The notes beneath the pieces are model-generated. The model had not been told where the DNA came from. It searched no databases and saw only the letters and a list, made by a program, of their open reading frames with translations. Source: Geomonas subterranea (GTDB taxonomy: Bacteria; Desulfobacterota; Desulfuromonadia; Geobacterales; Geobacteraceae). From it: a stretch of 64,000 nucleotides of DNA. Below, piece after piece: positions 1 through 64,000 of the stretch; position 1 is the first letter of the stretch; the number at the start of each line of letters is the position of its first letter. Position numbers and translations under genes: made by a program. The stretch covers positions 868,001 to 932,000 of the forward strand of contig NZ_CP077683.1 of the NCBI RefSeq assembly GCF_019063845.1, given 5' to 3'.

Positions 1-30
1 TTCCGGGAGTCTTTGGGGAGGGTAGGATGT

Positions 31-57
31 GGGGCAGCCCGGTTTGGAGGCTGCCCC
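31..57. other. GC-rich hairpin downstream of the Fn3 gene
   Basis: A 9-bp perfect inverted repeat, GGGGCAGCC and GGCTGCCCC, lies about 10 bp past the stop of the minus-strand Fn3 gene. It could help end that transcript, but no T-run follows on either strand, so it is not called as an intrinsic terminator. Confidence 0.35.
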
Positions 58-66
58 TGCAGGGCT

Positions 67-699
67 TTAGAGGGACATGATGGTGACCGGGACGGACCAC
101 TCACCGGCACCGAAACTGAAGATACCACGAATCCGGACCCAGTAATTCTGGCCGCTGACCAGGTCGCTGATAATGATTTTGCTGCAGCTCTTTGAGATAC
201 AGTAGGCGGCCCAATTGGCTTCCAGGTTGGGATCGCTATTGCTTACCTGCACCTCGTAGCTTCCAGCACCCGGGAGTGCTTTTGCTTTCACCCAGATGGT
301 GCACCTGCGCTCGCCGTGCCTCAACTGGACTTCCGGTGTGAGGGGGCGACCGGCTTTTGTCGACCGGCGCTCTTTCTGGAAATCGAATCCGCTGCTTTGC
401 AAGGCCTGGACATTCCCCGCGGCGATGAGTTGTACATAGTTCGCGATGTTCCTCAATACGCGCTTTGTTTCGCTCTTCACCTGGTTCCGGTACTTGACCT
501 TAAGGGAATCGTGGTATTTGGCCTCGTCGTGCGCCTGTTGCAGTTTTTCCAGACAACCAGACAGTTCCGCGAGGGAACACCCAACCCATGGCTCGGGAAA
601 GTTAGGATTTCCGGTCAACGATACTAATACTCGGCGCACCAGCTCGATGAACGCAACTATTGCCGATGGAAAAGTGATGATGACTTTGTCGATGGACAT
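67..699 (-). CDS. Fibronectin type III domain protein, no signal peptide
   Basis: This 210-residue protein has a start supported by AGGAGG 6 bp upstream. The N-terminal half (about 1-115) is helical with charged stretches such as KVKYRNQVKSETKRVL and matches no family I recognise. The C-terminal part (about 120-208) has Fn3 hallmarks: SYEVQVS, a W/Y core and NYWVRIRGIFSFGAGEWS near the end. No signal peptide, lipobox or membrane segment is visible, so it is predicted cytosolic or loosely associated, unlike the secreted Fn3 proteins downstream. It is transcribed alone, away from a 21-bp tandem array that starts about 100 bp upstream. Function unknown; the Fn3 fold suggests protein-protein contact. 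Confidence 0.75.
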   Translation of the reverse strand: MSIDKVIITFPSAIVAFIELVRRVLVSLTGNPNFPEPWVGCSLAELSGCLEKLQQAHDEAKYHDSLKVKYRNQVKSETKRVLRNIANYVQLIAAGNVQALQSSGFDFQKERRSTKAGRPLTPEVQLRHGERRCTIWVKAKALPGAGSYEVQVSNSDPNLEANWAAYCISKSCSKIIISDLVSGQNYWVRIRGIFSFGAGEWSVPVTIMSL

Positions 700-802
700 G
701 CGAGCCTCCTTGTCTGGAAGTTTAATATTTTCTAATCATACCCCGATATTTTGCCTAGTCAAGGCTGTCGTTTCCTCACCGTTCAAAATAAGCGGAAGGG
801 CC
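700..802. other. Upstream region of the Fn3 gene
   Basis: This AT-rich stretch carries the ribosome binding site of the minus-strand Fn3 gene (CAAGGAGGCTCGC before ATG). It presumably holds its promoter, but no convincing -35/-10 pair was found. No gene is seen here. Confidence 0.4.
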
Positions 803-949
803 GATCGGGTCTTGTTTTGCGTTGATCGGGTTTGGTTTTCTCTTGATCGGGTTTGGTTTTCTCTTGATCGGGTTTGGTTTTCCGTTGATCGAGTTTGGTT
901 TTCTCTTGATCGACTCTGGTTTTCTTTTGATCGAGTTTGGTTTTTTGGC
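803..949. repeat. 21-bp tandem repeat array, seven units
   Basis: GATC recurs at 803, 824, 845, 866, 887, 908 and 929, an exact 21-bp period. The unit is close to TTGATCGGGTTTGGTTTTC plus two bases. Units 2 to 4 are nearly identical and the outer ones have drifted. Because 21 is a multiple of three and the unit has no stop, one frame reads as a DRVWFSL heptad, but no start, RBS or codon bias supports translation. The array is T-rich on the plus strand, unlike its surroundings. It lies between a divergent Fn3 gene and the Crp-site/riboswitch leader. Confidence 0.9.
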
Positions 950-1184
950 AGCTAAGCCCTCAAATTTATACTGTTTTTTTGTGGAGGGGTGAGATCGACC
1001 CTGAAAAAGAGAAAAACAAGGCTGATTTTCAGCATCATTTGGGGCTAAAAGGGTGCATCCGGTTTCACCTGCCGCAGTTTTGGGCGGCGTTCGGTTATTC
1101 CGATTACGCGAATGAGGCGAAGAAGAAACGGAAGCGCCACGATGAAGGGCAATTTCTGCCTGACCGGCCGTTGAACCGTAGAAA
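950..1184. other. Intergenic stretch without a supported gene
   Basis: A short open frame (937-1194) crosses this region but has no ribosome binding site, a composition unlike neighbouring genes and no recognisable domain. Nothing else was identified. Confidence 0.4.
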
Positions 1185-1200
1185 TGTGATTTGAATCACA
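1185..1200. promoter_or_regulatory. CRP-type operator TGTGATTTGAATCACA
   Basis: This perfect 16-bp palindrome matches the E. coli CRP consensus TGTGA-N6-TCACA exactly. Its centre is about 52 bp upstream of the first riboswitch, with a weak -10-like TAAAAT at 1233-1238 and no good -35, as expected for an activator-dependent promoter. The Crp/Fnr protein encoded at 4747-5475 has the CRP-type recognition residues RETxxR and is a candidate ligand of the site (inference). Confidence 0.65.
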
Positions 1201-1243
1201 GCAGATGAACGCCGGTTGGGTTAGAAGGGAGTTAAAATTTTGC

Positions 1244-1328
1244 GGTAAACGACAATACTAAACCTTCCGCGAGGATGGGACGGAAAGCCTATAGGGTCTC
1301 CCTGAGACAGCCGGGTCGCCGAAATACC
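1244..1328 (+). ncRNA. GEMM-I riboswitch, 3',3'-cGAMP (GEMM-Ib) type
   Basis: The fold is P1 GGTA/TACC, a conserved ACTAAACC segment, a P2 hairpin capped by CGCGAG, GGGACGGAAAGCC, a P3 arm (GGGTCTCCCTGAGAC) and GCCGGGTCGCCGAAA. The leading AATACTAAACC and GCGGAAAGCC-like core match the Geobacter class shown in the literature to bind cyclic AMP-GMP rather than c-di-GMP (Kellenberger, Nelson and Ren groups, 2015). It sits about 70 bp before a secreted Fn3 protein. Its 3' strand GCCGGG is shared with the following terminator, so ligand binding should favour readthrough (inference). Confidence 0.88.
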
Positions 1329-1357
1329 TGCACTACAGGTCGGTGCCCGGTTTTTTT
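1311..1357 (+). terminator. Riboswitch-controlled intrinsic terminator
   Basis: CCGGG (1311-1315) pairs with CCCGG (1346-1350). An inner stem ACCTG/CAGGT follows, and seven T residues occupy 1351-1357. The 5' arm is also part of the aptamer, so aptamer and terminator are mutually exclusive, the layout of an ON switch. Confidence 0.85.
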
Positions 1358-1397
1358 GCGTCCTGAATCCTGGTCCGACCTCCTGTGGAGGTCACAG

Positions 1398-2534
1398 TTG
1401 AAAGTAAAGCATGTAGTGCTCCTCGCGCTGTTTGCGCTCATTGTTCCCAGCGCGGCCTTTTCATCCACTGTGACCCTGCAATGGGATCCTTCCTCCGACC
1501 CCGATCTTGCGGGTTACCGGGTATATTACCAGGCCAATTCTTCAGCCATCCCTTTCGTTGGCAGTGGCGCAGCGGAAGGTAACGCCCCCGTCGATGTTTC
1601 CGCCAGTACCACCGCTTCCATTAGCGGCCTCGATCCCGGCACCTCGTACTACTTCGCGGTGACCGCCTACAACACCAGCGGTGCGGAGAGCGTCTACTCC
1701 AATCTCGTGCAGGTAAAGGAGATGGTTCCGCCGGTGGTCGGCATCACCTCACCGGCAACGAACGCGACCATCAGCGGGCCGGTAGCCGTCGGGATCAGCG
1801 CCGTCGACAATGTCGGGGTGACCAGCGTGGAGTTGTACGTGAACGGGAACCTGCTGGGGAGCAGCAACACCGCTCCCTACGTCTTCAACTGGACTACCTC
1901 CTCGCTCGCCCCCGGGCAATACACCCTCACCGCGAAGGCTTACGACGCGGCAGGCAACGTTGGCACCTCGGAAGAGGTCGTCTTCGTTGCCGGAGACGCG
2001 ATGGTTCCAACCATCGCCTTTTCCGCACCTGCAAACAACAAGCAGGTAAGTGGCATCGTCGACGTGACGGCCAGCGCCTCCGATAACGTCGGAGTCACCG
2101 GTTTAGCCCTTTACGACAACTCGACCCTGATTTACGCGGCCAACGCAGGCACACTCAGCTACAAATGGAACACCGCGACCGCCGGCAACGGGAGCCACAC
2201 CTTGGTCGCCATAGCCTCCGATGCCGCCGGAAACGCAGGTTCGGCCAGCGTGTCTGTCACCGTGGCCAACGACCTCACCCCTCCGGCCGTCAACATCGTT
2301 TCCCCTTCCTCACCACAGATCACCAATGCGAACCTCAAGGTCGCGGCTTCGGCCAAGGACAACGTGGCTGTGGTACGGATGGAGGTCTATCTGGACGGAG
2401 CGCTGCTTTTGGGAACCAATTCGGGGTCCATCAGCGCGGCGGCGAAGCTCGGTGTCGGGACACATACCGTCACCGTCAACGCTTTCGACGCCGCCGGAAA
2501 CAAGGGGACCAAGGCCGTGTCCGTAACACGCTAG
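1398..2534 (+). CDS. Secreted Fn3 and bacterial Ig-like repeat protein A
   Basis: The 378-residue reading uses TTG at 1398, preceded by GTGGAGG with 5-6 bp spacing. The in-frame ATG at 1275 lies inside the riboswitch and is rejected. Residues 1-22 form a signal peptide (VKHVVLLALFALIVPSAAF). An Fn3 domain follows (about 25-108, with WDPSSDPDLAGYRVYYQ and YYFAVTAYNTSGAESVYSN). Three Ig-like repeats of about 90 residues follow, each with PAxNxxISG, VSASDNVGVT and YDAAGN motifs (Big-type). There is no anchor or sorting tail, so release or association with another surface component is likely. It is a paralogue of the protein at 2850-3998, with near-identical Fn3 sequence. Expression should depend on 3',3'-cGAMP through the leader. 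Role in adhesion or electron-transfer surfaces is inference. Confidence 0.85.
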   Translation: MKVKHVVLLALFALIVPSAAFSSTVTLQWDPSSDPDLAGYRVYYQANSSAIPFVGSGAAEGNAPVDVSASTTASISGLDPGTSYYFAVTAYNTSGAESVYSNLVQVKEMVPPVVGITSPATNATISGPVAVGISAVDNVGVTSVELYVNGNLLGSSNTAPYVFNWTTSSLAPGQYTLTAKAYDAAGNVGTSEEVVFVAGDAMVPTIAFSAPANNKQVSGIVDVTASASDNVGVTGLALYDNSTLIYAANAGTLSYKWNTATAGNGSHTLVAIASDAAGNAGSASVSVTVANDLTPPAVNIVSPSSPQITNANLKVAASAKDNVAVVRMEVYLDGALLLGTNSGSISAAAKLGVGTHTVTVNAFDAAGNKGTKAVSVTR

Positions 2535-2601
2535 CTGTTGGTCCTCGTCGAGAGGGTAATCGCGGGGGGAGCCGGGGCGGCGCTTTATTGGTAAAAACAA
2601 G
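2535..2601. other. Spacer between the paralogous riboswitch modules
   Basis: The region 2535-2849 contains no gene; it holds a promoter, a hairpin (GATGACC/GGTCATC, 2639-2662), the second riboswitch and its terminator. This first part has no recognisable signal. Confidence 0.5.
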
Positions 2602-2630
2602 TTGCTTTTCATTTATAAATCAAATAATAT
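2602..2630 (+). promoter_or_regulatory. Sigma-70 promoter for the second riboswitch module
   Basis: TTGCTT (2602-2607) and TAATAT (2625-2630) are separated by 17 bp in an AT-rich pocket. Transcription would start near 2637, about 40 nt before the aptamer, giving the second paralogue its own promoter. Confidence 0.6.
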
Positions 2631-2675
2631 GCGCTCCCGATGACCAGGCCGTCCCGGTCATCCAACCTAATAATA

Positions 2676-2760
2676 GGTACACGACAATACTAAACCATCC
2701 GCGAGGGTGGGACGGAAAGCCTACAGGGTCTCTCTGAGACAGCCGGGTCGCCGAAATGCC
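2676..2760 (+). ncRNA. GEMM-I riboswitch, 3',3'-cGAMP (GEMM-Ib) type, second copy
   Basis: The layout matches the copy at 1244: GGTA/TGCC P1, ACAATACTAAACC, hairpin ATCCGCGAGGGT, GGGACGGAAAGCC, P3 GGGTCTCTCTGAGAC and AGCCGGGTCGCCGAAA. The lead GGTACACGACAATACTAAACC is, as far as I recall it, essentially that of the Geobacter RNA crystallised with 3',3'-cGAMP. It precedes the second Fn3/Ig protein. The two copies differ by scattered substitutions, consistent with duplication of a whole riboswitch-gene module. Confidence 0.9.
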
Positions 2761-2796
2761 AAGTACTGGTGCTGCGGTCCCGGCTTTTCTTTTTTC
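2742..2796 (+). terminator. Riboswitch-controlled intrinsic terminator, second copy
   Basis: GCCGGG (2742-2747) pairs with CCCGGC (2779-2784), followed by TTTTCTTTTTT. The 5' arm is shared with the aptamer, so ligand binding should prevent termination. Confidence 0.85.
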
Positions 2797-2849
2797 CTTC
2801 CCCTGACAAGAAAAGCCCAAGGCCCCACGCCGATCCTTGGGAGCCAACG

Positions 2850-3998
2850 ATGGAAGTATCCGCAAGAGCTGGATTGTTTTCTGTACTGCCGCTGTTTTTG
2901 TTCTTGCTGCTGTCCCTGCCTCATCCCTGTCTCGCCACCAGCGTGTCCCTGGCCTGGGATCCCAGCCCGGACACCGACATCGCCGGATACCGGGTCTACT
3001 ACCAGGCCAACAGCAGCGGACTTCCGTTCCAGGGGACCGGAGCCGCCGAGGGAAATGCCCCTGTTGATGGCGGCACACTCACCGTGGCGAGCATCAGCGG
3101 GCTGGATCCGGCCAACTCTTACTATTTCGCCGTGACCGCATACAACTCCGCCGGTACCGAAAGCGTCTATTCGAACATCGTGCAGGTCCCCGAAACCCTC
3201 CCCCCCCTGGTCAGCGTAACCTCCCCCGCGGAAAATACCCCGGTGGCCACAAATCTCGTCATCTGCGCAGCCGCCGCCGACAACGTCGGCATCGCCAAGG
3301 TACAGTTCCTGGTGAACGGCGCCCAGGTGCACGAGACTTCCGCCGCACCTTATACCTACACCTGGAACGCGGCGGCGCTGCCGGCGGGGAGCTACGCCAT
3401 CTCGGCCAGGGCCGTCGACCTCTCCGGAAACGAGGCGGTATCCAAAGCCGTCAACGTTTCAGTGGTGGGGGACGCCATATCACCCACAGTTTCGCTGGCG
3501 GTGCCTCCTTCGGATGCCAAAGTGGGGGGCACCATCAGCGTCTCAGCAAGCGCCAGCGACAACCTCGGCGTGAGCAGGCTCGAGCTCTCCATCGACGGGA
3601 CGTTGTTATTGAGCAGCAACCAGAACCCCGTGAGCTACGTCTGGAATACGGCGAGCTTCGCCAATGGCACCCATGTCATCAGCGTCAGGGCGTACGATGC
3701 AGCCGGAAACAGCGGAGTGGCATCCGCGACCGTCCTCGTGGACAACGGCACCGGTCAGACCGACTCGACACCCCCCCCGGCCTCGACCTCCACCTCGACT
3801 TCAACTGCAACCTCGCCCCTCACGCTCGCGGACGCGCAATTCGCCCTTCAGATCGCGTCGGGGCAGCAGGGTCCGACGCTCGACCAGATGCAGCGCCTGG
3901 ACGTGGCGCCCTACGTGAATGGCCAACCCCAGCCCAACGGCAAAGTCGATACCGGCGACGTCGTGGTCATCCTCGCCAAGCTGACCGGTAAGCTGTGA
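2850..3998 (+). CDS. Secreted Fn3/Ig-like protein B with C-terminal dockerin-like segment
   Basis: The 382-residue reading uses ATG 2850, behind GGGAG; the earlier in-frame ATG at 2769 lies inside the terminator. A signal peptide (about 1-30, LFLFLLLSLPHPCLA) is followed by an Fn3 domain almost identical to protein A (about 31-115) and two Ig-like repeats with DNVGI, DNLGV and YDAAGN motifs. A Ser/Thr/Pro linker follows (STSTSTS, about 310-325). The last 58 residues read LTLADAQFALQIASG and later NGKVDTGDVVVILAKL, resembling the duplicated Ca-binding helix-loop segments of dockerins. The next gene encodes a cohesin-like lipoprotein, so a surface docking pair is plausible. The dockerin call rests on pattern only. 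Confidence 0.82.
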   Translation: MEVSARAGLFSVLPLFLFLLLSLPHPCLATSVSLAWDPSPDTDIAGYRVYYQANSSGLPFQGTGAAEGNAPVDGGTLTVASISGLDPANSYYFAVTAYNSAGTESVYSNIVQVPETLPPLVSVTSPAENTPVATNLVICAAAADNVGIAKVQFLVNGAQVHETSAAPYTYTWNAAALPAGSYAISARAVDLSGNEAVSKAVNVSVVGDAISPTVSLAVPPSDAKVGGTISVSASASDNLGVSRLELSIDGTLLLSSNQNPVSYVWNTASFANGTHVISVRAYDAAGNSGVASATVLVDNGTGQTDSTPPPASTSTSTSTATSPLTLADAQFALQIASGQQGPTLDQMQRLDVAPYVNGQPQPNGKVDTGDVVVILAKLTGKL

Positions 3999-4050
3999 AA
4001 CGAGCAGGCGAGCTCCCGGTCCAGATGGCAGACGGAGCTTAGGAGGCGCT

Positions 4051-4482
4051 ATGGAGATCTTGAAACAAGCAGTGCTGGGTGGGATGATGTTCCTGGTAAC
4101 CGCCTGCGGAGGCGGGGGAGGGGCTGATGTCGCGGTAACGGTCCCGGTGCACGCCACCATGACTACTGTCGTAAGCGGAGCCACCGCCGTCGGCACCGTG
4201 TCGGTGTCTGGGCTAGCGACCGCCGCCCCTTACGGTTTGAATTTCGTGGTGACGATGCCCGCCGGTGCAACCCTGTTCACTGTCGGAACCTCCGGGGCGT
4301 ACGCGCGCAACGGTCTTGCCAGCATCGCAGGCACCAACAGTCTCATCCTCGCCAGCAGCAATTTGGCTTCCGGTGAGATCCTGACCGTCACCTTCGCCAA
4401 TGTTCCGCCGGGCGCCCAGCCGGGCGACTTCGCCGTAACTCTTTCGGCCGTCTACGATGGCCAGGGTAACCCCATTCAATAG
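4051..4482 (+). CDS. Cohesin-like lipoprotein
   Basis: This is a 143-residue protein with AGGAGG 7 bp before ATG. The N-terminus is a lipoprotein signal ending in LVTAC (Cys19), followed by a Gly-rich tether, so it is lipid-anchored. The remaining about 120 residues are beta-rich, with YGLNFVVTMPAGATLF, an Ala/Ser/Asn-rich middle, GEILTVTFANVPPGAQPGDFAVTL (read as two strands) and VYDGQGNPI at the end, the pattern of short cohesin-fold domains annotated in Geobacter. It lies 52 bp after protein B and probably shares its transcript and cGAMP control. It could anchor the dockerin-like tail of protein B. The cohesin assignment is by resemblance and less certain than the lipoprotein call. Confidence 0.65.
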   Translation: MEILKQAVLGGMMFLVTACGGGGGADVAVTVPVHATMTTVVSGATAVGTVSVSGLATAAPYGLNFVVTMPAGATLFTVGTSGAYARNGLASIAGTNSLILASSNLASGEILTVTFANVPPGAQPGDFAVTLSAVYDGQGNPIQ

Positions 4483-4520
4483 GGAAGGCGTTGCACGAAA
4501 AGGGACGCCTGGCGCGGGGC

Positions 4521-4610
4521 CCTCACCCCGCCCCTCTCCCGGAGGGCGAGGGAGGAGTCGCAGGGATCCTGGTAAGGGGCGAGGGCGGCTCAGGAAAGGA
4601 GAGGGGGATG
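4521..4610. repeat. Dispersed GC-rich repeat (CTCACCCCGCCC / CTCTCCC type)
   Basis: The sequence contains CCTCACCCCGCCCCTCTCCC followed by a GA-rich counter-arm GGAGGGCGAGGGAGG. Related blocks recur at about 32251, 41209, 44783, 46251 and 50151, always between genes. The rest of the gap to 4746 shows no gene; near 4700-4740 it has two GTAGAAC words shared with other gaps. Confidence 0.7.
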
Positions 4611-4746
4611 GGAGGGCGCGTGGAAAGGCAGGCGTTGTTCAGAAGCGGAGTCGGCGTGCGTGCAGTAGCAGGATGGAGAACGCAGACGCAAAACGCATAC
4701 GTAGAACAGTTCCCGTGTTTCGTAGGACGTAGAACGGTTCCCCGTT

Positions 4747-5475
4747 TTACGGCCTCTTGCCGTTGCTTCGTGTATTGAAGAAGGTCTTGTTGAGCAGGAT
4801 CGCCTTGCTGTCCAGGACGCTGATCACGTCCGACTTCTCCAGGCTGCGCAGCACGCGGCTCATGGTTTCGCGGGTCACTGACGCGTAACTGGCCATCTGC
4901 TGGTGGGTCATCTTCACGTCGATGATGACGCCGCGGTCGTCACGGACCCCGTACAGTTCTCCCAGCCGGTCCAGCAGGGAAAGAACCCGGTCCTGGGCGT
5001 TCTCCGCGTTGAAGCTGAGGATCTTGATCATCTCCCACGATTCGCGCAGGCGGCTGCACAGCAGCTCGATGACCTTCTTGCGGATCTCGTCGTTGTGCAT
5101 CAGGTGCTGCTCGAAATCGCTCTTGTGCAAAAGCCCGATCACCGAGTCCTCGTGGGCTATGATGGTGGCCGGGGAGGTCTTGTTGTCCAAAAGGGACATC
5201 TCGCCGAAGAAGTCGTTCTTCTTGTGGATCGTGATGATCTGCTCTTTCCCCTCGTCGTTCATCTTCACGACCCGTACCTTCCCCGAATAGATCAGGTACA
5301 TGTAGCTGGAGGTGTCCTCCTCGTACAGGACTATCTGCTCCTTTTCGTAGTTCTTCTTTCTGAACAGTTTCTCAACCTGATCGACCTCATCTGGGGTCAG
5401 GGATGAGAAGAAAGGGATGCTGCTGATGACGTTGGATTCGTGCTTGTGTCTCAGCGATGTCGGACAAGTCATCAC
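4747..5475 (-). CDS. Crp/Fnr family transcriptional regulator with CRP-like recognition helix
   Basis: This is a 242-residue protein. The cyclic-nucleotide-binding fold (about 20-135) has a GEMSLLDNKTSPATIIA segment in place of CRP's phosphate cassette. The Arg that contacts cAMP in CRP appears absent, so another ligand or none is likely. A long dimer helix follows, then a winged helix (about 165-230) whose recognition helix reads VTRETMSRVL. RETxxR is the E. coli CRP arrangement that reads TGTGA, and a perfect TGTGA-N6-TCACA site lies at 1185-1200. There is no FNR-type Cys cluster. It is divergent from the exosortase operon, and its own promoter is overlapped by a 17-bp palindrome. Confidence 0.88.
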   Translation of the reverse strand: MMTCPTSLRHKHESNVISSIPFFSSLTPDEVDQVEKLFRKKNYEKEQIVLYEEDTSSYMYLIYSGKVRVVKMNDEGKEQIITIHKKNDFFGEMSLLDNKTSPATIIAHEDSVIGLLHKSDFEQHLMHNDEIRKKVIELLCSRLRESWEMIKILSFNAENAQDRVLSLLDRLGELYGVRDDRGVIIDVKMTHQQMASYASVTRETMSRVLRSLEKSDVISVLDSKAILLNKTFFNTRSNGKRP

Positions 5476-5510
5476 AGTGCCTCCGGCTTCATTTTACCTC
5501 AGCCATTCGA

Positions 5511-5541
5511 TTGTTTAACATAAACAATTAGCACTTGTCAA
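5511..5541 (-). promoter_or_regulatory. Promoter and palindromic operator of the Crp/Fnr gene
   Basis: Read on the minus strand, TTGACA (5536-5541) and TTAAAC (5513-5518) are 17 bp apart. A 7-3-7 inverted repeat, TTGTTTAACATAAACAA (5511-5527), covers the -10 and part of the spacer. A protein bound there would block transcription, suggesting repression or autoregulation. The palindrome is not the TGTGA type. Confidence 0.6.
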
Positions 5542-5685
5542 TTTATGCCTGAGGCTGTATAGGTATAGCAGTCATTTTCTAATGGGGTGCCCTGAGGAAC
5601 GGGACGTAGCCACTTCCCCAGCGGCAGACTTTGATCCTGAAAGACATCCGGTTATGTGGTTCTGCCTTACTGAGAGGACACCGCT

Positions 5686-6531
5686 GTGACTGTTGCCGAG
5701 TCGATAAGGACGTACAGGTGGCAATTCGTGTTGGTGCTCCTGTTGCTTACCGGAGTCTACTACGCAGTCGTTGCCGACATGGTGTCCCAATGGTATGAAG
5801 ACCCTAACTATTCCCACGGCTTTATAGTTCCTCTAGTCGCCGGATACTTCGTGTACCAGCGGCGGCATGACGTGGCTGGCCTGCCCCTGGATCCCTGGTG
5901 GCCCGGCCTGTTCATCATCCTGCTCGGTCTCGCCCAGCTTTCGATTGGGTGGCTCGGCATCGAGTTTTTCACCATGAGAAGCTCCCTCATTGTGACGCTG
6001 GGGGGGATGACCCTGTATTTCTTTGGCAGGCAGTTCTTCGCCTTCATGTTCCTCCCCTTGTGCTATCTCTGCTTCATGGTTCCAATCCCTTACATCGTCT
6101 ACGACATGATTGCCTTCCCTTTGAAGCTTTTTGTGACCCGCATTTCCATTGCCGCCCTGAAGTTGATGGGGGTCGTGGTTATGCATGAAGGTAACGTAAT
6201 ACTGCTTCCCATGACCACGCTCGAGGTGGCGGATGCCTGCAGCGGAATCAGGTCTCTCATCTCCCTTCTCGCCGTTGCCGTGGCCTTTGCTTCGTGCCTG
6301 AAACTGAGTTGGCGGAAAAAGGTCTTGCTCGCCTCCCTGGCCATCCCTGTCGCGATTCTGGCCAACGCCTTGCGGGTCATAGGCACGGGAGCGCTGGCCC
6401 AGTACTGGGGGGCACGAGCTGCCGAAGGGTTCTTTCACGAGTTTGCCGGGATGGCGGTCTTCGTCGTAGCTGTTCTGGTTCTGGTGGCTATGGGGTCTTG
6501 GCTCGCAAGAGGCACGCAGGGGGCGCGATGA
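5686..6531 (+). CDS. Exosortase (EpsH-type membrane transpeptidase)
   Basis: The 281-residue protein uses GTG at 5686 behind GAGAGGA. It is an integral membrane protein with about eight hydrophobic segments. The catalytic set is intact: Cys185 in ADACSGIRSL, Arg230 in NALRVIGT and His251 in FFHEFAG. Exosortases recognise short C-terminal tails (motif, hydrophobic helix, basic end) on secreted proteins in exopolysaccharide-producing Gram-negatives and are thought to cleave and transfer them. Its stop overlaps the EpsI start by 4 bp (ATGA), and PrsK/PrsR follow. It is shorter than forms with EpsI fused to the C-terminus. A candidate substrate is encoded at 14501-15595. Confidence 0.93.
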   Translation: MTVAESIRTYRWQFVLVLLLLTGVYYAVVADMVSQWYEDPNYSHGFIVPLVAGYFVYQRRHDVAGLPLDPWWPGLFIILLGLAQLSIGWLGIEFFTMRSSLIVTLGGMTLYFFGRQFFAFMFLPLCYLCFMVPIPYIVYDMIAFPLKLFVTRISIAALKLMGVVVMHEGNVILLPMTTLEVADACSGIRSLISLLAVAVAFASCLKLSWRKKVLLASLAIPVAILANALRVIGTGALAQYWGARAAEGFFHEFAGMAVFVVAVLVLVAMGSWLARGTQGAR

Positions 6532-7160
6532 TCAACTGGTATCGCTTTGTCATGCTGTATGTGCTTTTGCTTGGCGTCGGGCTGTATTTGCAGTTTCACC
6601 GCGATGTCACCGTGCCGGTGAACAGGCCGCTCGAACAGTTCCCGGCCCAGGTGAACGGGTGGCGTATGGTCGGCTCTACCCAATTTTCCGCTGACGTGCA
6701 GAACGTGCTTAAGGCAACGGACCTCCTTGTGAGGCAGTATGTCAACGAAAAAGGGGAAAAGGTCGAGCTTTATATCGGCTATCACGGTGGCGGTAAAGGG
6801 AGCGGTGAGATTCATTCCCCCAAACACTGCCTCCCTGGAAGCGGCTGGCACGAGGAGTTCACCTCAAAGGACACCATCCCTGCCGGGAGCGGCTCCTTGA
6901 ACGTGGTGCGGTCCGTTTATCGGAAGGGCGATAGTAGCGCGCTTTTTCTTTACTGGTACCAGGTCCGCGGCAAGAGCATTTCCGACGAGTTCTCGCTGAA
7001 AGGGCAACAGATTGCGAATTCATTTCTCTCTCGACGTCGAGATGCTTCTTTCATCAGGATATCACTGCCATCGGAAGGCGATCAGGCAAAAGCCACTGCC
7101 ACGGCCAAGAGGTTCGCGCAGGATCTGCTCCCGACCATAAGGGCTTTTCTTCCGGGCTGA
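6528..7160 (+). CDS. epsI: Exosortase-associated protein EpsI (DUF3485)
   Basis: This 210-residue protein starts at ATG 6528, overlapping the exosortase stop. One N-terminal membrane anchor (about 6-24) is followed by a periplasmic domain with VNGWRMV, ELYIGYHGGGKGSGEIHSPKHCLPGSGW and LFLYWYQ, the conserved features of the EpsI family. The family is fused to or adjacent to exosortases and is needed for exopolysaccharide output in Methylobacillus; its chemistry is unresolved. The conserved HSPKxCLPGxGW motif with Cys and His is intact. Co-translation with the exosortase is likely. Confidence 0.92.
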   Translation: MINWYRFVMLYVLLLGVGLYLQFHRDVTVPVNRPLEQFPAQVNGWRMVGSTQFSADVQNVLKATDLLVRQYVNEKGEKVELYIGYHGGGKGSGEIHSPKHCLPGSGWHEEFTSKDTIPAGSGSLNVVRSVYRKGDSSALFLYWYQVRGKSISDEFSLKGQQIANSFLSRRRDASFIRISLPSEGDQAKATATAKRFAQDLLPTIRAFLPG

Positions 7161-7279
7161 GTCGGCCGCGATATTTTGCGCCCTGGAGAAGCCAGGACCG
7201 GGGGGGCGCGCACGCGGCGTAGCTGGTTATAGGGGCCATTGGCGAGCTTCGGCAGGTATCCTGGGCCCTAGAGGTGACG

Positions 7280-9352
7280 ATGTCGCTTACGCTGATTTCA
7301 GTCTTTTTGCTGCTGGCCTCCGTGCTGCGCATCGTGCTGCTGGAGAGACGAAGCGGTGCGTACAGCTACCTGGCAGTGCCGTTTTTCGCCATCGCTGTCC
7401 TGGAACTCTTCGATTTCTTCGCACTGGGGAATTCCCGGGCTGAAATCGACTGGAAGCGCTGCGCCCTGTTCGTCGAGGCGCTTTTACCGTCCTGCTGGAT
7501 TTTGCTGAGCCTGACCTACGCGCGGGAGCTCCCGGAGCGGGGACTTTCGTTGAAGAGCCGGTTACTGGTCGGGATCAGCGCGCTTCTGGTACTGGTTCCC
7601 CTGTTGCTGCCGGCGGCTTCCTTCTACTACGCTCCTGACTTCCCGGCCGAGGCGGTGCTGTTTCTGGCCGACGCCGGCTACTACTTCTACGTGGCGATCC
7701 TGTTGCTGCTGGTGGTGGCGCTAATCAACTTCGAGTCCACGCTGGTGAACGCCTCCTCGGAAGCCCTGTGGCGGGTGAAGCTCGATATCGTCGCGCTCTG
7801 CTCCATGCTCGCCGTGCTCGCGTTCTACTACTCGAGCGCCCTGCTGTACCGCTCGCTCAACATGGAGCTTGCGCCGCTGCGCTCCCTGCTCTTCATCATC
7901 GCCTCGCTGATGTTGCTCTATGCCCGTTCCCACTGGCGCGGCAGCGCCCGTGTCAAGGTCTCGCAGGCGGTCCTGCTGAAATCCGTGGTCATAGTGGTGA
8001 TCTCCGCCTACCTGGTCATGCTGGGCGCGCTCGGCGAGGCGATGAAGTACTTCGGGCCGCTGTTCCCGCGGGTGCTCACCCTGTCACTGGGGTTCATAGC
8101 CGGCATCCTGCTGCTGCTTCTGCTCCTCTCCGACCGGGCCAAGCGGGAACTGAAGGTGCTGCTACACAAGCACTTCTACCAGAGTAAATACGATTACCGG
8201 GCGCAGTGGCTTGGGTTGACCGAGAGGCTGTCGACCTTCGAAGGGGGGGATGACCTGGTCCACAGGGTGCTCCTCGCCTACTGCGAGATCTTCGGAGTGC
8301 ACGGAGCGGCGCTGTATCAGCACCAGCAAGGGTGCGGCTGGTACTGCGTCGCCTCTGCCCTCGAACTGGAGCCGCTTCGGGAGACCATCAACGACGACAA
8401 CCCGATCCTGACCTCCCTGCGGGAGAGGCAGTGGGTCTTTTGCAGCGGTGACCCCAACCATGAGCTCACCCCGCACGAATGGCTCTTCCTCGAACGCTAC
8501 GGGATCTCCTTCGTGGTTCCCCTCTTCGAGGGGGAGGCGCTCTCCGGATTCATCGTGCTGGGGGCCCAGGTGGTGCCCGACGAGCAGTACCGCTACGAAG
8601 ACTTCGATCTGATGAAGACCATCGCGCGTCAGGTGTCGGTTGCCATGCAGCATCAGCGCCTCTCCGAGCAGCTGACCCAGTCCAAGGCGATGGAGGCGGT
8701 GGGGAGCCTGGCGACCTTCGTGGTGCACGACCTGAAGAACCTTGCGGCCACCATCTCGCTGGTGCTCGAGAACGCCCGGGAGCACATCGATAACCCGGAG
8801 TTTCAGCAGGACATGCTGAGCAGCCTCGGCAACACCACGAAGAAGATGCACCACCTGATCGGCCGGCTGCGCAACCTGGGCGAGAGCGAACTCCTGCAGA
8901 GGCGCCCGGTCGATCTGCTGGCGCTCACCGGGGATTGCGCGGCGATGGTGCAGGGAAGGACCATTTCGGTGCAGGGTGACCAGCAGGTAGTGCTGGGGGA
9001 CAGGGAGGAGCTGCAAAAGGTGCTTTTGAACCTCTTGCTGAACGCGGTGGAGGCTTCACCCCCCGGGGCATCCATAACCGTGGAAGTCGGCTGCAACGGC
9101 ACCCCGTTCGTCAAGGTGGCGGACCGCGGCTGCGGCATGTCCCCGCGCTTTATCAGGAACGATCTGTTCGTGCCGTTTCGCACCTCAAAGCCGACCGGGC
9201 TCGGCATCGGACTGTACCAGTCGCGCCAGATCGTCACGGCCCACGGCGGCAGTATCGAAGTCTCCAGCGTGGAAGGGGAGGGGACCGTGTTCACCGTCCA
9301 CCTCCCGGTCGCGGCGGAGGAACCGGCGGCCGGCGCCATCGAGGCCGCATGA
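7280..9352 (+). CDS. prsK: PrsK-type sensor histidine kinase of the exosortase system
   Basis: The 690-residue reading uses ATG 7280, since GAGGTG at 7271-7276 is better placed as its ribosome binding site than for GTG 7274. The N-terminal 280 residues contain about eight membrane segments. A GAF-like sensor region follows (about 310-450), then a dimerisation helix with phospho-acceptor His483 (VVHDLKNLAATISLV) and an HATPase domain with NLLLNAVEA, DRGCGM and GLGIGLYQSR. This matches the PEP-CTERM system kinase family in length and order. It is a cognate partner of the sigma-54 activator encoded next, with a 4-bp ATGA overlap. The signal is unknown; a cell-envelope cue is likely. Confidence 0.9.
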   Translation: MSLTLISVFLLLASVLRIVLLERRSGAYSYLAVPFFAIAVLELFDFFALGNSRAEIDWKRCALFVEALLPSCWILLSLTYARELPERGLSLKSRLLVGISALLVLVPLLLPAASFYYAPDFPAEAVLFLADAGYYFYVAILLLLVVALINFESTLVNASSEALWRVKLDIVALCSMLAVLAFYYSSALLYRSLNMELAPLRSLLFIIASLMLLYARSHWRGSARVKVSQAVLLKSVVIVVISAYLVMLGALGEAMKYFGPLFPRVLTLSLGFIAGILLLLLLLSDRAKRELKVLLHKHFYQSKYDYRAQWLGLTERLSTFEGGDDLVHRVLLAYCEIFGVHGAALYQHQQGCGWYCVASALELEPLRETINDDNPILTSLRERQWVFCSGDPNHELTPHEWLFLERYGISFVVPLFEGEALSGFIVLGAQVVPDEQYRYEDFDLMKTIARQVSVAMQHQRLSEQLTQSKAMEAVGSLATFVVHDLKNLAATISLVLENAREHIDNPEFQQDMLSSLGNTTKKMHHLIGRLRNLGESELLQRRPVDLLALTGDCAAMVQGRTISVQGDQQVVLGDREELQKVLLNLLLNAVEASPPGASITVEVGCNGTPFVKVADRGCGMSPRFIRNDLFVPFRTSKPTGLGIGLYQSRQIVTAHGGSIEVSSVEGEGTVFTVHLPVAAEEPAAGAIEAA

Positions 9353-10722
9353 AGGAGGAGCAGGTGAGAAAGCTTCTGATTGTCGATGACAATGAGGATA
9401 TCAGGCAACAACTGAAGTGGGGGCTGAACCAGGAGTACCAGGTGCTTCTGGCGGCCGATGCCCGCGAAGCCCTTTCCCTTTTCAGGAGCGAGCGCCCTGC
9501 GGTCGTGGTGCTCGACCTGGGGCTCCCCCCGTACCCGGACAGCTCGGTCGAGGGATTCCGCTGCCTGGACGAGATGCTGGGGGTGAACCCGGTGACCAAG
9601 GTCATCATGCTGACCGGCAACAACGAAAGGGAAAACGCGCTCAAGGCGATGCGCATGGGCGCCTTCGACTTTTACGCGAAGCCCCCCGTGTTGTCCGAAC
9701 TGAAGGTGATGATCGGGCGCGCCTTCCACATCGCCAACATCGAGGAGCAAAACAGCGTGATCTCCCCCTGCGGGGAGGCGGAAGAGCAGTGGGGTATGGT
9801 TGGGAAGTGCGCCGAGATGCAGGCTGTCTTCACCACCATCCGCAAGGTCGCCGCCTCCAACGCCCCCATCCTGATCCTCGGCGAGAGCGGTACCGGCAAG
9901 GAGCTTGTGGCGGCCGCCATTCACGAGGCGAGCCAGCGCCGCACGGGGCCGATGGTGGCGATCAACTGCGGCGCCATCCCGGAGAATCTCCTGGAGAGCG
10001 AGCTCTTCGGGCACGAGAAGGGAGCCTTCACCGGCGCTCACACCGCCGTGCGCGGGAAGCTGCAGTACGCCCACAAGGGGACCCTTTTCCTCGACGAGAT
10101 TGGTGAACTCCCGGTGAACCTGCAGGTGAAGCTGCTGCGTTTTCTCCAGGAAGGGACCATCCAGCGGGTCGGCGGGCGGGAGGAGATCCCCATCGACGCG
10201 CGCACCACCTGCGCCACCAACATCGACATCCCGAAGGCGATCGAGGAGGGACGGTTCCGCGAGGACCTCTACTACCGGATAGGCGTGGTCACCGTCAAGC
10301 TCCCCCCCCTTAGGTCGCGCGGCGACGACGTCCTCCTGCTGGCGGAAACCTTCCTGAGGCTCTTTTGCAAGGAGAGCAAGAAGAAGGTGCGGCTGTCGCC
10401 CGCTGCCATTGCCTTCCTGAAACGGCACGACTGGCCCGGGAACGTGCGCGAATTGAGAAACCGCATCCAGCGCGCCGTCATCATGTGCGACGGTTCCAGC
10501 ATCGGCCCGCTCGATCTTGGTTGCGACTTCGAGCCTCCGCCGATGCCGTCCCACAACAATGACAACCTCTCGCTCAGGGAAGCGCGCGAACGGATGGAGC
10601 GGGAGATGATACTGAACGCCATAGAACGGCAATCGGGCAACATCCTGAAGGCCGCCGAGGAACTGGGCGTCAGCCGCCCCACGCTCTACGACCTGATGAA
10701 GAAGCTTTCCATACACCAGTAG
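9349..10722 (+). CDS. prsR: PrsR-type sigma-54-dependent response regulator
   Basis: This 457-residue protein has a receiver domain with acidic pocket IVDDNED, phospho-acceptor Asp56 (VVVLDLGLPP) and Lys in YAKPP. A AAA+ domain follows (about 150-390), with Walker A GESGTGKE near residue 180 and the sigma-54 contact loop GAFTGA near 225. A Fis-type helix-turn-helix ends the protein (NILKAAEELGVSRPTLYDLMKKL). It should activate sigma-54 promoters of exosortase-target genes when phosphorylated by PrsK. A good -24/-12 element lies at 14419-14432, before the tail-bearing secreted protein. A strong terminator follows the gene. Confidence 0.93.
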   Translation: MKEEQVRKLLIVDDNEDIRQQLKWGLNQEYQVLLAADAREALSLFRSERPAVVVLDLGLPPYPDSSVEGFRCLDEMLGVNPVTKVIMLTGNNERENALKAMRMGAFDFYAKPPVLSELKVMIGRAFHIANIEEQNSVISPCGEAEEQWGMVGKCAEMQAVFTTIRKVAASNAPILILGESGTGKELVAAAIHEASQRRTGPMVAINCGAIPENLLESELFGHEKGAFTGAHTAVRGKLQYAHKGTLFLDEIGELPVNLQVKLLRFLQEGTIQRVGGREEIPIDARTTCATNIDIPKAIEEGRFREDLYYRIGVVTVKLPPLRSRGDDVLLLAETFLRLFCKESKKKVRLSPAAIAFLKRHDWPGNVRELRNRIQRAVIMCDGSSIGPLDLGCDFEPPPMPSHNNDNLSLREARERMEREMILNAIERQSGNILKAAEELGVSRPTLYDLMKKLSIHQ

Positions 10723-10757
10723 CCCCGTTCAAGGTTCTATGACCTGAGTGAGTGAAA

Positions 10758-10798
10758 CGCGAAAAGGGCCGGCATGTTATCTGCCGGCCCTTTTCGCG
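10758..10798. terminator. Bidirectional terminator after prsR
   Basis: A 17-bp perfect stem has its left arm at 10758-10774 and its right arm at 10782-10798, with a 7-nt loop and TTTT/AAAA inside the arms. It separates prsR from the convergent zinc-finger gene and can serve both. Confidence 0.85.
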
Positions 10799-10815
10799 TG
10801 GTGAGAAGGTATGAA

Positions 10816-11043
10816 CTACAGGCCCGGGGGGGGCGGGGGCGGGGTCCAGGCCGCGGGCCTTGGGAGCGCGGCGCCAAAGGGATTTTCCTCGCAGGCCGGG
10901 CAGGTGATGGTGCCGCTTCCAAAACAGACGCTGCAATCCGATTCCCAGATGTCCAGCACCGGGACATAGTACCGGTTACCCGTACCGCCGCACTCCGGGC
11001 AGGTCACGATCTTTTTGTCTCTACAGTCCTTACAGATTGCCAT
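10816..11043 (-). CDS. Small DnaJ-type zinc-finger protein with proline tail
   Basis: This is a 75-residue protein starting at MAICKDC, with GGAAGGAG 7 bp upstream; longer frames are rejected. Four CxxC pairs are visible: CKDC, CPECGGTG, CSVCFGSG and CPAC. The CxxCxGxG form is the zinc-binding repeat of DnaJ-like chaperones, here without a J-domain. The end is a run of prolines (WTPPPPPPGL). Such miniature zinc fingers may act as redox chaperones or protein-binding modules; the role here is unknown. It is monocistronic, with a strong promoter of its own. Confidence 0.82.
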   Translation of the reverse strand: MAICKDCRDKKIVTCPECGGTGNRYYVPVLDIWESDCSVCFGSGTITCPACEENPFGAALPRPAAWTPPPPPPGL

Positions 11044-11098
11044 GGTACAACTCCTTCCGTGCTGCGGCACGTTGTGACTTATTGAGTAGGAGTTGTGC

Positions 11099-11126
11099 AG
11101 TATAGAACAGGATTGATTCCTGTCAA
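11099..11126 (-). promoter_or_regulatory. Strong sigma-70 promoter of the zinc-finger gene
   Basis: On the minus strand TTGACA (11121-11126) and TATACT (11099-11104) are 16 bp apart. Transcription would start about 50 bp before the ATG at 11043. Confidence 0.75.
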
Positions 11127-11154
11127 TTAAAAATAATAAATATTTATGCACCGG

Positions 11155-11180
11155 GGGGACGCGTCCGTACCTGCGTCCCC
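11155..11180. other. Hairpin downstream of the chemoreceptor gene
   Basis: GGGGACGC (11155-11162) pairs with GCGTCCCC (11173-11180). It lies 17 bp past the receptor stop and may end that transcript, although the T-rich stretch is offset by several bases. Confidence 0.45.
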
Positions 11181-11196
11181 GCCGGTTTCACGGATT

Positions 11197-13740
11197 TCAG
11201 AAGCGCTCGAAGTCATTGTGGTCCAGCCTCAGTGCCACACCCTTGTCTATTGCCGCCTGTGTGGAACGTGATGTGGTGGTTCCCTTGGCGGCCGTGCCGG
11301 CATACGTCATGGGTGCCGCGTCGCGGCGCCCTTGCCGCTTCCCCCCCTCCGACGCCCGACCCGCGGGGACACCGCTGTCCCGGACCTGGAAGAAGGAGAC
11401 CGTGTTCTGCAACTGGGCCGCCTGGGAGGACAACTCCTCGGCGGTGGACGCCATCTCCTCGGCCACCGTCGCGTTCTTCTGGATCACCTGGTCCAGCACC
11501 TGTATGGCCTGGTTGATCTGCTGGGCGCCGCCGTCCTGCTCTTTGCTCGCGGCGCTGATCTCCTGGACCAGTTCCGCCGTTCTCTGGATGTTGGGCAGTA
11601 TTTCGCCAAGGAGTGCTTCCGCCTTTTCGGCGATCTCGACACTGGAGGTGGAGAGGGTGGAAATCTCACCTGCCGCCTTCTGGCTCCGCTCGGCGAGCTT
11701 GCGCACCTCGGCCGCGACCACGGCAAACCCCTTGCCGTGTTCCCCGGCACGCGCCGCCTCTATGGCGGCGTTGAGCGCGAGCATGTTGGTCTGCCGCGCG
11801 ATCTCCTCGACGATGGAGATCTTTCCGGCGATCTCCTTCATGGCCGCGAGCGTCCCGGCGACGGCCTTCCCCCCTTCCTGCGCGTCGGCCGCCGACTTCA
11901 CCGCGATCTTTTCGGTCTGCATCGCGTTGTCCGCCGTCTGCCTGATGTTGGCGCTCATCTCCTCCATGGAGCTGGACGCCTGCTCGGCCGAGGCCGCCTG
12001 CTCGGTGGCGCCCTGTGAGGTGTTCTCCGCGTTCTCTGCCAGTTCCTTGCTCCCAAGCGTCACGTTGTCCGCCGCCTGCTTCACGTCGAGGACCACGTCC
12101 GAGAGCTTTCGCACCATGGCGGCAAGGTCCTTCAGCAATTCGTCCTTCTCGGAGCGGGGCGTGACCTCCACGCTCAGGTTGCCGTCGGCGATTTCCTTGG
12201 TGATGCCGATGACGCCGTCCATGGCGAGTTTCACGCTCTTCAAGCTGTCGTTGATGCGCATGAAGTCGGAGTGGGTATCCCTGGTATGCTGGTCCGGCTG
12301 CGCGATCGCGAAGTCGAGGTCAAGGTCCCCCTGCGAAAGGAGGTGGAGGTTCACGGCCATCCTTTCGATCTCCGTCTTGGTATAGTCGCGGTTCCTGATG
12401 ATCGCCGTCAGGTCCTGGACCACCTCGACGTAGCCGATCTTCTCCCCCTTGCGGTTCATGAGGTACGTCGTGTCCTGCTTGCACCCGGAGCCGCACCAGT
12501 CGAAGTAGCTCTCCGGCACCCCTCTGTGCAGTTGCTTTATCCCGCACCCCTCGGTGTTGCAGATGTTGGCGGCGGCGTTGCTGCAGGGAAGCCCCAACGC
12601 CGTCACCCGGTCCCTGATGCGTCCTTCCTTGACCAGGAGCGCCTCGAAGGGCTTGTTGAGGAAGGTCCAGTTCATGTCGTTGTCGGTGACGTGGATCGGG
12701 AAGGGGACCGCGTCTATGATCGCCTCGTACCAGTCGTTCTTCTGCACCACCACGTCCAGGGTCCGGTTGACCCCGTCCACGATGGCCCGGTACTCACCCT
12801 GGTGCTTCGAGGCGTCGGAGCGGGTCTGGAAGTTGCCGGCGAGGGCCGCGTTCACGAGCGTTTCGGTGTCGACGATCATGGCGCCGACGGCGTCTTTCAC
12901 CCTGGAGAGGCTGTCGTTGATCTTGACGAAGTTGTCACGCGCCACTTCGGTGTGCTGGTCTGCATCCGCGACCTTCAGGTCGAGGTCCAGGTTGCCCAGC
13001 GCGAGCTTGGTGAGGTTCCCCGCCATCCGCTCCACCTCGGCCTGGGTGTAGTCGCGGTTCCTGATGATCGCGGTCAGGTCGGTCACCGTCTCCACGTAGC
13101 CGATACGCTCGCCGTTGCGGTTTACAAGGTAGGCCGTGTCCTGCTTGCATTCCGAGCCGCACCAGGTGAAGAAGCTTTCGTTCACCCCCTTGTGGAGCTG
13201 CTTGATGCCGCATCCCTCGTTGTTGCAGATGTTGGCGGCCGCGTTGCTGCAGGCATGTCCCACCGCGGAATCGCGGTCCTTGATGCGTCCCTCCCTGATC
13301 AGCAGCGTCTCGAACGGCTTGTTCATGAAGGTCCAGTTCATGTCGTTGTCGGTGACGTGCACCGGGAACGGGACCGCGTCGATGATGGCGCGGAACCAGT
13401 CGTTTTTCTCCACCAGCCGGTCTCGTTCCTGTTCGAAATCCCGGGTCACGGTCTCGACCGTCTGCGTGTTTTTCTCCATGAGCCGGTCGCGCTCCCCTTC
13501 GAACTCCCTGGTCATCGCCGCGGCTGTCCGTGTGTTCTCCTCTACGAGTCGTTCCCGTTCCGCTTCGACCGCGCGCGCCATGTAGCCGCCGAGGACGAGC
13601 GTGAGGACAAACGCCACGGCGCAGGCGCCCGATGCGCCAGACGTGGAACCTCGCACCGCGGCGAGAGAACCCGCAACACCGAGTACCGCGGCGGCGATGA
13701 ATGCAACCATTACCTTTACCTTGAGAGTCATTGTCTCCAT
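11197..13740 (-). CDS. Methyl-accepting chemotaxis protein with two Cys-rich PAS domains
   Basis: This is an 847-residue receptor. Two membrane segments (about 8-28 and 38-55) flank a very short periplasmic loop, so sensing is probably cytoplasmic. A coiled coil of repeated ERDRLxEKNT units leads to a PAS domain (about 113-225). Its partner PAS domain (about 335-447) is about 75 percent identical. Each carries five Cys at matching places (164/172/177/194/198 and 386/394/399/416/420), in CSNAAANIC and WCGSxCKQD. HAMP-like linkers follow both. The signalling domain (about 560-790) has the hairpin tip [19 protein letters not shown]. The Cys sets suggest a metal, haem or Fe-S ligand and redox sensing (inference). 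The start could also be ATG 13731. Confidence 0.9.
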
Positions 13741-14418
13741 ACCCCTTTTATGCGTGCTGCTTGTTTAGTGATGGCGTCGCCCCGACGCGTGAATTCTGTG
13801 TGTCACCGGCACCGGTAAAGGGTCCGTTTAAAAGCCGTGGCGGCATCCTCTCGGGAGTGTGCCTTACACGGGTGATGTTCCGAGGGGATTTCATGCTGCT
13901 TTCGGCGGGGCGGCTGATTAATAAAGCGAAAAAAGATTAGGGCGATTGAATATGAGGGGGCGAAGAAGGAGTAGTGAAATCGTGCGGCGGTATAAGAGTA
14001 GGAATAGATTGATAAATAATGTATACGCAATCTGATTTGTAATACATTATTTTCTGTTACTTGTCACGGCTGAAGGGTGACTTCCGACAAAGTATCAGCG
14101 TGGCCGCGAAAACATCTACTGCTTCCTGCCGCGGGTCTTCCCATGCCTCGTTTTCAGAAAGTGAGGTCCGGTGTCCCGGCTGATGACTGGTGGAACACAA
14201 GTGAAGAGTCACTGGACGGGGGGCGATGAGGCATTTACCCGCCGGCGGCGAAAGAGGGAGTGGAGCGTCACCAGGGGGGCGGAACAGGGGTCATGTCTTT
14301 CGCGAAAAGACCGTCAACTACAGCCAAATGACAGGCGGAAACATTCCAGCAGCCGCGTCCTCTCCGCATGTGGCGGGGAACAGGGTGATTGGTGCCGCTT
14401 CAGGAATTGCCGTGAGGC
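13741..14418. other. Long intergenic region upstream of the sorting-tail protein
   Basis: About 680 bp contain no convincing gene; short frames here lack ribosome sites and family resemblance. Two inverted repeats are visible: AATAATGTAT/ATACATTATT (14015-14051) and a nested TTGTCAC...GTGAC...GACAA (14061-14090). The second could be an upstream activator site for the sigma-54 promoter, but its distance (about 330 bp) makes this speculative. Confidence 0.5.
14015..14051. promoter_or_regulatory. 10-bp inverted repeat, possible operator
   Basis: AATAATGTAT (14015-14024) and ATACATTATT (14042-14051) are perfect inverted arms 17 bp apart in an AT-rich pocket. They could be an operator or a hairpin; no regulator can be named. 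Confidence 0.35.
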
Positions 14419-14433
14419 GGCATTGTTCTTGCT
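14418..14433 (+). promoter_or_regulatory. Sigma-54 (-24/-12) promoter
   Basis: CGGCATTGTTCTTGCT fits TGGCACG-N4-TTGCW, with GG at 14419-14420 and GC at 14431-14432 exactly 10 bp apart. Transcription would start near 14443, 58 bp before the ATG. PrsR, the sigma-54 activator of exosortase systems, is encoded 3.7 kb upstream. Confidence 0.7.
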
Positions 14434-14500
14434 CTTAATGAAGGTTGTGCACTGTTATTTGGTTATCTGATTATTGCGTTTTTAGTTCGGAGGAGCTTGC

Positions 14501-15595
14501 ATGAAGAATCTGGTTCTTGTTCCGGCCCTGCTCTTTTGCCTCGTGTTCGATCTTCCCGCCTTCGCAACCTGTCCGGAAGGTTCCAACTGGACCTCATCGT
14601 GGACCGACAGCTACGGGCAGACCACATACTCAATTACGGCGCCTTGTGTGGTTTACCTCGGGGTTCCATTCACCGTAACCGCCAATGTGCATGACGTGTA
14701 CTATGCCAACACGGCGGTGGGGTGGAACTGGGCCATCACGGACGACGGCGCGACCCTTCTCTCCAACCAGGACCCCCTGGGCATAACCACCGACGCGAGC
14801 GGGAACTGGCAGCGATCGGTACAGCAGACCTACAGCGGCGTCGCAACCAACCATAACCTTTCTTTCTCCTTCACCGACTTCGGAAAAGGGCTCGGGTTCA
14901 TGAGGACTGCAGGCTCATCGGTCGGCGGCCTGGTCGTCGACCCGTATTTAATTACCCTTACTTCCTCGTTCACCCTGTCAGCCGCCGCGCAAAGCGCTAC
15001 CACGATCCCCGCAACCGTCTACAACCCCGGCGGTGCCCCGTTGAGCTACAGGTGGCTCGAAGGTGGCGCGGTGGTCCAGGATTACCAGCCGGTGGCAGGG
15101 ACAGGGACGGTGAACATCCCGCTCAACCTGGCCGCTTTGCCGCCGCTTTCCATCGGCACACACACCTACACCGTCGAGGTCACCGACGGGACGCAGACCG
15201 GCTCAAAAACGACCGATGTCGCGGTGACCCTGTCACCCCCGACCATCTCGGGCTCCCCGGCCGGGGCGGTTACCGCCGGCACTCCCTACAGCTTCGTGCC
15301 GACAGCCAGGTACGCCTCCAGCTTCAGCATCGGCAACAAGCCGGCATGGGCCATGTTCAACACCTCGACGGGTGCCCTCACCGGCACGCCCACTAGTTCC
15401 GACGCCGGCACCTATTCAAGCATCACGATTACCGCCATCAACAGCGCCGGCTCCGCGTCTCTCGCCCCTTTTTCCGTCATCGTCTCCCCCGCGGGAGGCG
15501 GTCAGGGGACGCCTGTTCATGTGATGGAGGGGTGGTGGTTGCTTCCCGCACTCCTTGCCGGGGTCGGGATCTTCTCGCGTAGAAAGGGAAAGTGA
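14501..15595 (+). CDS. Secreted Ig-like protein with exosortase-type C-terminal tail
   Basis: This is a 364-residue protein; GGAGG lies 7 bp before ATG. A signal peptide (about 1-22, VPALLFCLVFDLPAFA) precedes a beta-rich domain (about 23-160) that I do not recognise. Further beta-rich sequence and one putative-Ig repeat follow (PPTISGSP through SAGSASLAPFSVIV, about 243-332; He_PIG type with FNTSTGALTGTPT). The C-terminus is HVMEGWWLLPALLAGVGIF then SRRKGK: a short motif, one hydrophobic helix and a basic end. That is the tripartite layout of exosortase substrates, with MEGWW where PEP would be. The sigma-54 promoter and nearby exosortase/PrsKR support this. The role is probably extracellular matrix or surface structure (inference). 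Confidence 0.8.
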   Translation: MKNLVLVPALLFCLVFDLPAFATCPEGSNWTSSWTDSYGQTTYSITAPCVVYLGVPFTVTANVHDVYYANTAVGWNWAITDDGATLLSNQDPLGITTDASGNWQRSVQQTYSGVATNHNLSFSFTDFGKGLGFMRTAGSSVGGLVVDPYLITLTSSFTLSAAAQSATTIPATVYNPGGAPLSYRWLEGGAVVQDYQPVAGTGTVNIPLNLAALPPLSIGTHTYTVEVTDGTQTGSKTTDVAVTLSPPTISGSPAGAVTAGTPYSFVPTARYASSFSIGNKPAWAMFNTSTGALTGTPTSSDAGTYSSITITAINSAGSASLAPFSVIVSPAGGGQGTPVHVMEGWWLLPALLAGVGIFSRRKGK

Positions 15596-15670
15596 AGCGC
15601 GGGCACTGAAGCTCGTGTGGTATGAAGCGGGGAGGGGGTGCGATCATCGCGGCACCTGTTACGGCAATGC

Positions 15671-15703
15671 AAAAAGGGCTTACGGGAATCCCCGTAAGCC
15701 CTT
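15671..15703. terminator. Bidirectional terminator between convergent genes
   Basis: AAGGGCTTACGGG (15674-15686) pairs with CCCGTAAGCCCTT (15691-15703) over a 4-nt loop. It ends with A-rich and T-containing flanks and lies between the sorting-tail protein and the minus-strand Fe-S/VTT gene. Confidence 0.75.
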
Positions 15704-15750
15704 ATCAGTTTCACCCTGTAGATGAAAGCGCAACCGCTTCCGCGCGGAGG

Positions 15751-17529
15751 TCACGTCGTTGCCCGTTTTTTGTACCAAGCCGGCAGCAGCATGACGGCAA
15801 CAATGAGTGCGGCACCTGCAAAGAGCGCCGGGGAAGCCTCTCCCTTCAGCAACTGTGGCAACGAACTGGAGAACACGATAAAGGCTATGCAGGCCGGCAG
15901 CATGAAGAGGAAACTGGCTGTGACATAATGCCAGAACGGTATCCTGGTCAGGCCGAACGCGTAATTGAGCACATTGAACGGGAAGAGGGGGACCAGTCGG
16001 GTGATGGCGACGATCTTCCATCCCTGTTCACCCACCTTCTGGTCGAGGTTCTGCCACATCTCCCCACTCAGCTTGGCTACCACCCAGTCCCTTGCCAGGT
16101 ACCTCGCCACCAGGAAGGATGCGGTTGCTCCCAGTGTGGCTCCGGTTATGGCGTAGACGACTCCCCAAAGAGGGCCGAACAGCAGGCCGGCAGCAATGGC
16201 CATCGGCAGGCCTGGCAGGAAGAGCACCGGCGTGATGCCGTATAAAAGGATGAAGACCACCGGACCCAGTATCTCGTGCCCCTGGAGCATCTGCTTCAGG
16301 GCTTCCGGGTTGCAGGCCTGGCTCCCCCCGGCCAGCCGAAACAGCAGCGCGGCTGTGGCTATCAGGATCAGGATGGTACCGGCCTTGATCCGCTTGGTGG
16401 CGTCAGCAGTCACCTCTTTTCCTCCTCTTTCCCGCATGATGACGAAATGTCCACTGTTGCGAAATCTCCGTTTCAATGCCAGCCGGTTGAGGTAGGTGAA
16501 GGGAGCCCTCGACACCTTGGCCTTGCCGGCCATGGCCCGTTCCGGCGCCAACCAGAGGTCGAGCACGTGCATGGTCGCGGTTGTGCCGCGATATGTTTCC
16601 GCACATGCCGCGCAGTAGGTCACGATCGGCCGTCCCGCCGCTTCGGCGGCACGTGATGCGGCCGCCTCCTCCAGTGCTTTGGGACGGACGAAGTTGACTC
16701 CCCCGCCGCGACCGCAGCACCGGGTCCTTTGCCGCGCATGCTTCATTTCCTCAACGTGGAGCCCGCGGCGTCCGGCGAGTTCCCGGACTGCGTCCTGCAT
16801 CGCCTTCATCTCCCTCGATACGCAAGGGTCGTGAATCACCACGGTGGTAGAGCGGTTCGCGGGAAGTGCGCCGGGGGTGCCGGCAAAAGCCTCATAGACG
16901 GTCTCCACTTGCAACGGTCCGCCATACTCGCTGAAGATCCTTTGGCAGTTGGGACAAGCGACCAGCACCTTCCTGATCCCTTTCTCCAAAAGGTAGTCCG
17001 TGATCTCCCGGAACGAGGCTCCGAACTCTTCCCTTCTTCCCAGGCTGTGCGACGGCTTGAGGCAGCAGTCGAGGACGATGCCGAGAGCGGGAACCGTCCG
17101 CTTCAACTCCTCGTACACGTTCCACACCATGTCGGGACGGGAACCGGGGAGGGCGCATCCCGGGAAAAGGACGACGCTGCAGTGCTCCGGCAGCCCGTAA
17201 AAGGTGTAGGCCCGGGAGGTGCCTCTCCGTTCATAGGCGATGAGCGGAGCGTGTCGCGGGTCGTCGGCTCCCTTTGCTGCCCGGAGGTCCCGCCGGCGCT
17301 CGAGGAAAAACGCCGCGGGATCGACCCCCAACCGGCAAACGGCGGTGCAGAGCCCGCAAAGGGTGCACTCGAAGGGATCGTACTCCGCTCCTCCTCCCGC
17401 CAGTTCCTTGGGGTTTCCTGTCCGCTGCAGGAAGTCACATTCTTTCACACACAGGTTGCATCCGGTGCAACCGCCGACATTGCCGACGGTTGCCCCCGTT
17501 GCCACGGGTGCCTGGTTAGATACTGCCAT
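15751..17529 (-). CDS. Fusion of an Fe-S/CCG oxidoreductase and a VTT (TVP38/TMEM64) membrane domain
   Basis: This is a 592-residue protein. Residues 15-70 hold two [4Fe-4S] sets (Cys21/24/27/31 and Cys55/58/61/65). Two CCG-type modules follow (PGCALPG with DCCLKP, and HDPC with RCCGRGGG), as in HdrD/GlpC-type subunits that pass electrons to or from disulfides or quinones. From about 380 onward it is a multi-pass membrane domain of the VTT/DedA-like family (GLPMAIAAGLLFGPLWGVVYA, read as two parts, and ITRLVPLFPFNVLNYAFGLT). The two parts are usually separate proteins; the frame is continuous with no sign of a shift. It lies 52 bp after a secreted rhodanese gene, probably in one operon. Electron transfer linked to sulfur-compound transport is inference. 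Confidence 0.85.
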   Translation of the reverse strand: MAVSNQAPVATGATVGNVGGCTGCNLCVKECDFLQRTGNPKELAGGGAEYDPFECTLCGLCTAVCRLGVDPAAFFLERRRDLRAAKGADDPRHAPLIAYERRGTSRAYTFYGLPEHCSVVLFPGCALPGSRPDMVWNVYEELKRTVPALGIVLDCCLKPSHSLGRREEFGASFREITDYLLEKGIRKVLVACPNCQRIFSEYGGPLQVETVYEAFAGTPGALPANRSTTVVIHDPCVSREMKAMQDAVRELAGRRGLHVEEMKHARQRTRCCGRGGGVNFVRPKALEEAAASRAAEAAGRPIVTYCAACAETYRGTTATMHVLDLWLAPERAMAGKAKVSRAPFTYLNRLALKRRFRNSGHFVIMRERGGKEVTADATKRIKAGTILILIATAALLFRLAGGSQACNPEALKQMLQGHEILGPVVFILLYGITPVLFLPGLPMAIAAGLLFGPLWGVVYAITGATLGATASFLVARYLARDWVVAKLSGEMWQNLDQKVGEQGWKIVAITRLVPLFPFNVLNYAFGLTRIPFWHYVTASFLFMLPACIAFIVFSSSLPQLLKGEASPALFAGAALIVAVMLLPAWYKKRATT

Positions 17530-17581
17530 GAGGTGGTCCCATGGTGGGGAGGGGGCTCCCCACCGCAGTTGAGATGAATGA

Positions 17582-18556
17582 TCAGCGGATGGCCGCTACG
17601 GTAGGCGTGGTGCCACAGCCGGTAACGATGGGAAGGGAAGGATCCTTGGACCAGCCAATCCAGGAACTGTCGTAGTTGTGCAGTTTGTCCAGGGACCAGC
17701 CCAAGAGATAAAAGGTAAACAGTGCCTGTGTGGAACGCACGCCGGACTGGCAGAAGAAGTACTGGTCCTTCTTGGGATCCGCTCCGAGTTTCTTGAGGGT
17801 GGCGGCTGCTTCCTCAGCCGCTACCCACTCCGCCTTGTTGGCCTTCTGCTTGAAGAGCTCCCAGTTGGCGAATTTCCCCCAGGGAATGTGCCCTTTGCGG
17901 AAGGCACCTTTCTTCAGTTCTTCGCCGCAGAATTCCTTTTGTTCGCGCTCGTCCCAAAGCTGTCCCTTGGGCGAGTCCTTGAGCGCCGCTATCTCCGGTG
18001 TATCGACCCTTAACCGCGGATAGGCGACTTTGGCCACGAAGTTGCCGCCATTGCGTCTTTCGGGACCAAGAAAGTCGGTCTCGTATCCGCTGTCTTTCCA
18101 GGCTTTGATCCCGCCGTCCAGCACCCTTACGTCGGTTTTGCCGTAGTAGAAGAAGGCCCACCAAAGCCGGGTCGCGTCGTACTTGGTGTCGTAAACGACG
18201 ACCTTGGACCCCTTGTTGATGCCGAGCTGCCTTGCCAGCTTGGTGAACCCTTCGGCATTGATGAGGTTGCCGGTGATGCCGTTTTGAGTTTCGGCCGGAG
18301 CTTCGTAGTCGGGACGATCCACCATGAACGAACCGGGAATATGCCCGACGCGGTACTCAAGTTCATTCTCGGCAGCAAGGATGATCAGGTTGGGATCCTT
18401 GGAATCGATGAGGCGTTTCAACTCGGCTGCTGTGATCAGGGCGTTACCCCGAACATACCCCTTGTACCCCTGATTTGCGGGGGACGCATAAGCGCCGGCG
18501 GCAAACAGCAATAACATTGCAATAGTCAACAAAAGCCTGGTGATTGATTCCTTCAT
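17582..18556 (-). CDS. Secreted tandem rhodanese (sulfurtransferase)
   Basis: The 324-residue reading starts at MKESITRLL, with GGAGG 7 bp upstream. A signal peptide spans about 1-25 (LLLFAAGAYASP). Two rhodanese domains follow. The N-terminal one (about 35-160) has YDTKYDATRLWW where a catalytic Cys would be, so it is structural. The C-terminal one (about 185-310) has CQSGVRST with active Cys269. It would transfer sulfane sulfur in the periplasm to a thiophilic acceptor. The downstream Fe-S/VTT fusion suggests a combined sulfur-handling and membrane electron-transfer unit. Confidence 0.9.
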   Translation of the reverse strand: MKESITRLLLTIAMLLLFAAGAYASPANQGYKGYVRGNALITAAELKRLIDSKDPNLIILAAENELEYRVGHIPGSFMVDRPDYEAPAETQNGITGNLINAEGFTKLARQLGINKGSKVVVYDTKYDATRLWWAFFYYGKTDVRVLDGGIKAWKDSGYETDFLGPERRNGGNFVAKVAYPRLRVDTPEIAALKDSPKGQLWDEREQKEFCGEELKKGAFRKGHIPWGKFANWELFKQKANKAEWVAAEEAAATLKKLGADPKKDQYFFCQSGVRSTQALFTFYLLGWSLDKLHNYDSSWIGWSKDPSLPIVTGCGTTPTVAAIR

Positions 18557-18923
18557 TGTACAACCTCCACGGTAAAGTAAACGCGTGGACATAACTAACC
18601 AAAAAAGTCGTAAAAATCAAGGATAAAATCCAAAGCGAAATACTAAAGTAAAAACATCGAGCATCGAGGAGAAACGGGGGAGCCGCAGTGGGGTGCATGC
18701 AGGATCTTGGGGAGCTGGTGCCGGGGTCTTGAAGACAGCGTGAGCGGTGCGCGACAGATTGAAGGGGAGGGAGCGTGAGAGTGTGAGAGCGTCGGGGTCC
18801 CCAGGAGCAGGGAGCGAGGCAGGTTCCGTTGTGCCACGTGGAGAGGGATAGCAACGTGGACGGGGTTGAGGAATTCTTGCAATGGAGACAAGGAATGTTT
18901 GCGGTGGATTTTACAGCGAAAGA
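18557..18923. other. Intergenic region upstream of the rhodanese gene
   Basis: About 370 bp contain the rhodanese ribosome site and presumably its promoter. Open frames here have no ribosome sites or family features. Nothing further was seen. Confidence 0.4.
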
Positions 18924-18960
18924 AAAAAGGGCTTACAGTGTGTCACTGTAAGCCCTTTTT
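18924..18960. terminator. Terminator of the pgsA-tRNA-Cys transcript
   Basis: A 17-bp perfect stem (left arm 18924-18940, right arm 18944-18960) has a TGT loop and AAAAA/TTTTT ends. It lies 5 bp past the tRNA 3' end on the minus strand. Confidence 0.9.
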
Positions 18961-18965
18961 ATTAT

Positions 18966-19040
18966 TGGAGGCGGCAATCGGATTTGAACCGATGAATGAA
19001 GGATTTGCAGTCCTTTGCCTTACCACTTGGCCATGCCGCC
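18966..19040 (-). tRNA. tRNA-Cys (GCA)
   Basis: On the minus strand the 75-nt gene begins GGCGGCATGGCC and ends GATTGCCGCCTCCA. The 7-bp acceptor GGCGGCA/TGCCGCC, D-arm, anticodon loop CTGCAAA (anticodon GCA), a short variable loop and TTCAAAT T-loop are all present, and CCA is encoded. It lies 59 bp after pgsA and just before a strong terminator, so it is probably co-transcribed with that operon. Confidence 0.97.
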
Positions 19041-19099
19041 TTGTGCATCGAAGGAGCCCGTTTATAACCTGATTCCCGCGTCTGTGTCAATACGAAATT

Positions 19100-19690
19100 T
19101 TATTTGGCTATCACTCTGACAAATTTGTTCAGGTAGTCGACGCCGCTCCAGATGGTTATGATTGTCGCGATCCAGAGATAGAACATGCCGACGTTGTGCA
19201 TGTTCACTACCAGAAGGGGATGGTCGATGCCGAAGAACCAGTGGTAGTCGTAATGCAATAACAGTCCGATGATCGCCACAAGCTGGAAGATGGTCTTGAA
19301 CTTGCCCAGGTTGCTGGCCGGGATGACGATCCCCTCGGTGGAGGCGATGCCGCGCAGGCCGGTGATGATCATCTCGCGCCCGAGTATCACCAGCACCATC
19401 CAGGCTGGTACCCGGTCGAAGGGGAGGATCATGATCAGGGCGGCCATGACGATCAGCTTGTCGGCGATCGGGTCCAGGAACTTGCCGAACACGGTGACGA
19501 TCCCCATCCTCCTGGCCAGGTAGCCGTCCAGCCAGTCGGTCACGGAAGCGGCGGCGAAAAGGGCCGCGGCCCAAAAGCCCGGTTCGCGCTCTGGCGAGAG
19601 CAAAAGGACGCACAAAAGCGGAATGGCCGCAATGCGCACCATGGTCAGGATGTTCGGGAGGTTCATGATCTGGGCTTGGGTGGAGGGCAT
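19100..19690 (-). CDS. pgsA: CDP-diacylglycerol--glycerol-3-phosphate 3-phosphatidyltransferase
   Basis: This 196-residue membrane enzyme makes phosphatidylglycerol phosphate, the committed step to phosphatidylglycerol and cardiolipin. The CDP-alcohol phosphotransferase motif is intact: DWLDGYLARR, FGKFLDPIADK, with Asp residues in D-x2-DG-x2-AR-x8-G-x3-D-x3-D order (about 52-78). Several hydrophobic helices surround it. The first ATG is preferred because AAAGG precedes it; ATG 19666 is an alternative without a ribosome site. It follows the transglycosylase gene by 15 bp, and tRNA-Cys follows. Confidence 0.95.
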   Translation of the reverse strand: MPSTQAQIMNLPNILTMVRIAAIPLLCVLLLSPEREPGFWAAALFAAASVTDWLDGYLARRMGIVTVFGKFLDPIADKLIVMAALIMILPFDRVPAWMVLVILGREMIITGLRGIASTEGIVIPASNLGKFKTIFQLVAIIGLLLHYDYHWFFGIDHPLLVVNMHNVGMFYLWIATIITIWSGVDYLNKFVRVIAK

Positions 19691-19705
19691 GCGTTGGCCT
19701 TTGCG

Positions 19706-20320
19706 CTATCTGTAGCTGTTCCGGTAACTTAGTACCTTGGACACGTAGGTCTGGGTTTCGGGGTAGGGGGGGATGCCGCCGTACTTGGCGACGTTGTTCA
19801 GGCCACAGTTGTAGGCAGCCACGGCCAGGGACTCGTTCCCCTTGAAGGTGTCCAGGAGGAACCTTAGGTAACGCACCCCGCCGCGGATGTTGTCCGACGG
19901 GTTGAAGGAGTCGGCGACCTTGAGCCCCTGGGCGGTCTTGGGCATGAGCTGCATCAGCCCCTGGGCTCCCTTGGGGGATACCGCGCTCGGATTGTAGCCG
20001 CTCTCGGCATGGATCACCGCCTTCACCAGCGAACTGTCGACGCCATACTCGCGCGAGCAGGAACTGATGATGGGTTCGAACTCGGCGGGGTTTCTGGCGT
20101 AGCCGGAGAGCTTGAAGGCGGTCCTAAGCCGCTTGTCCTTCTTTATGTCGCGCATGAAGATCTTGAAACGCTTGTCGGTGGGGGCGTCGGTGAAATGAAC
20201 GGTTCCGTCGGGATCTTCGTACTTGTATATATCGGCGCGAGCCGGTGCCGGGATGCACCACGACAGCGCGGCCACGGTCAGGATGGCTGCCAGAAAAACT
20301 CGGTGTGACGTTACACGCAT
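19706..20320 (-). CDS. Lytic transglycosylase (SLT domain) with DUF4124 N-terminus
   Basis: This 204-residue exported protein has a signal peptide ending near PAPARA (1-29). A DUF4124-like segment follows (IYKYEDPDGTVHFTDAPTD, 31-49). The SLT domain (about 85-200) has catalytic Glu106 in IHAESGYNP, with GAQGLMQLMPKTA and VAAYNCGLNNV. It cleaves the glycan strand of peptidoglycan, leaving 1,6-anhydro-MurNAc ends. It is the first gene of an operon with pgsA and tRNA-Cys. Confidence 0.93.
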   Translation of the reverse strand: MRVTSHRVFLAAILTVAALSWCIPAPARADIYKYEDPDGTVHFTDAPTDKRFKIFMRDIKKDKRLRTAFKLSGYARNPAEFEPIISSCSREYGVDSSLVKAVIHAESGYNPSAVSPKGAQGLMQLMPKTAQGLKVADSFNPSDNIRGGVRYLRFLLDTFKGNESLAVAAYNCGLNNVAKYGGIPPYPETQTYVSKVLSYRNSYR

Positions 20321-20433
20321 GAGCTACCTTTTTTAATGGGAAAGGAAAATTCCGCCACCGAAATATATAGACCAATAAACACGATAATTCAAGGTCTAAT
20401 GTGAAGTTGGCGGGCTATAACCTGTCAAAAGTC

Positions 20434-20462
20434 TTGACAAAAATCTTGGCCGGATCAATAAT
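20434..20462 (+). promoter_or_regulatory. Sigma-70 promoter of the nadB operon
   Basis: TTGACA (20434-20439) and AATAAT (20457-20462) are 17 bp apart. The leader to the nadB ATG is then about 195 nt, with no fold that I recognise. The remainder of the 20321-20662 gap shows no gene. Confidence 0.65.
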
Positions 20463-20662
20463 TTGCGGGTTTTCCCGAGCCGGTTACGCGAAGAACGCAA
20501 GGTATCCGCGACGCACGCCAAGAAATCTCCTTTGAGGGCACAGGCCCAACGTTGCCGCCAAGACCCCCTAAGCCTTTCCTGAAGTACTCGCGACTGCTGC
20601 ACGGCTTCGTCTCATACTTTGGTCTCAAGAAACGCCTAATCCAGCTTATCGGGGGGTAGTTG

Positions 20663-22258
20663 ATGAAGGAGAAAACTGATTTTCTGGTGATCGGAAGCGG
20701 TATCGCGGGGCTTTCCTTCGCGCTGCAGGCCGCGGCCCACGGCAAGGTCGCGGTGGTCACCAAAAGGGATATTGCTGAGTCCGCCACGAACTACGCGCAG
20801 GGGGGGATCGCCACGGTCTCCTCGGAAGAGGACACCTTCGACGCGCACGTGCAGGACACCCTGGTCGCCGGCGCCGGCATCTGCCACGAGGACGTGGTGC
20901 GCATGGTGGTCGAGGAGGGGCCCCAGGTCATCCGCAACCTGATCGACTGGGGGGTGCAGTTCACCAAAAGCGGCGACGTCTATGACCTCACCCGCGAGGG
21001 GGGGCACAGCGCGCGGCGCATCCTGCACGCCGAGGACATCACCGGCCGCGAAATCGAGCGCGCCCTGGTCGAGGCGGCCAAGCGGCACGAGAACATCACC
21101 ATCTACGAGAACCACATCGCCATCGACCTCGTCACCGAGTCGAAGGTGCTGAAGCAGAAACTGGAGCACAACCGCTGCCTCGGCGCCCATGTGATGGACA
21201 AGGAGTCCGGCGTGGTGAAGACCTTTGCCGCGCGCATCACGCTCCTCGCCTCCGGCGGCGCCGGCAAGGTGTATCTCTACACCTGCAACCCGGACGTGGC
21301 AACCGGCGACGGCGTCGCCATGGCCTACCGCGCCGGGGCGACCATCGCCAACATGGAATTCATGCAGTTCCATCCGACCACGCTGTACCACCCCAACGCG
21401 CGCTCCTTCCTGATCTCCGAGGCGGTGCGGGGCGAGGGGGCCGTCCTCAAGCGCCGTGACGGCACCGCCTTCATGGAGAAGTACCACCACCTGAAGGACC
21501 TGGCGCCGCGCGACATCGTGGCCCGCGCCATCGACAACGAGATGAAGACCTACGGCGACGACTGCGTGTACCTGGACATCAGGCACCGCGGCGCCGAGTA
21601 CATCACCTCCCGCTTCCCCAACATCTTTCAGACCTGCCTCGAGTACGGCATCGACATGACCAAGGAGATGCTCCCGGTGGTCCCCGCGGCGCATTATCTC
21701 TGCGGTGGGGTACAGGTGGACTTCAATGCCGAGACCGACATCAAGCACCTCTACGCCATCGGCGAGGTCGCCTTCACCGGTCTGCACGGCGGCAACCGGC
21801 TGGCCAGCAACTCGCTTCTCGAGGCCGCCGTCTACGCGGGGCGCGCCTACGAGCACGCGGTGCAGGTTCTCAGGGCGGAGGAGTTCTCCTTCCCGCAGAT
21901 CCCCGAGTGGGACGCCGGCACCGCGACCAACTCCGACGAGATGGTGGTGGTTTCCCAGAACTGGGACGAGATCCGCCGCTTCATGTGGAACTACGTCGGC
22001 ATCGTGAGAAGCGACAAGCGTCTCGCGCGCGCCATGCGACGCATCGAGCTGATCCAGGACGAGATCGAGGAGTACTACTGGAACTTCATCGTCACCTCCG
22101 ACCTGATCGAGCTTCGGAACATCGCCACCGTCGCCCAGCTGATCGTCGCCTGCGCGCAGATGCGCAAGGAGTCGCGCGGGCTCAACTACAACATCGATTA
22201 CCCGGGCGTCGACGACCAGAACTGGAAGCGCGACACCCACATCAAGAAGAAGTTCTGA
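20663..22258 (+). CDS. nadB: L-aspartate oxidase
   Basis: This 531-residue FAD enzyme oxidises L-aspartate to iminoaspartate, the first step of NAD synthesis; under anaerobic conditions fumarate can act as acceptor. The dinucleotide fold is at the N-terminus (DFLVIGSGIAGLSFALQAA, about 6-24). The family segments NYAQGGIA, REGGHSARRILHAED, LLASGGAGKVYLYTCNP, MQFHPTTLY, SEAVRGEGA, HYLCGGVQVD and TGLHGGNRLASNSLLEA follow in order. The start is ATG 20663, behind GGGGGG. It opens a tight operon with chorismate mutase, an orphan regulatory domain, glnD and xerD. Confidence 0.96.
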   Translation: MKEKTDFLVIGSGIAGLSFALQAAAHGKVAVVTKRDIAESATNYAQGGIATVSSEEDTFDAHVQDTLVAGAGICHEDVVRMVVEEGPQVIRNLIDWGVQFTKSGDVYDLTREGGHSARRILHAEDITGREIERALVEAAKRHENITIYENHIAIDLVTESKVLKQKLEHNRCLGAHVMDKESGVVKTFAARITLLASGGAGKVYLYTCNPDVATGDGVAMAYRAGATIANMEFMQFHPTTLYHPNARSFLISEAVRGEGAVLKRRDGTAFMEKYHHLKDLAPRDIVARAIDNEMKTYGDDCVYLDIRHRGAEYITSRFPNIFQTCLEYGIDMTKEMLPVVPAAHYLCGGVQVDFNAETDIKHLYAIGEVAFTGLHGGNRLASNSLLEAAVYAGRAYEHAVQVLRAEEFSFPQIPEWDAGTATNSDEMVVVSQNWDEIRRFMWNYVGIVRSDKRLARAMRRIELIQDEIEEYYWNFIVTSDLIELRNIATVAQLIVACAQMRKESRGLNYNIDYPGVDDQNWKRDTHIKKKF

Positions 22259-22266
22259 GGACCGCC

Positions 22267-22542
22267 ATGGGCATTGACGACATCAGGGACGAGATAGACC
22301 GGCTGGACGGCGAACTGCTGCGCATCTTCAACGAGCGCGCCTCCCTCGCCCTCAAGATCGGCGAGATCAAGAAGGGGCTCGATCTTCCGGTCTACGACCC
22401 CGCCAGGGAAAAGCGGATCTTCGCCCGGATGACGTCGGAGAACAAGGGGCCGCTGGACGACCAGGCCATCGTGCGGCTCTTCGAGAGGGTGATCGACGAA
22501 TCGCGCCGGCTTGAGCGCATCATGACCCGCGGCGAACAGTAA
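22267..22542 (+). CDS. Stand-alone AroQ-class chorismate mutase
   Basis: This is a 91-residue helical protein 8 bp after nadB. It converts chorismate to prephenate for Phe and Tyr synthesis. Recognised features are IRDEIDRLDGELLRIFNERA, IGEIKK, VYDPAREKRIF and the final helix VIDESRRLE, carrying the Arg/Lys active-site residues of the AroQ fold. It lacks the prephenate dehydratase and ACT parts of PheA. The next gene is a lone DAHP-synthase-type regulatory domain, suggesting that the pair forms a regulated complex (inference). Confidence 0.9.
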   Translation: MGIDDIRDEIDRLDGELLRIFNERASLALKIGEIKKGLDLPVYDPAREKRIFARMTSENKGPLDDQAIVRLFERVIDESRRLERIMTRGEQ

Positions 22543-22557
22543 AGGGAGGTTTGGCAG

Positions 22558-22767
22558 GTGCTCATCGTTATGCGTAAGACGGCCGACGAAAAGGCCCAGG
22601 AAGAGATCAAGTCGTACCTCATCGAGCGCGGCTTCGACATCCACCAGTCCACCGGCGCGAACCGGGTCATCATCGGCGTCATCGGCGACACCGAAACCCT
22701 TCCCGAATCGGACATCAAGGCCTTCCCGGGTGTCCTGCAGGTGGTGCGTATCGCCAAGGAAGAGTGA
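22558..22767 (+). CDS. Orphan ferredoxin-like domain of DAHP synthase type
   Basis: This is a 69-residue protein starting with GTG 22558 behind AAAGGGAGG; ATG 22570 is an alternative. The sequence MLIVMRKTADEKAQEEI, RGFDIHQSTGANRVIIGVIGD and LPGV-like FPGVLQVVRI follows the N-terminal ferredoxin-like domain of type I-beta DAHP synthases, which mediates feedback inhibition. No catalytic barrel follows; glnD begins 1 bp inside the stop. It may bind chorismate mutase, encoded just upstream, or a DAHP synthase encoded elsewhere. Annotated as real because of spacing, codon use and family resemblance. Confidence 0.85.
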   Translation: MLIVMRKTADEKAQEEIKSYLIERGFDIHQSTGANRVIIGVIGDTETLPESDIKAFPGVLQVVRIAKEE

Positions 22768-25451
22768 TGCGCCTCAACATAAACGCATACCTGTCGGAGG
22801 CGATGAAGGGGGACGGCAAGAGCTTCGAGGAGAAGCGCGGCGCCTACCTCGCCGCGGCGCGGGAATTCCTGGAGCATTTTCGCGAGGAGTCCAAGCGCTC
22901 GCACCGTGAAGGGGAGGACGGCATCTCCGTGGTGCAGTCCATCACCGCGATGACCGACGCCCTCGTCACGCGCCTTTTCACGGCGCTTTCCGACGACCTG
23001 AAGATGCACAAGTCCGGGCAGCTCGCCCTCATCGCGGTGGGGGGGTACGGGCGGCGCGAGTTGAACCCGTATTCCGACCTGGACCTGCTGTTTCTGTATA
23101 GCGGTAAGGACTCCAAGGTGGTGGAGGAGGCGGCGAACCGCCTGCTCTATTTCCTGTGGGACCTGCGCCTTGACGTCGGCTACTCGGTACGCACCATCGC
23201 AGATTGCATCGATATGGCGGCCAACGACATCACCGTCAAGACGGCCCTTCTGGATGCGCGCCTTTTGACCGGGAGCGAACACCTCTTCGGCGAGCTGAAG
23301 AAGGTGATGGTGACCCAGGTGCTCGCCAAGCGAAGTGACTCCTTCATCAACGAGAAGCTCGAGGAATTGAGGAAGCGGCGCGAGAAGTACGGTTCCAGCG
23401 TCTACATCCTGGAACCCAACATCAAGGAAGGCGAGGGGTGCCTGAGGGACCTGCACACCGCGATGTGGGTCGCCAAGATCAAGTACAAGGTGGACGAGCC
23501 GCGCGAACTCGTGATCAAGGGGGTGCTCTCCGAGGAGGAGCTGGGGATGTACTACAGCTCGCTTTCCTACCTCTGGCGCATCAGGAACGAACTGCACTAC
23601 CTGGCCGGAAGGAAGAACGACCAGCTCACCTTCGAGGCCCAGACCACCATCGCACGCTTCTTCGGCTACGAGGACAAGGGGAAGACCCTCGCCGTCGAGC
23701 AGTTCATGCAGGATTTCTACCTTCACGCCAATCGCGTCGAGCATTTCAGCTCGCTTCTCATCACCAAGTGCAGCCAGCGCGAGGACTCCGCCCGCAAGAT
23801 CCTTGGGTACTTCACCCGCCGCCCGGTGGGGGACGGCTTCTACGTCATGAAGGGAGAACTGGTGGTCCCGGACGAGACCGTGATCGCCAAGGACCCGGTG
23901 CGGCTCATCAAGATCTTCGAGCACGCCCAGAAGCAGGGGGTGGCGCTCAGCCTCGCCACGAAGACCCTGATCCGCAACAATCTGGAGCTGGTGAACGACA
24001 AGTTCCGCCGCTCCAAGGAAGCCAACGCCAGCTTCATCAACATCCTCCAGTCCGAGAAAAAGGTTTACGCCACCCTGCAGCAGATGCACCACCTCGGTTT
24101 TCTGATCCGCTTCATCCCGGAGTTCGAGCGGATCTACTGCAAGGTGCAGCACGACGTCTACCATATCTACACGGTCGACACCCACACACTGTTCGCGGTG
24201 GAAGAGATCGCGAAACTCTGGCGCGGCGAGCACAAGGATACCTTGCCGCTTCTGACCCAGCTCGCCATGGAGATCGACAAACGCTGGCTTTTGCTCCTCG
24301 CCGTTCTGTTTCACGACATCGGCAAGGGGGGAGGGGGCGGACACGCGGAGGTGGGCGCCGAGCTGACCAAGACCATCGCGCGCCGCATGGGGCTCATCAA
24401 GGAAGATTCCGAACGGCTGCAGTTCCTGGTTCGGCAGCACCTCCTCCTGGCCCACATAGCCCAGCGCCGCGACCTGCACGACGAGCGGATGATCATCCAG
24501 TTCGCGCGCCAGATGGAGAAGAGCGAGAACCTGAAGATGCTCTACCTTCTGACCTACGCCGACATCAAGGCGGTGGGGCCGGAGGTCTGGACCGAGTGGA
24601 AGGCACTTTTGCTGCAGGAGCTTTACGAGAAGGCCTTCCAGGTGCTGGAACGCGGCGACTTCAAGCTGGAGGCGTCCGGGGACCGGGTGCGCCGCGTCAA
24701 GAGGACCGTCTTCGACCTGTTGGTGGATGACTACCCGGGGCAGCTCATCAAGGACGAGTTGCAGGCGCTCACCACCAGGCACCTGCTCTCCTACACCCCC
24801 GAGGTCCTCTCCGGGCATGTGCGCACGCTGCTCGAGATGCCCAAGAAATTGTTGGTGCTGCAGATGTCCCACGAGGTGGACAGGGGGTACACCAACTGCA
24901 CCATCTGCACCTACGACATACCGGGGCTCTTCTCCATGATCACCGGGGTTATGGCGGCCAACGGCATGAACATCCTCGGCGCCCAGATCCACACCAACAC
25001 CAACGAGAAGGTGCTGGACATCCTGCAGGTGAACTCGCCGCAGGGGTTCGTGATCACCGAGGAGAGCCGCTGGGCGCGGCTGGAGGCCGATCTGAGGCAG
25101 GTGCTGGAAGGCAAGGTCCGTGTCGGGCAGCTGGTGGCGAAGAGGCACCGTCCCAGCATCCTCACCGAGAAGGCGAAACCGACCGTGCCGGCGCGGGTGG
25201 AGATCGACAACGAGGTCTCTTCCGATTACACGGTCATCGACATCTACGCCCACGACAAGGTGGGGCTTTTGTACAGCATCACCAGCACGCTGACGAGACT
25301 CGGGCTCTACATCGGCGTGTCCAAGATCTCGACCAAGGTCGACCAGGTCGCCGACGTGTTCTATGTGAAGAACATCTTCGGGCAGAAGATCTCGGAGCCG
25401 GGGAAGCTCGAGGAGATCCGCAAGGAACTCCTCGCCGCCGTGGACGGGTAG
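22767..25451 (+). CDS. glnD: Bifunctional PII uridylyltransferase/uridylyl-removing enzyme
   Basis: This 894-residue sensor of glutamine attaches UMP to PII protein when nitrogen is short and removes it when nitrogen is ample. The nucleotidyltransferase motif is at 92-110 (GGYGRRELNPYSDLDLLF). The HD domain has FHDIGKG near residue 515 and an upstream VDTHTLF. Two ACT domains are near 710 (YDIPGLFSMITGVM) and 823 (YAHDKVGLLYSITSTL). Length and order match GlnD. ATG 22767 has GGAAGAG upstream and overlaps the previous stop by 1 bp. Confidence 0.96.
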   Translation: MRLNINAYLSEAMKGDGKSFEEKRGAYLAAAREFLEHFREESKRSHREGEDGISVVQSITAMTDALVTRLFTALSDDLKMHKSGQLALIAVGGYGRRELNPYSDLDLLFLYSGKDSKVVEEAANRLLYFLWDLRLDVGYSVRTIADCIDMAANDITVKTALLDARLLTGSEHLFGELKKVMVTQVLAKRSDSFINEKLEELRKRREKYGSSVYILEPNIKEGEGCLRDLHTAMWVAKIKYKVDEPRELVIKGVLSEEELGMYYSSLSYLWRIRNELHYLAGRKNDQLTFEAQTTIARFFGYEDKGKTLAVEQFMQDFYLHANRVEHFSSLLITKCSQREDSARKILGYFTRRPVGDGFYVMKGELVVPDETVIAKDPVRLIKIFEHAQKQGVALSLATKTLIRNNLELVNDKFRRSKEANASFINILQSEKKVYATLQQMHHLGFLIRFIPEFERIYCKVQHDVYHIYTVDTHTLFAVEEIAKLWRGEHKDTLPLLTQLAMEIDKRWLLLLAVLFHDIGKGGGGGHAEVGAELTKTIARRMGLIKEDSERLQFLVRQHLLLAHIAQRRDLHDERMIIQFARQMEKSENLKMLYLLTYADIKAVGPEVWTEWKALLLQELYEKAFQVLERGDFKLEASGDRVRRVKRTVFDLLVDDYPGQLIKDELQALTTRHLLSYTPEVLSGHVRTLLEMPKKLLVLQMSHEVDRGYTNCTICTYDIPGLFSMITGVMAANGMNILGAQIHTNTNEKVLDILQVNSPQGFVITEESRWARLEADLRQVLEGKVRVGQLVAKRHRPSILTEKAKPTVPARVEIDNEVSSDYTVIDIYAHDKVGLLYSITSTLTRLGLYIGVSKISTKVDQVADVFYVKNIFGQKISEPGKLEEIRKELLAAVDG

Positions 25452-26329
25452 TGGACCGCTACCTCGACCTGTTTCTGAACTACCTCGTGGTGGAGAAGGG
25501 AGCTGCCGCCAACACGGTGGCGGCCTACAGCAGGGATCTGACCCGCTACCTCGCCTACCTCGGCGAGCGGGAACCCGGGCAGGTGAAGGCAAGCGACGTC
25601 TCCGGGTATCTCGCCAGGCTCAAAGGGGAGGGGATCTCGCCGCGAAGCCGCGCCCGGGCGCTTTCCGCGCTCAGGATGCTGCACCGCTTCCTGGTGCGCG
25701 AGGGGTACTGCGAGGTGAACCCGACCTCGATCGTGGAGGCGCCCAAGGGGCTTCAGAAACTTCCCAGCGTGCTCAGCTCGCGCGAGGTGGAGGCGCTTTT
25801 ATCCTCGCCGCTGGACACCGGCGCCATCGAGCTGCGCGACAAGGCGATGCTGGAACTTCTCTACGCCACCGGGTTGCGCGTTTCCGAGCTGGTGGGGCTG
25901 AAGACCGGGGACGTCAACATCGACGCCGGGTACCTGATGACCATCGGCAAGGGGGACAAGGAGCGGCTGGTACCGATGGGGGAGGGGGCCTGCCGCGCGG
26001 TGGGGGAGTACCTGGAGCAGGCGCGCCAGGAGCTGTTGAAGCAGAAGTGTTCGCCGCTGCTCTTTCTGAGCCGGCTCGGCGAGGGGATGACCCGGCAGGC
26101 CTTTTGGAACATCATCAAGAAGAGGGCGCTGCAGGCGGGCGTTCGAAGCGGCATCTCGCCGCACACCCTGCGCCACTCTTTCGCCACGCACCTGCTGGAG
26201 AACGGAGCGGATTTGAGGAGCGTGCAGATCATGCTCGGGCACGCCGATCTCTCCACGACGCAGATCTACACCCACGTGACCAGGGAGCGGCTGAAAAGGC
26301 TGCACGAGAAGGCGCACCCGAGGGGATAA
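25451..26329 (+). CDS. xerD: Tyrosine site-specific recombinase XerD
   Basis: This 292-residue recombinase resolves chromosome dimers at dif with a XerC partner. The N-terminal core-binding domain (1-90) is complete. The catalytic residues R (ATGLRVSELV), K (GKGDKER), H-x-x-R (HTLRHSF), H (LGHADLSTT) and Tyr (QIYTHV) are all present. The GTG start overlaps the glnD stop by 1 bp. XerD rather than XerC is suggested by VLSSREVEALL and the C-terminal TRERLKRLHEKAHPR. It is a housekeeping gene, not evidence of a mobile element. Confidence 0.92.
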   Translation: MDRYLDLFLNYLVVEKGAAANTVAAYSRDLTRYLAYLGEREPGQVKASDVSGYLARLKGEGISPRSRARALSALRMLHRFLVREGYCEVNPTSIVEAPKGLQKLPSVLSSREVEALLSSPLDTGAIELRDKAMLELLYATGLRVSELVGLKTGDVNIDAGYLMTIGKGDKERLVPMGEGACRAVGEYLEQARQELLKQKCSPLLFLSRLGEGMTRQAFWNIIKKRALQAGVRSGISPHTLRHSFATHLLENGADLRSVQIMLGHADLSTTQIYTHVTRERLKRLHEKAHPRG

Positions 26330-26339
26330 ACAAAGCGCC

Positions 26340-26428
26340 TCACGCAAAGCCGCAAAGGCGCAAAGGCACATAGAGAAGCTAGTGATTCTAAAACGTTTCA
26401 CCCTTTGCGCCTTGGCGGCTTTGCGTGA
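26340..26428. repeat. Large imperfect stem-loop, dispersed TCACGCAAAGCCGC type
   Basis: The 27-nt arms (26340-26366 and 26402-26428) are complementary with one mismatch, around a 35-nt loop. It follows xerD by 10 bp. Similar GCAAAGCCGCAAAGGCGC palindromes recur between genes in many bacterial genomes; here it may also end the operon transcript, although no T-run follows. Confidence 0.75.
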
Positions 26429-26477
26429 CAGATTGTGTTTCACTCTAACCACAGATTACTGATAAAGGATGGATGCT

Positions 26478-27677
26478 ATGAAGTACGTTGTGTTGCTCGG
26501 AGACGGGATGTCGGACCAGCCGGTCGGGGCTTTGGAAGGGAAAACGCCGCTGCAGGCGGCAAAGACGCCCAACATGGATTTCATGGCGCGACGGGGAACG
26601 CTGGGGCTCGCCCACACCGTGCCGCAGGGGTACGCTCCCGGCTCGGACGTCGCCAACCTCTCCATGTTCGGCTACAACCCCGTCGACTGCTACACCGGCC
26701 GCTCCCCACTGGAGGCTGCCAGCATGGGCGTGTCGCTGGGCCCCGACGACGTCGCCTTCCGCCTCAACCTGGTGCACCTGGAGGCTCGCGGGGGGAAGCT
26801 GATCATGGAGGATTACTCCGCCGGCCACATCTCCAGCGCCGACGGGCGTGAACTGGTCGAGGAACTGCAGCGCCAGCTGGGCAACGAGGAATTCTCCTTC
26901 CACCCCGGTGTCAGCTACCGTCACCTCATGGTATGGCACGGCGGCAGGACGCAGATCAAGATGACCCCGCCCCACGACATCTCCGGGCAATCCATCACCG
27001 AACACATGCCGTCCGGCGAGGGCGCCGACAAGCTCATCTATCTCATGAACTCCTCGCAGATGATCTTCCACAACCACCCGCAGTACAAGCGCCGCGCGGC
27101 CAACGGCGAGGTGCCGGCCAACTCCATCTGGCTCTGGGGACACGGCAAGGCTCCCGCCATGGACACCTTCGGCGCGCGCTACGGCCTCTCCGGCGCCGTG
27201 ATCTCCGCGGTCGACCTCATCAAGGGGATCGGCGTCTACGCCGGTCTCGACATCATCAACGTCCCGGGCGCCACCGGCTACCTCGACACCAATTTCGACG
27301 GCAAGGCCCAGGCCGCCATCGACGCGCTCAAGGAGCATGACTTCGTGTTCGTGCACGTCGAGGCTCCCGACGAGGCGTCGCACTCCGGCAAGCTAGCCGA
27401 CAAGATCAAGGCCATCGAGCTCTTCGACGAGAAAGTGGTGGGGGCGGTGCTCCGGGGGGTGAAGCAGTTCGGCGAGTACCGCATCCTCTGCGCTCCCGAC
27501 CATCCCACCCCGATCGCCCTGATGACCCACAGCTCCGATCCCGTTCCCTTCGTGATCTACGCCGGAGAGGAGAAGGAGAAGAGCGGCGTGGCCGGCTACG
27601 ACGAGATCGCCGCCGCGGCGACCGGGCTCCAGGTGGAGCCTGGGTACAAGCTCATGGAGATGCTGCTCGAACGGTAG
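26478..27677 (+). CDS. apgM: Cofactor-independent phosphoglycerate mutase (archaeal/ApgM type)
   Basis: This 399-residue member of the alkaline phosphatase superfamily starts at MKYVVLLGDGMSD. AAAGGATGG precedes ATG 26478; ATG 26469 is too close to that site. Metal-site motifs are LGDGM near the N-terminus, DVANLSMFGY (the active Ser region), HVEAPDEASHSG and APDHPTPI. It would interconvert 3- and 2-phosphoglycerate. In some delta-proteobacteria this family has been proposed instead as a homoserine kinase, so the substrate is not certain from sequence. Confidence 0.88.
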   Translation: MKYVVLLGDGMSDQPVGALEGKTPLQAAKTPNMDFMARRGTLGLAHTVPQGYAPGSDVANLSMFGYNPVDCYTGRSPLEAASMGVSLGPDDVAFRLNLVHLEARGGKLIMEDYSAGHISSADGRELVEELQRQLGNEEFSFHPGVSYRHLMVWHGGRTQIKMTPPHDISGQSITEHMPSGEGADKLIYLMNSSQMIFHNHPQYKRRAANGEVPANSIWLWGHGKAPAMDTFGARYGLSGAVISAVDLIKGIGVYAGLDIINVPGATGYLDTNFDGKAQAAIDALKEHDFVFVHVEAPDEASHSGKLADKIKAIELFDEKVVGAVLRGVKQFGEYRILCAPDHPTPIALMTHSSDPVPFVIYAGEEKEKSGVAGYDEIAAAATGLQVEPGYKLMEMLLER

Positions 27678-27727
27678 GGCACATCCGGTTGCTGGATAGG
27701 GGATCCTTCCTTCGGGCACCGGTGGCT

Positions 27728-27751
27728 GGGCAAATAATTATTGCCCCTACA
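27728..27751. repeat. Palindromic repeat GGGCAAATAATTATTGCCC
   Basis: This divergent member of the GGGCGAATAATNATTCGCCC family, followed by CTACA, faces the copy at 27786 with about 34 bp between. The pair could fold as one larger hairpin. Confidence 0.75.
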
Positions 27752-27785
27752 GGGGTGATATCGTTGGCCAAAACGATGCGGTCTC

Positions 27786-27811
27786 TGTAGGGGCGAATAA
27801 TCATTCGCCCC
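27786..27811. repeat. Palindromic repeat TGTAGGGGCGAATAATCATT type
   Basis: This is a canonical copy, TGTAG followed by GGGCGAATAATCATTCGCCC. The 27678-27990 gap contains these two repeats, a promoter and the aminotransferase ribosome site, and no gene. Confidence 0.85.
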
Positions 27812-27888
27812 TTGCCCGCGCTTAACGCCTCTCCCACCTGCTTTTTGTTCAAAGATGAAAACATCGCCCCGCATCCTCACATTAAGCG

Positions 27889-27917
27889 TTGACAACTGCC
27901 TGGCCACGGGTTTTAAT
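27889..27917 (+). promoter_or_regulatory. Sigma-70 promoter of the aminotransferase gene
   Basis: TTGACA (27889-27894) and TTTAAT (27912-27917) are 17 bp apart. Transcription would begin near 27924, about 67 bp before the ATG. Confidence 0.7.
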
Positions 27918-27990
27918 GGCCAGTCTATTACTTCCTAATCTCATCGGTCCTGCCCCCGGGCATATCACATTAAGCTTCAGGAGGAATTTG

Positions 27991-29295
27991 ATGAATCCAT
28001 TAGCCGCAGAGTTAAACGAGTCTCTAGCCCAGCACAGCCCCCATGTTCTGGAGATGCTGTCGGATCTCGGCAAGAACCTCTTCTTCCCCAAGGGCATCCT
28101 TACCCAGTCGGCTGAAGCCAAAGAAAAAGCTACCAAGTTCAACGCCACCATCGGCATCGCCACCGAGAACGGCGGCCCGATGTACCTCTCCTGCATCCAG
28201 GACAAGCTCTCCTCCTTCGACCCGAAGGACATCTTCCCGTACGCGCCGCCGGCAGGCAAGCCGGAACTGCGCGCCCTGTGGCGCGAGAAGATGCTGCGTG
28301 AGAACCCGAGCCAGGTCGGCAAGCATTTCAGCAGCCCCATCGTCACCAACGCGCTCACCCACGGTCTCTCCATCGTCGCCGACATGTTCGTCGACAAGGG
28401 GGATCACCTGATCCTGCCGGACATGCTCTGGGGCAACTACAACCTCACCTTCGGCACCTGCAGCGGCGCGATCGTCAAGAAGTACCCGACCTTCACCGCC
28501 AACGGCGGCTACGACGTGGACGCCTTCAAGGCCACCCTGCAGAACTCCGCCGAGGAGAAGGGGAAGGTCATCGTGCTCTTGAACTTCCCGAACAACCCGA
28601 GTGGCTACACCCCGACCGTCGCCGAGGGTGACGCCCTGGTCGCCGCCATCAAGGAGGTTGCCGATGGGGGCTGCAACGTGGTTGCCATCACCGACGACGC
28701 CTACTTCGGTCTCTTCTACGAGGACAGCCTCAAGGAATCGCTCTTCGGCAAGCTGGCGAACCTCCACCCGCGCATCCTCGCGGTCAAGCTGGACGGCGCC
28801 ACCAAGGAGGAGTTCGTCTGGGGCTTCCGCACCGGCTTCATCACCTTCGCCGACGGCAACGACTACGAGAACGCGCCGGTCATGACCGCCCTGGAGAAGA
28901 AGGCTATGGGCATCATCCGTGCCCGCATCTCCAACTGCCCGCACCCCTCCCAGACCTTCGTCATCGAGGCGCTGCGCTCCCCCGACTTCTTGAAGCAGAA
29001 GGAGGAGAAGTTCGAGATCATGAAGGGTCGCGCGCTGAAGACCAAGGAAGTTTTGAACAGCGGCAAGTACGACAAGGCCTGGGATTACTATCCGTTCAAC
29101 TCCGGCTACTTCATGTGCCTCAAACTGAAGACCGTCGATGCCGAGAAGCTGCGCGTGCATCTGCTGGACAAGTATGGTGTCGGTGCCATTTCCACCACCA
29201 AGACCGACCTCCGTATCGCCTTCTCCTGCATCGCGGAGCAGGACATACCGGAGCTCTTCGACATCATCTACAAGGGTGTGCAGGACCTGGCGTAA
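27991..29295 (+). CDS. PLP-dependent class I/II aminotransferase
   Basis: This 434-residue protein has AGGAGGA 7 bp before ATG 27991. Fold type I features: FPYAPPAGKPELRALWREKM, the substrate loop LPDMLWGNYNL, NFPNNPSGYTP, AITDDAYFGLFYE and the PLP lysine region KLDGATKEEFVWGFRTGF. The last reads as Lys followed about eight residues later by Arg, as in aspartate-aminotransferase-like enzymes. The C-terminal IAFSCIAEQDI carries the carboxylate-binding Arg upstream. The substrate cannot be told from sequence. It is monocistronic and ends in a good terminator. Confidence 0.85.
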   Translation: MNPLAAELNESLAQHSPHVLEMLSDLGKNLFFPKGILTQSAEAKEKATKFNATIGIATENGGPMYLSCIQDKLSSFDPKDIFPYAPPAGKPELRALWREKMLRENPSQVGKHFSSPIVTNALTHGLSIVADMFVDKGDHLILPDMLWGNYNLTFGTCSGAIVKKYPTFTANGGYDVDAFKATLQNSAEEKGKVIVLLNFPNNPSGYTPTVAEGDALVAAIKEVADGGCNVVAITDDAYFGLFYEDSLKESLFGKLANLHPRILAVKLDGATKEEFVWGFRTGFITFADGNDYENAPVMTALEKKAMGIIRARISNCPHPSQTFVIEALRSPDFLKQKEEKFEIMKGRALKTKEVLNSGKYDKAWDYYPFNSGYFMCLKLKTVDAEKLRVHLLDKYGVGAISTTKTDLRIAFSCIAEQDIPELFDIIYKGVQDLA

Positions 29296-29337
29296 ATTCA
29301 CTTCAGTTCCAGGTTCTAAGTTCTACGTTTACGTAAC

Positions 29338-29372
29338 AAAAGCCCCTGACCGCATGCGCGGCAGGGGCTTTT
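29338..29372 (+). terminator. Terminator of the aminotransferase gene
   Basis: AAAAGCCCCTG (29338-29348) pairs with CAGGGGCTTTT (29362-29372), with an inner CCG/CGG extension and a T-rich tail TGTCGTTTT. Confidence 0.85.
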
Positions 29373-29400
29373 GTCGTTTTGGCTGTCCTATTTTCTGTCC

Positions 29401-29426
29401 TGTAGGGGCGAATAATTATTCGCCCT
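29401..29426. repeat. Palindromic repeat TGTAGGGGCGAATAATTATT type
   Basis: This canonical copy lies between the aminotransferase and lepB terminators. Confidence 0.85.
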
Positions 29427-29465
29427 GCCTTTGGTCTTTTCATGTGCGAGAGGATGGCTGCAAAA

Positions 29466-29498
29466 GAAAAGGGCTCCCTGATGCAGAGAGCCCTTTTC
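29466..29498 (-). terminator. Terminator of the lepA-lepB operon
   Basis: GAAAAGGGCTC (29466-29476) pairs with GAGCCCTTTTC (29488-29498). On the minus strand the arm ends in TTTTC, and it lies 59 bp past the lepB stop. Flanking ACGTAGAACCTGGA words (29508-29550) belong to another dispersed repeat. Confidence 0.75.
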
Positions 29499-29556
29499 GA
29501 GAAAGAGGTTGAAACGTAGAACCTGGACCGTCGAACCTGGAACGTAGAACGGCCGT

Positions 29557-30228
29557 TTAGTCTATCAGCTTGCCAATGGCGTTGAAGCGCGGCCGCATCT
29601 TGTCCTTGTCCCAGGACCAGTACTTGATGAAGGCGAGCCCCTTGATCTTGTCGTTCTTCACGAAACCCCAGAAGCGGCTGTCGTAGGAACGGTCACGGTT
29701 GTCGCCCATGACGAAGTAGGAGCCGGCGGGGACGGTGACGGGATCCTTGAAGTCCCTCGGGTTGTACTCCTTGGGAACGGTGTCCGGCTCCTTGTGCACC
29801 TCGTGCGGGTTGGCGTAGAGCTTGCCGTTCACGTAGACACGCTTGTTCTTCACCTCGACCACGTCGCCGGGGACCCCGATGACGCGTTTGATGAAGTCCT
29901 TGGTCGGGTCCTCCGGATACTCAAAGACGATGACGTCGCCCTGCCTGGGGTCCCGGATCTTGAGGATGCGCCCGTCCATCCCGGGGATCCTGGTGCCGTA
30001 GATGAACTTGTTGACCAGCAGATGGTCGCCGATCGCCAGGGTATCCTCCATGGAGCCGGAGGGGATCTTGAATGCCTGCACGACGAAGGTGCGGATGACC
30101 ATGGCCAAGAGCACCGCGATGATGATCGACTCGACGTACTCGCGGACGATGTGTTTGGCCTTGACCGGCTTCACCTCTTTTGCCGGCTCGGCGGGTTTAT
30201 CTTCGCAGACGTTCTTGTAATCTTCCAT
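29557..30228 (-). CDS. lepB: Signal peptidase I
   Basis: This 223-residue membrane protease removes signal peptides from exported proteins. One N-terminal anchor lies at about 33-52. The catalytic dyad is Ser59 (IPSGSMEDTL) and Lys114 (DFIKRVIGVPGD). Box D, GDNRDRSYDSRFWG, is present. The N-terminal 28 residues are charged and rich in Lys and Pro. It follows lepA by 55 bp on the same strand, the classic lepA-lepB arrangement. Confidence 0.95.
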   Translation of the reverse strand: MEDYKNVCEDKPAEPAKEVKPVKAKHIVREYVESIIIAVLLAMVIRTFVVQAFKIPSGSMEDTLAIGDHLLVNKFIYGTRIPGMDGRILKIRDPRQGDVIVFEYPEDPTKDFIKRVIGVPGDVVEVKNKRVYVNGKLYANPHEVHKEPDTVPKEYNPRDFKDPVTVPAGSYFVMGDNRDRSYDSRFWGFVKNDKIKGLAFIKYWSWDKDKMRPRFNAIGKLID

Positions 30229-30283
30229 GTGCTGTTGCTTCCTTTTGGGGAGATGGGAGGGCGTGAGCCGACCTTGGTTGCGG

Positions 30284-32083
<1,800 letters not shown>

Positions 32084-32250
32084 ATTGTCCTTTATCACGC
32101 GGAGGTTAACTCGCGAATAATATAGAACCAAGGGGTAATTGTAAAGGAGTTTCTAGGTGTAAACGGGAGTTAGCGGTGGTGGTGAGGGGGGGCGGCGCAT
32201 GTGAAGAGGGATGGACGTTTCCGGCGGAAAAGGGGTTCAAAACTCGCGCG

Positions 32251-32319
32251 GCGGACTGGGGGACGGGGAGGGGCGGGGAGGGGGATCCTACGCCCCCCTC
32301 CCGCTCCCCCCCGGTGGGA
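32251..32319. repeat. Dispersed GC-rich repeat (weak member)
   Basis: A GGGGACGGGGAGGGGCGGGG run faces CGCCCCCCTCCCGCTCCCCC. It lies just after the chemoreceptor stop and could end its transcript. The gap 32084-32330 has no gene. Confidence 0.5.
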
Positions 32320-32330
32320 GGAACTGCGGA

Positions 32331-33974
32331 CTAGGCCAGCTTGAACTGACCGACCAGCCGCTGCAGGTCCTTCGAGAGGGCCGCGAGGTTGCTCGCGGCG
32401 TTGGCGCAGGTATGCGCACCCCGCGAGGTGTCCTGCACCACCTCGGTGATCTGCATGATGTTGTTGGTGATCTCGCCCGTGGTCGCGGTCTGCTCCTCTG
32501 CCGCGGTGGCGATCTGGTTCACCTGCTCGGTCACCTCGCTGATCTGCCGCAAGATCTCCTGCAGGGACTCACCCGATTTGGCCGCCTCCCTGGTGCCGTT
32601 CTCTACCTCGCGCACGCCTTCCTCCATGGCTCCCACGGCTTCACGGGTCTCACTCTGGATCGACTTGATCATCTCGCCGATCTCGCGGGTCGCGCGGGTG
32701 GTGCGCTCGGCGAGAGCCCTGACCTCGTCGGCGACTACGGCGAACCCGCGCCCCTGCTCCCCGGCCCGCGCCGCCTCGATGGCCGCGTTCAGCGCCAGGA
32801 GGTTGGTCTGGTCGGCGATGTCCTCGATGGTGCCGATGATGGCGCCGATCTGGTCGCTGCGCTCGCCGAGCCCGGCCACCGTCGCTGCGGAGGTCTGCAC
32901 CTGCGCCGCGATCCGGTTCATAACCTGCACGGTCTGCTCCACGACAGCCTGCCCGGCCTGGGCGCGGCCGGTCGCCTGCTCACCCCCGGCGGCGGCACGG
33001 TGGCAGCTCTGGGCGATGTCGGCGGAGGTGGCGGCCATCTCCTCGCTGGCGGTCGCCACGGTGCTGGTCTGTGACGCAACCTCCTCGGCGCCGGTGGCGA
33101 TCTGTTCGGAGGTGCTGTGCAGGTCGTTCGCCGCCGAGGCGACCTGGAGGCTGTTGGTCACCACCTGGTTCATGGTCTCGTTCAGCTTCTGCGCCATCTC
33201 GTTCACTTCCGCCGCCAGCATCCCCATTTCGTCGCGGGTCGTGATACTCGAGCGGGCGGTGAGGTCGCCAGCCGCCACCTCGGCCAGGGTGTCGAAGACC
33301 ATCTTGAGCGGCCTGCTGATGGAGTTGGCGATGAGCACTCCGATCGCTGCCAGTAACACCGCGGCCAGCGCGGTGAGGCCGATCATGAACATCTGGGAGG
33401 AGCGGTAGGCCGCGAGGTCCTGCTCGTAGAGACTCTTGGCGCTCTTTTCGTTGTCTGCCACCAGATCGCTGATCGCCTCCGCGGGTTTCTTGTAGAGCGG
33501 CGCCACCGAGCTGGTCGCGAAGGCGACCGTTTCCTTGCGGGCTTGGGCGTTGCCCACGCTCTGCTGGGTCATCTGTTGCAACTTGGTCCCTTGCACCAGG
33601 TACTCTTCGTACCCCTGCTTGAACTGGCCGATCAGGCGCTTTTCGTTTTGGTCCAGGTCGTACTTCAGGAACTTGGCCTGGGTTTCTTCGATCTGCTTCT
33701 TCCTTTTTTCCAGGTCGTCCGCCCTGTCCTTGATGAGGGCAGGATCTTCGAGGAGCATCATGTAGACGAGGTCCAGCCTGATGGCCAGGAGGTCGTTCTT
33801 CATGTCGTTCAACATGCCCACGTGGATCACGGATGTGTTCATCGCTTCCTGGTCGTCCGACATGACGCGCATCTTGTGAAGGCTTGCGGCGGCAATGGCA
33901 ATCAGCGTGACAACGGCGATCGCCACAAGGCACAGGCTCTTGGTTTTTACTTTGAGGTTCATCCAGAAATTCAT
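32331..33974 (-). CDS. Methyl-accepting chemotaxis protein, four-helix-bundle sensor
   Basis: This is a 547-residue receptor. Membrane segments at about 12-30 and 192-215 bracket a periplasmic four-helix-bundle domain (4HB_MCP type, about 31-190). HAMP follows ([20 protein letters not shown], about 217-270). The signalling domain has the tip [26 protein letters not shown] (read as two segments) and Glu/Gln-rich methylation helices. The ligand is unknown. It is monocistronic, with a sigma-28-type promoter, so it is co-regulated with flagellar genes. Confidence 0.93.
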
Positions 33975-34029
33975 AACATTTTCCCCCTTAAAGCTGCCTA
34001 AAGTGGTTATGGAGGCAGCGATAGTCTCT

Positions 34030-34056
34030 TTATCGGTAGATACCCTCCCAACTTGA
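34030..34056 (-). promoter_or_regulatory. Sigma-28 (FliA-type) promoter of the chemoreceptor
   Basis: On the minus strand TCAA (34053-34056), 15 bp, then ACCGATAA (34030-34037) match the TAAA-N15-GCCGATAA consensus at 10 of 12 positions. The predicted start is about 50 bp before the ATG. Confidence 0.6.
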
Positions 34057-34191
34057 GCTTGAATTGGTAAACTCGTAGAGAAGGCGAGAGTAATGCGTGC
34101 CTGACGTTGTAAGCGGATGCACGCATGCTAAAGTTTCCAGTCGCAACCAAAGGCCATGCTTCATCAATCCTTATTATAAAAGGAGCGTCCC

Positions 34192-35301
34192 ATGTCTCTT
34201 CACAGCGACGTGATCCCTTCATACAACCCTCCCGACTTCCGTCGCCCCAAGTTGGCCGCGTCGCCCGCCGCGAAGTTCGTGCCGGCTCCCGCGGACGGAG
34301 TCCTGCCGGAGAACTTCCACGCCACCTCCAACCATCCCGAATACGTGCACCTTGGGGGTGGGGAGTGGCTCCTCGCACCGCAAAGCCGGATGGACTGCGT
34401 CATCGTGCTGCGCGGCAAGGAGCTTGACGTGATCGAGCCGCGCCGCGTACGCCGGGGCGACCAGGTGGCGATCGGGCGTACCGAGAACGGGGAGGACGGG
34501 ATCTATCTTCACATCGGCGGGTTTTTGAACCTCGCGGAGCCGTTCGCCGACAAATTCTCATTCAGAAGCCGCGGCACCAGGGAGACGCCTTTTTCCCGCT
34601 CCTACGACGAGCTGTACCAGGTGCTGCGGCACGACCGCGACCACGGCTACATCGTCTGGGTGCTCGGCCCGGCGGTGGCCTTCGACATGGACTGCCGCAA
34701 CGCCATGCAGGGGCTGATCGAGGCGGGGTACTGCCACGCACTCTTGGCCGGAAACGCCCTCGCGACCCACGACCTCGAGGCTGCCCGCTTCCGCACCGGC
34801 CTCGGGCAGAACATCTACACCCAGGCCATCATGCCCATGGGGCACTACAACCACCTGGACATCATCAACGAGGCGCGCCAGGCGGGAGGTATCCCGCAGA
34901 CCATCGAGAAGCTCGGGCTCGACGACGGCATCATGTACGCCTGCAGCAGGAAGAAGATCCCGGTCGTGCTGGCCGGCTCCATCCGCGACGACGGTCCGCT
35001 GCCGGAGGTTATCCCCGACGCGTATCAGGCCCAGGATGCGATGCGGGTCCATGCGAGGAAGGCCACCACGGTGCTGGCCATCGCCACGCAGCTGCACTCC
35101 ATCGCCTTCGGGAACATGGTGCCGAGCTACCGGGTGGAGAATGACGGGCGGGTGCGGCCGGTTTATTTCTACGTGGTGGACATGGCCGAGTTTTCCGTGG
35201 ACAAGCTGGCCAACCGCGGCTCCGCGCAGGCGGTGGGGCTTTTGACCAACGCGCAGGACTTCGTGGTGAATCTCTGGAACCACCTGAAGAAGCTAGGCTG
35301 A
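34192..35301 (+). CDS. LOR/SDH-domain protein, probable ornithine cyclodeaminase (TIGR00300-like)
   Basis: This 369-residue protein has AAAAGGAG 7 bp upstream. It resembles the TIGR00300/LOR-SDH family, whose archaeal member acts as an unorthodox ornithine cyclodeaminase and whose relatives form the C-terminal half of cyanobacterial ArgZ/AgrE. Seen features are VRRGDQVAIGRTENGEDGI, GPAVAFDMDCRNAMQGLIEAG, LLAGNALATHDLEAA, TGLGQNIYTQ, MGHYNHLDIINEARQAG and VVLAGSIRDDGPLPEVI, the last suggesting a dinucleotide site. Arginase follows 18 bp later, so the pair would turn arginine into ornithine plus urea and then proline plus ammonia. The family call is from memory of its motifs. Confidence 0.8.
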   Translation: MSLHSDVIPSYNPPDFRRPKLAASPAAKFVPAPADGVLPENFHATSNHPEYVHLGGGEWLLAPQSRMDCVIVLRGKELDVIEPRRVRRGDQVAIGRTENGEDGIYLHIGGFLNLAEPFADKFSFRSRGTRETPFSRSYDELYQVLRHDRDHGYIVWVLGPAVAFDMDCRNAMQGLIEAGYCHALLAGNALATHDLEAARFRTGLGQNIYTQAIMPMGHYNHLDIINEARQAGGIPQTIEKLGLDDGIMYACSRKKIPVVLAGSIRDDGPLPEVIPDAYQAQDAMRVHARKATTVLAIATQLHSIAFGNMVPSYRVENDGRVRPVYFYVVDMAEFSVDKLANRGSAQAVGLLTNAQDFVVNLWNHLKKLG

Positions 35302-35319
35302 TCGGGAAGAGGCACAGTC

Positions 35320-36210
35320 ATGGAAAACGGCATCAGGATGATAGGGGTTCCGGTAGATCTGGGGCAGGAACAGCGTGGCGTGGATCTGGGGCCGGGCGCA
35401 CTGCGTTACGCGGGGCTTTCGGCGCGGCTGGCTGGACTTGGGTACATCGTGGAAGACATCGGCAACCTCCCCGTACCGGTGCGCGACGTGCTGGGCGCCG
35501 AACGGGAGCTGCGCTACCTCCCCTCGATCCGGCAGGTCTGCGAGACGGTCTACCAGGCCGGGCGCAGCGCGGTGACCCAGGGGGTCATGCCCATCTTCAT
35601 GGGGGGGGACCACTCCATGGCGGTGGGCTCCATCGGCGGGGTGACCGACGAGCAGCCGACGGCGGTGATCTGGATCGACGCCCACGGCGATTACAACACC
35701 CCCGAGAGCAGCATCACCGGCAACATCCATGGCATGGCGCTGGCGGCGCTTTTGGGGGACGGGTTCCCGGAACTGGTCAACGTGGGGCGTCCCGGGGCGA
35801 AGCTGCATGTCTCGGACATCATCCTGATCGGCCTGCGTGAGCTCGATCCCCAGGAGAAGCTGCGCCTGCGCGGCTCCGGCATCAAGGCCTACACCATGCG
35901 CGATATCGACGAGCGGGGCATGGCGGCCATCGCGCACGAGGCGCTGGGGCGGCTCGCGCACCGCACCCGCCTGCACGTGAGTCTCGACCTGGACGGGCTG
36001 GACCCGCTCGAGGTCCCGGGTGTGGGAACCACGGCGCCTGGGGGGATCACCTACCGGGAGGCGCAGTTGCTGATGGAGATCATCGCGGACACCGGCCTTT
36101 TACGGTCGATGGACATCGTGGAGATCAACCCCATCCTCGATCACAGTAACCGCACCGCCAAGATCGCCGTGGAGCTGACGGCGTCTGCCTTCGGGGCCTC
36201 CATCTTGTAA
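35320..36210 (+). CDS. rocF: Arginase
   Basis: This 296-residue manganese enzyme of the ureohydrolase family hydrolyses arginine to ornithine and urea. Metal-binding motifs are all present: GGDHSMAVGSI, DAHGDYNTPESS and SLDLDGLDPLEVPGVGT. VPVDLGQEQRGVDLGPGALR at the N-terminus and EINPILD near the end match bacterial arginase rather than agmatinase. It is translated just after the cyclodeaminase-like gene and ends at a strong terminator. Confidence 0.93.
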   Translation: MENGIRMIGVPVDLGQEQRGVDLGPGALRYAGLSARLAGLGYIVEDIGNLPVPVRDVLGAERELRYLPSIRQVCETVYQAGRSAVTQGVMPIFMGGDHSMAVGSIGGVTDEQPTAVIWIDAHGDYNTPESSITGNIHGMALAALLGDGFPELVNVGRPGAKLHVSDIILIGLRELDPQEKLRLRGSGIKAYTMRDIDERGMAAIAHEALGRLAHRTRLHVSLDLDGLDPLEVPGVGTTAPGGITYREAQLLMEIIADTGLLRSMDIVEINPILDHSNRTAKIAVELTASAFGASIL

Positions 36211-36232
36211 CGGCCTCCAGCTCCTGAACGAA

Positions 36233-36266
36233 AAAAAGCCTGTCCGGCGCGCCGGACAGGCTTTTT
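36233..36266 (+). terminator. Terminator after arginase
   Basis: AAAAAGCCTGTCCGGC (36233-36248) pairs with GCCGGACAGGCTTTTT (36251-36266). It can also serve the convergent gene at 36309. Confidence 0.9.
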
Positions 36267-36308
36267 AGTTGGAGAGCGCATGAGAGCGGCGCCGCCCCGG
36301 GCGCGCTT

Positions 36309-36692
36309 TCAGCTGCCGAGGTTGTGGTGTTTCACCACCTTCAGCTTGGTGGCGATGAACATGTAACCGCTCTGGTACTTGGTGAACTTTCCGGTTGCCC
36401 TGATCTCATCCCCGACCTTGGGTGGCTGCGCCGGGTACTTGACCGGGATATAGACCTTCTCGCAGCCGCTCTTGCACACCGCCTCCTTGGGGTCCATGAC
36501 GCCTATTACCGCCTTGTCGTACTGGGAGAAGCCTGCCATGACGCCGGCAAGGGTGATGGTTTCGGTGAAGATCTGGGGATTGTTGCCGATCTCGCCCACG
36601 GTGACGGTTTTTACCTCGCCGACCTTGCTGACCGTGACGGCCAGCGCCACGCCGATGATGAGGGCTACCGCGATGAATACTATTTTTTTCAC
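36309..36692 (-). CDS. Membrane-anchored OB-fold protein, CcmE-like but without haem histidine
   Basis: This is a 127-residue protein. One N-terminal membrane anchor (about 4-22) is followed by a small beta-barrel: VTVGEIGNNPQIFTETITLAGV, VYIPVKYPAQPPKVGDEIRATGKF, and TKYQSGYMFIATKLKVVKH. The layout resembles CcmE and tRNA_anti-like OB folds, but the haem-binding His-x3-Tyr of CcmE is missing. A CKSGC pair in the middle could bind metal or form a disulfide. It probably faces the periplasm. It follows a Cys-rich secreted protein on the same strand by 90 bp; a shared role in metal or redox handling is only a guess. Confidence 0.7.
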   Translation of the reverse strand: MKKIVFIAVALIIGVALAVTVSKVGEVKTVTVGEIGNNPQIFTETITLAGVMAGFSQYDKAVIGVMDPKEAVCKSGCEKVYIPVKYPAQPPKVGDEIRATGKFTKYQSGYMFIATKLKVVKHHNLGS

Positions 36693-36782
36693 GCTGATTC
36701 TCCTGATGAATTGTTGTGCCTGTGACGCGAGTAAGGCTCCCGTCGCTGTGGGGCCGATAGGTTATGAGACGTCCGCTGGACC

Positions 36783-37115
36783 TCAGATCGACTCGGGCGG
36801 GTAGTCTATGCTGCGCACGAAAGCGCTCAGTGTGCTGCGCGGCGGCGGGTATTGAGGCAGGTCCTCCGCGTCGATCGCCGCGCGGGCGACGGTCACCGGC
36901 GCGTGGAGGATCATGGTGATGCAGGCGAAACAGGGGCAGTCGGGGGAGGAGCTGTGGCCGTCGCCGGTGGCGGGATGAGCCCCTCCGGTATCGCAGCACT
37001 CCGTGTGCGGCTGATCCAGCGCGAAGCTGGCAGCGGTGGCAGCCACGCCACTGAGTGTCAGGAGGGACACCACCAGTATCAGTGCTCCCAATATGCGCAG
37101 GACGTGCCGTTTCAC
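36783..37115 (-). CDS. Small secreted Cys/His-rich protein, DUF2946-like
   Basis: This is a 110-residue protein. A signal peptide (about 1-30, ILVVSLLTLSGVAATAA) precedes HTECCDTGGAHPATGDGHS and then SPDCPCFACI, giving two Cys/His clusters that could bind metal. The C-terminal 35 residues are Pro-rich and unremarkable. It resembles small DUF2946/CopL-type proteins found near metal-resistance genes, but no efflux gene is adjacent. Function unknown. Confidence 0.6.
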   Translation of the reverse strand: MKRHVLRILGALILVVSLLTLSGVAATAASFALDQPHTECCDTGGAHPATGDGHSSSPDCPCFACITMILHAPVTVARAAIDAEDLPQYPPPRSTLSAFVRSIDYPPESI

Positions 37116-37220
37116 GCGACCACTTTATGGACTTTCCCTATTCATTGTCAAGCTCAAAAAAAGAGCTGGTTCAGTCGGAAAAATCCTTGCTTCAGGGCGG
37201 GGCGGGGGCGATAAAAACAA

Positions 37221-37251
37221 GGCCCGTTGCTCCACTTTGGAGTAACGGGCC
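37221..37251 (-). terminator. Terminator of the carbonic anhydrase gene
   Basis: GGCCCGTTGCTCCA (37221-37234) pairs with TGGAGTAACGGGCC (37238-37251), one mismatch, followed on the minus strand by TTGTTTTT. Confidence 0.85.
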
Positions 37252-37293
37252 TATGACACTGGTGAGGGGAGCTTCAAAGGAGAAGCCCACGCT

Positions 37294-37836
37294 TTAGTAT
37301 CCCGGCACCACCACTTCGAGATGGCCATCGTTGGGGCAGAAGATCAGCCCGTGCACCGGAACGTCCTTGGGGATCAGGGGGCTGTTGCGGATGATCCCGG
37401 TGACCCGCTCCACGTTCTCCTCCGGGCAGCTGAAGGCGCCCACCCACTGGCCGAGGTCCGGGTCGAGCCCCTCGATGGCCGCGGGATCGATGCCGCGTTC
37501 AACCATCTTCGCCTTGAGCTGCTCCACGTCCACCGATCCCATGCCGCAATCCTTGTGGCCGATCACGAAGATCTCCTCCACGCCGAGCAGGAACACGGCC
37601 GCCACGAGGCTGCGGATCACGCCGCCGTTGGGGTCGACCAGGGTGTTGCCCGCGTTCTTGATCACCTTGGCGTCGCCGCGCTTGATCCCCATGGCCGGCT
37701 CGAGGAAGTCAACGAGCCTCGTGTCCATGCAGGTGAAGATGGCCAGCTGCTTCTTGGGGTCCTTGGGAAGGGGAGGGAACGCCCCGGGTCTCACGAATTT
37801 CTTGTTATGGTCCAGGACTTTGTCGAGAAGAGTCAT
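37294..37836 (-). CDS. Beta-class carbonic anhydrase
   Basis: This 180-residue zinc enzyme interconverts CO2 and bicarbonate. Zinc ligands Cys36 (FTCMDTR), His94 and Cys97 (GHKDCGMG) and the Asp38-Arg40 dyad are present, as is KNAGNTLVDPNGGVIRSL. It belongs to the short clade with TCMDTRL. It is monocistronic, upstream of its own terminator. Bicarbonate supply for carboxylation reactions is the likely use. Confidence 0.93.
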   Translation of the reverse strand: MTLLDKVLDHNKKFVRPGAFPPLPKDPKKQLAIFTCMDTRLVDFLEPAMGIKRGDAKVIKNAGNTLVDPNGGVIRSLVAAVFLLGVEEIFVIGHKDCGMGSVDVEQLKAKMVERGIDPAAIEGLDPDLGQWVGAFSCPEENVERVTGIIRNSPLIPKDVPVHGLIFCPNDGHLEVVVPGY

Positions 37837-37912
37837 TGTTCTCCGTTTCCTTGGGGTTGGTTGCTGTGCAAAACGGTTTTTTAAGCCGAAACTCCACTCA
37901 AGTCAAGGAAAA

Positions 37913-37945
37913 GCGGCCTCCGCCCGGTATACGGACGGAGGCCGC
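37913..37945 (-). terminator. Terminator of the malic enzyme gene
   Basis: GCGGCCTCCG (37913-37922) pairs with CGGAGGCCGC (37936-37945), followed on the minus strand by TTTTCC. It is 5 bp past the stop. Confidence 0.8.
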
Positions 37946-37949
37946 CTGT

Positions 37950-40199
<2,250 letters not shown>

Positions 40200-40263
40200 T
40201 TAGTTCTCCTTTGACCCATAGGATGAGCGGCTGCCCGCCATTGAATCCATACTGCTCTGTGAT

Positions 40264-40827
40264 CTACTTCGTCACGACCACCAGGACCTTGACCTCTTTG
40301 CCGTCGTGGCTCAGGAGCCGGTGCCCGATGCTCGATTCGAAATAGAGTGAATCCCCTTCGTGCAGGGTGATTTTCTTGTCGTCCAAGAGGAAATCCGCGT
40401 TTCCTTTCATGACGTAGATGAACTCCTCGCCGTCATGGCTGTAGGTGTTGGCCTCGGGCGCCTTTTCGGTCAGGGTGACCATGAAAGCGTCCATCTTCTT
40501 GTTCTGCTTGTAGAAGGAGAGGGACTCGTAGAAGTACCCCTGCTTGGTCCCCTCCTTGGAGATGACCCGGGGAACGATACGCCGTTCGTGCGCGCGCACC
40601 ACCTCGAACTTGCGATCGTCCTCATCCTCGCTGAACAGCTGGGCGAGTTTGATGTCGAAGAACTTGGCGATCTTGGAGAGGGTGGCTATCGGGGGGGAAA
40701 CGTTGTCGTTCTCTATCTGCGAGATCAGGGCCGGGGAGAAACCGGTCTCGTTGGCCACCGCCTGCAGGGTCAGTTTCCGGGCCTGACGCAGTTTCTTCAG
40801 TCTCGACCCGATGTTGTACTCTGACAT
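40264..40827 (-). CDS. XRE-family regulator with C-terminal cupin
   Basis: This is a 187-residue protein. The helix-turn-helix occupies about 8-62 (GSRLKKLRQARKLTLQAVA, GFSPALISQIENDNVSPPIATL). A cupin_2 domain follows (about 110-185; SHDGEEFIYVMKGNADFLLDD, HEGDSLYFESSIGHRL), likely binding a small metabolite. Such proteins commonly regulate neighbouring amino-acid, polyamine or acetate genes. maeB starts 64 bp downstream on the same strand and is the obvious candidate target. Confidence 0.92.
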   Translation of the reverse strand: MSEYNIGSRLKKLRQARKLTLQAVANETGFSPALISQIENDNVSPPIATLSKIAKFFDIKLAQLFSEDEDDRKFEVVRAHERRIVPRVISKEGTKQGYFYESLSFYKQNKKMDAFMVTLTEKAPEANTYSHDGEEFIYVMKGNADFLLDDKKITLHEGDSLYFESSIGHRLLSHDGKEVKVLVVVTK

Positions 40828-41208
40828 GACGCTGCTCCTGTGGTGAATAATCCACCGTTTTACTTCGGCTAAAATTATTCAGTTTTGGTAAAAAGTCAAT
40901 TTAAATAGTAAAAACAAGAAAAAATTAATGTCTACGGTAAGGTGGCGAGGTGACTGAAGGTAGCACGTCAGGTGGGCTCCATGCAAGGGGGTGGAAGGGG
41001 TGGGGTAAGGCTTTTTACCGTGTTTTAAAATCGCGTTTACTGATATCGAACCGCCGGTCATTGGCGGGACGGTTTTGATACCTCCGATGTGGCCCTGCGG
41101 CCGTATCTGCGGACGTGGGTGAATAAGTTTTCGAGGTGATGACGCCACGGGGCAGGGGGAGCGCCTGAGGCTAGGATGAGGAAGTGCTTGAGGGTAGGGT
41201 GCAGGAGG
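40828..41208. other. Intergenic region, first part, no gene
   Basis: An AT-rich segment (40865-40935) probably holds the regulator's promoter. An imperfect palindrome GGTGAATAATCCACC lies just before its start. A hairpin is visible around 41046-41078 (ATCGAACCG with CGGTTTTGAT). No coding or RNA gene is supported. Confidence 0.45.
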
Positions 41209-41380
41209 TCCCCTATCCCTAGGAGAGGGGTAGGGTGAGGAAGCGTTTAAGCCCAGGACACGCGACATCCCCTCTCCCTCTGGGAGAGGGTAGGGTGAGG
41301 GAGTCTGCCAGCCGGTGAAAAATCTGATGGCGGCCGGCAGGGCCCTCGCCCGCCCTTCGGGCACCCCGCAGGGAGAGGGG
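41209..41380. repeat. Dispersed GC-rich repeat cluster (CCCTCTCCC / GAGGGTAGGGTGAGG)
   Basis: Three close copies of AGAGGGGTAGGGTGAGG-like units with CCCTCTCCCTC counter-arms are visible, plus a CCTCGCCCGCCC block at 41344. This is the largest block of this family in the window. Confidence 0.75.
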
Positions 41381-41432
41381 GCGAAAGATCGTCGCTAAGC
41401 CGGTTGAGGAATCAGGTGTGTCGGGTGGCCCT

Positions 41433-41624
41433 TCAGTCGATGCACTTGTTCAACTCCTCGAGGAGGGCCGCGAGGTCGGCCTTGTGCACGGTGGCGCCGT
41501 GCTCAAGTTGTTCGAAGTCGGCGATCTGGCAGTCGTAGCAGTCGAGCCCGTAGCGCTCGAAGACCGGGAGGGTTTGCGGGTAACGCCTGAGGATTTCGCT
41601 GATGGTCATGTCCTTGCTGATCAT
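41433..41624 (-). CDS. DUF1858 small protein with Cys pair
   Basis: This is a 63-residue protein; the start MISKDMTISEIL has GGGAGG 5 bp upstream. It matches the DUF1858 fold: TISEILRRYPQTLPVFERYGLDCYDC with two Cys, then QLEHGATVHKADLAALLEELN. Family members occur as hydrid-cluster-type or redox-linked small proteins; function is unknown. A second member is at 55333-55530. Confidence 0.85.
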   Translation of the reverse strand: MISKDMTISEILRRYPQTLPVFERYGLDCYDCQIADFEQLEHGATVHKADLAALLEELNKCID

Positions 41625-41695
41625 ATGGCCTCCCGTGACGACTATCCTGCTGCGGGTAATAAAAAAGGCGCTGCTGTGCGCAGACGCCTGTTGAA

Positions 41696-41767
41696 AAAAA
41701 GGGGACAGGCTACTTTTCCCGTTTCCCTGTGCGGCAGCCCGCTGAAATAGTAGCCTGTCCCCTTTTT
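41696..41767 (-). terminator. Long hairpin terminator after coaD
   Basis: The arms AAAAAGGGGACAGGCTACT (41696-41714) and its complement (41749-41767) form a 19-bp perfect stem around a 34-nt loop, with T-runs on both strands. It is 16 bp past the coaD stop. The AAAAGGGGACAGGCTAC word is common between genes of Geobacter relatives, so it may also be a mobile repeat. Confidence 0.8.
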
Positions 41768-41783
41768 CTGACAACCGTGCATG

Positions 41784-42275
41784 TCAGCGTCCCGGCCTGA
41801 ACTTCTCGTCCAGGGCGCTCTTCACCAGCGGCGGCACCAGTTTGTCCACCGGACCGTTCAGGTGGCTTACCTCTTTCACGATGGAGGATGAGAGGTAGCT
41901 GTAGGGGACCGAGGTCATCATGAACAGCGTCTCCACTTCGCGGGTGATGTTGCGGTTCATCTGCGCCAGCTGGAACTCGAACTCGAAGTCGGAAACGGCC
42001 CTCAGGCCGCGGATTACAACGGTGGCGCCGGCGCGACGGACGTAGTCGACCAGAAGCCCCTCGAAGGTTTCCACCTTGGCCTGGGGACGGTCCCTGAGGA
42101 TCTCGGAGAGCATGTCGATCCGTTCCTGGACGGTGAAAAGGGCGTTCTTCTCCGAGTTTCTGGCCACCGCCACGATCACACCGTCAAAGATCTTCAGGGC
42201 ACGGTCGATGATGTCCAGATGGCCGTAGGTTACGGGATCGAAGGAGCCGGGATAGACAGCCACTCTCAGGGGCAC
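41784..42275 (-). CDS. coaD: Phosphopantetheine adenylyltransferase
   Basis: This 163-residue enzyme transfers AMP from ATP to 4'-phosphopantetheine, the penultimate step of coenzyme A synthesis. The nucleotidyltransferase motifs are YPGSFDPVTYGHLDII near the N-terminus and SSSIVKEVSHLNG near the C-terminus; RGLRAVSDFEFEFQLAQMN lies between. The length is typical. Its start overlaps the rsmD stop by 10 bp, the common rsmD-coaD pairing. Confidence 0.96.
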   Translation of the reverse strand: MPLRVAVYPGSFDPVTYGHLDIIDRALKIFDGVIVAVARNSEKNALFTVQERIDMLSEILRDRPQAKVETFEGLLVDYVRRAGATVVIRGLRAVSDFEFEFQLAQMNRNITREVETLFMMTSVPYSYLSSSIVKEVSHLNGPVDKLVPPLVKSALDEKFRPGR

Positions 42276-42847
42276 GGTTCACCTCTATCTGAAAGGGTCA
42301 GGAAGGAGAGGGCGGTGTCGCCGTAGATGCGGCGCTCGCTTTCAACCAGCCTGCCAAAACGCGTTGGTACATCCTCTTTGGCGGAGAACTCGGCGACCAC
42401 GGTGGTGCCGGCATCGATCAGCGGCGACGTCGAGAGTAGCTCCAGCAATCGTTGCGTGTGCCCCTCGGCGTAGGGAGGGTCGAGGAACACCAGGTGGAAC
42501 GGAGCTTCGCTGCGGGAAAGCCATCTTGCCGCTGCTGCCGCCTCCTGGGTCACCACTTTAGCCCGCTCCGCGAGTCTGGTGACCTCGAGGTTCTTGCGGA
42601 TAAGCTCCGCGGACTCCCGGTGTGAGTCGACGAAAACGGCGCTTTCCGCACCCCGGCTGAGGGCTTCGATGCCGAGGTTCCCCGTGCCGGCGAAGATATC
42701 CAGCACCCGCATCCCGGAGAAGTCGCCCAGGCGGCTCACGAGAATGCTGAAGAGCGCCTCCTTGACGCGGTCGGCGGTCGGGCGTACCCGCTGGTTTTTC
42801 GGAGCCAGCAGCTGCCGGCCCCGGGCGGTTCCAGCGATCACCCGCAT
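42266..42847 (-). CDS. rsmD: 16S rRNA (guanine966-N2)-methyltransferase
   Basis: This 193-residue SAM-dependent enzyme has its start at MRVIAGTARGRQL, with GGAGGTGG 6 bp upstream; the longer frame is rejected. The SAM site LDIFAGTGNLGIEALSRGA and the catalytic FLDPPYAEG are intact. RPTADRVKEALFSIL is a family signature. It overlaps coaD by 10 bp. Confidence 0.95.
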   Translation of the reverse strand: MRVIAGTARGRQLLAPKNQRVRPTADRVKEALFSILVSRLGDFSGMRVLDIFAGTGNLGIEALSRGAESAVFVDSHRESAELIRKNLEVTRLAERAKVVTQEAAAAARWLSRSEAPFHLVFLDPPYAEGHTQRLLELLSTSPLIDAGTTVVAEFSAKEDVPTRFGRLVESERRIYGDTALSFLTLSDRGEPCP

Positions 42848-43005
42848 GAAGACCACCTCCGGTGTTGGTATGTCATAAAAAGAACAACTCCCTGTCTGCG
42901 CAGGCCTGGATGCCATGTAGCGTATCAGGCGGCAGTAACGTATGACATTGTCACGCCAGCTGCTCTATTAGCACGATGCCTTGATAAGGTCAATCAAGTT
43001 TGCTG

Positions 43006-43033
43006 TTGACAGCTCTGGCGACCAGTATATAAA
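43006..43033 (+). promoter_or_regulatory. Sigma-70 promoter of dgt
   Basis: TTGACA (43006-43011) and TATAAA (43028-43033) are 16 bp apart. The leader is about 27 nt and contains CAGGGGGGCGG as ribosome site. Confidence 0.8.
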
Positions 43034-43066
43034 TTACCTACTTTTAACTGACTGGCAGGGGGGCGG

Positions 43067-44215
43067 ATGAAAGAAGGGAATGCCTTGGAGCGCAGCGATC
43101 TGGCCGGCTATGCCGCCACCAGCACCACATCCCGCGGGCGCAGATACCAGGAGGATTTCAGGGACAACCGTCCCGCCTTCGAACGTGATCGCGACCGCAT
43201 CATTCACTGCGCCGCTTTCCGGCGCCTGGAGTACAAGACCCAGGTTTTCGTTAACCACGAGGGGGATTATTACCGCACCCGTCTCACGCACTCCCTGGAA
43301 GTCGCCCAGATAGGAAAGGGTATCGCGAGGCGGCTTGGCCTGAACGAGGAGTTGACCGAGGCCCTGGCCCTGGCCCACGACCTGGGGCACACCCCCTTCG
43401 GCCACACCGGCGAGGAGGTGCTCAACCGCCTGATGGAGGGGTGTGGCGGCTTCGAGCACAACCTGCAGTCGCTCAGGGTGGTGGACGAACTGGAGGAGCG
43501 CCATCCCGGTTACAACGGTCTCAACCTTTCGTGGGAGGTGCGCGAAGGGATAGCGAAACATTCCTCGCCCTACGATTCCCCCGCCCCCATCTTCGCCGAG
43601 TTTCTCCCCGGAACGGTTCCCACCATCGAAGCGCAGCTTATAAACTTTGCCGACGAGATCGCTTACAACAACCACGACATCGACGACGGCCTCAAGTCCG
43701 GCTACATCAACCTGAGCCAGCTCAAGAAGGTGGACCTTTGGAACGAGGTGCACGAGGGGATCGTGGCACGCTACCCCGACATCGACGTAGAGCGCGGCGT
43801 GTGCCAGACCGTGAGCGCCCTCATCGGCGTGCTGATCAACGACCTGGTGCAGACCACGGCGGAGAACCTCGCCAAGCTGAAGATAGAGACCCAGGAGGAC
43901 CTCAGAAGGGTGAACGTCCCGGTGGTATGTTTCAGCCCCGCCATGACCGAGCGCAACGCCCAGTTAAAGCGCTTTCTGTTCCAGAACCTGTACCGCCACT
44001 ACAAGGTCGAGAGGATGCGGGTCAAGGCCGAGCGCTATTTGGCCGAGTTGTTCGAGGTGTACCTTAAACACCCGACGCTGCTGCCCATGAAGCACCAGTT
44101 GAAGATGGAGCGCGAGGGACGTGAACGGGTGATCTGCGACTACATAGCAGGCATGACCGACCGGTTCGCACTGGACGAGTTCAAGAGGCTGTTCGAGCCG
44201 TACGAGAGGGTATAG
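43067..44215 (+). CDS. dgt: Deoxyguanosinetriphosphate triphosphohydrolase-like protein
   Basis: This 382-residue HD-domain enzyme hydrolyses dNTPs to nucleoside and triphosphate. Motifs: SRGRRYQEDFRDNRPAFERDRDRIIH, FRRLEYKTQVF, TRLTHSLEV, AHDLGHTPFGHTGE and the later Asp of INFADEIAYNNHDIDD. Length and order match the dGTPase-like type 2 proteins. It may limit dNTP pools or restrict phage; no phage-defence neighbours are present. Confidence 0.94.
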   Translation: MKEGNALERSDLAGYAATSTTSRGRRYQEDFRDNRPAFERDRDRIIHCAAFRRLEYKTQVFVNHEGDYYRTRLTHSLEVAQIGKGIARRLGLNEELTEALALAHDLGHTPFGHTGEEVLNRLMEGCGGFEHNLQSLRVVDELEERHPGYNGLNLSWEVREGIAKHSSPYDSPAPIFAEFLPGTVPTIEAQLINFADEIAYNNHDIDDGLKSGYINLSQLKKVDLWNEVHEGIVARYPDIDVERGVCQTVSALIGVLINDLVQTTAENLAKLKIETQEDLRRVNVPVVCFSPAMTERNAQLKRFLFQNLYRHYKVERMRVKAERYLAELFEVYLKHPTLLPMKHQLKMEREGRERVICDYIAGMTDRFALDEFKRLFEPYERV

Positions 44216-44266
44216 CTGTAGCATTGGCCGCACCGCTTCTGTAAACAAAAATAGCGAATCCGCGAC

Positions 44267-44294
44267 TTGATCCTTAGACAAAAGGTGTGATAAT
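44267..44294 (+). promoter_or_regulatory. Extended -10 promoter of the bacteriohemerythrin gene
   Basis: TTGATC (44267-44272) and GATAAT (44289-44294) are 16 bp apart, and TGT precedes the -10. The leader is about 33 nt. Confidence 0.65.
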
Positions 44295-44333
44295 TACGCG
44301 CTCAGGGAAAACAATACTGTTGAGGTGAATGGG

Positions 44334-44741
44334 ATGGCTTATTTTGAATGGAGTGATGCACTGAGCGTTAAGGTAAAGGAGATCGACGACCAGCACAAGA
44401 ACCTGGTGGACATGCTGAATTCGCTGCACGAGGCGCACATGGCGCGGGCGGGGAAGGAGGCGCAGAAGGAAATCATCGCCTCTATGGTGAGCTATGTGGC
44501 CAGCCATTTCCGGATGGAAGAGGCCTACATGCAGAAGTACCAGTACCCCGAATTCCTGGCGCACAAAAGAGAGCACGATGAGTTCGCCGCCAAGGCCCTG
44601 GACCTGCAGAGCCGGGTCGACAACCAGGGGCTCATCTTCACCGCAGAGATCCTGGAATTCCTCAAACGCTGGCTGCAGGACCACATCATGGGAACCGATA
44701 TGAAGTACTCGGCCCTGTTCAACGCGTCCGGCCTGCGCTAG
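44334..44741 (+). CDS. Bacteriohemerythrin
   Basis: This 135-residue O2-binding di-iron protein uses ATG 44334, with GAGGTG 6 bp upstream. All seven iron ligands are present: His21, His58, Glu62, His77, His81, His117 and Asp122, at family spacing. [15 protein letters not shown] and [10 protein letters not shown] are diagnostic. In an anaerobe it probably scavenges or delivers oxygen. It is monocistronic. Confidence 0.96.
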
Positions 44742-44782
44742 GGCTGTTGCAAATAAAGCTGCCGGCAGATGATCTTCCGCTA

Positions 44783-44806
44783 CTCCCTCTCCCAGGGGGA
44801 GAGGGG
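44783..44806. repeat. Dispersed GC-rich repeat, short copy
   Basis: CTCCCTCTCCC followed by AGGGGGAGAGGGG is the compact hairpin form of the family seen at 41209 and 46251. Confidence 0.6.
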
Positions 44807-44846
44807 ATGCGGCGTGTGTAGCGGGCGATCGTAACCGGCTGGAAAC

Positions 44847-44883
44847 GTAAAAAGCCTCCCTGTGTGTCGGGGAGGCTTTTTAC
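44847..44883. terminator. Bidirectional terminator between bacteriohemerythrin and yhbY
   Basis: GTAAAAAGCCTCCC (44847-44860) pairs with GGGAGGCTTTTTAC (44870-44883) around a 9-nt loop. Confidence 0.88.
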
Positions 44884-44903
44884 ATGGTGGCGGGCTGATC
44901 GGG

Positions 44904-45200
44904 TTATTTTCCCTTGGGAAGCTCCAGCTTCGGCTCCTTGGCCTGCTTGTAGAGCAGCAGGGTGCGTCCCAGCACCTGCGCCAGTTCCGCCCCGCAGGCG
45001 GTGCAGAGCTCTTCGGCCACACTGTGGCGGTCCATGAGGCAGCTCTCCAGCACCTTCACCTTGATCAGCTCGTGGCTGGCCAGCGCCTCCACGGTCTCCT
45101 TGATCAGCGCCTCGCTGACGTCGCTCTTGCCTACCTGGATCACCGGCTTCAGGCCGTGGCCGAGCGCGCGGAGAAATCTTTTCTGCTTTCCTGTCAACAT
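44904..45200 (-). CDS. yhbY: CRM-domain RNA-binding protein YhbY
   Basis: This 98-residue protein begins MLTGKQKRFLRALGHGLKPVIQVGK, with AGGAAG upstream. The GxxG-like VGKSDVS loop and KVKVLESC strand follow the CRM/YhbY fold, which binds pre-50S ribosomal particles. It has a short Lys-rich C-terminus. It is monocistronic. Confidence 0.92.
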   Translation of the reverse strand: MLTGKQKRFLRALGHGLKPVIQVGKSDVSEALIKETVEALASHELIKVKVLESCLMDRHSVAEELCTACGAELAQVLGRTLLLYKQAKEPKLELPKGK

Positions 45201-45465
45201 CACTTCTTCCTTTGTACCCATGCAGGCGTTCGGGATTCCGCCCGAGCCGTGCAATAAGTCTTCATTATTCCGAGAACGGTGCAGGCTTTATAGCATTTTG
45301 ACCCGGGTATGGCAAGGACGGTGAGGGGGGGCGAGTTGAGGGCATGAGAGCCCACCGGGTGATACTGGGCTGGCATCGGTACCGCAGAGGGAAACACATG
45401 AAGCGGCCTTGCCTGATGATAAGCGAATCTTAATCGGATTGTGCCTGTTTCCGGCTTCGTTTTCC

Positions 45466-45494
45466 TTGACTCTGATAAGCCTCGATGCTACTTT
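45466..45494 (+). promoter_or_regulatory. Sigma-70 promoter of the pyr cluster
   Basis: TTGACT (45466-45471) and TACTTT (45489-45494) are 17 bp apart. Transcription would start near 45501, just before the PyrR-binding element. The 45201-45465 region shows no gene. Confidence 0.6.
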
Positions 45495-45513
45495 GTACCA
45501 AATTTATCCGATG

Positions 45514-45546
45514 CCTTTTAAATTAGCCCCGTGAGGTTAGCAAAGG
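45514..45546 (+). promoter_or_regulatory. PyrR-binding anti-antiterminator RNA element
   Basis: CCTTT (45514-45518) pairs with AAAGG (45542-45546), and inner TTAGCC pairs with GGTTAG around CCGTGA. The order CTTTTAAA, AGCCCC, GTGAGG, GCAAAGG follows the PyrR recognition hairpin known from Bacillus pyr leaders. With UMP or UTP bound, PyrR would stabilise it and allow the terminator downstream to form. Confidence 0.75.
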
Positions 45547-45577
45547 TGAAGCATAAAGCACTCTTTTACTATCTAAA

Positions 45578-45617
45578 GAAAGAGCCTTTTCGCCCATCTG
45601 CGCGGAAAGGCTCTTTT
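45578..45617 (+). terminator. pyr attenuator terminator
   Basis: AAAGAGCCTTT followed by TCGC pairs with GCGGAAAGGCTCTTT, then TT. It lies between the PyrR element and pyrR, so it is an attenuator rather than an end-of-gene terminator. Confidence 0.8.
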
Positions 45618-45676
45618 TAATTACGCGCCGCGGGCGCGGGGCGAAAACATTACACGACAGGCGCTTACGCCGATGA

Positions 45677-46242
<566 letters not shown>

Positions 46243-46250
46243 TCACACCT

Positions 46251-46350
46251 CCGCCCTCATCCGCCCCTGCGGGGCACCTTCTCCCGGCGGGAGAAGGGGG
46301 ATGTGAAGCCCTCGCCCTCCGGGAGAGGGTGGCCGAAGGCCGGGTGAGGG
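46251..46350. repeat. Dispersed GC-rich repeat (CCCTCATCCGCCCC / CTTCTCCCGG type)
   Basis: Two hairpin-forming blocks, CTTCTCCCGGCGGGAGAAGG and CTCGCCCTCCGGGAGAGGG, are followed by GGCCGGGTGAGGG. It lies between pyrR and pyrB. Confidence 0.75.
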
Positions 46351-46440
46351 TAGATTTTTGAAGCACTTGCAATCTAGTCTGATCGTTTTCAACGCGCCAC
46401 GTAACGGTGCGTGGCGCAAAACTAGTTTCTGGGGGGGACC

Positions 46441-47373
46441 ATGGGTTTCAGGCACAAAGACATCATCGCCCTGAAGGATCTGACCAAGGAGGAGATCGAA
46501 CTGCTCCTCGATACGGCGGACAATCTCAGCGAGATCAACCAGCGGGACATCAAGAAGGTGCCGACTCTGCGCGGCAAGACGGTGATCAACCTTTTCTACG
46601 AGGCTTCCACCAGGACCCGTACCTCCTTCGAGATTGCCGCCAAACGGTTATCCGCCGACGCCGTCAACATCACCGCGTCCACCAGTTCCGTGGTCAAGGG
46701 TGAGACCCTCTCCGACACCGCCGCCAATATCCTCGCCATGAAACCGGACATCATCGTGATGCGTCATTCGGTCTCCGGTGCCCACGAGTACCTCGCAAAG
46801 CGCGTCTCCTGCTCCGTGATCAACGCCGGCGACGGCGCGCACGAGCACCCCTCCCAGGGGCTTCTGGACATGCTCACCATGCGCCAGAAGTTCGGCAAGC
46901 TGGCCGGTTTGAAGGTCGCGATCGTCGGCGACATCACCCACAGCCGCGTGGCCCGATCCAACATCTACGGCCTCACCACCATGGGCGCGCAGGTCTTCCT
47001 GGCCGGCCCGCCGACCATGATGCCCCCCGGCATCGAGCGGCTGGGCAACGTGACTGTCTGCAAGGACATGCGCGAGGCGGTGGACCAGGCCGACGTGGTT
47101 ATGATGCTCAGGATCCAGCTGGAGCGCCAGGGCAAGACCCTGCTCCCCAGCATGCGCGAATACTCCCGCTACTTCGGCCTCAACCCCGCAGTGCTCGCCC
47201 TGGCCAAGAAAGACGCCATCGTCATGCATCCCGGCCCGATCAACCGCGGCGTCGAGCTCGCCTCCAGCGTGGCCGACTGCGACCAATCCGCCATTATGAA
47301 GCAGGTCGAGAACGGCGTGGCGGTCAGGATGGCCATGCTGTATCACGTCTGCGGCGGAGAGCCGGTGGAGTAG
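46441..47373 (+). CDS. pyrB: Aspartate carbamoyltransferase, catalytic subunit
   Basis: This 310-residue enzyme condenses carbamoyl phosphate with aspartate, the first committed pyrimidine step. Carbamoyl-phosphate site [13 protein letters not shown], then [12 protein letters not shown] and [11 protein letters not shown] are intact. No regulatory PyrI gene is adjacent; control is expected by PyrR attenuation. GGGGGGGACC precedes ATG. Confidence 0.97.
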
Positions 47374-47379
47374 AGGCCG

Positions 47380-47519
47380 TTTTAAGTTCTATGTTCTACG
47401 TTCTACGTGGGACATGGACGACGAACCTTTTACGAAATATCGAGAGGCTGTTCTCCGTGCTACCCTGCGCTCTAGGCCTTGGCTTTTAACGTAGACGTAG
47501 AACCTGGAACATAGAACTT
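47380..47519. repeat. Short-word repeat block (GTTCTACGT / ACGTAGAACCTGGA)
   Basis: Tandem AGTTCTATGTTCTACGTTCT at 47383-47408 is mirrored by the reverse-complement words AACGTAGACGTAGAACCTGG at 47490-47519. The same words occur at 4700-4740 and around both terminators at 29300-29550. The block fills the pyrB-pyrC gap. Confidence 0.65.
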
Positions 47520-47535
47520 GTTTTTGGAGGTTTGC

Positions 47536-48810
47536 ATGAATCTTCTGATAAAAGGTGGGCGCGTGATCGATCCTTCGCAGGGGATCGACGAAACCATGGA
47601 TGTGCTGATTGCCGACGGAGTGGTTCTTGAGCTGGGGCAGGGGATCGTGGCACCGGAGGGTACCCAGACCATCGACGCCTCCGGGCTCCTGGTCACCCCG
47701 GGCCTGATCGACATGCACGTGCACCTGCGCGATCCGGGCCTCGAGTACAAAGAGGACATCGCCACCGGCAGCCGCGCCGCTGCGGCAGGCGGCTTCACCT
47801 CGGTCGCCTGCATGCCCAATACTTCGCCGGTGATCGACAACAAGGCGGTTGCCTGCTACGTCGTCAACAAGGCCCAGAGCGAGGCACTGGTCAACGTGTT
47901 CCCGATCGGCTCCATCACCAAGGGGAGCAAGGGGGACAGCCTGGCCGAGATGGGCGACCTCAAAGAGGCCGGCTGCGTTGCGGTCTCCGACGACGGCAAG
48001 CCCGTGTGCAACTCCGAACTGATGCGCCGCGCCCTCGAGTACGCCAAGGGGATCGGCATCACCGTGATCTCGCACTCCGAGGATCTCGCCCTGGTGGGCG
48101 AGGGGGTGATGAACGAAGGGTTCGTCTCCACCGAGCTCGGGCTCAAGGGGATCCCCTGGGCTGCCGAAGATATCGCGGTAGCCCGCGAGGTCTACCTCGC
48201 CGAGTTCGCTGCGGCCCCTGTGCATATCGCCCACATCTCCACCGCCGGTTCCGCGCGCATCATCCGCAACGCGAAAGCCCGCGGCGTGAAAGTGACCTGC
48301 GAGACCGCACCGCACTACTTCACCCTGACCGACGACGCGGTGCGCGGCTACAACACCAACGCCAAGATGAACCCTCCCTTGAGAGGCGAGTCCGACGTGG
48401 CGGCCATGAAGGCAGCCCTCGCCGACGGCACCATCGACGCCATCGCCACCGACCATGCTCCGCACCACCCGGACGAGAAAGACGTCGAGTTCAACGCGGC
48501 GCTGAACGGCATCGTCGGCCTGGAAACTTCCCTGCCGCTCTCGCTGAAGCTGGTCGAGGACGGGGTGCTGGATCTTAAAGGGCTGGTTTCGGTGATGTCC
48601 TGCAACCCAGCGAAAATACTAGGACTCGATCGCGGCACCTTGAGGGTCGGCGCGGTCGGCGACGTCACCGTCATCGACCCGGCCAAGGAGTGGCAGGTCG
48701 AAGCGGCCAAGCTGGAGTCGAAGTCGAAGAACTCGCCGTTCCTGGGGTGGAAGATGAAAGGGAAGGCGGTGTACACGGTGGTCAAGGGACAGGTGGTGTA
48801 CCAGGCATAG
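47536..48810 (+). CDS. pyrC: Dihydroorotase
   Basis: This 424-residue class I enzyme starts at ATG 47536, behind GGAGG. Zinc motifs: [10 protein letters not shown] near residue 60, the later His-containing [18 protein letters not shown] and [11 protein letters not shown]. It closes N-carbamoyl aspartate to dihydroorotate. All metal-binding residues seem present, so it is the active form rather than a PyrX-type paralogue. Confidence 0.96.
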
Positions 48811-48830
48811 GGTAGTGGCGCGCTAGACGC

Positions 48831-48855
48831 TGTAGGGGCGAATAATCATTCGCCC
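48831..48855. repeat. Palindromic repeat TGTAGGGGCGAATAATCATT type
   Basis: This canonical copy lies 21 bp after the pyrC stop, facing the copy at 48913. Confidence 0.85.
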
Positions 48856-48912
48856 AGCCACTGGTGCGTCATCAGCGCCCATCGCTAGTCCGTCAGAGAT
48901 GCAAGAATAGGG

Positions 48913-48938
48913 GGGGCGAATGATTATTCGCCCCTACA
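48913..48938. repeat. Palindromic repeat, inverted copy
   Basis: GGGGCGAATGATTATTCGCC followed by CCTACA is the inverted partner of the copy at 48831, 57 bp apart. Confidence 0.85.
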
Positions 48939-49019
48939 GTTGCGGATGGACGACGTCGCATAGGTCGCAATATCGCGCTCACCGCGCGGCAGAAATATAA
49001 CGGATTCGGGAGAAGATAC

Positions 49020-50141
49020 ATGAAAGCAGTGCTGGCTCTGGCGGACGGCCGGATTTTTAAAGGGAAGGCCTTCGGCGCAACGGGCGAAACCAGCGGCGAG
49101 GTGGTGTTCAACACCGCCATGTCGGGCTACCAGGAAGTGCTCACCGACCCCTCCTACAAGGGGCAGATGGTCACCATGACCTATACCCAGATCGGGAACA
49201 CCGGGATTAACCCGGAGGATATCGAGAGCAACCAGCTCTACCTCTCCGGCTTCATCGTGCGCGAGTATCTCGACTGCTACTCCAACTACCGCGCCACCAT
49301 GAGCCTGGACGCCTACCTGAAGGAGAACGGCGTCGTGGGGATCCAGGGGATCGACACCCGCGCCCTGACTAGGCACCTGCGCGACAAGGGGGCCCAGAAC
49401 GGCATCATCTCCACCATCGACTTCGATCCGGAGAGCCTGGTGAAAAAGGCCCGCGCCATCCCGTCCATGAGCGGCCTTGACCTCGCCACCGGCGTCACCT
49501 GCTCCGCCCCCTACCACTGGACCCAGGGGCTGTGGGACCTGCAGACCGGCTACCCGGAAGTCGACAAGCGGGACCTGAAGTACAAGGTCGTCGCCTACGA
49601 CTTCGGCATCAAGCTGAACATCCTGCGTTGCCTGGTCTCCGCCGGCTGCGACGTGACCGTGGTCCCGGCCACTTTCCCGGCCGAGTCCGCACTGGCCATG
49701 AACCCGGACGGCATCTTCCTCTCCAACGGCCCGGGCGACCCGGAGCCGATGAAGGAAGTGATCGAAAACATCAAGAAGTTCGTGGGCAAAAAGCCGATCT
49801 TCGGCATCTGCCTCGGTCACCAGCTCCTGGGACTCGCCCTGGGCGGCCGCACCATCAAGCTGAAGTTCGGCAACCACGGCTCCAACCTCCCGGTCATGGA
49901 CATGTCCACCAGGAAGGTCGAGATCACCGCCCAGAACCACGGCTTCTCGGTCGATATCCTGTCGCTCTCCAACGTGGCCGGTCTCGCCCACGAGAACCTG
50001 AACGACCAGACTGTCGAGGGTATGGCGCACAAGACGCTCCCCATCTTCTCGGTGCAGCACCACCCCGAGGCGTCCCCCGGGCCGCATGACTCGCACTACC
50101 TGTTTGACAGGTTCGTGGAGATGATGGAGAAGCATAAATAA
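49020..50141 (+). CDS. carA: Carbamoyl-phosphate synthase, glutaminase (small) subunit
   Basis: This 373-residue subunit hydrolyses glutamine and passes ammonia to CarB. The N-terminal CPSase small-chain domain (FNTAMSGYQEVLTDPSY, GIQGIDTRALTRHLR) precedes a class I amidotransferase: SNGPGDPE, nucleophile Cys in FGICLGHQLLGLA, and HPEASPGPHD with catalytic His and Glu. It is unusual only in being parted from carB by a radical SAM gene and repeats. Confidence 0.97.
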   Translation: MKAVLALADGRIFKGKAFGATGETSGEVVFNTAMSGYQEVLTDPSYKGQMVTMTYTQIGNTGINPEDIESNQLYLSGFIVREYLDCYSNYRATMSLDAYLKENGVVGIQGIDTRALTRHLRDKGAQNGIISTIDFDPESLVKKARAIPSMSGLDLATGVTCSAPYHWTQGLWDLQTGYPEVDKRDLKYKVVAYDFGIKLNILRCLVSAGCDVTVVPATFPAESALAMNPDGIFLSNGPGDPEPMKEVIENIKKFVGKKPIFGICLGHQLLGLALGGRTIKLKFGNHGSNLPVMDMSTRKVEITAQNHGFSVDILSLSNVAGLAHENLNDQTVEGMAHKTLPIFSVQHHPEASPGPHDSHYLFDRFVEMMEKHK

Positions 50142-50150
50142 TAGGCGGAT

Positions 50151-50256
50151 CTTCCTCCTCCTCCCTTGCCAGGAGGGGGGGGTGGGTGAAGCCGCAAGCT
50201 GAGCAGGCTGTGGCATCTACCCCCACCCCCTAACCCCTCCCGCGAGGGGAGGGGAG
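50151..50256. repeat. Dispersed GC-rich repeat (CTCCTCCCTTGCC ... CCCCTAACCCCTCCC)
   Basis: CTTCCTCCTCCTCCCTTGCC, AGGAGGGGGGGGTGGGTG and CCCCACCCCCTAACCCCTCC with GAGGGGAGGGGA form potential hairpins between carA and the radical SAM gene. Confidence 0.7.
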
Positions 50257-50282
50257 ACTGAAGAGTTGGTCGAAGGTGTTGA

Positions 50283-51209
50283 TTGAAACGCACGACGTAC
50301 CAGGGACTTTTTGAAAACGGCGAGCTGGCGCGGCGCATCAAGATGGCTTACGCCCGCCTCGCCGCCTGCGACCTCTGCCCCCATACCTGCGGTGTGAACC
50401 GCTTGAAAGGGGAGACGGGGCTGTGCGAAAGCGGCAAAGAGGTGCGTATCGCCTCCGCCAACGTGCACCGCGGCGAGGAGCCGCCCATCTCCGGCACGAA
50501 GGGCTCCGGCACCATCTTCCTGTCGGGATGCACCCTGAACTGCAAGTTCTGCCAGAACTTCCCGATCAGCCAGCTCAGAAACGGCACCGATCTTACTGTG
50601 GGGCAGTTGGCCGATAAGATGGTGGGGCTGCAGAAGAAGGGCGTGCACAACATAAATTTCGTCACGCCGACCCACTTCACGCCGCAGATCCTGGCCGCGC
50701 TTTACCTCGCCATCCGCAAGGGGTTCCGCATCCCCATCGTGTGGAACACGAGCGGTTACGAGAGCCTGGAGACCCTGGCCCTGCTGGACGGCGTGGTGGA
50801 CATCTACCTGCCGGACATGAAGTACTGCTGCAACGAAGTGGCGCTAAAGCTATCCGGAGCCAAGGGTTACACCGAGGTGAACCGTCTCGCCCTTCCCGAG
50901 ATGCTGAGGCAGGTGGGGCACCTGGAATGCGATGATAACGGCATCGCGGTGCGCGGCCTGATCGTGCGGCACCTGGTCCTGCCGGAAGGGCAGGCGGGGA
51001 GCCCGGAGACCCTGGCCTGGATCGCGGAGAACCTCGGGACGGAAACGCACATCGCTTTGATGAGTCAATATTTCCCGGCCCACGCCGCGGCGCAGACTCC
51101 GGGGATTGAAAGAAGGATCACCAGCGCGGAGTACGCCGAGGCGGTCGAGGCGCTGGAAGAGTTGGAGCTGGAAAACGGCTGGGTACAGGAAGAACCTTTG
51201 GGCGAATGA
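50283..51209 (+). CDS. Radical SAM protein, PflX/COG1313 type
   Basis: This 308-residue protein uses TTG 50283 with AAGGTG upstream; the family N-terminus (YQGLFENGELARRI) is needed, ruling out the later ATG. An accessory Cys set CDLCPHTCGVNR lies near residue 30. The radical SAM motif is SGCTLNCKFCQNFPIS (Cys-x3-Cys-x2-Cys). The family is annotated as putative pyruvate-formate-lyase activase but its substrate is unknown. It interrupts the pyr cluster between carA and carB. Its last codons and TGA stop lie inside a palindromic repeat, so the native C-terminus may have been altered by repeat insertion. Confidence 0.88.
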   Translation: MKRTTYQGLFENGELARRIKMAYARLAACDLCPHTCGVNRLKGETGLCESGKEVRIASANVHRGEEPPISGTKGSGTIFLSGCTLNCKFCQNFPISQLRNGTDLTVGQLADKMVGLQKKGVHNINFVTPTHFTPQILAALYLAIRKGFRIPIVWNTSGYESLETLALLDGVVDIYLPDMKYCCNEVALKLSGAKGYTEVNRLALPEMLRQVGHLECDDNGIAVRGLIVRHLVLPEGQAGSPETLAWIAENLGTETHIALMSQYFPAHAAAQTPGIERRITSAEYAEAVEALEELELENGWVQEEPLGE

Positions 51210-51224
51210 TTATTCGCCCCTACA
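51200..51224. repeat. Palindromic repeat containing the radical SAM stop codon
   Basis: GGGCGAATGATTATTCGCCC followed by CTACA. The in-frame GGC GAA TGA ends the upstream gene. Confidence 0.85.
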
Positions 51225-51277
51225 AAACCTGACCTGCAGACCAAGATGATTCACGTGAACGACCTCGGCACCTGTTT

Positions 51278-51302
51278 GGGGGAATAATCATTCGCCCCTA
51301 CA
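51278..51302. repeat. Palindromic repeat within the 78-bp tandem, copy 1
   Basis: GGGGGAATAATCATTCGCCC followed by CTACA; the left arm is slightly degenerate. Confidence 0.8.
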
Positions 51303-51352
51303 AAACCTGAATTGTAAAGCAAAGATGATTCACATGAACGACCTCGGCACCC

Positions 51353-51376
51353 GTAGGGGCGAATAATCATTCGCCC
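51353..51376. repeat. Palindromic repeat within the 78-bp tandem, copy 2
   Basis: GTAGGGGCGAATAATCATTC followed by GCCC; canonical. Confidence 0.8.
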
Positions 51377-51438
51377 GCCTTTAAAGATTCGCTTCCGACG
51401 GAACGTGTTTAATAAAGAGAGTAATGGAGTGATTTACA

Positions 51439-54684
<3,246 letters not shown>

Positions 54685-54789
54685 CCGACCGGGGAGCGCC
54701 GCACTAGGCGCTCCCTTTCCAAATCCAGCACATGCAGCACAGCGGGGGGCCTCCAGGCCCCCTATAAGTTCATCAAGGAGCAAAATACG

Positions 54790-55266
54790 ATGTCTCAGAC
54801 AGTTCCATTGACCAAGGAGAGTTACGAGGCCCTTCAGGAGGACCTCAAACGCCTGATTAAGGAAGAGCGCCCCAAGGTAATCCAGGATATCGCAGAGGCC
54901 AGGGCACACGGCGATCTCTCTGAAAATGCGGAGTACGATGCGGCCAAGAACCGTCAGGGTTTCATCGAAGGGCGCATACTGGAGCTGCAGGACAAACTGG
55001 CGCGGGCCTACGTGGTCGACCTGTCCAACCTGAAGCCGGACAAGGTGGTTTTCGGCGCCACGGTTACCGTGTACGACACCGCGACCGAGGAAGAGATCAC
55101 CTACAAGATCGTCGGTGAGGACGAGGCCGACATCAAGCTGGGCAAGATCTCCTGCACCTCGCCGGTGGGCAAGGCGCTGATCGGGCACAAGCTGGATGAC
55201 ACCGTCCGCGTCAGCGTTCCCTCCGGGATGAAGGAATACGAGATCATCGAGATCCGCTACGAGTAG
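54790..55266 (+). CDS. greA: Transcription elongation factor GreA
   Basis: This 158-residue factor rescues backtracked RNA polymerase by stimulating transcript cleavage. The coiled-coil tip carries DLSENAEYDAAKN with the acidic pair needed for cleavage (about residues 41-53). The C-terminal FKBP-like domain has SPVGKALIGHKLDDTV. It follows carB by 105 bp on the same strand, a frequent carB-greA neighbourhood. Confidence 0.96.
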   Translation: MSQTVPLTKESYEALQEDLKRLIKEERPKVIQDIAEARAHGDLSENAEYDAAKNRQGFIEGRILELQDKLARAYVVDLSNLKPDKVVFGATVTVYDTATEEEITYKIVGEDEADIKLGKISCTSPVGKALIGHKLDDTVRVSVPSGMKEYEIIEIRYE

Positions 55267-55332
55267 CAGCAGCACTAACCCGTTTCGCACCACAACCAAC
55301 ATGCGCGCCAGCGCGTGACCAGGAGGATTTAC

Positions 55333-55530
55333 ATGGCTCAGGTAACCAAGGACATGACTTTTGCCGCAGTGATGAGGATGCACCCGGACGTCGTCAAGGT
55401 GCTCGCTAAATACAACCTCGGCTGCATCGGCTGCATGGGTGCTCAGAACGAGTCCCTGGAGCAGGGGTGCGCCGCCCACGGCATCAACGTGGACGACATC
55501 GTCGCTGACCTCAACAAGATCTTCGCCTAA
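55333..55530 (+). CDS. DUF1858 small protein with three cysteines
   Basis: This 65-residue protein starts at MAQVTKDMTFAAVM, with AGGAGG 7 bp upstream. DUF1858 core: HPDVVKVLAKYNLGCIGCMGAQNESLEQGCAAHGINVDDIVADLNKIF. The CIGC pair plus a later Cys could bind a metal or cluster. A paralogue is at 41433-41624. It ends at a strong terminator. Confidence 0.88.
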   Translation: MAQVTKDMTFAAVMRMHPDVVKVLAKYNLGCIGCMGAQNESLEQGCAAHGINVDDIVADLNKIFA

Positions 55531-55538
55531 CCACGACC

Positions 55539-55573
55539 GGCGCCCGGAGCCTGCTCCGGGCGCCTTTCTTTTT
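55539..55573 (+). terminator. Terminator between the DUF1858 gene and recG
   Basis: GGCGCCCGGAGC (55539-55550) pairs with GCTCCGGGCGCC (55553-55564), followed by TTTCTTTTT. The T-run ends only 15 bp before the recG ATG. Confidence 0.9.
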
Positions 55574-55588
55574 CTCCCTTTTTCTCCC

Positions 55589-57892
55589 ATGCCGATCATA
55601 ACGCTCGCGCCAGACGGGTCGCTCAGACTTCCGGAACAGCTCAGGGATGCCCTGAAGCTCGCTCCCGGCGATCAGGTCAGCGTGGAGATCGTCGAAGGCA
55701 CTCTCCGCGTCACCAGGCACGTCCCTGCTAAACCCGTCAAATCCGTCAAGTCTGCAACAGCCGCCACCGTTTCCGTCCCCGAAGAACTGAAGACCCCGAT
55801 GACCGCCATCAAGGGGGTGGGGCCCAAGCTCGCCGATCTTCTGGCGAAAAAGGGGATCGCCACGGTCGAGGATGCCCTCTACATCCTCCCCAACCGCTAC
55901 GAGGACCGGCGCCAGTTGAAGCGGATCGTGGAACTGCGCCCCGGCAATTCCGAGGCCTTCTTCGCCACCGTGGTCTCCGCCGAGGCGCAGGTCACCAAGG
56001 GGGGGAGACGCTACTTCGAGGCTATCGTCCGTGACGAGACCGGCAGTCTGCCGCTCAAGTGGTTCAACTTCCATCCCAACTTCTTGAAGAAGCAGTTCAC
56101 CCCGGGCAGGCGCGGTATCTTCATCGGCGACGTTTCCCAGTTCGGCTTCCAGCGCGAGATGCACCACCCCGAGGTGGAGTGGGCCGGTGAGGGGGAGGAT
56201 GTCGAGCAGGTCATGGCGCGCGACCCGGAGAACTTCGGCCGGATCATTCCCGTTTATCCGCTTACCGAAGGGGTGAGCCAGAAGATCATGCGCCGCATCA
56301 TGCGCGACGCCGTGCCCCGTTACAGCCGCTACGTGAAGGAGGCGCTCCCGGAGGATCTTTTACGCCGGCACCGCCTCCTGAGCCTCCCGGTGGCGCTCAG
56401 GGAAGCGCACCAGCCCGATCCTTCCACTTCCCTTGCCGATCTTAACAGCGGGCGCTCCGCGGCGCACCGCTCGCTCGCCTTCGACGAGCTGTTCTTCCTG
56501 CAGCTTGGGCTCGCCATGAAGAAGCGCGGCATCGCGCTCGAGGACGGCATCAGCTTCCAGGTGAGCCACCGCTACACCAAGGAACTTCTCAAGCTGCTCC
56601 CTTTCAGCCTGACCGGCGCGCAGAAGCGCGTGCTCTCCGAGATCAAGGAGGACATGATCGCGCCGCACCCGATGCACCGCCTGGTGCAGGGGGATGTCGG
56701 CTGCGGCAAGACGCTTGTCGCCCTCATGGCCGCCCTCATCTGCGTGGAGAACGACTACCAGGTCGCCATCATGGCGCCGACGGAGCTTTTGGCCGAGCAG
56801 CATTACCTCAACATCCATGGCTACTGCGAAAAGCTCGGCATCCCGGTCGCGCTTTTGACCGCCAGCATCAAGGGGAAGGGCGACACCCTGGAGAAAATAG
56901 CGTCCGGAGCGACCCGCATCGTGGTGGGTACTCACGCCATGATCCAGGACAAGGTCGAGTTCCACCGGCTGGGGCTGGGTATCATCGACGAGCAGCACCG
57001 CTTCGGCGTGGTGCAGCGCGCCCTCTTGAAGAAGAAGGGAGCGAATCCGGACATCCTGGTCATGACCGCGACTCCGATCCCGCGCACCCTTTCCATGACC
57101 GTTTTCGGCGACCTCTCCCTCTCCGTAATCGACGAGTTGCCGCCGGGACGGACGCCCATCGAGACGCGCATGGTGCGCGAGTCGCGCCGCCGCGAGGTCT
57201 ACTCCCTGGTGCGCGAGGAGGTCGGGAAGGGGAGGCAGGCCTACGTGATCTACCCCCTCGTCGAGGAGTCCGAGAAGATAGACCTGAAGGCCGCCGTGCA
57301 GATGGCCGAGCACCTCGCCCAGGACGTCTTCCCGGACCTGCGTGTCGCCGTGCTGCACGGCAGGATGAGCGCCGCGGAGAAAGAAGCGGTGATGAAGGGA
57401 TTCAAGGCGGGTGAGACCGATATCCTGGTGTCCACCACGGTCATCGAGGTCGGCATCGACGTCCCTAACGCCACGGTGATGGTGATCGAGCACGCGGAGC
57501 GCTTCGGGCTCTCGCAGTTGCACCAGTTGCGCGGCAGGGTAGGGCGCGGCAGCCAGCGCTCGCGCTGCATCCTGCTCGCGGGTGACAGGCTTTCCGAGGA
57601 TGGCCAGAAGCGGCTGGAAGTGATGGTGAAGAGCTCGGACGGCTTCGTCATTGCCGAGGCGGACCTGCAGATCCGCGGGCCGGGCGACTTCCTGGGGACC
57701 AGGCAAGCGGGGCTTCCCGAGTTGCGCGTAGCAGACATCCTGCGCGACGGCGGCGTCCTGGAGCAGGCGCGCAAAGAGGCCTTTGCCCTGGTCGAAAAGG
57801 ATCCCGAACTGGACCAGCCGGGACATGAACGGCTGCGTGGAGAGCTGATGCTGCGTTGGGGCGGAAGGCTTGAGCTCGCTTCGATCGGGTAA
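55589..57892 (+). CDS. recG: ATP-dependent DNA helicase RecG with extra N-terminal AbrB-like domain
   Basis: This 767-residue helicase remodels stalled forks. The N-terminal about 45 residues (MPIITLAPDGSLRLPEQLRD, LKLAPGDQVSVEIVEGTLRV) look like an AbrB/SpoVT swapped-hairpin domain, followed by a Lys/Val/Ala linker. The usual RecG start appears near residue 70 (MTAIKGVGPKLADLLAKKGI). Wedge OB fold, then helicase motifs: VQGDVGCGKT (Walker A), APTELLAEQH, IIDEQHRFG, MTATPIPRTL, STTVIEVGIDVPNA and HQLRGRVGRG. No ribosome site precedes ATG 55589, which lies directly behind a terminator T-run, so the N-terminus needs proof; an internal ATG at 55799 would give a standard RecG. Confidence 0.9.
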   Translation: MPIITLAPDGSLRLPEQLRDALKLAPGDQVSVEIVEGTLRVTRHVPAKPVKSVKSATAATVSVPEELKTPMTAIKGVGPKLADLLAKKGIATVEDALYILPNRYEDRRQLKRIVELRPGNSEAFFATVVSAEAQVTKGGRRYFEAIVRDETGSLPLKWFNFHPNFLKKQFTPGRRGIFIGDVSQFGFQREMHHPEVEWAGEGEDVEQVMARDPENFGRIIPVYPLTEGVSQKIMRRIMRDAVPRYSRYVKEALPEDLLRRHRLLSLPVALREAHQPDPSTSLADLNSGRSAAHRSLAFDELFFLQLGLAMKKRGIALEDGISFQVSHRYTKELLKLLPFSLTGAQKRVLSEIKEDMIAPHPMHRLVQGDVGCGKTLVALMAALICVENDYQVAIMAPTELLAEQHYLNIHGYCEKLGIPVALLTASIKGKGDTLEKIASGATRIVVGTHAMIQDKVEFHRLGLGIIDEQHRFGVVQRALLKKKGANPDILVMTATPIPRTLSMTVFGDLSLSVIDELPPGRTPIETRMVRESRRREVYSLVREEVGKGRQAYVIYPLVEESEKIDLKAAVQMAEHLAQDVFPDLRVAVLHGRMSAAEKEAVMKGFKAGETDILVSTTVIEVGIDVPNATVMVIEHAERFGLSQLHQLRGRVGRGSQRSRCILLAGDRLSEDGQKRLEVMVKSSDGFVIAEADLQIRGPGDFLGTRQAGLPELRVADILRDGGVLEQARKEAFALVEKDPELDQPGHERLRGELMLRWGGRLELASIG

Positions 57893-57897
57893 GCGAT

Positions 57898-58683
57898 ATG
57901 GAGAGAGAAGGTACCTTGAATAGAACCGGTAGGGACATGGTCACCCTCGACGACGTTTCGTTCTCGGGGCGCAGTGCTGATGGAGGCATCGTCACGTTGC
58001 TCGACGCTGTTTCCTTTTCTGCGAAGGTCGCAGAAATAACGGCCATCATCGGCCCATCGGGCGGGGGGAAGAGCACGTTGATCCGCCTGATCAACCGGCT
58101 CACGGAGCCGAGCCAAGGGCGGATATCGGTCGGGGGAACAGACATCTCCACCATGGACCCGCTCGAGTTGCGCCGCCTGGTGGCGCTGGTGCCGCAGAAG
58201 CCGTTCATGTTCGAAGGGACGGTGCTCGACAACCTGCAGATCCCATTTCGTTACCGGCACGAGACTCCGCCTGCTGCACAAAGCCCCGAAGTCGCGGAGG
58301 TGTTGGCGCTGGCGCGGCTGGACCGGGAACTGCTGGAACGCGACGCGCGTTCCCTGTCGCTCGGACAGCAGCAGCGGGTGGGAGTGGCCCGGGCTCTCAT
58401 CACCAAGCCCCGGGTGCTCCTTTTGGACGAGCCGACCAGTGCGCTGGACCGCAGGACTTCGGACGCGCTCGCCGCCACCCTGCGCGAGATCTGCCACGGC
58501 AAAAACCTCACCATGATCATGGTGACTCACGATCTGCGCCTGACGGAAAAGGTGGCTGACTACTGTTTCTACCTCGAGGCGGGAAGGATACTGGAACAGG
58601 GGAGGGCTGCCGAATTGCTGGCGCACCCGGCGAGCATTGAGCTTAAGAGGTTCCTGTCGGAGCCTGCGGACCAGGAGGGGTAG
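57898..58683 (+). CDS. fetA: ABC transporter ATP-binding protein, FetA (YbbL) type
   Basis: This 261-residue ATPase has Walker A IIGPSGGGKST (about 52-62), Q-loop VPQKPF, signature LSLGQQQRVGVARAL, Walker B VLLLDEPTSALD and H-loop VTHDLRLTE. It is the partner of a FetB-type permease encoded next (gap 0). In E. coli FetAB exports iron and relieves peroxide stress; relatives are annotated as phosphate or metal transporters. The start could be ATG 57937 (MVTLDDVSF), which has AGGGAC upstream and trims an unaligned 13-residue extension. Confidence 0.88.
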   Translation: MEREGTLNRTGRDMVTLDDVSFSGRSADGGIVTLLDAVSFSAKVAEITAIIGPSGGGKSTLIRLINRLTEPSQGRISVGGTDISTMDPLELRRLVALVPQKPFMFEGTVLDNLQIPFRYRHETPPAAQSPEVAEVLALARLDRELLERDARSLSLGQQQRVGVARALITKPRVLLLDEPTSALDRRTSDALAATLREICHGKNLTMIMVTHDLRLTEKVADYCFYLEAGRILEQGRAAELLAHPASIELKRFLSEPADQEG

Positions 58684-59469
58684 ATGGATAATCAGGGCTT
58701 GGTGAATCTGGGCATCCTCGATCTGGTTGTTGCCTACAGTTTGGTGCTGCTCGCGATCGGGCTCGCGAAGCTGAAGCGGATCGGCCAGGAAGGGCAGATG
58801 CTCTGGGCTTCGCTGCGCATGGTGTTCCAACTGCTGGCGGTGGGCTACCTGCTCCATTTCATCTTCGCCGTGCAGCACCCGTTGCCGGTACTGGCTATCC
58901 TCCTGGTCATGGGAGGTTTTTCGCTGCAGGTGATCGGTGCGCGCATCAAGCGCAAGATGCCGCGTTTCTACCAGGTGGTTGGCGGCGCTTTATTGATCGG
59001 CTGCGGGGGCGTCACCTTCGTCTTCTGCTCGCTGGTGGTGCATTACTCACCGTGGTACGACCCGCGCTACCTGATTCCGCTGGCCGGGATGATCATCGGC
59101 AACTCCATGAACGGTGCGAGTCTCGCCGCCGAACGCCTGGGGGCGGAGATGCGGGAGCGGCGCGAGGAGATTGAGACCGCTCTCTGTCTCGGGGCTAGTG
59201 CGCGCCAGGCGGCGAAACCGGCGCTCCGCAACGCCTTCCGCGCAGCCATCATGCCGACTGCCAACACCATGGCCGCCATGGGGATCGTCTCCCTGCCGGG
59301 GATGATGACCGGCCAGATCCTTTCCGGCACCGAACCGATGGTGGCGGTTCGTTACCAGGTTGCCATCATGTGCGCCATCACCGGTGCCGTTGCGATTACG
59401 GCGTACCTGATCGTCACGCAGGGCTACCGGCGCTACTTCACGAAGGCGCAGCAATTGGAGCAGTGGTAG
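58684..59469 (+). CDS. fetB: ABC transporter permease, FetB (YbbM/UPF0014) type
   Basis: This 261-residue membrane protein has about seven hydrophobic segments. Family motifs: QLLAVGYLLHFIF, PLAGMIIGNSMNGASLAAERL, ETALCLGASARQAAKPALRNAFR (the EAA-like cytoplasmic loop) and LPGMMTGQILSGTEPMVAVRYQ. It starts 1 bp after the fetA stop. It most likely exports iron with FetA; the metal cannot be fixed from sequence. Confidence 0.9.
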   Translation: MDNQGLVNLGILDLVVAYSLVLLAIGLAKLKRIGQEGQMLWASLRMVFQLLAVGYLLHFIFAVQHPLPVLAILLVMGGFSLQVIGARIKRKMPRFYQVVGGALLIGCGGVTFVFCSLVVHYSPWYDPRYLIPLAGMIIGNSMNGASLAAERLGAEMRERREEIETALCLGASARQAAKPALRNAFRAAIMPTANTMAAMGIVSLPGMMTGQILSGTEPMVAVRYQVAIMCAITGAVAITAYLIVTQGYRRYFTKAQQLEQW

Positions 59470-59540
59470 GTTCACAATTCGGGCCTGAGTTGGGGATCTG
59501 GTCGGAATGCGCAAATCACATCGAGAATGCACAGATCATG

Positions 59541-59682
59541 ACGACAGTTGATCAAGTCCCGATGAGACTTGACCAACTCGCAAGAAGACTTGACCAACTC
59601 GCAAGGAGACTTGGGCAACTCGCAAGAAGACTTGGGCAACTCGCGACGAGAGTTGTGCACGTCTCGCGGAAACTCGTGCAAT
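59541..59682. repeat. Second 21-bp tandem repeat array, about seven units
   Basis: The GACTTG word (or a one- or two-base variant) recurs at 59545, 59566, 59587, 59608, 59629, 59650 and 59671, an exact 21-bp period. The core unit is GACTTGACCAACTCGCAAG plus two bases. Several frames on both strands stay open; one reads RLDQLAR heptads, another ELPKSSC, but no start and ribosome site fits. It lies in the 59470-59960 gap, which otherwise holds only a terminator. It is unrelated in sequence to the array at 803, but shares its unit length and copy number. Confidence 0.88.
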
Positions 59683-59835
59683 TTTAAGGAAACCTTGCAG
59701 GACTCCGGGGAGGACTTGACCTCTACTCGTACCAAGACGACCCAGGTGGGGTGCTGGATTGCAGGATGAAGTTGCTGCGGTTGAAAATGGGGCTGCTGAA
59801 AGCTAATGTGCCTGCAGCACGTTATCGAAACCGAC

Positions 59836-59870
59836 GAAGGGGCGCTGATAGCAGTCAGCGCCCCTTCTTT
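59836..59870. terminator. Terminator upstream of the convergent threonine aldolase gene
   Basis: GAAGGGGCGCTGA (59836-59848) pairs with TCAGCGCCCCTTC (59855-59867) and TTT follows. It could end transcription from either side. Confidence 0.75.
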
Positions 59871-59960
59871 CGTGGGGGGATGTCAATAGCTTCAGGCCGA
59901 TGGCTGAGTTGAAAGGGGCGTTCCACTAGAGGGACAGGCACCTGACGGAGCCAGTCCCTT

Positions 59961-61013
59961 CTAAACGACTGCCTTGATGTCAGCCACGAGGTTGGCGACC
60001 TCCTCGACCTTGGTGTCCCAGGAGCACATGAAGCGGGCGCCGCCGGACCCGATGAAGGTGTAGAAGTGCCAGCCCCGGGCTCTGAGACGTTCCAGCGCGT
60101 CCGGTGCCATCTCCAGGAAAACGGAGTTGGCCTGGCTCTCGAACATGATGCGGACCTGCGGTATCTTTTTGATCTCGTTGGCCAAAAGACGTGCACAGCT
60201 GTTGGCGTGCGCGGCATTTCTCAGCCATGCGCCGCTTTCCAGCATCCCGATCCAGGGGGCGGTGAGGAAGCGCATTTTGGAGGCCAGCTGTCCGGCCTGC
60301 TTGCAGCGGTAGTCGAACTCGTAGGCCAACTGCTTGTTGAAGAAGACCACGGCCTCGCCCACGGCGAAGCCGTTCTTGGTCCCACCGAAGGTGAGAACAT
60401 CGACACCCGCCTGCCAGCTGATCTCCTTGGGCGTGACGCTCAAGGCTGCCACCGCGTTCGCGAAACGCGCGCCGTCCATATGTACCCTCAGGTCGAATCT
60501 TTTCGCCAACTCCCCTATCGCCTGCAGTTCCTCTACCGAATAAAGAGTCCCCAGTTCAGTCGCCTGCGTGATGCTGAGCGCCCGCGCCTTGGGATAGTGG
60601 ATATCGCTGCGTTTGGTGATGGTGTGCTCGACGGCGTCGAGGTTGATCTTGCCGTTATCGCCGGGAACGAGCAGCACCTTGGTGCCGTTGGAGAAGAACT
60701 CCGAAGCGCCGCACTCGTCCGTCTCGATGTGCGCCATCTCGTGGCATACGATGGAGTGGTAGGACTGGCACAGAGATGCCAGCGCCAGCGAGTTGGCGGC
60801 GGTACCGTTGAAGACGAAGAAGACTTCGCAGTCCGTCTCGAAAACCTCCCGGATCTTCTCGCATGCCTGGGCTGTCCAGCGGTCATCACCGTAGGAGCTG
60901 GCCAGCCCGCTGTTGGCCTCAGCCATCGCCTGCCATGCCTCGGCGCAGATCCCTGCGTAGTTGTCGCTGGCGAAATGGTGCTTGAGCTCGCTGTGATCTC
61001 CTGTGTTTATCAT
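59961..61013 (-). CDS. ltaE: Low-specificity L-threonine aldolase
   Basis: This 350-residue PLP enzyme of fold type I cleaves L-threonine or L-allo-threonine to glycine and acetaldehyde. Features: FVFNGTAANSLAL, HIETDECGASEFFSNGTKVL, LSITQATELGTLYS, VHMDGARFANAVAAL and the PLP lysine in LTFGGTKNGF. Its length is that of the beta-eliminating-lyase-related aldolases. It is monocistronic. Confidence 0.93.
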   Translation of the reverse strand: MINTGDHSELKHHFASDNYAGICAEAWQAMAEANSGLASSYGDDRWTAQACEKIREVFETDCEVFFVFNGTAANSLALASLCQSYHSIVCHEMAHIETDECGASEFFSNGTKVLLVPGDNGKINLDAVEHTITKRSDIHYPKARALSITQATELGTLYSVEELQAIGELAKRFDLRVHMDGARFANAVAALSVTPKEISWQAGVDVLTFGGTKNGFAVGEAVVFFNKQLAYEFDYRCKQAGQLASKMRFLTAPWIGMLESGAWLRNAAHANSCARLLANEIKKIPQVRIMFESQANSVFLEMAPDALERLRARGWHFYTFIGSGGARFMCSWDTKVEEVANLVADIKAVV

Positions 61014-61120
61014 TACGTCCCCTTTTGGCGCGGCATGTGCGCCCCTTGTGCGTGTGCCGGTATGGCTAGGGCAAAAAAATTATTATAAGGAGAAACCTGT
61101 GTCAACCGATAACTTACCGG

Positions 61121-62017
61121 TCACCCTTCGGCGGCAACGCTCACGCTCGTCTCGCTCACGTCGCTATCGGGGAGCAGTTCGGAAACGATCATCCCGGCGA
61201 GGATCAAGGCAGCGCCCAGGAAACCGAGGATCCCGAGCCTCTCGCCGGCAGCGTAGTAGGCGTAGGCCGCGGCAAAGACCGGTTCGGTGCAGAATATGAG
61301 CGCAGTATGGGCGGGGCTGATCCATTTCTGCATGGTGGTCTGCACCAAAAAGGCGAAAATGGTCGCGATAAGCACGCAGACCACCAGGGTCCAGAGCAGT
61401 CCCGGGTGCCAGACAAAGACCTCCTGCCCGCGAAGGCCCGCCGTTGCCAGGCTCAAGATCCCGACAACCGAGAGTTGGAGGGTCGTCAAGAGGTAAACGT
61501 CGCTGTCGGCATGGCGGGCGAAGTGGCTGGTATAGAGGAGGTGCAGCGCGACGCACGCCCCGCAGACGGCTCCCAGGATATCGCCTACGTTGAAGCTCAG
61601 GCTGCCGTCGGTGCAGAGCAGGAACAAGCCGGGAGTTGCCAGACCGACCCCCCACCTGATGCCCGGGCCGACGGAATGCCGGAAGATGGCCGCACCGAAG
61701 ATCGGCACGAGGAGGACACTGAGGCCGGTCAGAAAGCCCGTGTTCGATGCGCTGGTGTACTTCAAGGCCACGGTCTGGAAGGCGTAGGAAGCAAATAAGA
61801 GAATTCCAAGAATGAATCCGTGTGTGAGTAATCTAATATTTATTCTATTAGTGCGCGTTAAAGCGACAGGCAGCATGATTGCAGCGGCGATTAAAAATCT
61901 TTGAGATAGAAAAACGAATACGTCAACTTTGCTGATTGCGTCCTTCACCACAGTGAATGTTACGCCCCAGAAGAACGTCGTTATCAAAAGAAGTATACCC
62001 GCTCGAATTTTTTTCAT
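61121..62017 (-). CDS. DMT-family (EamA) transporter
   Basis: This 298-residue protein has ten predicted membrane segments in two EamA repeats: LLLITTFFWGVTFTVVKDAI at the N-terminus, and a second repeat near VGDILGAVCGACVALHLLY. The start at MKKIRAGILLL has TTGGGA upstream; the upstream ATG 62077 lies in an AT-rich leader. It probably exports amino acids or metabolites. It is divergent from an amino-acid ABC transporter. Confidence 0.88.
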   Translation of the reverse strand: MKKIRAGILLLITTFFWGVTFTVVKDAISKVDVFVFLSQRFLIAAAIMLPVALTRTNRINIRLLTHGFILGILLFASYAFQTVALKYTSASNTGFLTGLSVLLVPIFGAAIFRHSVGPGIRWGVGLATPGLFLLCTDGSLSFNVGDILGAVCGACVALHLLYTSHFARHADSDVYLLTTLQLSVVGILSLATAGLRGQEVFVWHPGLLWTLVVCVLIATIFAFLVQTTMQKWISPAHTALIFCTEPVFAAAYAYYAAGERLGILGFLGAALILAGMIVSELLPDSDVSETSVSVAAEG

Positions 62018-62122
62018 AGATCCCAAAGTATTTTTGACCTCATAAAACCTTGAATTCACTAAATTGTGGTATGACAAGTTAACATGAGCTTAAAACGAGC
62101 GCAACGCCAAATTAATAAGTGG

Positions 62123-62151
62123 TTGACAAGAGACTGGAATAGCTTTAAAAG
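62123..62151 (+). promoter_or_regulatory. Sigma-70 promoter of the amino-acid transporter operon
   Basis: TTGACA (62123-62128) and TAAAAG (62146-62151) are 17 bp apart, with a 55-nt AT-rich leader before the ribosome site TGGAGGAAGC. Confidence 0.75.
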
Positions 62152-62213
62152 TATGCGGCGAAAAGCTAAATGGTGTATTCCGTTTAATATTAAAGACAAT
62201 TTATGGAGGAAGC

Positions 62214-62957
62214 ATGAAAGCACTTCGTACTCTGACTGCAGTTTTGGCTATGGGACTCTGTTTTGTATCCGCGGCTTTCGCCGCTCCGAAGGCGATCACC
62301 GTCGCGTCCGATGCAACCTGGCCGCCGATGGAATTCGTTGACGCCAACAAGAAGATCGTCGGTTTCGACATCGACTTCATGACCGCTGTCGCCAAAGAGG
62401 CAGGCCTGCAGGTCACCTTCAAGAACACCGCCTGGGACGGCATCTTTGCCGGTGTGGAAGCTGGCCAGTATGACGCCATCATCTCCTCGGTCACCATCAC
62501 CCCGGAGCGCCAGGCCAAGTACGATTTCACCACCCCGTATGTCCAGATCGGCCAGATCCTGGTAGTGCCGAAGGCCGAGAAGGGGACCAAGATCGCGGAC
62601 CTGAAAGGCAAGAAGGTTGGCGCGCAGATCGGCACCACCGGCGCGATGGAGGTCAAGAAGGTTGCCGGCGTCGAGCTTAAGACCTACGACGAAGTCGGCC
62701 TCGCTTTCGAGGACATGGCTGCCGGCCGCATCGCCGGTGTGGTCTGCGACGAGCCGACCGCCATCACCTACGCTCTGCAGAAGAAGGAGTACAGCTCCAA
62801 GTTCAAGATCGTGGGCAAGTCCTTCACCAAAGAGGCCTACGGCATCGTGGTCAAAAAGGGCAACAAGGACCTGGTGGCCCAGCTGAACAAGGGGATCGCA
62901 GCAGTCCAGAAAAAGAAGATCGACCTTCAGCTGAAGAAAAAGTGGCAGCTTAAGTAA
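62214..62957 (+). CDS. Amino-acid ABC transporter substrate-binding protein
   Basis: This 247-residue periplasmic protein has a signal peptide (about 1-23, VLAMGLCFVSAAFAAP). Family 3 binding-protein signatures: VASDATWPPMEFVDANKKIVGFDIDFM (read as two parts), AGQYDAIISSVTITPERQAKYDFTTPY and IGTTGAMEVKK. It delivers a polar amino acid to the membrane complex. It is separated from its permease gene by a hairpin terminator, so it can be made in excess. Confidence 0.93.
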   Translation: MKALRTLTAVLAMGLCFVSAAFAAPKAITVASDATWPPMEFVDANKKIVGFDIDFMTAVAKEAGLQVTFKNTAWDGIFAGVEAGQYDAIISSVTITPERQAKYDFTTPYVQIGQILVVPKAEKGTKIADLKGKKVGAQIGTTGAMEVKKVAGVELKTYDEVGLAFEDMAAGRIAGVVCDEPTAITYALQKKEYSSKFKIVGKSFTKEAYGIVVKKGNKDLVAQLNKGIAAVQKKKIDLQLKKKWQLK

Positions 62958-62965
62958 CACCCCTC

Positions 62966-63028
62966 AAAGCTCCTGCAGAACGGAAAGACTACCCGACAGT
63001 AGTAACCGATTCTGCAGGAGCTTTCTTT
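62966..63028 (+). terminator. Partial terminator between binding protein and permease
   Basis: AAAGCTCCTGCAGAA (62966-62980) pairs with TTCTGCAGGAGCTTT (63010-63024), then CTTT. Its position within the operon suggests that it lowers downstream transcription. Confidence 0.75.
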
Positions 63029-63099
63029 AAACAGAAACCGCAGCAGCAGCGCATCAACAAAAGCCGGCACCAACCGGCCCGGGACGGTAACAAAAAAGC

Positions 63100-63885
63100 A
63101 TGAGCACTGAAGCAAAGAAGCAGATCATCGATGTAGGGGACGGCGCCGCCATTCCCCGTAAAAGCGACCGCGGCCTGTTCACCGCCTGGCGCATAGCGTT
63201 CTTTGGCGCCATCGGCACCATCGCCTACCTGGTCTGGAGCAAGCCGGACCCGTACCTCAACATTCTCAAGTTCGTGCCCGACGGCATCGCGGTTACCTTC
63301 CAGGTGACCCTCGGGGCGATACTCCTGGCCATCGTCATCGGCCTCATCACCGGCCTTGGCCGTATCTCCAAGAACCGCTTCTTCAACGGCGTCGCCTCCC
63401 TGTACGTGGAGGTCATCCGTGGCATCCCGCTGCTGGTGCAGATCTTCTACATCTACTACGCGCTCGGCACCATCGTAAAGGTCCCGGCCATCCTTTCCGC
63501 CATCATCGCCATGGCCGTCTGCTATGGCGCCTACATGGGCGAGGTGGTACGCGCCGGAATCGAGTCCATCGCCAAGGGACAGCGTGAAGCGGCCCTCTCC
63601 CTCGGGATGAACGGCCGTCAGACCATGATCCACGTCATCCTCCCCCAGGCGGTGAAGGTGATCCTCCCGCCGGTGGGCAACGAATTCATCGCCCTTTTGA
63701 AGGATTCCTCGCTGGTTTCCATCATCGCCGTCGCAGACCTTTTGCGTCGCGGCCGCGAGTACGCCTCCGAGTCCTTCACCTATTTTGAGACCTACACGGT
63801 CATCGCGCTGATCTACCTGATCATCACCTTGTTCTTCTCGAAGATCATCGGCGTAATGGAGGAGCGTGTCAGTGTCAATAAATAG
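63100..63885 (+). CDS. Amino-acid ABC transporter permease (HisM/GlnP type)
   Basis: This 261-residue membrane protein has an N-terminal soluble segment (about 1-28) and five or six membrane helices. The family region GIAVTFQVTLGAILLAIVIG, VIRGIPLLVQIFYIYYAL, the EAA loop GQREAALSLGMNGRQTMIHVILPQA (read as two parts) and GNEFIALLKDSSLVSIIAV is complete. It works with the binding protein upstream and the ATPase that begins 10 bp later. Confidence 0.94.
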   Translation: MSTEAKKQIIDVGDGAAIPRKSDRGLFTAWRIAFFGAIGTIAYLVWSKPDPYLNILKFVPDGIAVTFQVTLGAILLAIVIGLITGLGRISKNRFFNGVASLYVEVIRGIPLLVQIFYIYYALGTIVKVPAILSAIIAMAVCYGAYMGEVVRAGIESIAKGQREAALSLGMNGRQTMIHVILPQAVKVILPPVGNEFIALLKDSSLVSIIAVADLLRRGREYASESFTYFETYTVIALIYLIITLFFSKIIGVMEERVSVNK

Positions 63886-63895
63886 CCGCAGGAAA

Positions 63896-64000
63896 ATGGT
63901 AGAGGCAAAAGAGATCATCAAGGTCTACGGTTCCTTCCGGGCCCTGGACCGTGTCTCAGTAGATGTTTATGACGGCGAGAAGGTGGTCATCATCGGTCCT
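63896..64000 (+). CDS. Amino-acid ABC transporter ATP-binding protein (5' part, cut by window end)
   Basis: The first 35 codons read MVEAKEIIKVYGSFRALDRV, then SVDVYDGEKVVIIGP, the strand before the Walker A loop. GCAGGAAA precedes ATG at 63896. It completes the binding protein-permease-ATPase set; the rest lies beyond the window. Confidence 0.9.
   Translation, partial: MVEAKEIIKVYGSFRALDRVSVDVYDGEKVVIIGP

Follow-up and report, generated by a model that had tools for sequence, protein, structure and literature searches.

In Geobacter sulfurreducens, ON logic has been shown for the GEMM-Ib riboswitches of pgcA and other genes, and deletion of gacA lowers the genes located behind such RNAs (PMC6456294). 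Those Geobacter aptamers of the A-type that have been tested prefer cGAMP ~1200–1600-fold (PMC6456294, PMC8835794), and the 3′,3′-cGAMP riboswitch structure 4YAZ comes with a published list of pocket residues (PMC7288161). Fn3 genes are already known among the outputs: G. bemidjiensis carries a triplicated, GEMM-regulated Fn3 gene family (Gbem_1796, 1798 and 1799; PMC2996986), the Fn3-domain gene GSU1945 is a GEMM-Ib gene of G. sulfurreducens characterized for cGAMP (PMC8835794), and the Fn3 gene KN400_1971 lies behind a GEMM riboswitch that mutated over 17 years of electrode growth (PMC13194489). Given these reports, the view of an earlier note on the present DNA, in which the regulon would be extended by Fn3/Ig proteins, does not hold. 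Riboswitch class, ligand, logic and Fn3 association have all been published, and the locus described here is a well-preserved further example. What is new is that both of its riboswitch-gene modules are kept in 11 out of 11 related genomes, with different conserved promoters. Also new are the gene for a cohesin-like lipoprotein behind module 2 and, just outside the window, a third Fn3/Ig paralog that has three MshEN modules and no riboswitch.

The window, i.e., the 64,000-nt stretch of the Geomonas subterranea genome that was analyzed, contains two GEMM-I aptamers on the forward strand (positions below refer to the window unless prefixed with G000:C1, which denotes the contig of this genome). 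Using cmscan with Rfam 15, RF01051 (GEMM-I, c-di-GMP-I) matched at 1247–1323 with 40.0 bits (E = 2.3e-4) and at 2679–2755 with 42.1 bits (E = 7.2e-5), E-values being scaled to 64 kb × 4227 families. Both matches are full length (model positions 1–87) and lie above the curated gathering cut-off of 35 bits, in line with the earlier note, which had described two GEMM-I RNAs 1.4 kb apart and proposed a covariance-model search to check them. Its term ‘tandem pair’ needs correction: each aptamer has a leader and gene of its own, giving two separate riboswitch-gene modules spaced by 1.4 kb. The label ‘tandem riboswitch’ was rejected, since a 378-codon gene separates the aptamers and the conserved promoter blocks differ.

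Aptamer 1 precedes gene 1 (1398–2534, +; TTG start with GGAGG), encoding a secreted 378-aa protein with Fn3 and three Big_7 domains, and aptamer 2 precedes gene 2 (2850–3998, +), whose secreted 382-aa product has Fn3, two Big_7 domains and a conserved C-terminal D..AP..G..PNGKVDTGDVVVIL domain. That each RNA stands before a paralogous secreted Fn3/Ig protein, as had been claimed, is borne out by the Fn3 and Big_7 (Ig) domains, by signal-peptide-like hydrophobic segments at both N-termini and by ~50% identity between the two paralogs. We infer a surface or adhesive role for both proteins. Gene 2 is followed after 53 nt by a gene for a cohesin-like lipoprotein (4051–4482, +; lipobox VTAC), with which it is probably co-transcribed. 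The AlphaFold model of this lipoprotein (pLDDT 81) finds cohesins as its best Foldseek matches (2xdh, E = 5.5e-4, TM-score ~0.5); its sequence gave no Pfam cohesin match. In most named relatives examined, the lipoprotein also has an extra Ig-type stretch (Big_7-like, by eye). Anchoring of the gene-2 product via a cohesin-dockerin contact was a tempting idea, but a search of the gene-2 C-terminus with Pfam, NCBIfam and PDB profiles found no dockerin, and this conserved region matched nothing in Pfam or the PDB. Further downstream, module 2 is followed by a Crp/Fnr-family regulator (4747–5475, −; PF00027 and PF13545) and by genes for exosortase A, EpsI, PrsK and PrsR.

To place the locus among its relatives, we searched 48 Geobacteraceae genomes at the protein level and the loci with a model. 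An association of GEMM-Ib with Fn3/Ig proteins occurs in several genera of the Geobacteraceae. Within the window’s genus, each of 11 related genomes has the two-module layout, the two modules forming separate ortholog groups; the 22 riboswitches of these genomes are all A-type, and an ortholog of the lipoprotein succeeds gene 2 in each of the 11 loci. In the gene tree, the gene-1 proteins (11 rows) and the gene-2 proteins (10 rows sampled) form two clades, each with support 100/99, which span the same genomes and each come with their own riboswitch. Two clades together with 22 A-type riboswitches indicate that the duplication is old in this group and that both switches were retained, as would be expected had an ancestor of this Geomonas subclade duplicated a riboswitch together with its gene to give the two units. 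The idea of a duplicated module, also voiced in the earlier note, is thus upheld.

At the Gbem_1796/1798/1799 locus of G. bemidjiensis, a close relative, Fn3/Ig surface-protein genes are multiplied and have GEMM RNAs nearby, as in the window (PMC2996986). The surveyed genome matched to this species (G014) carries A-type GEMM RNAs before Ig-repeat proteins of 827 and 1105 aa; unlike those of the window, these proteins are longer and only 37–44% identical in the matching stretch, and the gene-1/gene-2 pair is absent. GSU1945 and KN400_1971 of G. sulfurreducens likewise place an Fn3-domain gene behind a GEMM riboswitch. No orthology of GSU1945 with genes 1 and 2 was demonstrated, the genomes of genus g6 giving only weak Big_7 matches; what these genomes have behind a GEMM-Ib pair (L142) is, unlike in the window, only a di-haem and Ig protein. 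The window locus confirms that, besides cytochromes and pili, surface Fn3/Ig proteins are an old, conserved output of cGAMP-type riboswitches in the Geobacteraceae.

The DNA upstream of the two modules differs, and separate promoters are therefore most likely. Upstream of riboswitch 1 lies a CRP/FNR-type palindrome, TGTGATTTGAATCACA (1185–1200, +), the sole zero-mismatch TGTGA-N6-TCACA match in the window; an exact match to TGTGATNNNAATCACA occurs once in the genome, at this box. A GTGAT...(A)TCAC-like core is conserved in 11 of 11 orthologous loci, and its distance from the aptamer varies little. TTAGAA (1221–1226, +), ~30 nt downstream of the center of the CRP-like site, may be a −10 element, being spaced like those of class II CRP promoters and partly conserved (TA), and the Crp/Fnr-family regulator encoded downstream of the lipoprotein is a candidate reader of the box. 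No CRP-like palindrome precedes riboswitch 2. Its upstream region instead bears a sigma70-like element, TTGCTT-N17-TAATAT (2602–2630, +), within a block conserved in the 11 orthologous loci as TTGCTT-N17-TAnTAT; at three mismatches, 0 occurrences are expected by chance within the window. A sigma70 promoter scan missed this element, which falls below the consensus threshold, and it was found by conservation. Sharing the class of switch but not the promoter, and with paralogs as outputs, the modules form a natural pair in which the interplay of promoter input and riboswitch could be tested. An array of short repeats, TTGATCGGGTTTGGTTTTCTC, lies at ~820–945, upstream of module 1.

As for the switching mechanism, the 3′ strand of each aptamer, ACAGCCGGGUCGCCGAAAU, doubles as the 5′ arm of a strong hairpin with a U run behind it; at both aptamers, ACAGCCGGG(U) opens this stable structure. 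Terminator hairpin 1 (1309–1357, +) has GCCGGG...CGCCG in common with the aptamer 3′ strand and ends in a 7-T run, and hairpin 2 (2741–2796, +) has GCCGGG in common with it and a T-rich tail. Folding gave −25.9 kcal/mol (z −4.4) for 1307–1357 and −23.3 kcal/mol (z −2.7) for 2739–2791, the full-length fold of riboswitch 2 being unremarkable against shuffles (z −1.3). Overlap and hairpin folds agree with the earlier claim of a terminator that shares the GCCGGG strand of each aptamer, rendering terminator and aptamer 3′ strand mutually exclusive at both leaders, and a terminator-like hairpin using GCCGGG was seen in 49 of 53 RNAs of related loci. When transcripts of growing length were folded, an aptamer-like P1/P2/P3 arrangement was present at 95 nt and was superseded by the terminator at full length. 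In the energy model, full-length riboswitch 1 reached −41.7 vs −25.8 kcal/mol with the terminator arm blocked, and riboswitch 2 −41.2 vs −26.0 kcal/mol. As the terminator displaces the aptamer fold at full length in these predictions, the default state would be OFF, and ligand should switch the genes ON.

Which ligand this would be is suggested by the aptamers themselves. Both have an A in place of the G of c-di-GMP aptamers (Vc2 position 20; A14 of 4YAZ), and both keep the other ligand-pairing residue, a C (Vc2 C92; C75 of 4YAZ). Numbered from 1244, riboswitch 1 reads G8 A9 C10 A11 A12 U13 A14 C15, and the 4YAZ pocket residues G8, A11, A12, U13, A14, C15, A41 and A42 are matched letter for letter. 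The genome (4.99 Mb, one contig) has 14 RF01051 matches, ten of which, including both window RNAs, form a tight set with 92% mean column identity; a model built from these ten finds exactly ten in the genome. Specificity A and pairing C are invariant or nearly so in this GEMM-Ib set: the Vc2 G20-equivalent base is A in 9 of the 10, both window RNAs included. Across the family, the A is found in all 54 strong-or-clear aptamers of the locus set, except two model matches below 30 bits. The pgcA (GSU1761) GEMM-Ib riboswitch and 4YAZ resemble the window RNAs in specificity A, pocket residues and terminator-coupled ON logic; the pgcA output, an extracellular cytochrome, is different. We consider the window RNAs to be, with high probability, ON switches of the cGAMP type, the subclass to which the earlier note had assigned them and to which the A at the specificity position of both points. 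One or both aptamers might alternatively be promiscuous or respond mainly to c-di-GMP, such that the genes would follow a general c-di-GMP biofilm program. A single Rfam model does cover both ligands, the GEMM-Ib riboswitch before omcST responds to both (PMC6456294), and the genome encodes 29 GGDEF matches along with four c-di-GMP-type aptamers. The latter, however, which make up the remainder of the 14 matches, are of the ordinary type and differ throughout from the GEMM-Ib set to which both window RNAs belong, and the ~1200–1600-fold preference cited above was measured on aptamers with the same A, which renders this explanation improbable.

Even with cGAMP as the ligand, one module might have degenerated, its riboswitch being a relic and its gene driven by the promoter alone. 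In favor of this, P2 of riboswitch 1 has a U-U mismatch in the window’s genome that the orthologs lack, and aptamer 1 may be weaker for it. Yet the ligand-pocket residues are all intact, as are P3 and the terminator, and both RNAs were retained in all 11 genomes; decay of either riboswitch is accordingly the least credible of the alternatives considered here. A third explanation accepts the riboswitches as real and concerns the output: rather than adhesins, the proteins could be scaffold or matrix parts of the adjoining exosortase/PEP-CTERM polysaccharide system. The genes for exosortase A, EpsI, PrsK and PrsR directly downstream (5686–10722) and the cohesin-like lipoprotein gene after gene 2 speak for such a link. 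Against it, neither protein has a PEP-CTERM-type C-terminus by eye, both units have their own leaders, and in another genome an Fn3 gene stands beside PrsR without a riboswitch (L145). A scaffold role is hence a serious contender, if one that we would not put first.

Under the favored reading, that of cGAMP-type ON switches before surface or adhesive proteins, the locus would comprise two independent transcription units, each opening with a GEMM-Ib riboswitch that acts as a transcriptional ON switch. In the absence of ligand, a downstream complementary arm would capture GCCGGG...CGCCG of the aptamer, and the resulting terminator would end transcription ahead of the start codon. Binding of 3′,3′-cGAMP would hold P1 and P3 together and block the terminator, allowing RNA polymerase to read through into the gene for a secreted Fn3 and Ig repeat protein; in unit 2, transcription would continue into the gene for the cohesin-like lipoprotein. 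Unit 1 would receive an additional CRP-type promoter input, and unit 2 would be transcribed from its sigma70-like promoter.

The ligand may be supplied by a GacA-type Hypr GGDEF protein encoded elsewhere in the genome. Taking Ser in place of Asp as the criterion for Hypr GGDEF domains, we found the serine in one of the genome’s GGDEF domains, encoded at G000:C1:2388015-2388488 (L070), which contains GHLIGS and RYGGDEY (signature NDNFGHLIGSRVL...RYGGDEY, with ...GHLIGSRVL... in the same domain). Its nearest PDB entry is the GacA fusion 6d9m (E = 9e-67). Judged by these sequence features, a cGAMP synthase is likely to be present.

A third paralog, of 965 aa with Fn3 and seven Big_7 domains, is encoded divergently just left of the window (G000:C1:864862-867759; L110:6862-9759, −). 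Its gene lacks a GEMM riboswitch. Residues 1–200 of this protein instead comprise three c-di-GMP-binding MshEN modules (NF053729, E = 4.8e-41), with a complete 24+5+24 motif as defined in PMC5013675, RLGELLVSSGFITRQQLDLALAKQ-SRTGQ-KLGEVIVAEGFARRSQINHVVRLQ, and one hydrophobic segment lies between the MshEN modules and the Fn3 and Big_7 domains. The 11 genomes with the two-module layout all retain the in-frame MshEN-Fn3/Ig fusion, which other families of the order have as well; a limited literature search found no publication on it. The domain makeup hints that a single surface-protein family may be linked to both dinucleotides, to cGAMP via RNA and to c-di-GMP via protein. MshEN binds cGAMP too, more weakly than c-di-GMP. 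More speculatively, and with considerable doubt on our part, the window copies would be wired to cGAMP through RNA and the third copy to c-di-GMP through cytosolic MshEN, acting across the membrane segment on the Fn3/Ig stalk, so that, with the CRP-type input of unit 1, the choice of the surface protein displayed would depend on metabolic state, cGAMP and c-di-GMP, all integrated at this locus. The paralog would allow a direct test of whether a surface protein is controlled inside-out by c-di-GMP.

Several further GEMM loci were noted in the course of the survey. In genome G046, three consecutive GEMM-Ib aptamers lie upstream of an Fn3-type protein gene (L147:4088-4546). In the window’s own genome, a cGAMP-type GEMM RNA with terminator stands directly before a PAS-GGDEF-EAL gene (L005/L064, G000:C1:2533942-2534017, −), through which cGAMP might act on c-di-GMP turnover. 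A true tandem GEMM-I pair (L007 and L004, G000:C1:4964757-4964488, −), the first aptamer A-type and the second with G at the specificity position, might integrate two ligands; the 925-aa product of the gene behind it combines CxxCH motifs with Ig-like repeats. Finally, a pair of c-di-GMP-type GEMM-I RNAs (L001 and L009, G000:C1:3929445-3929773, +) precedes the gene for another large secreted protein.
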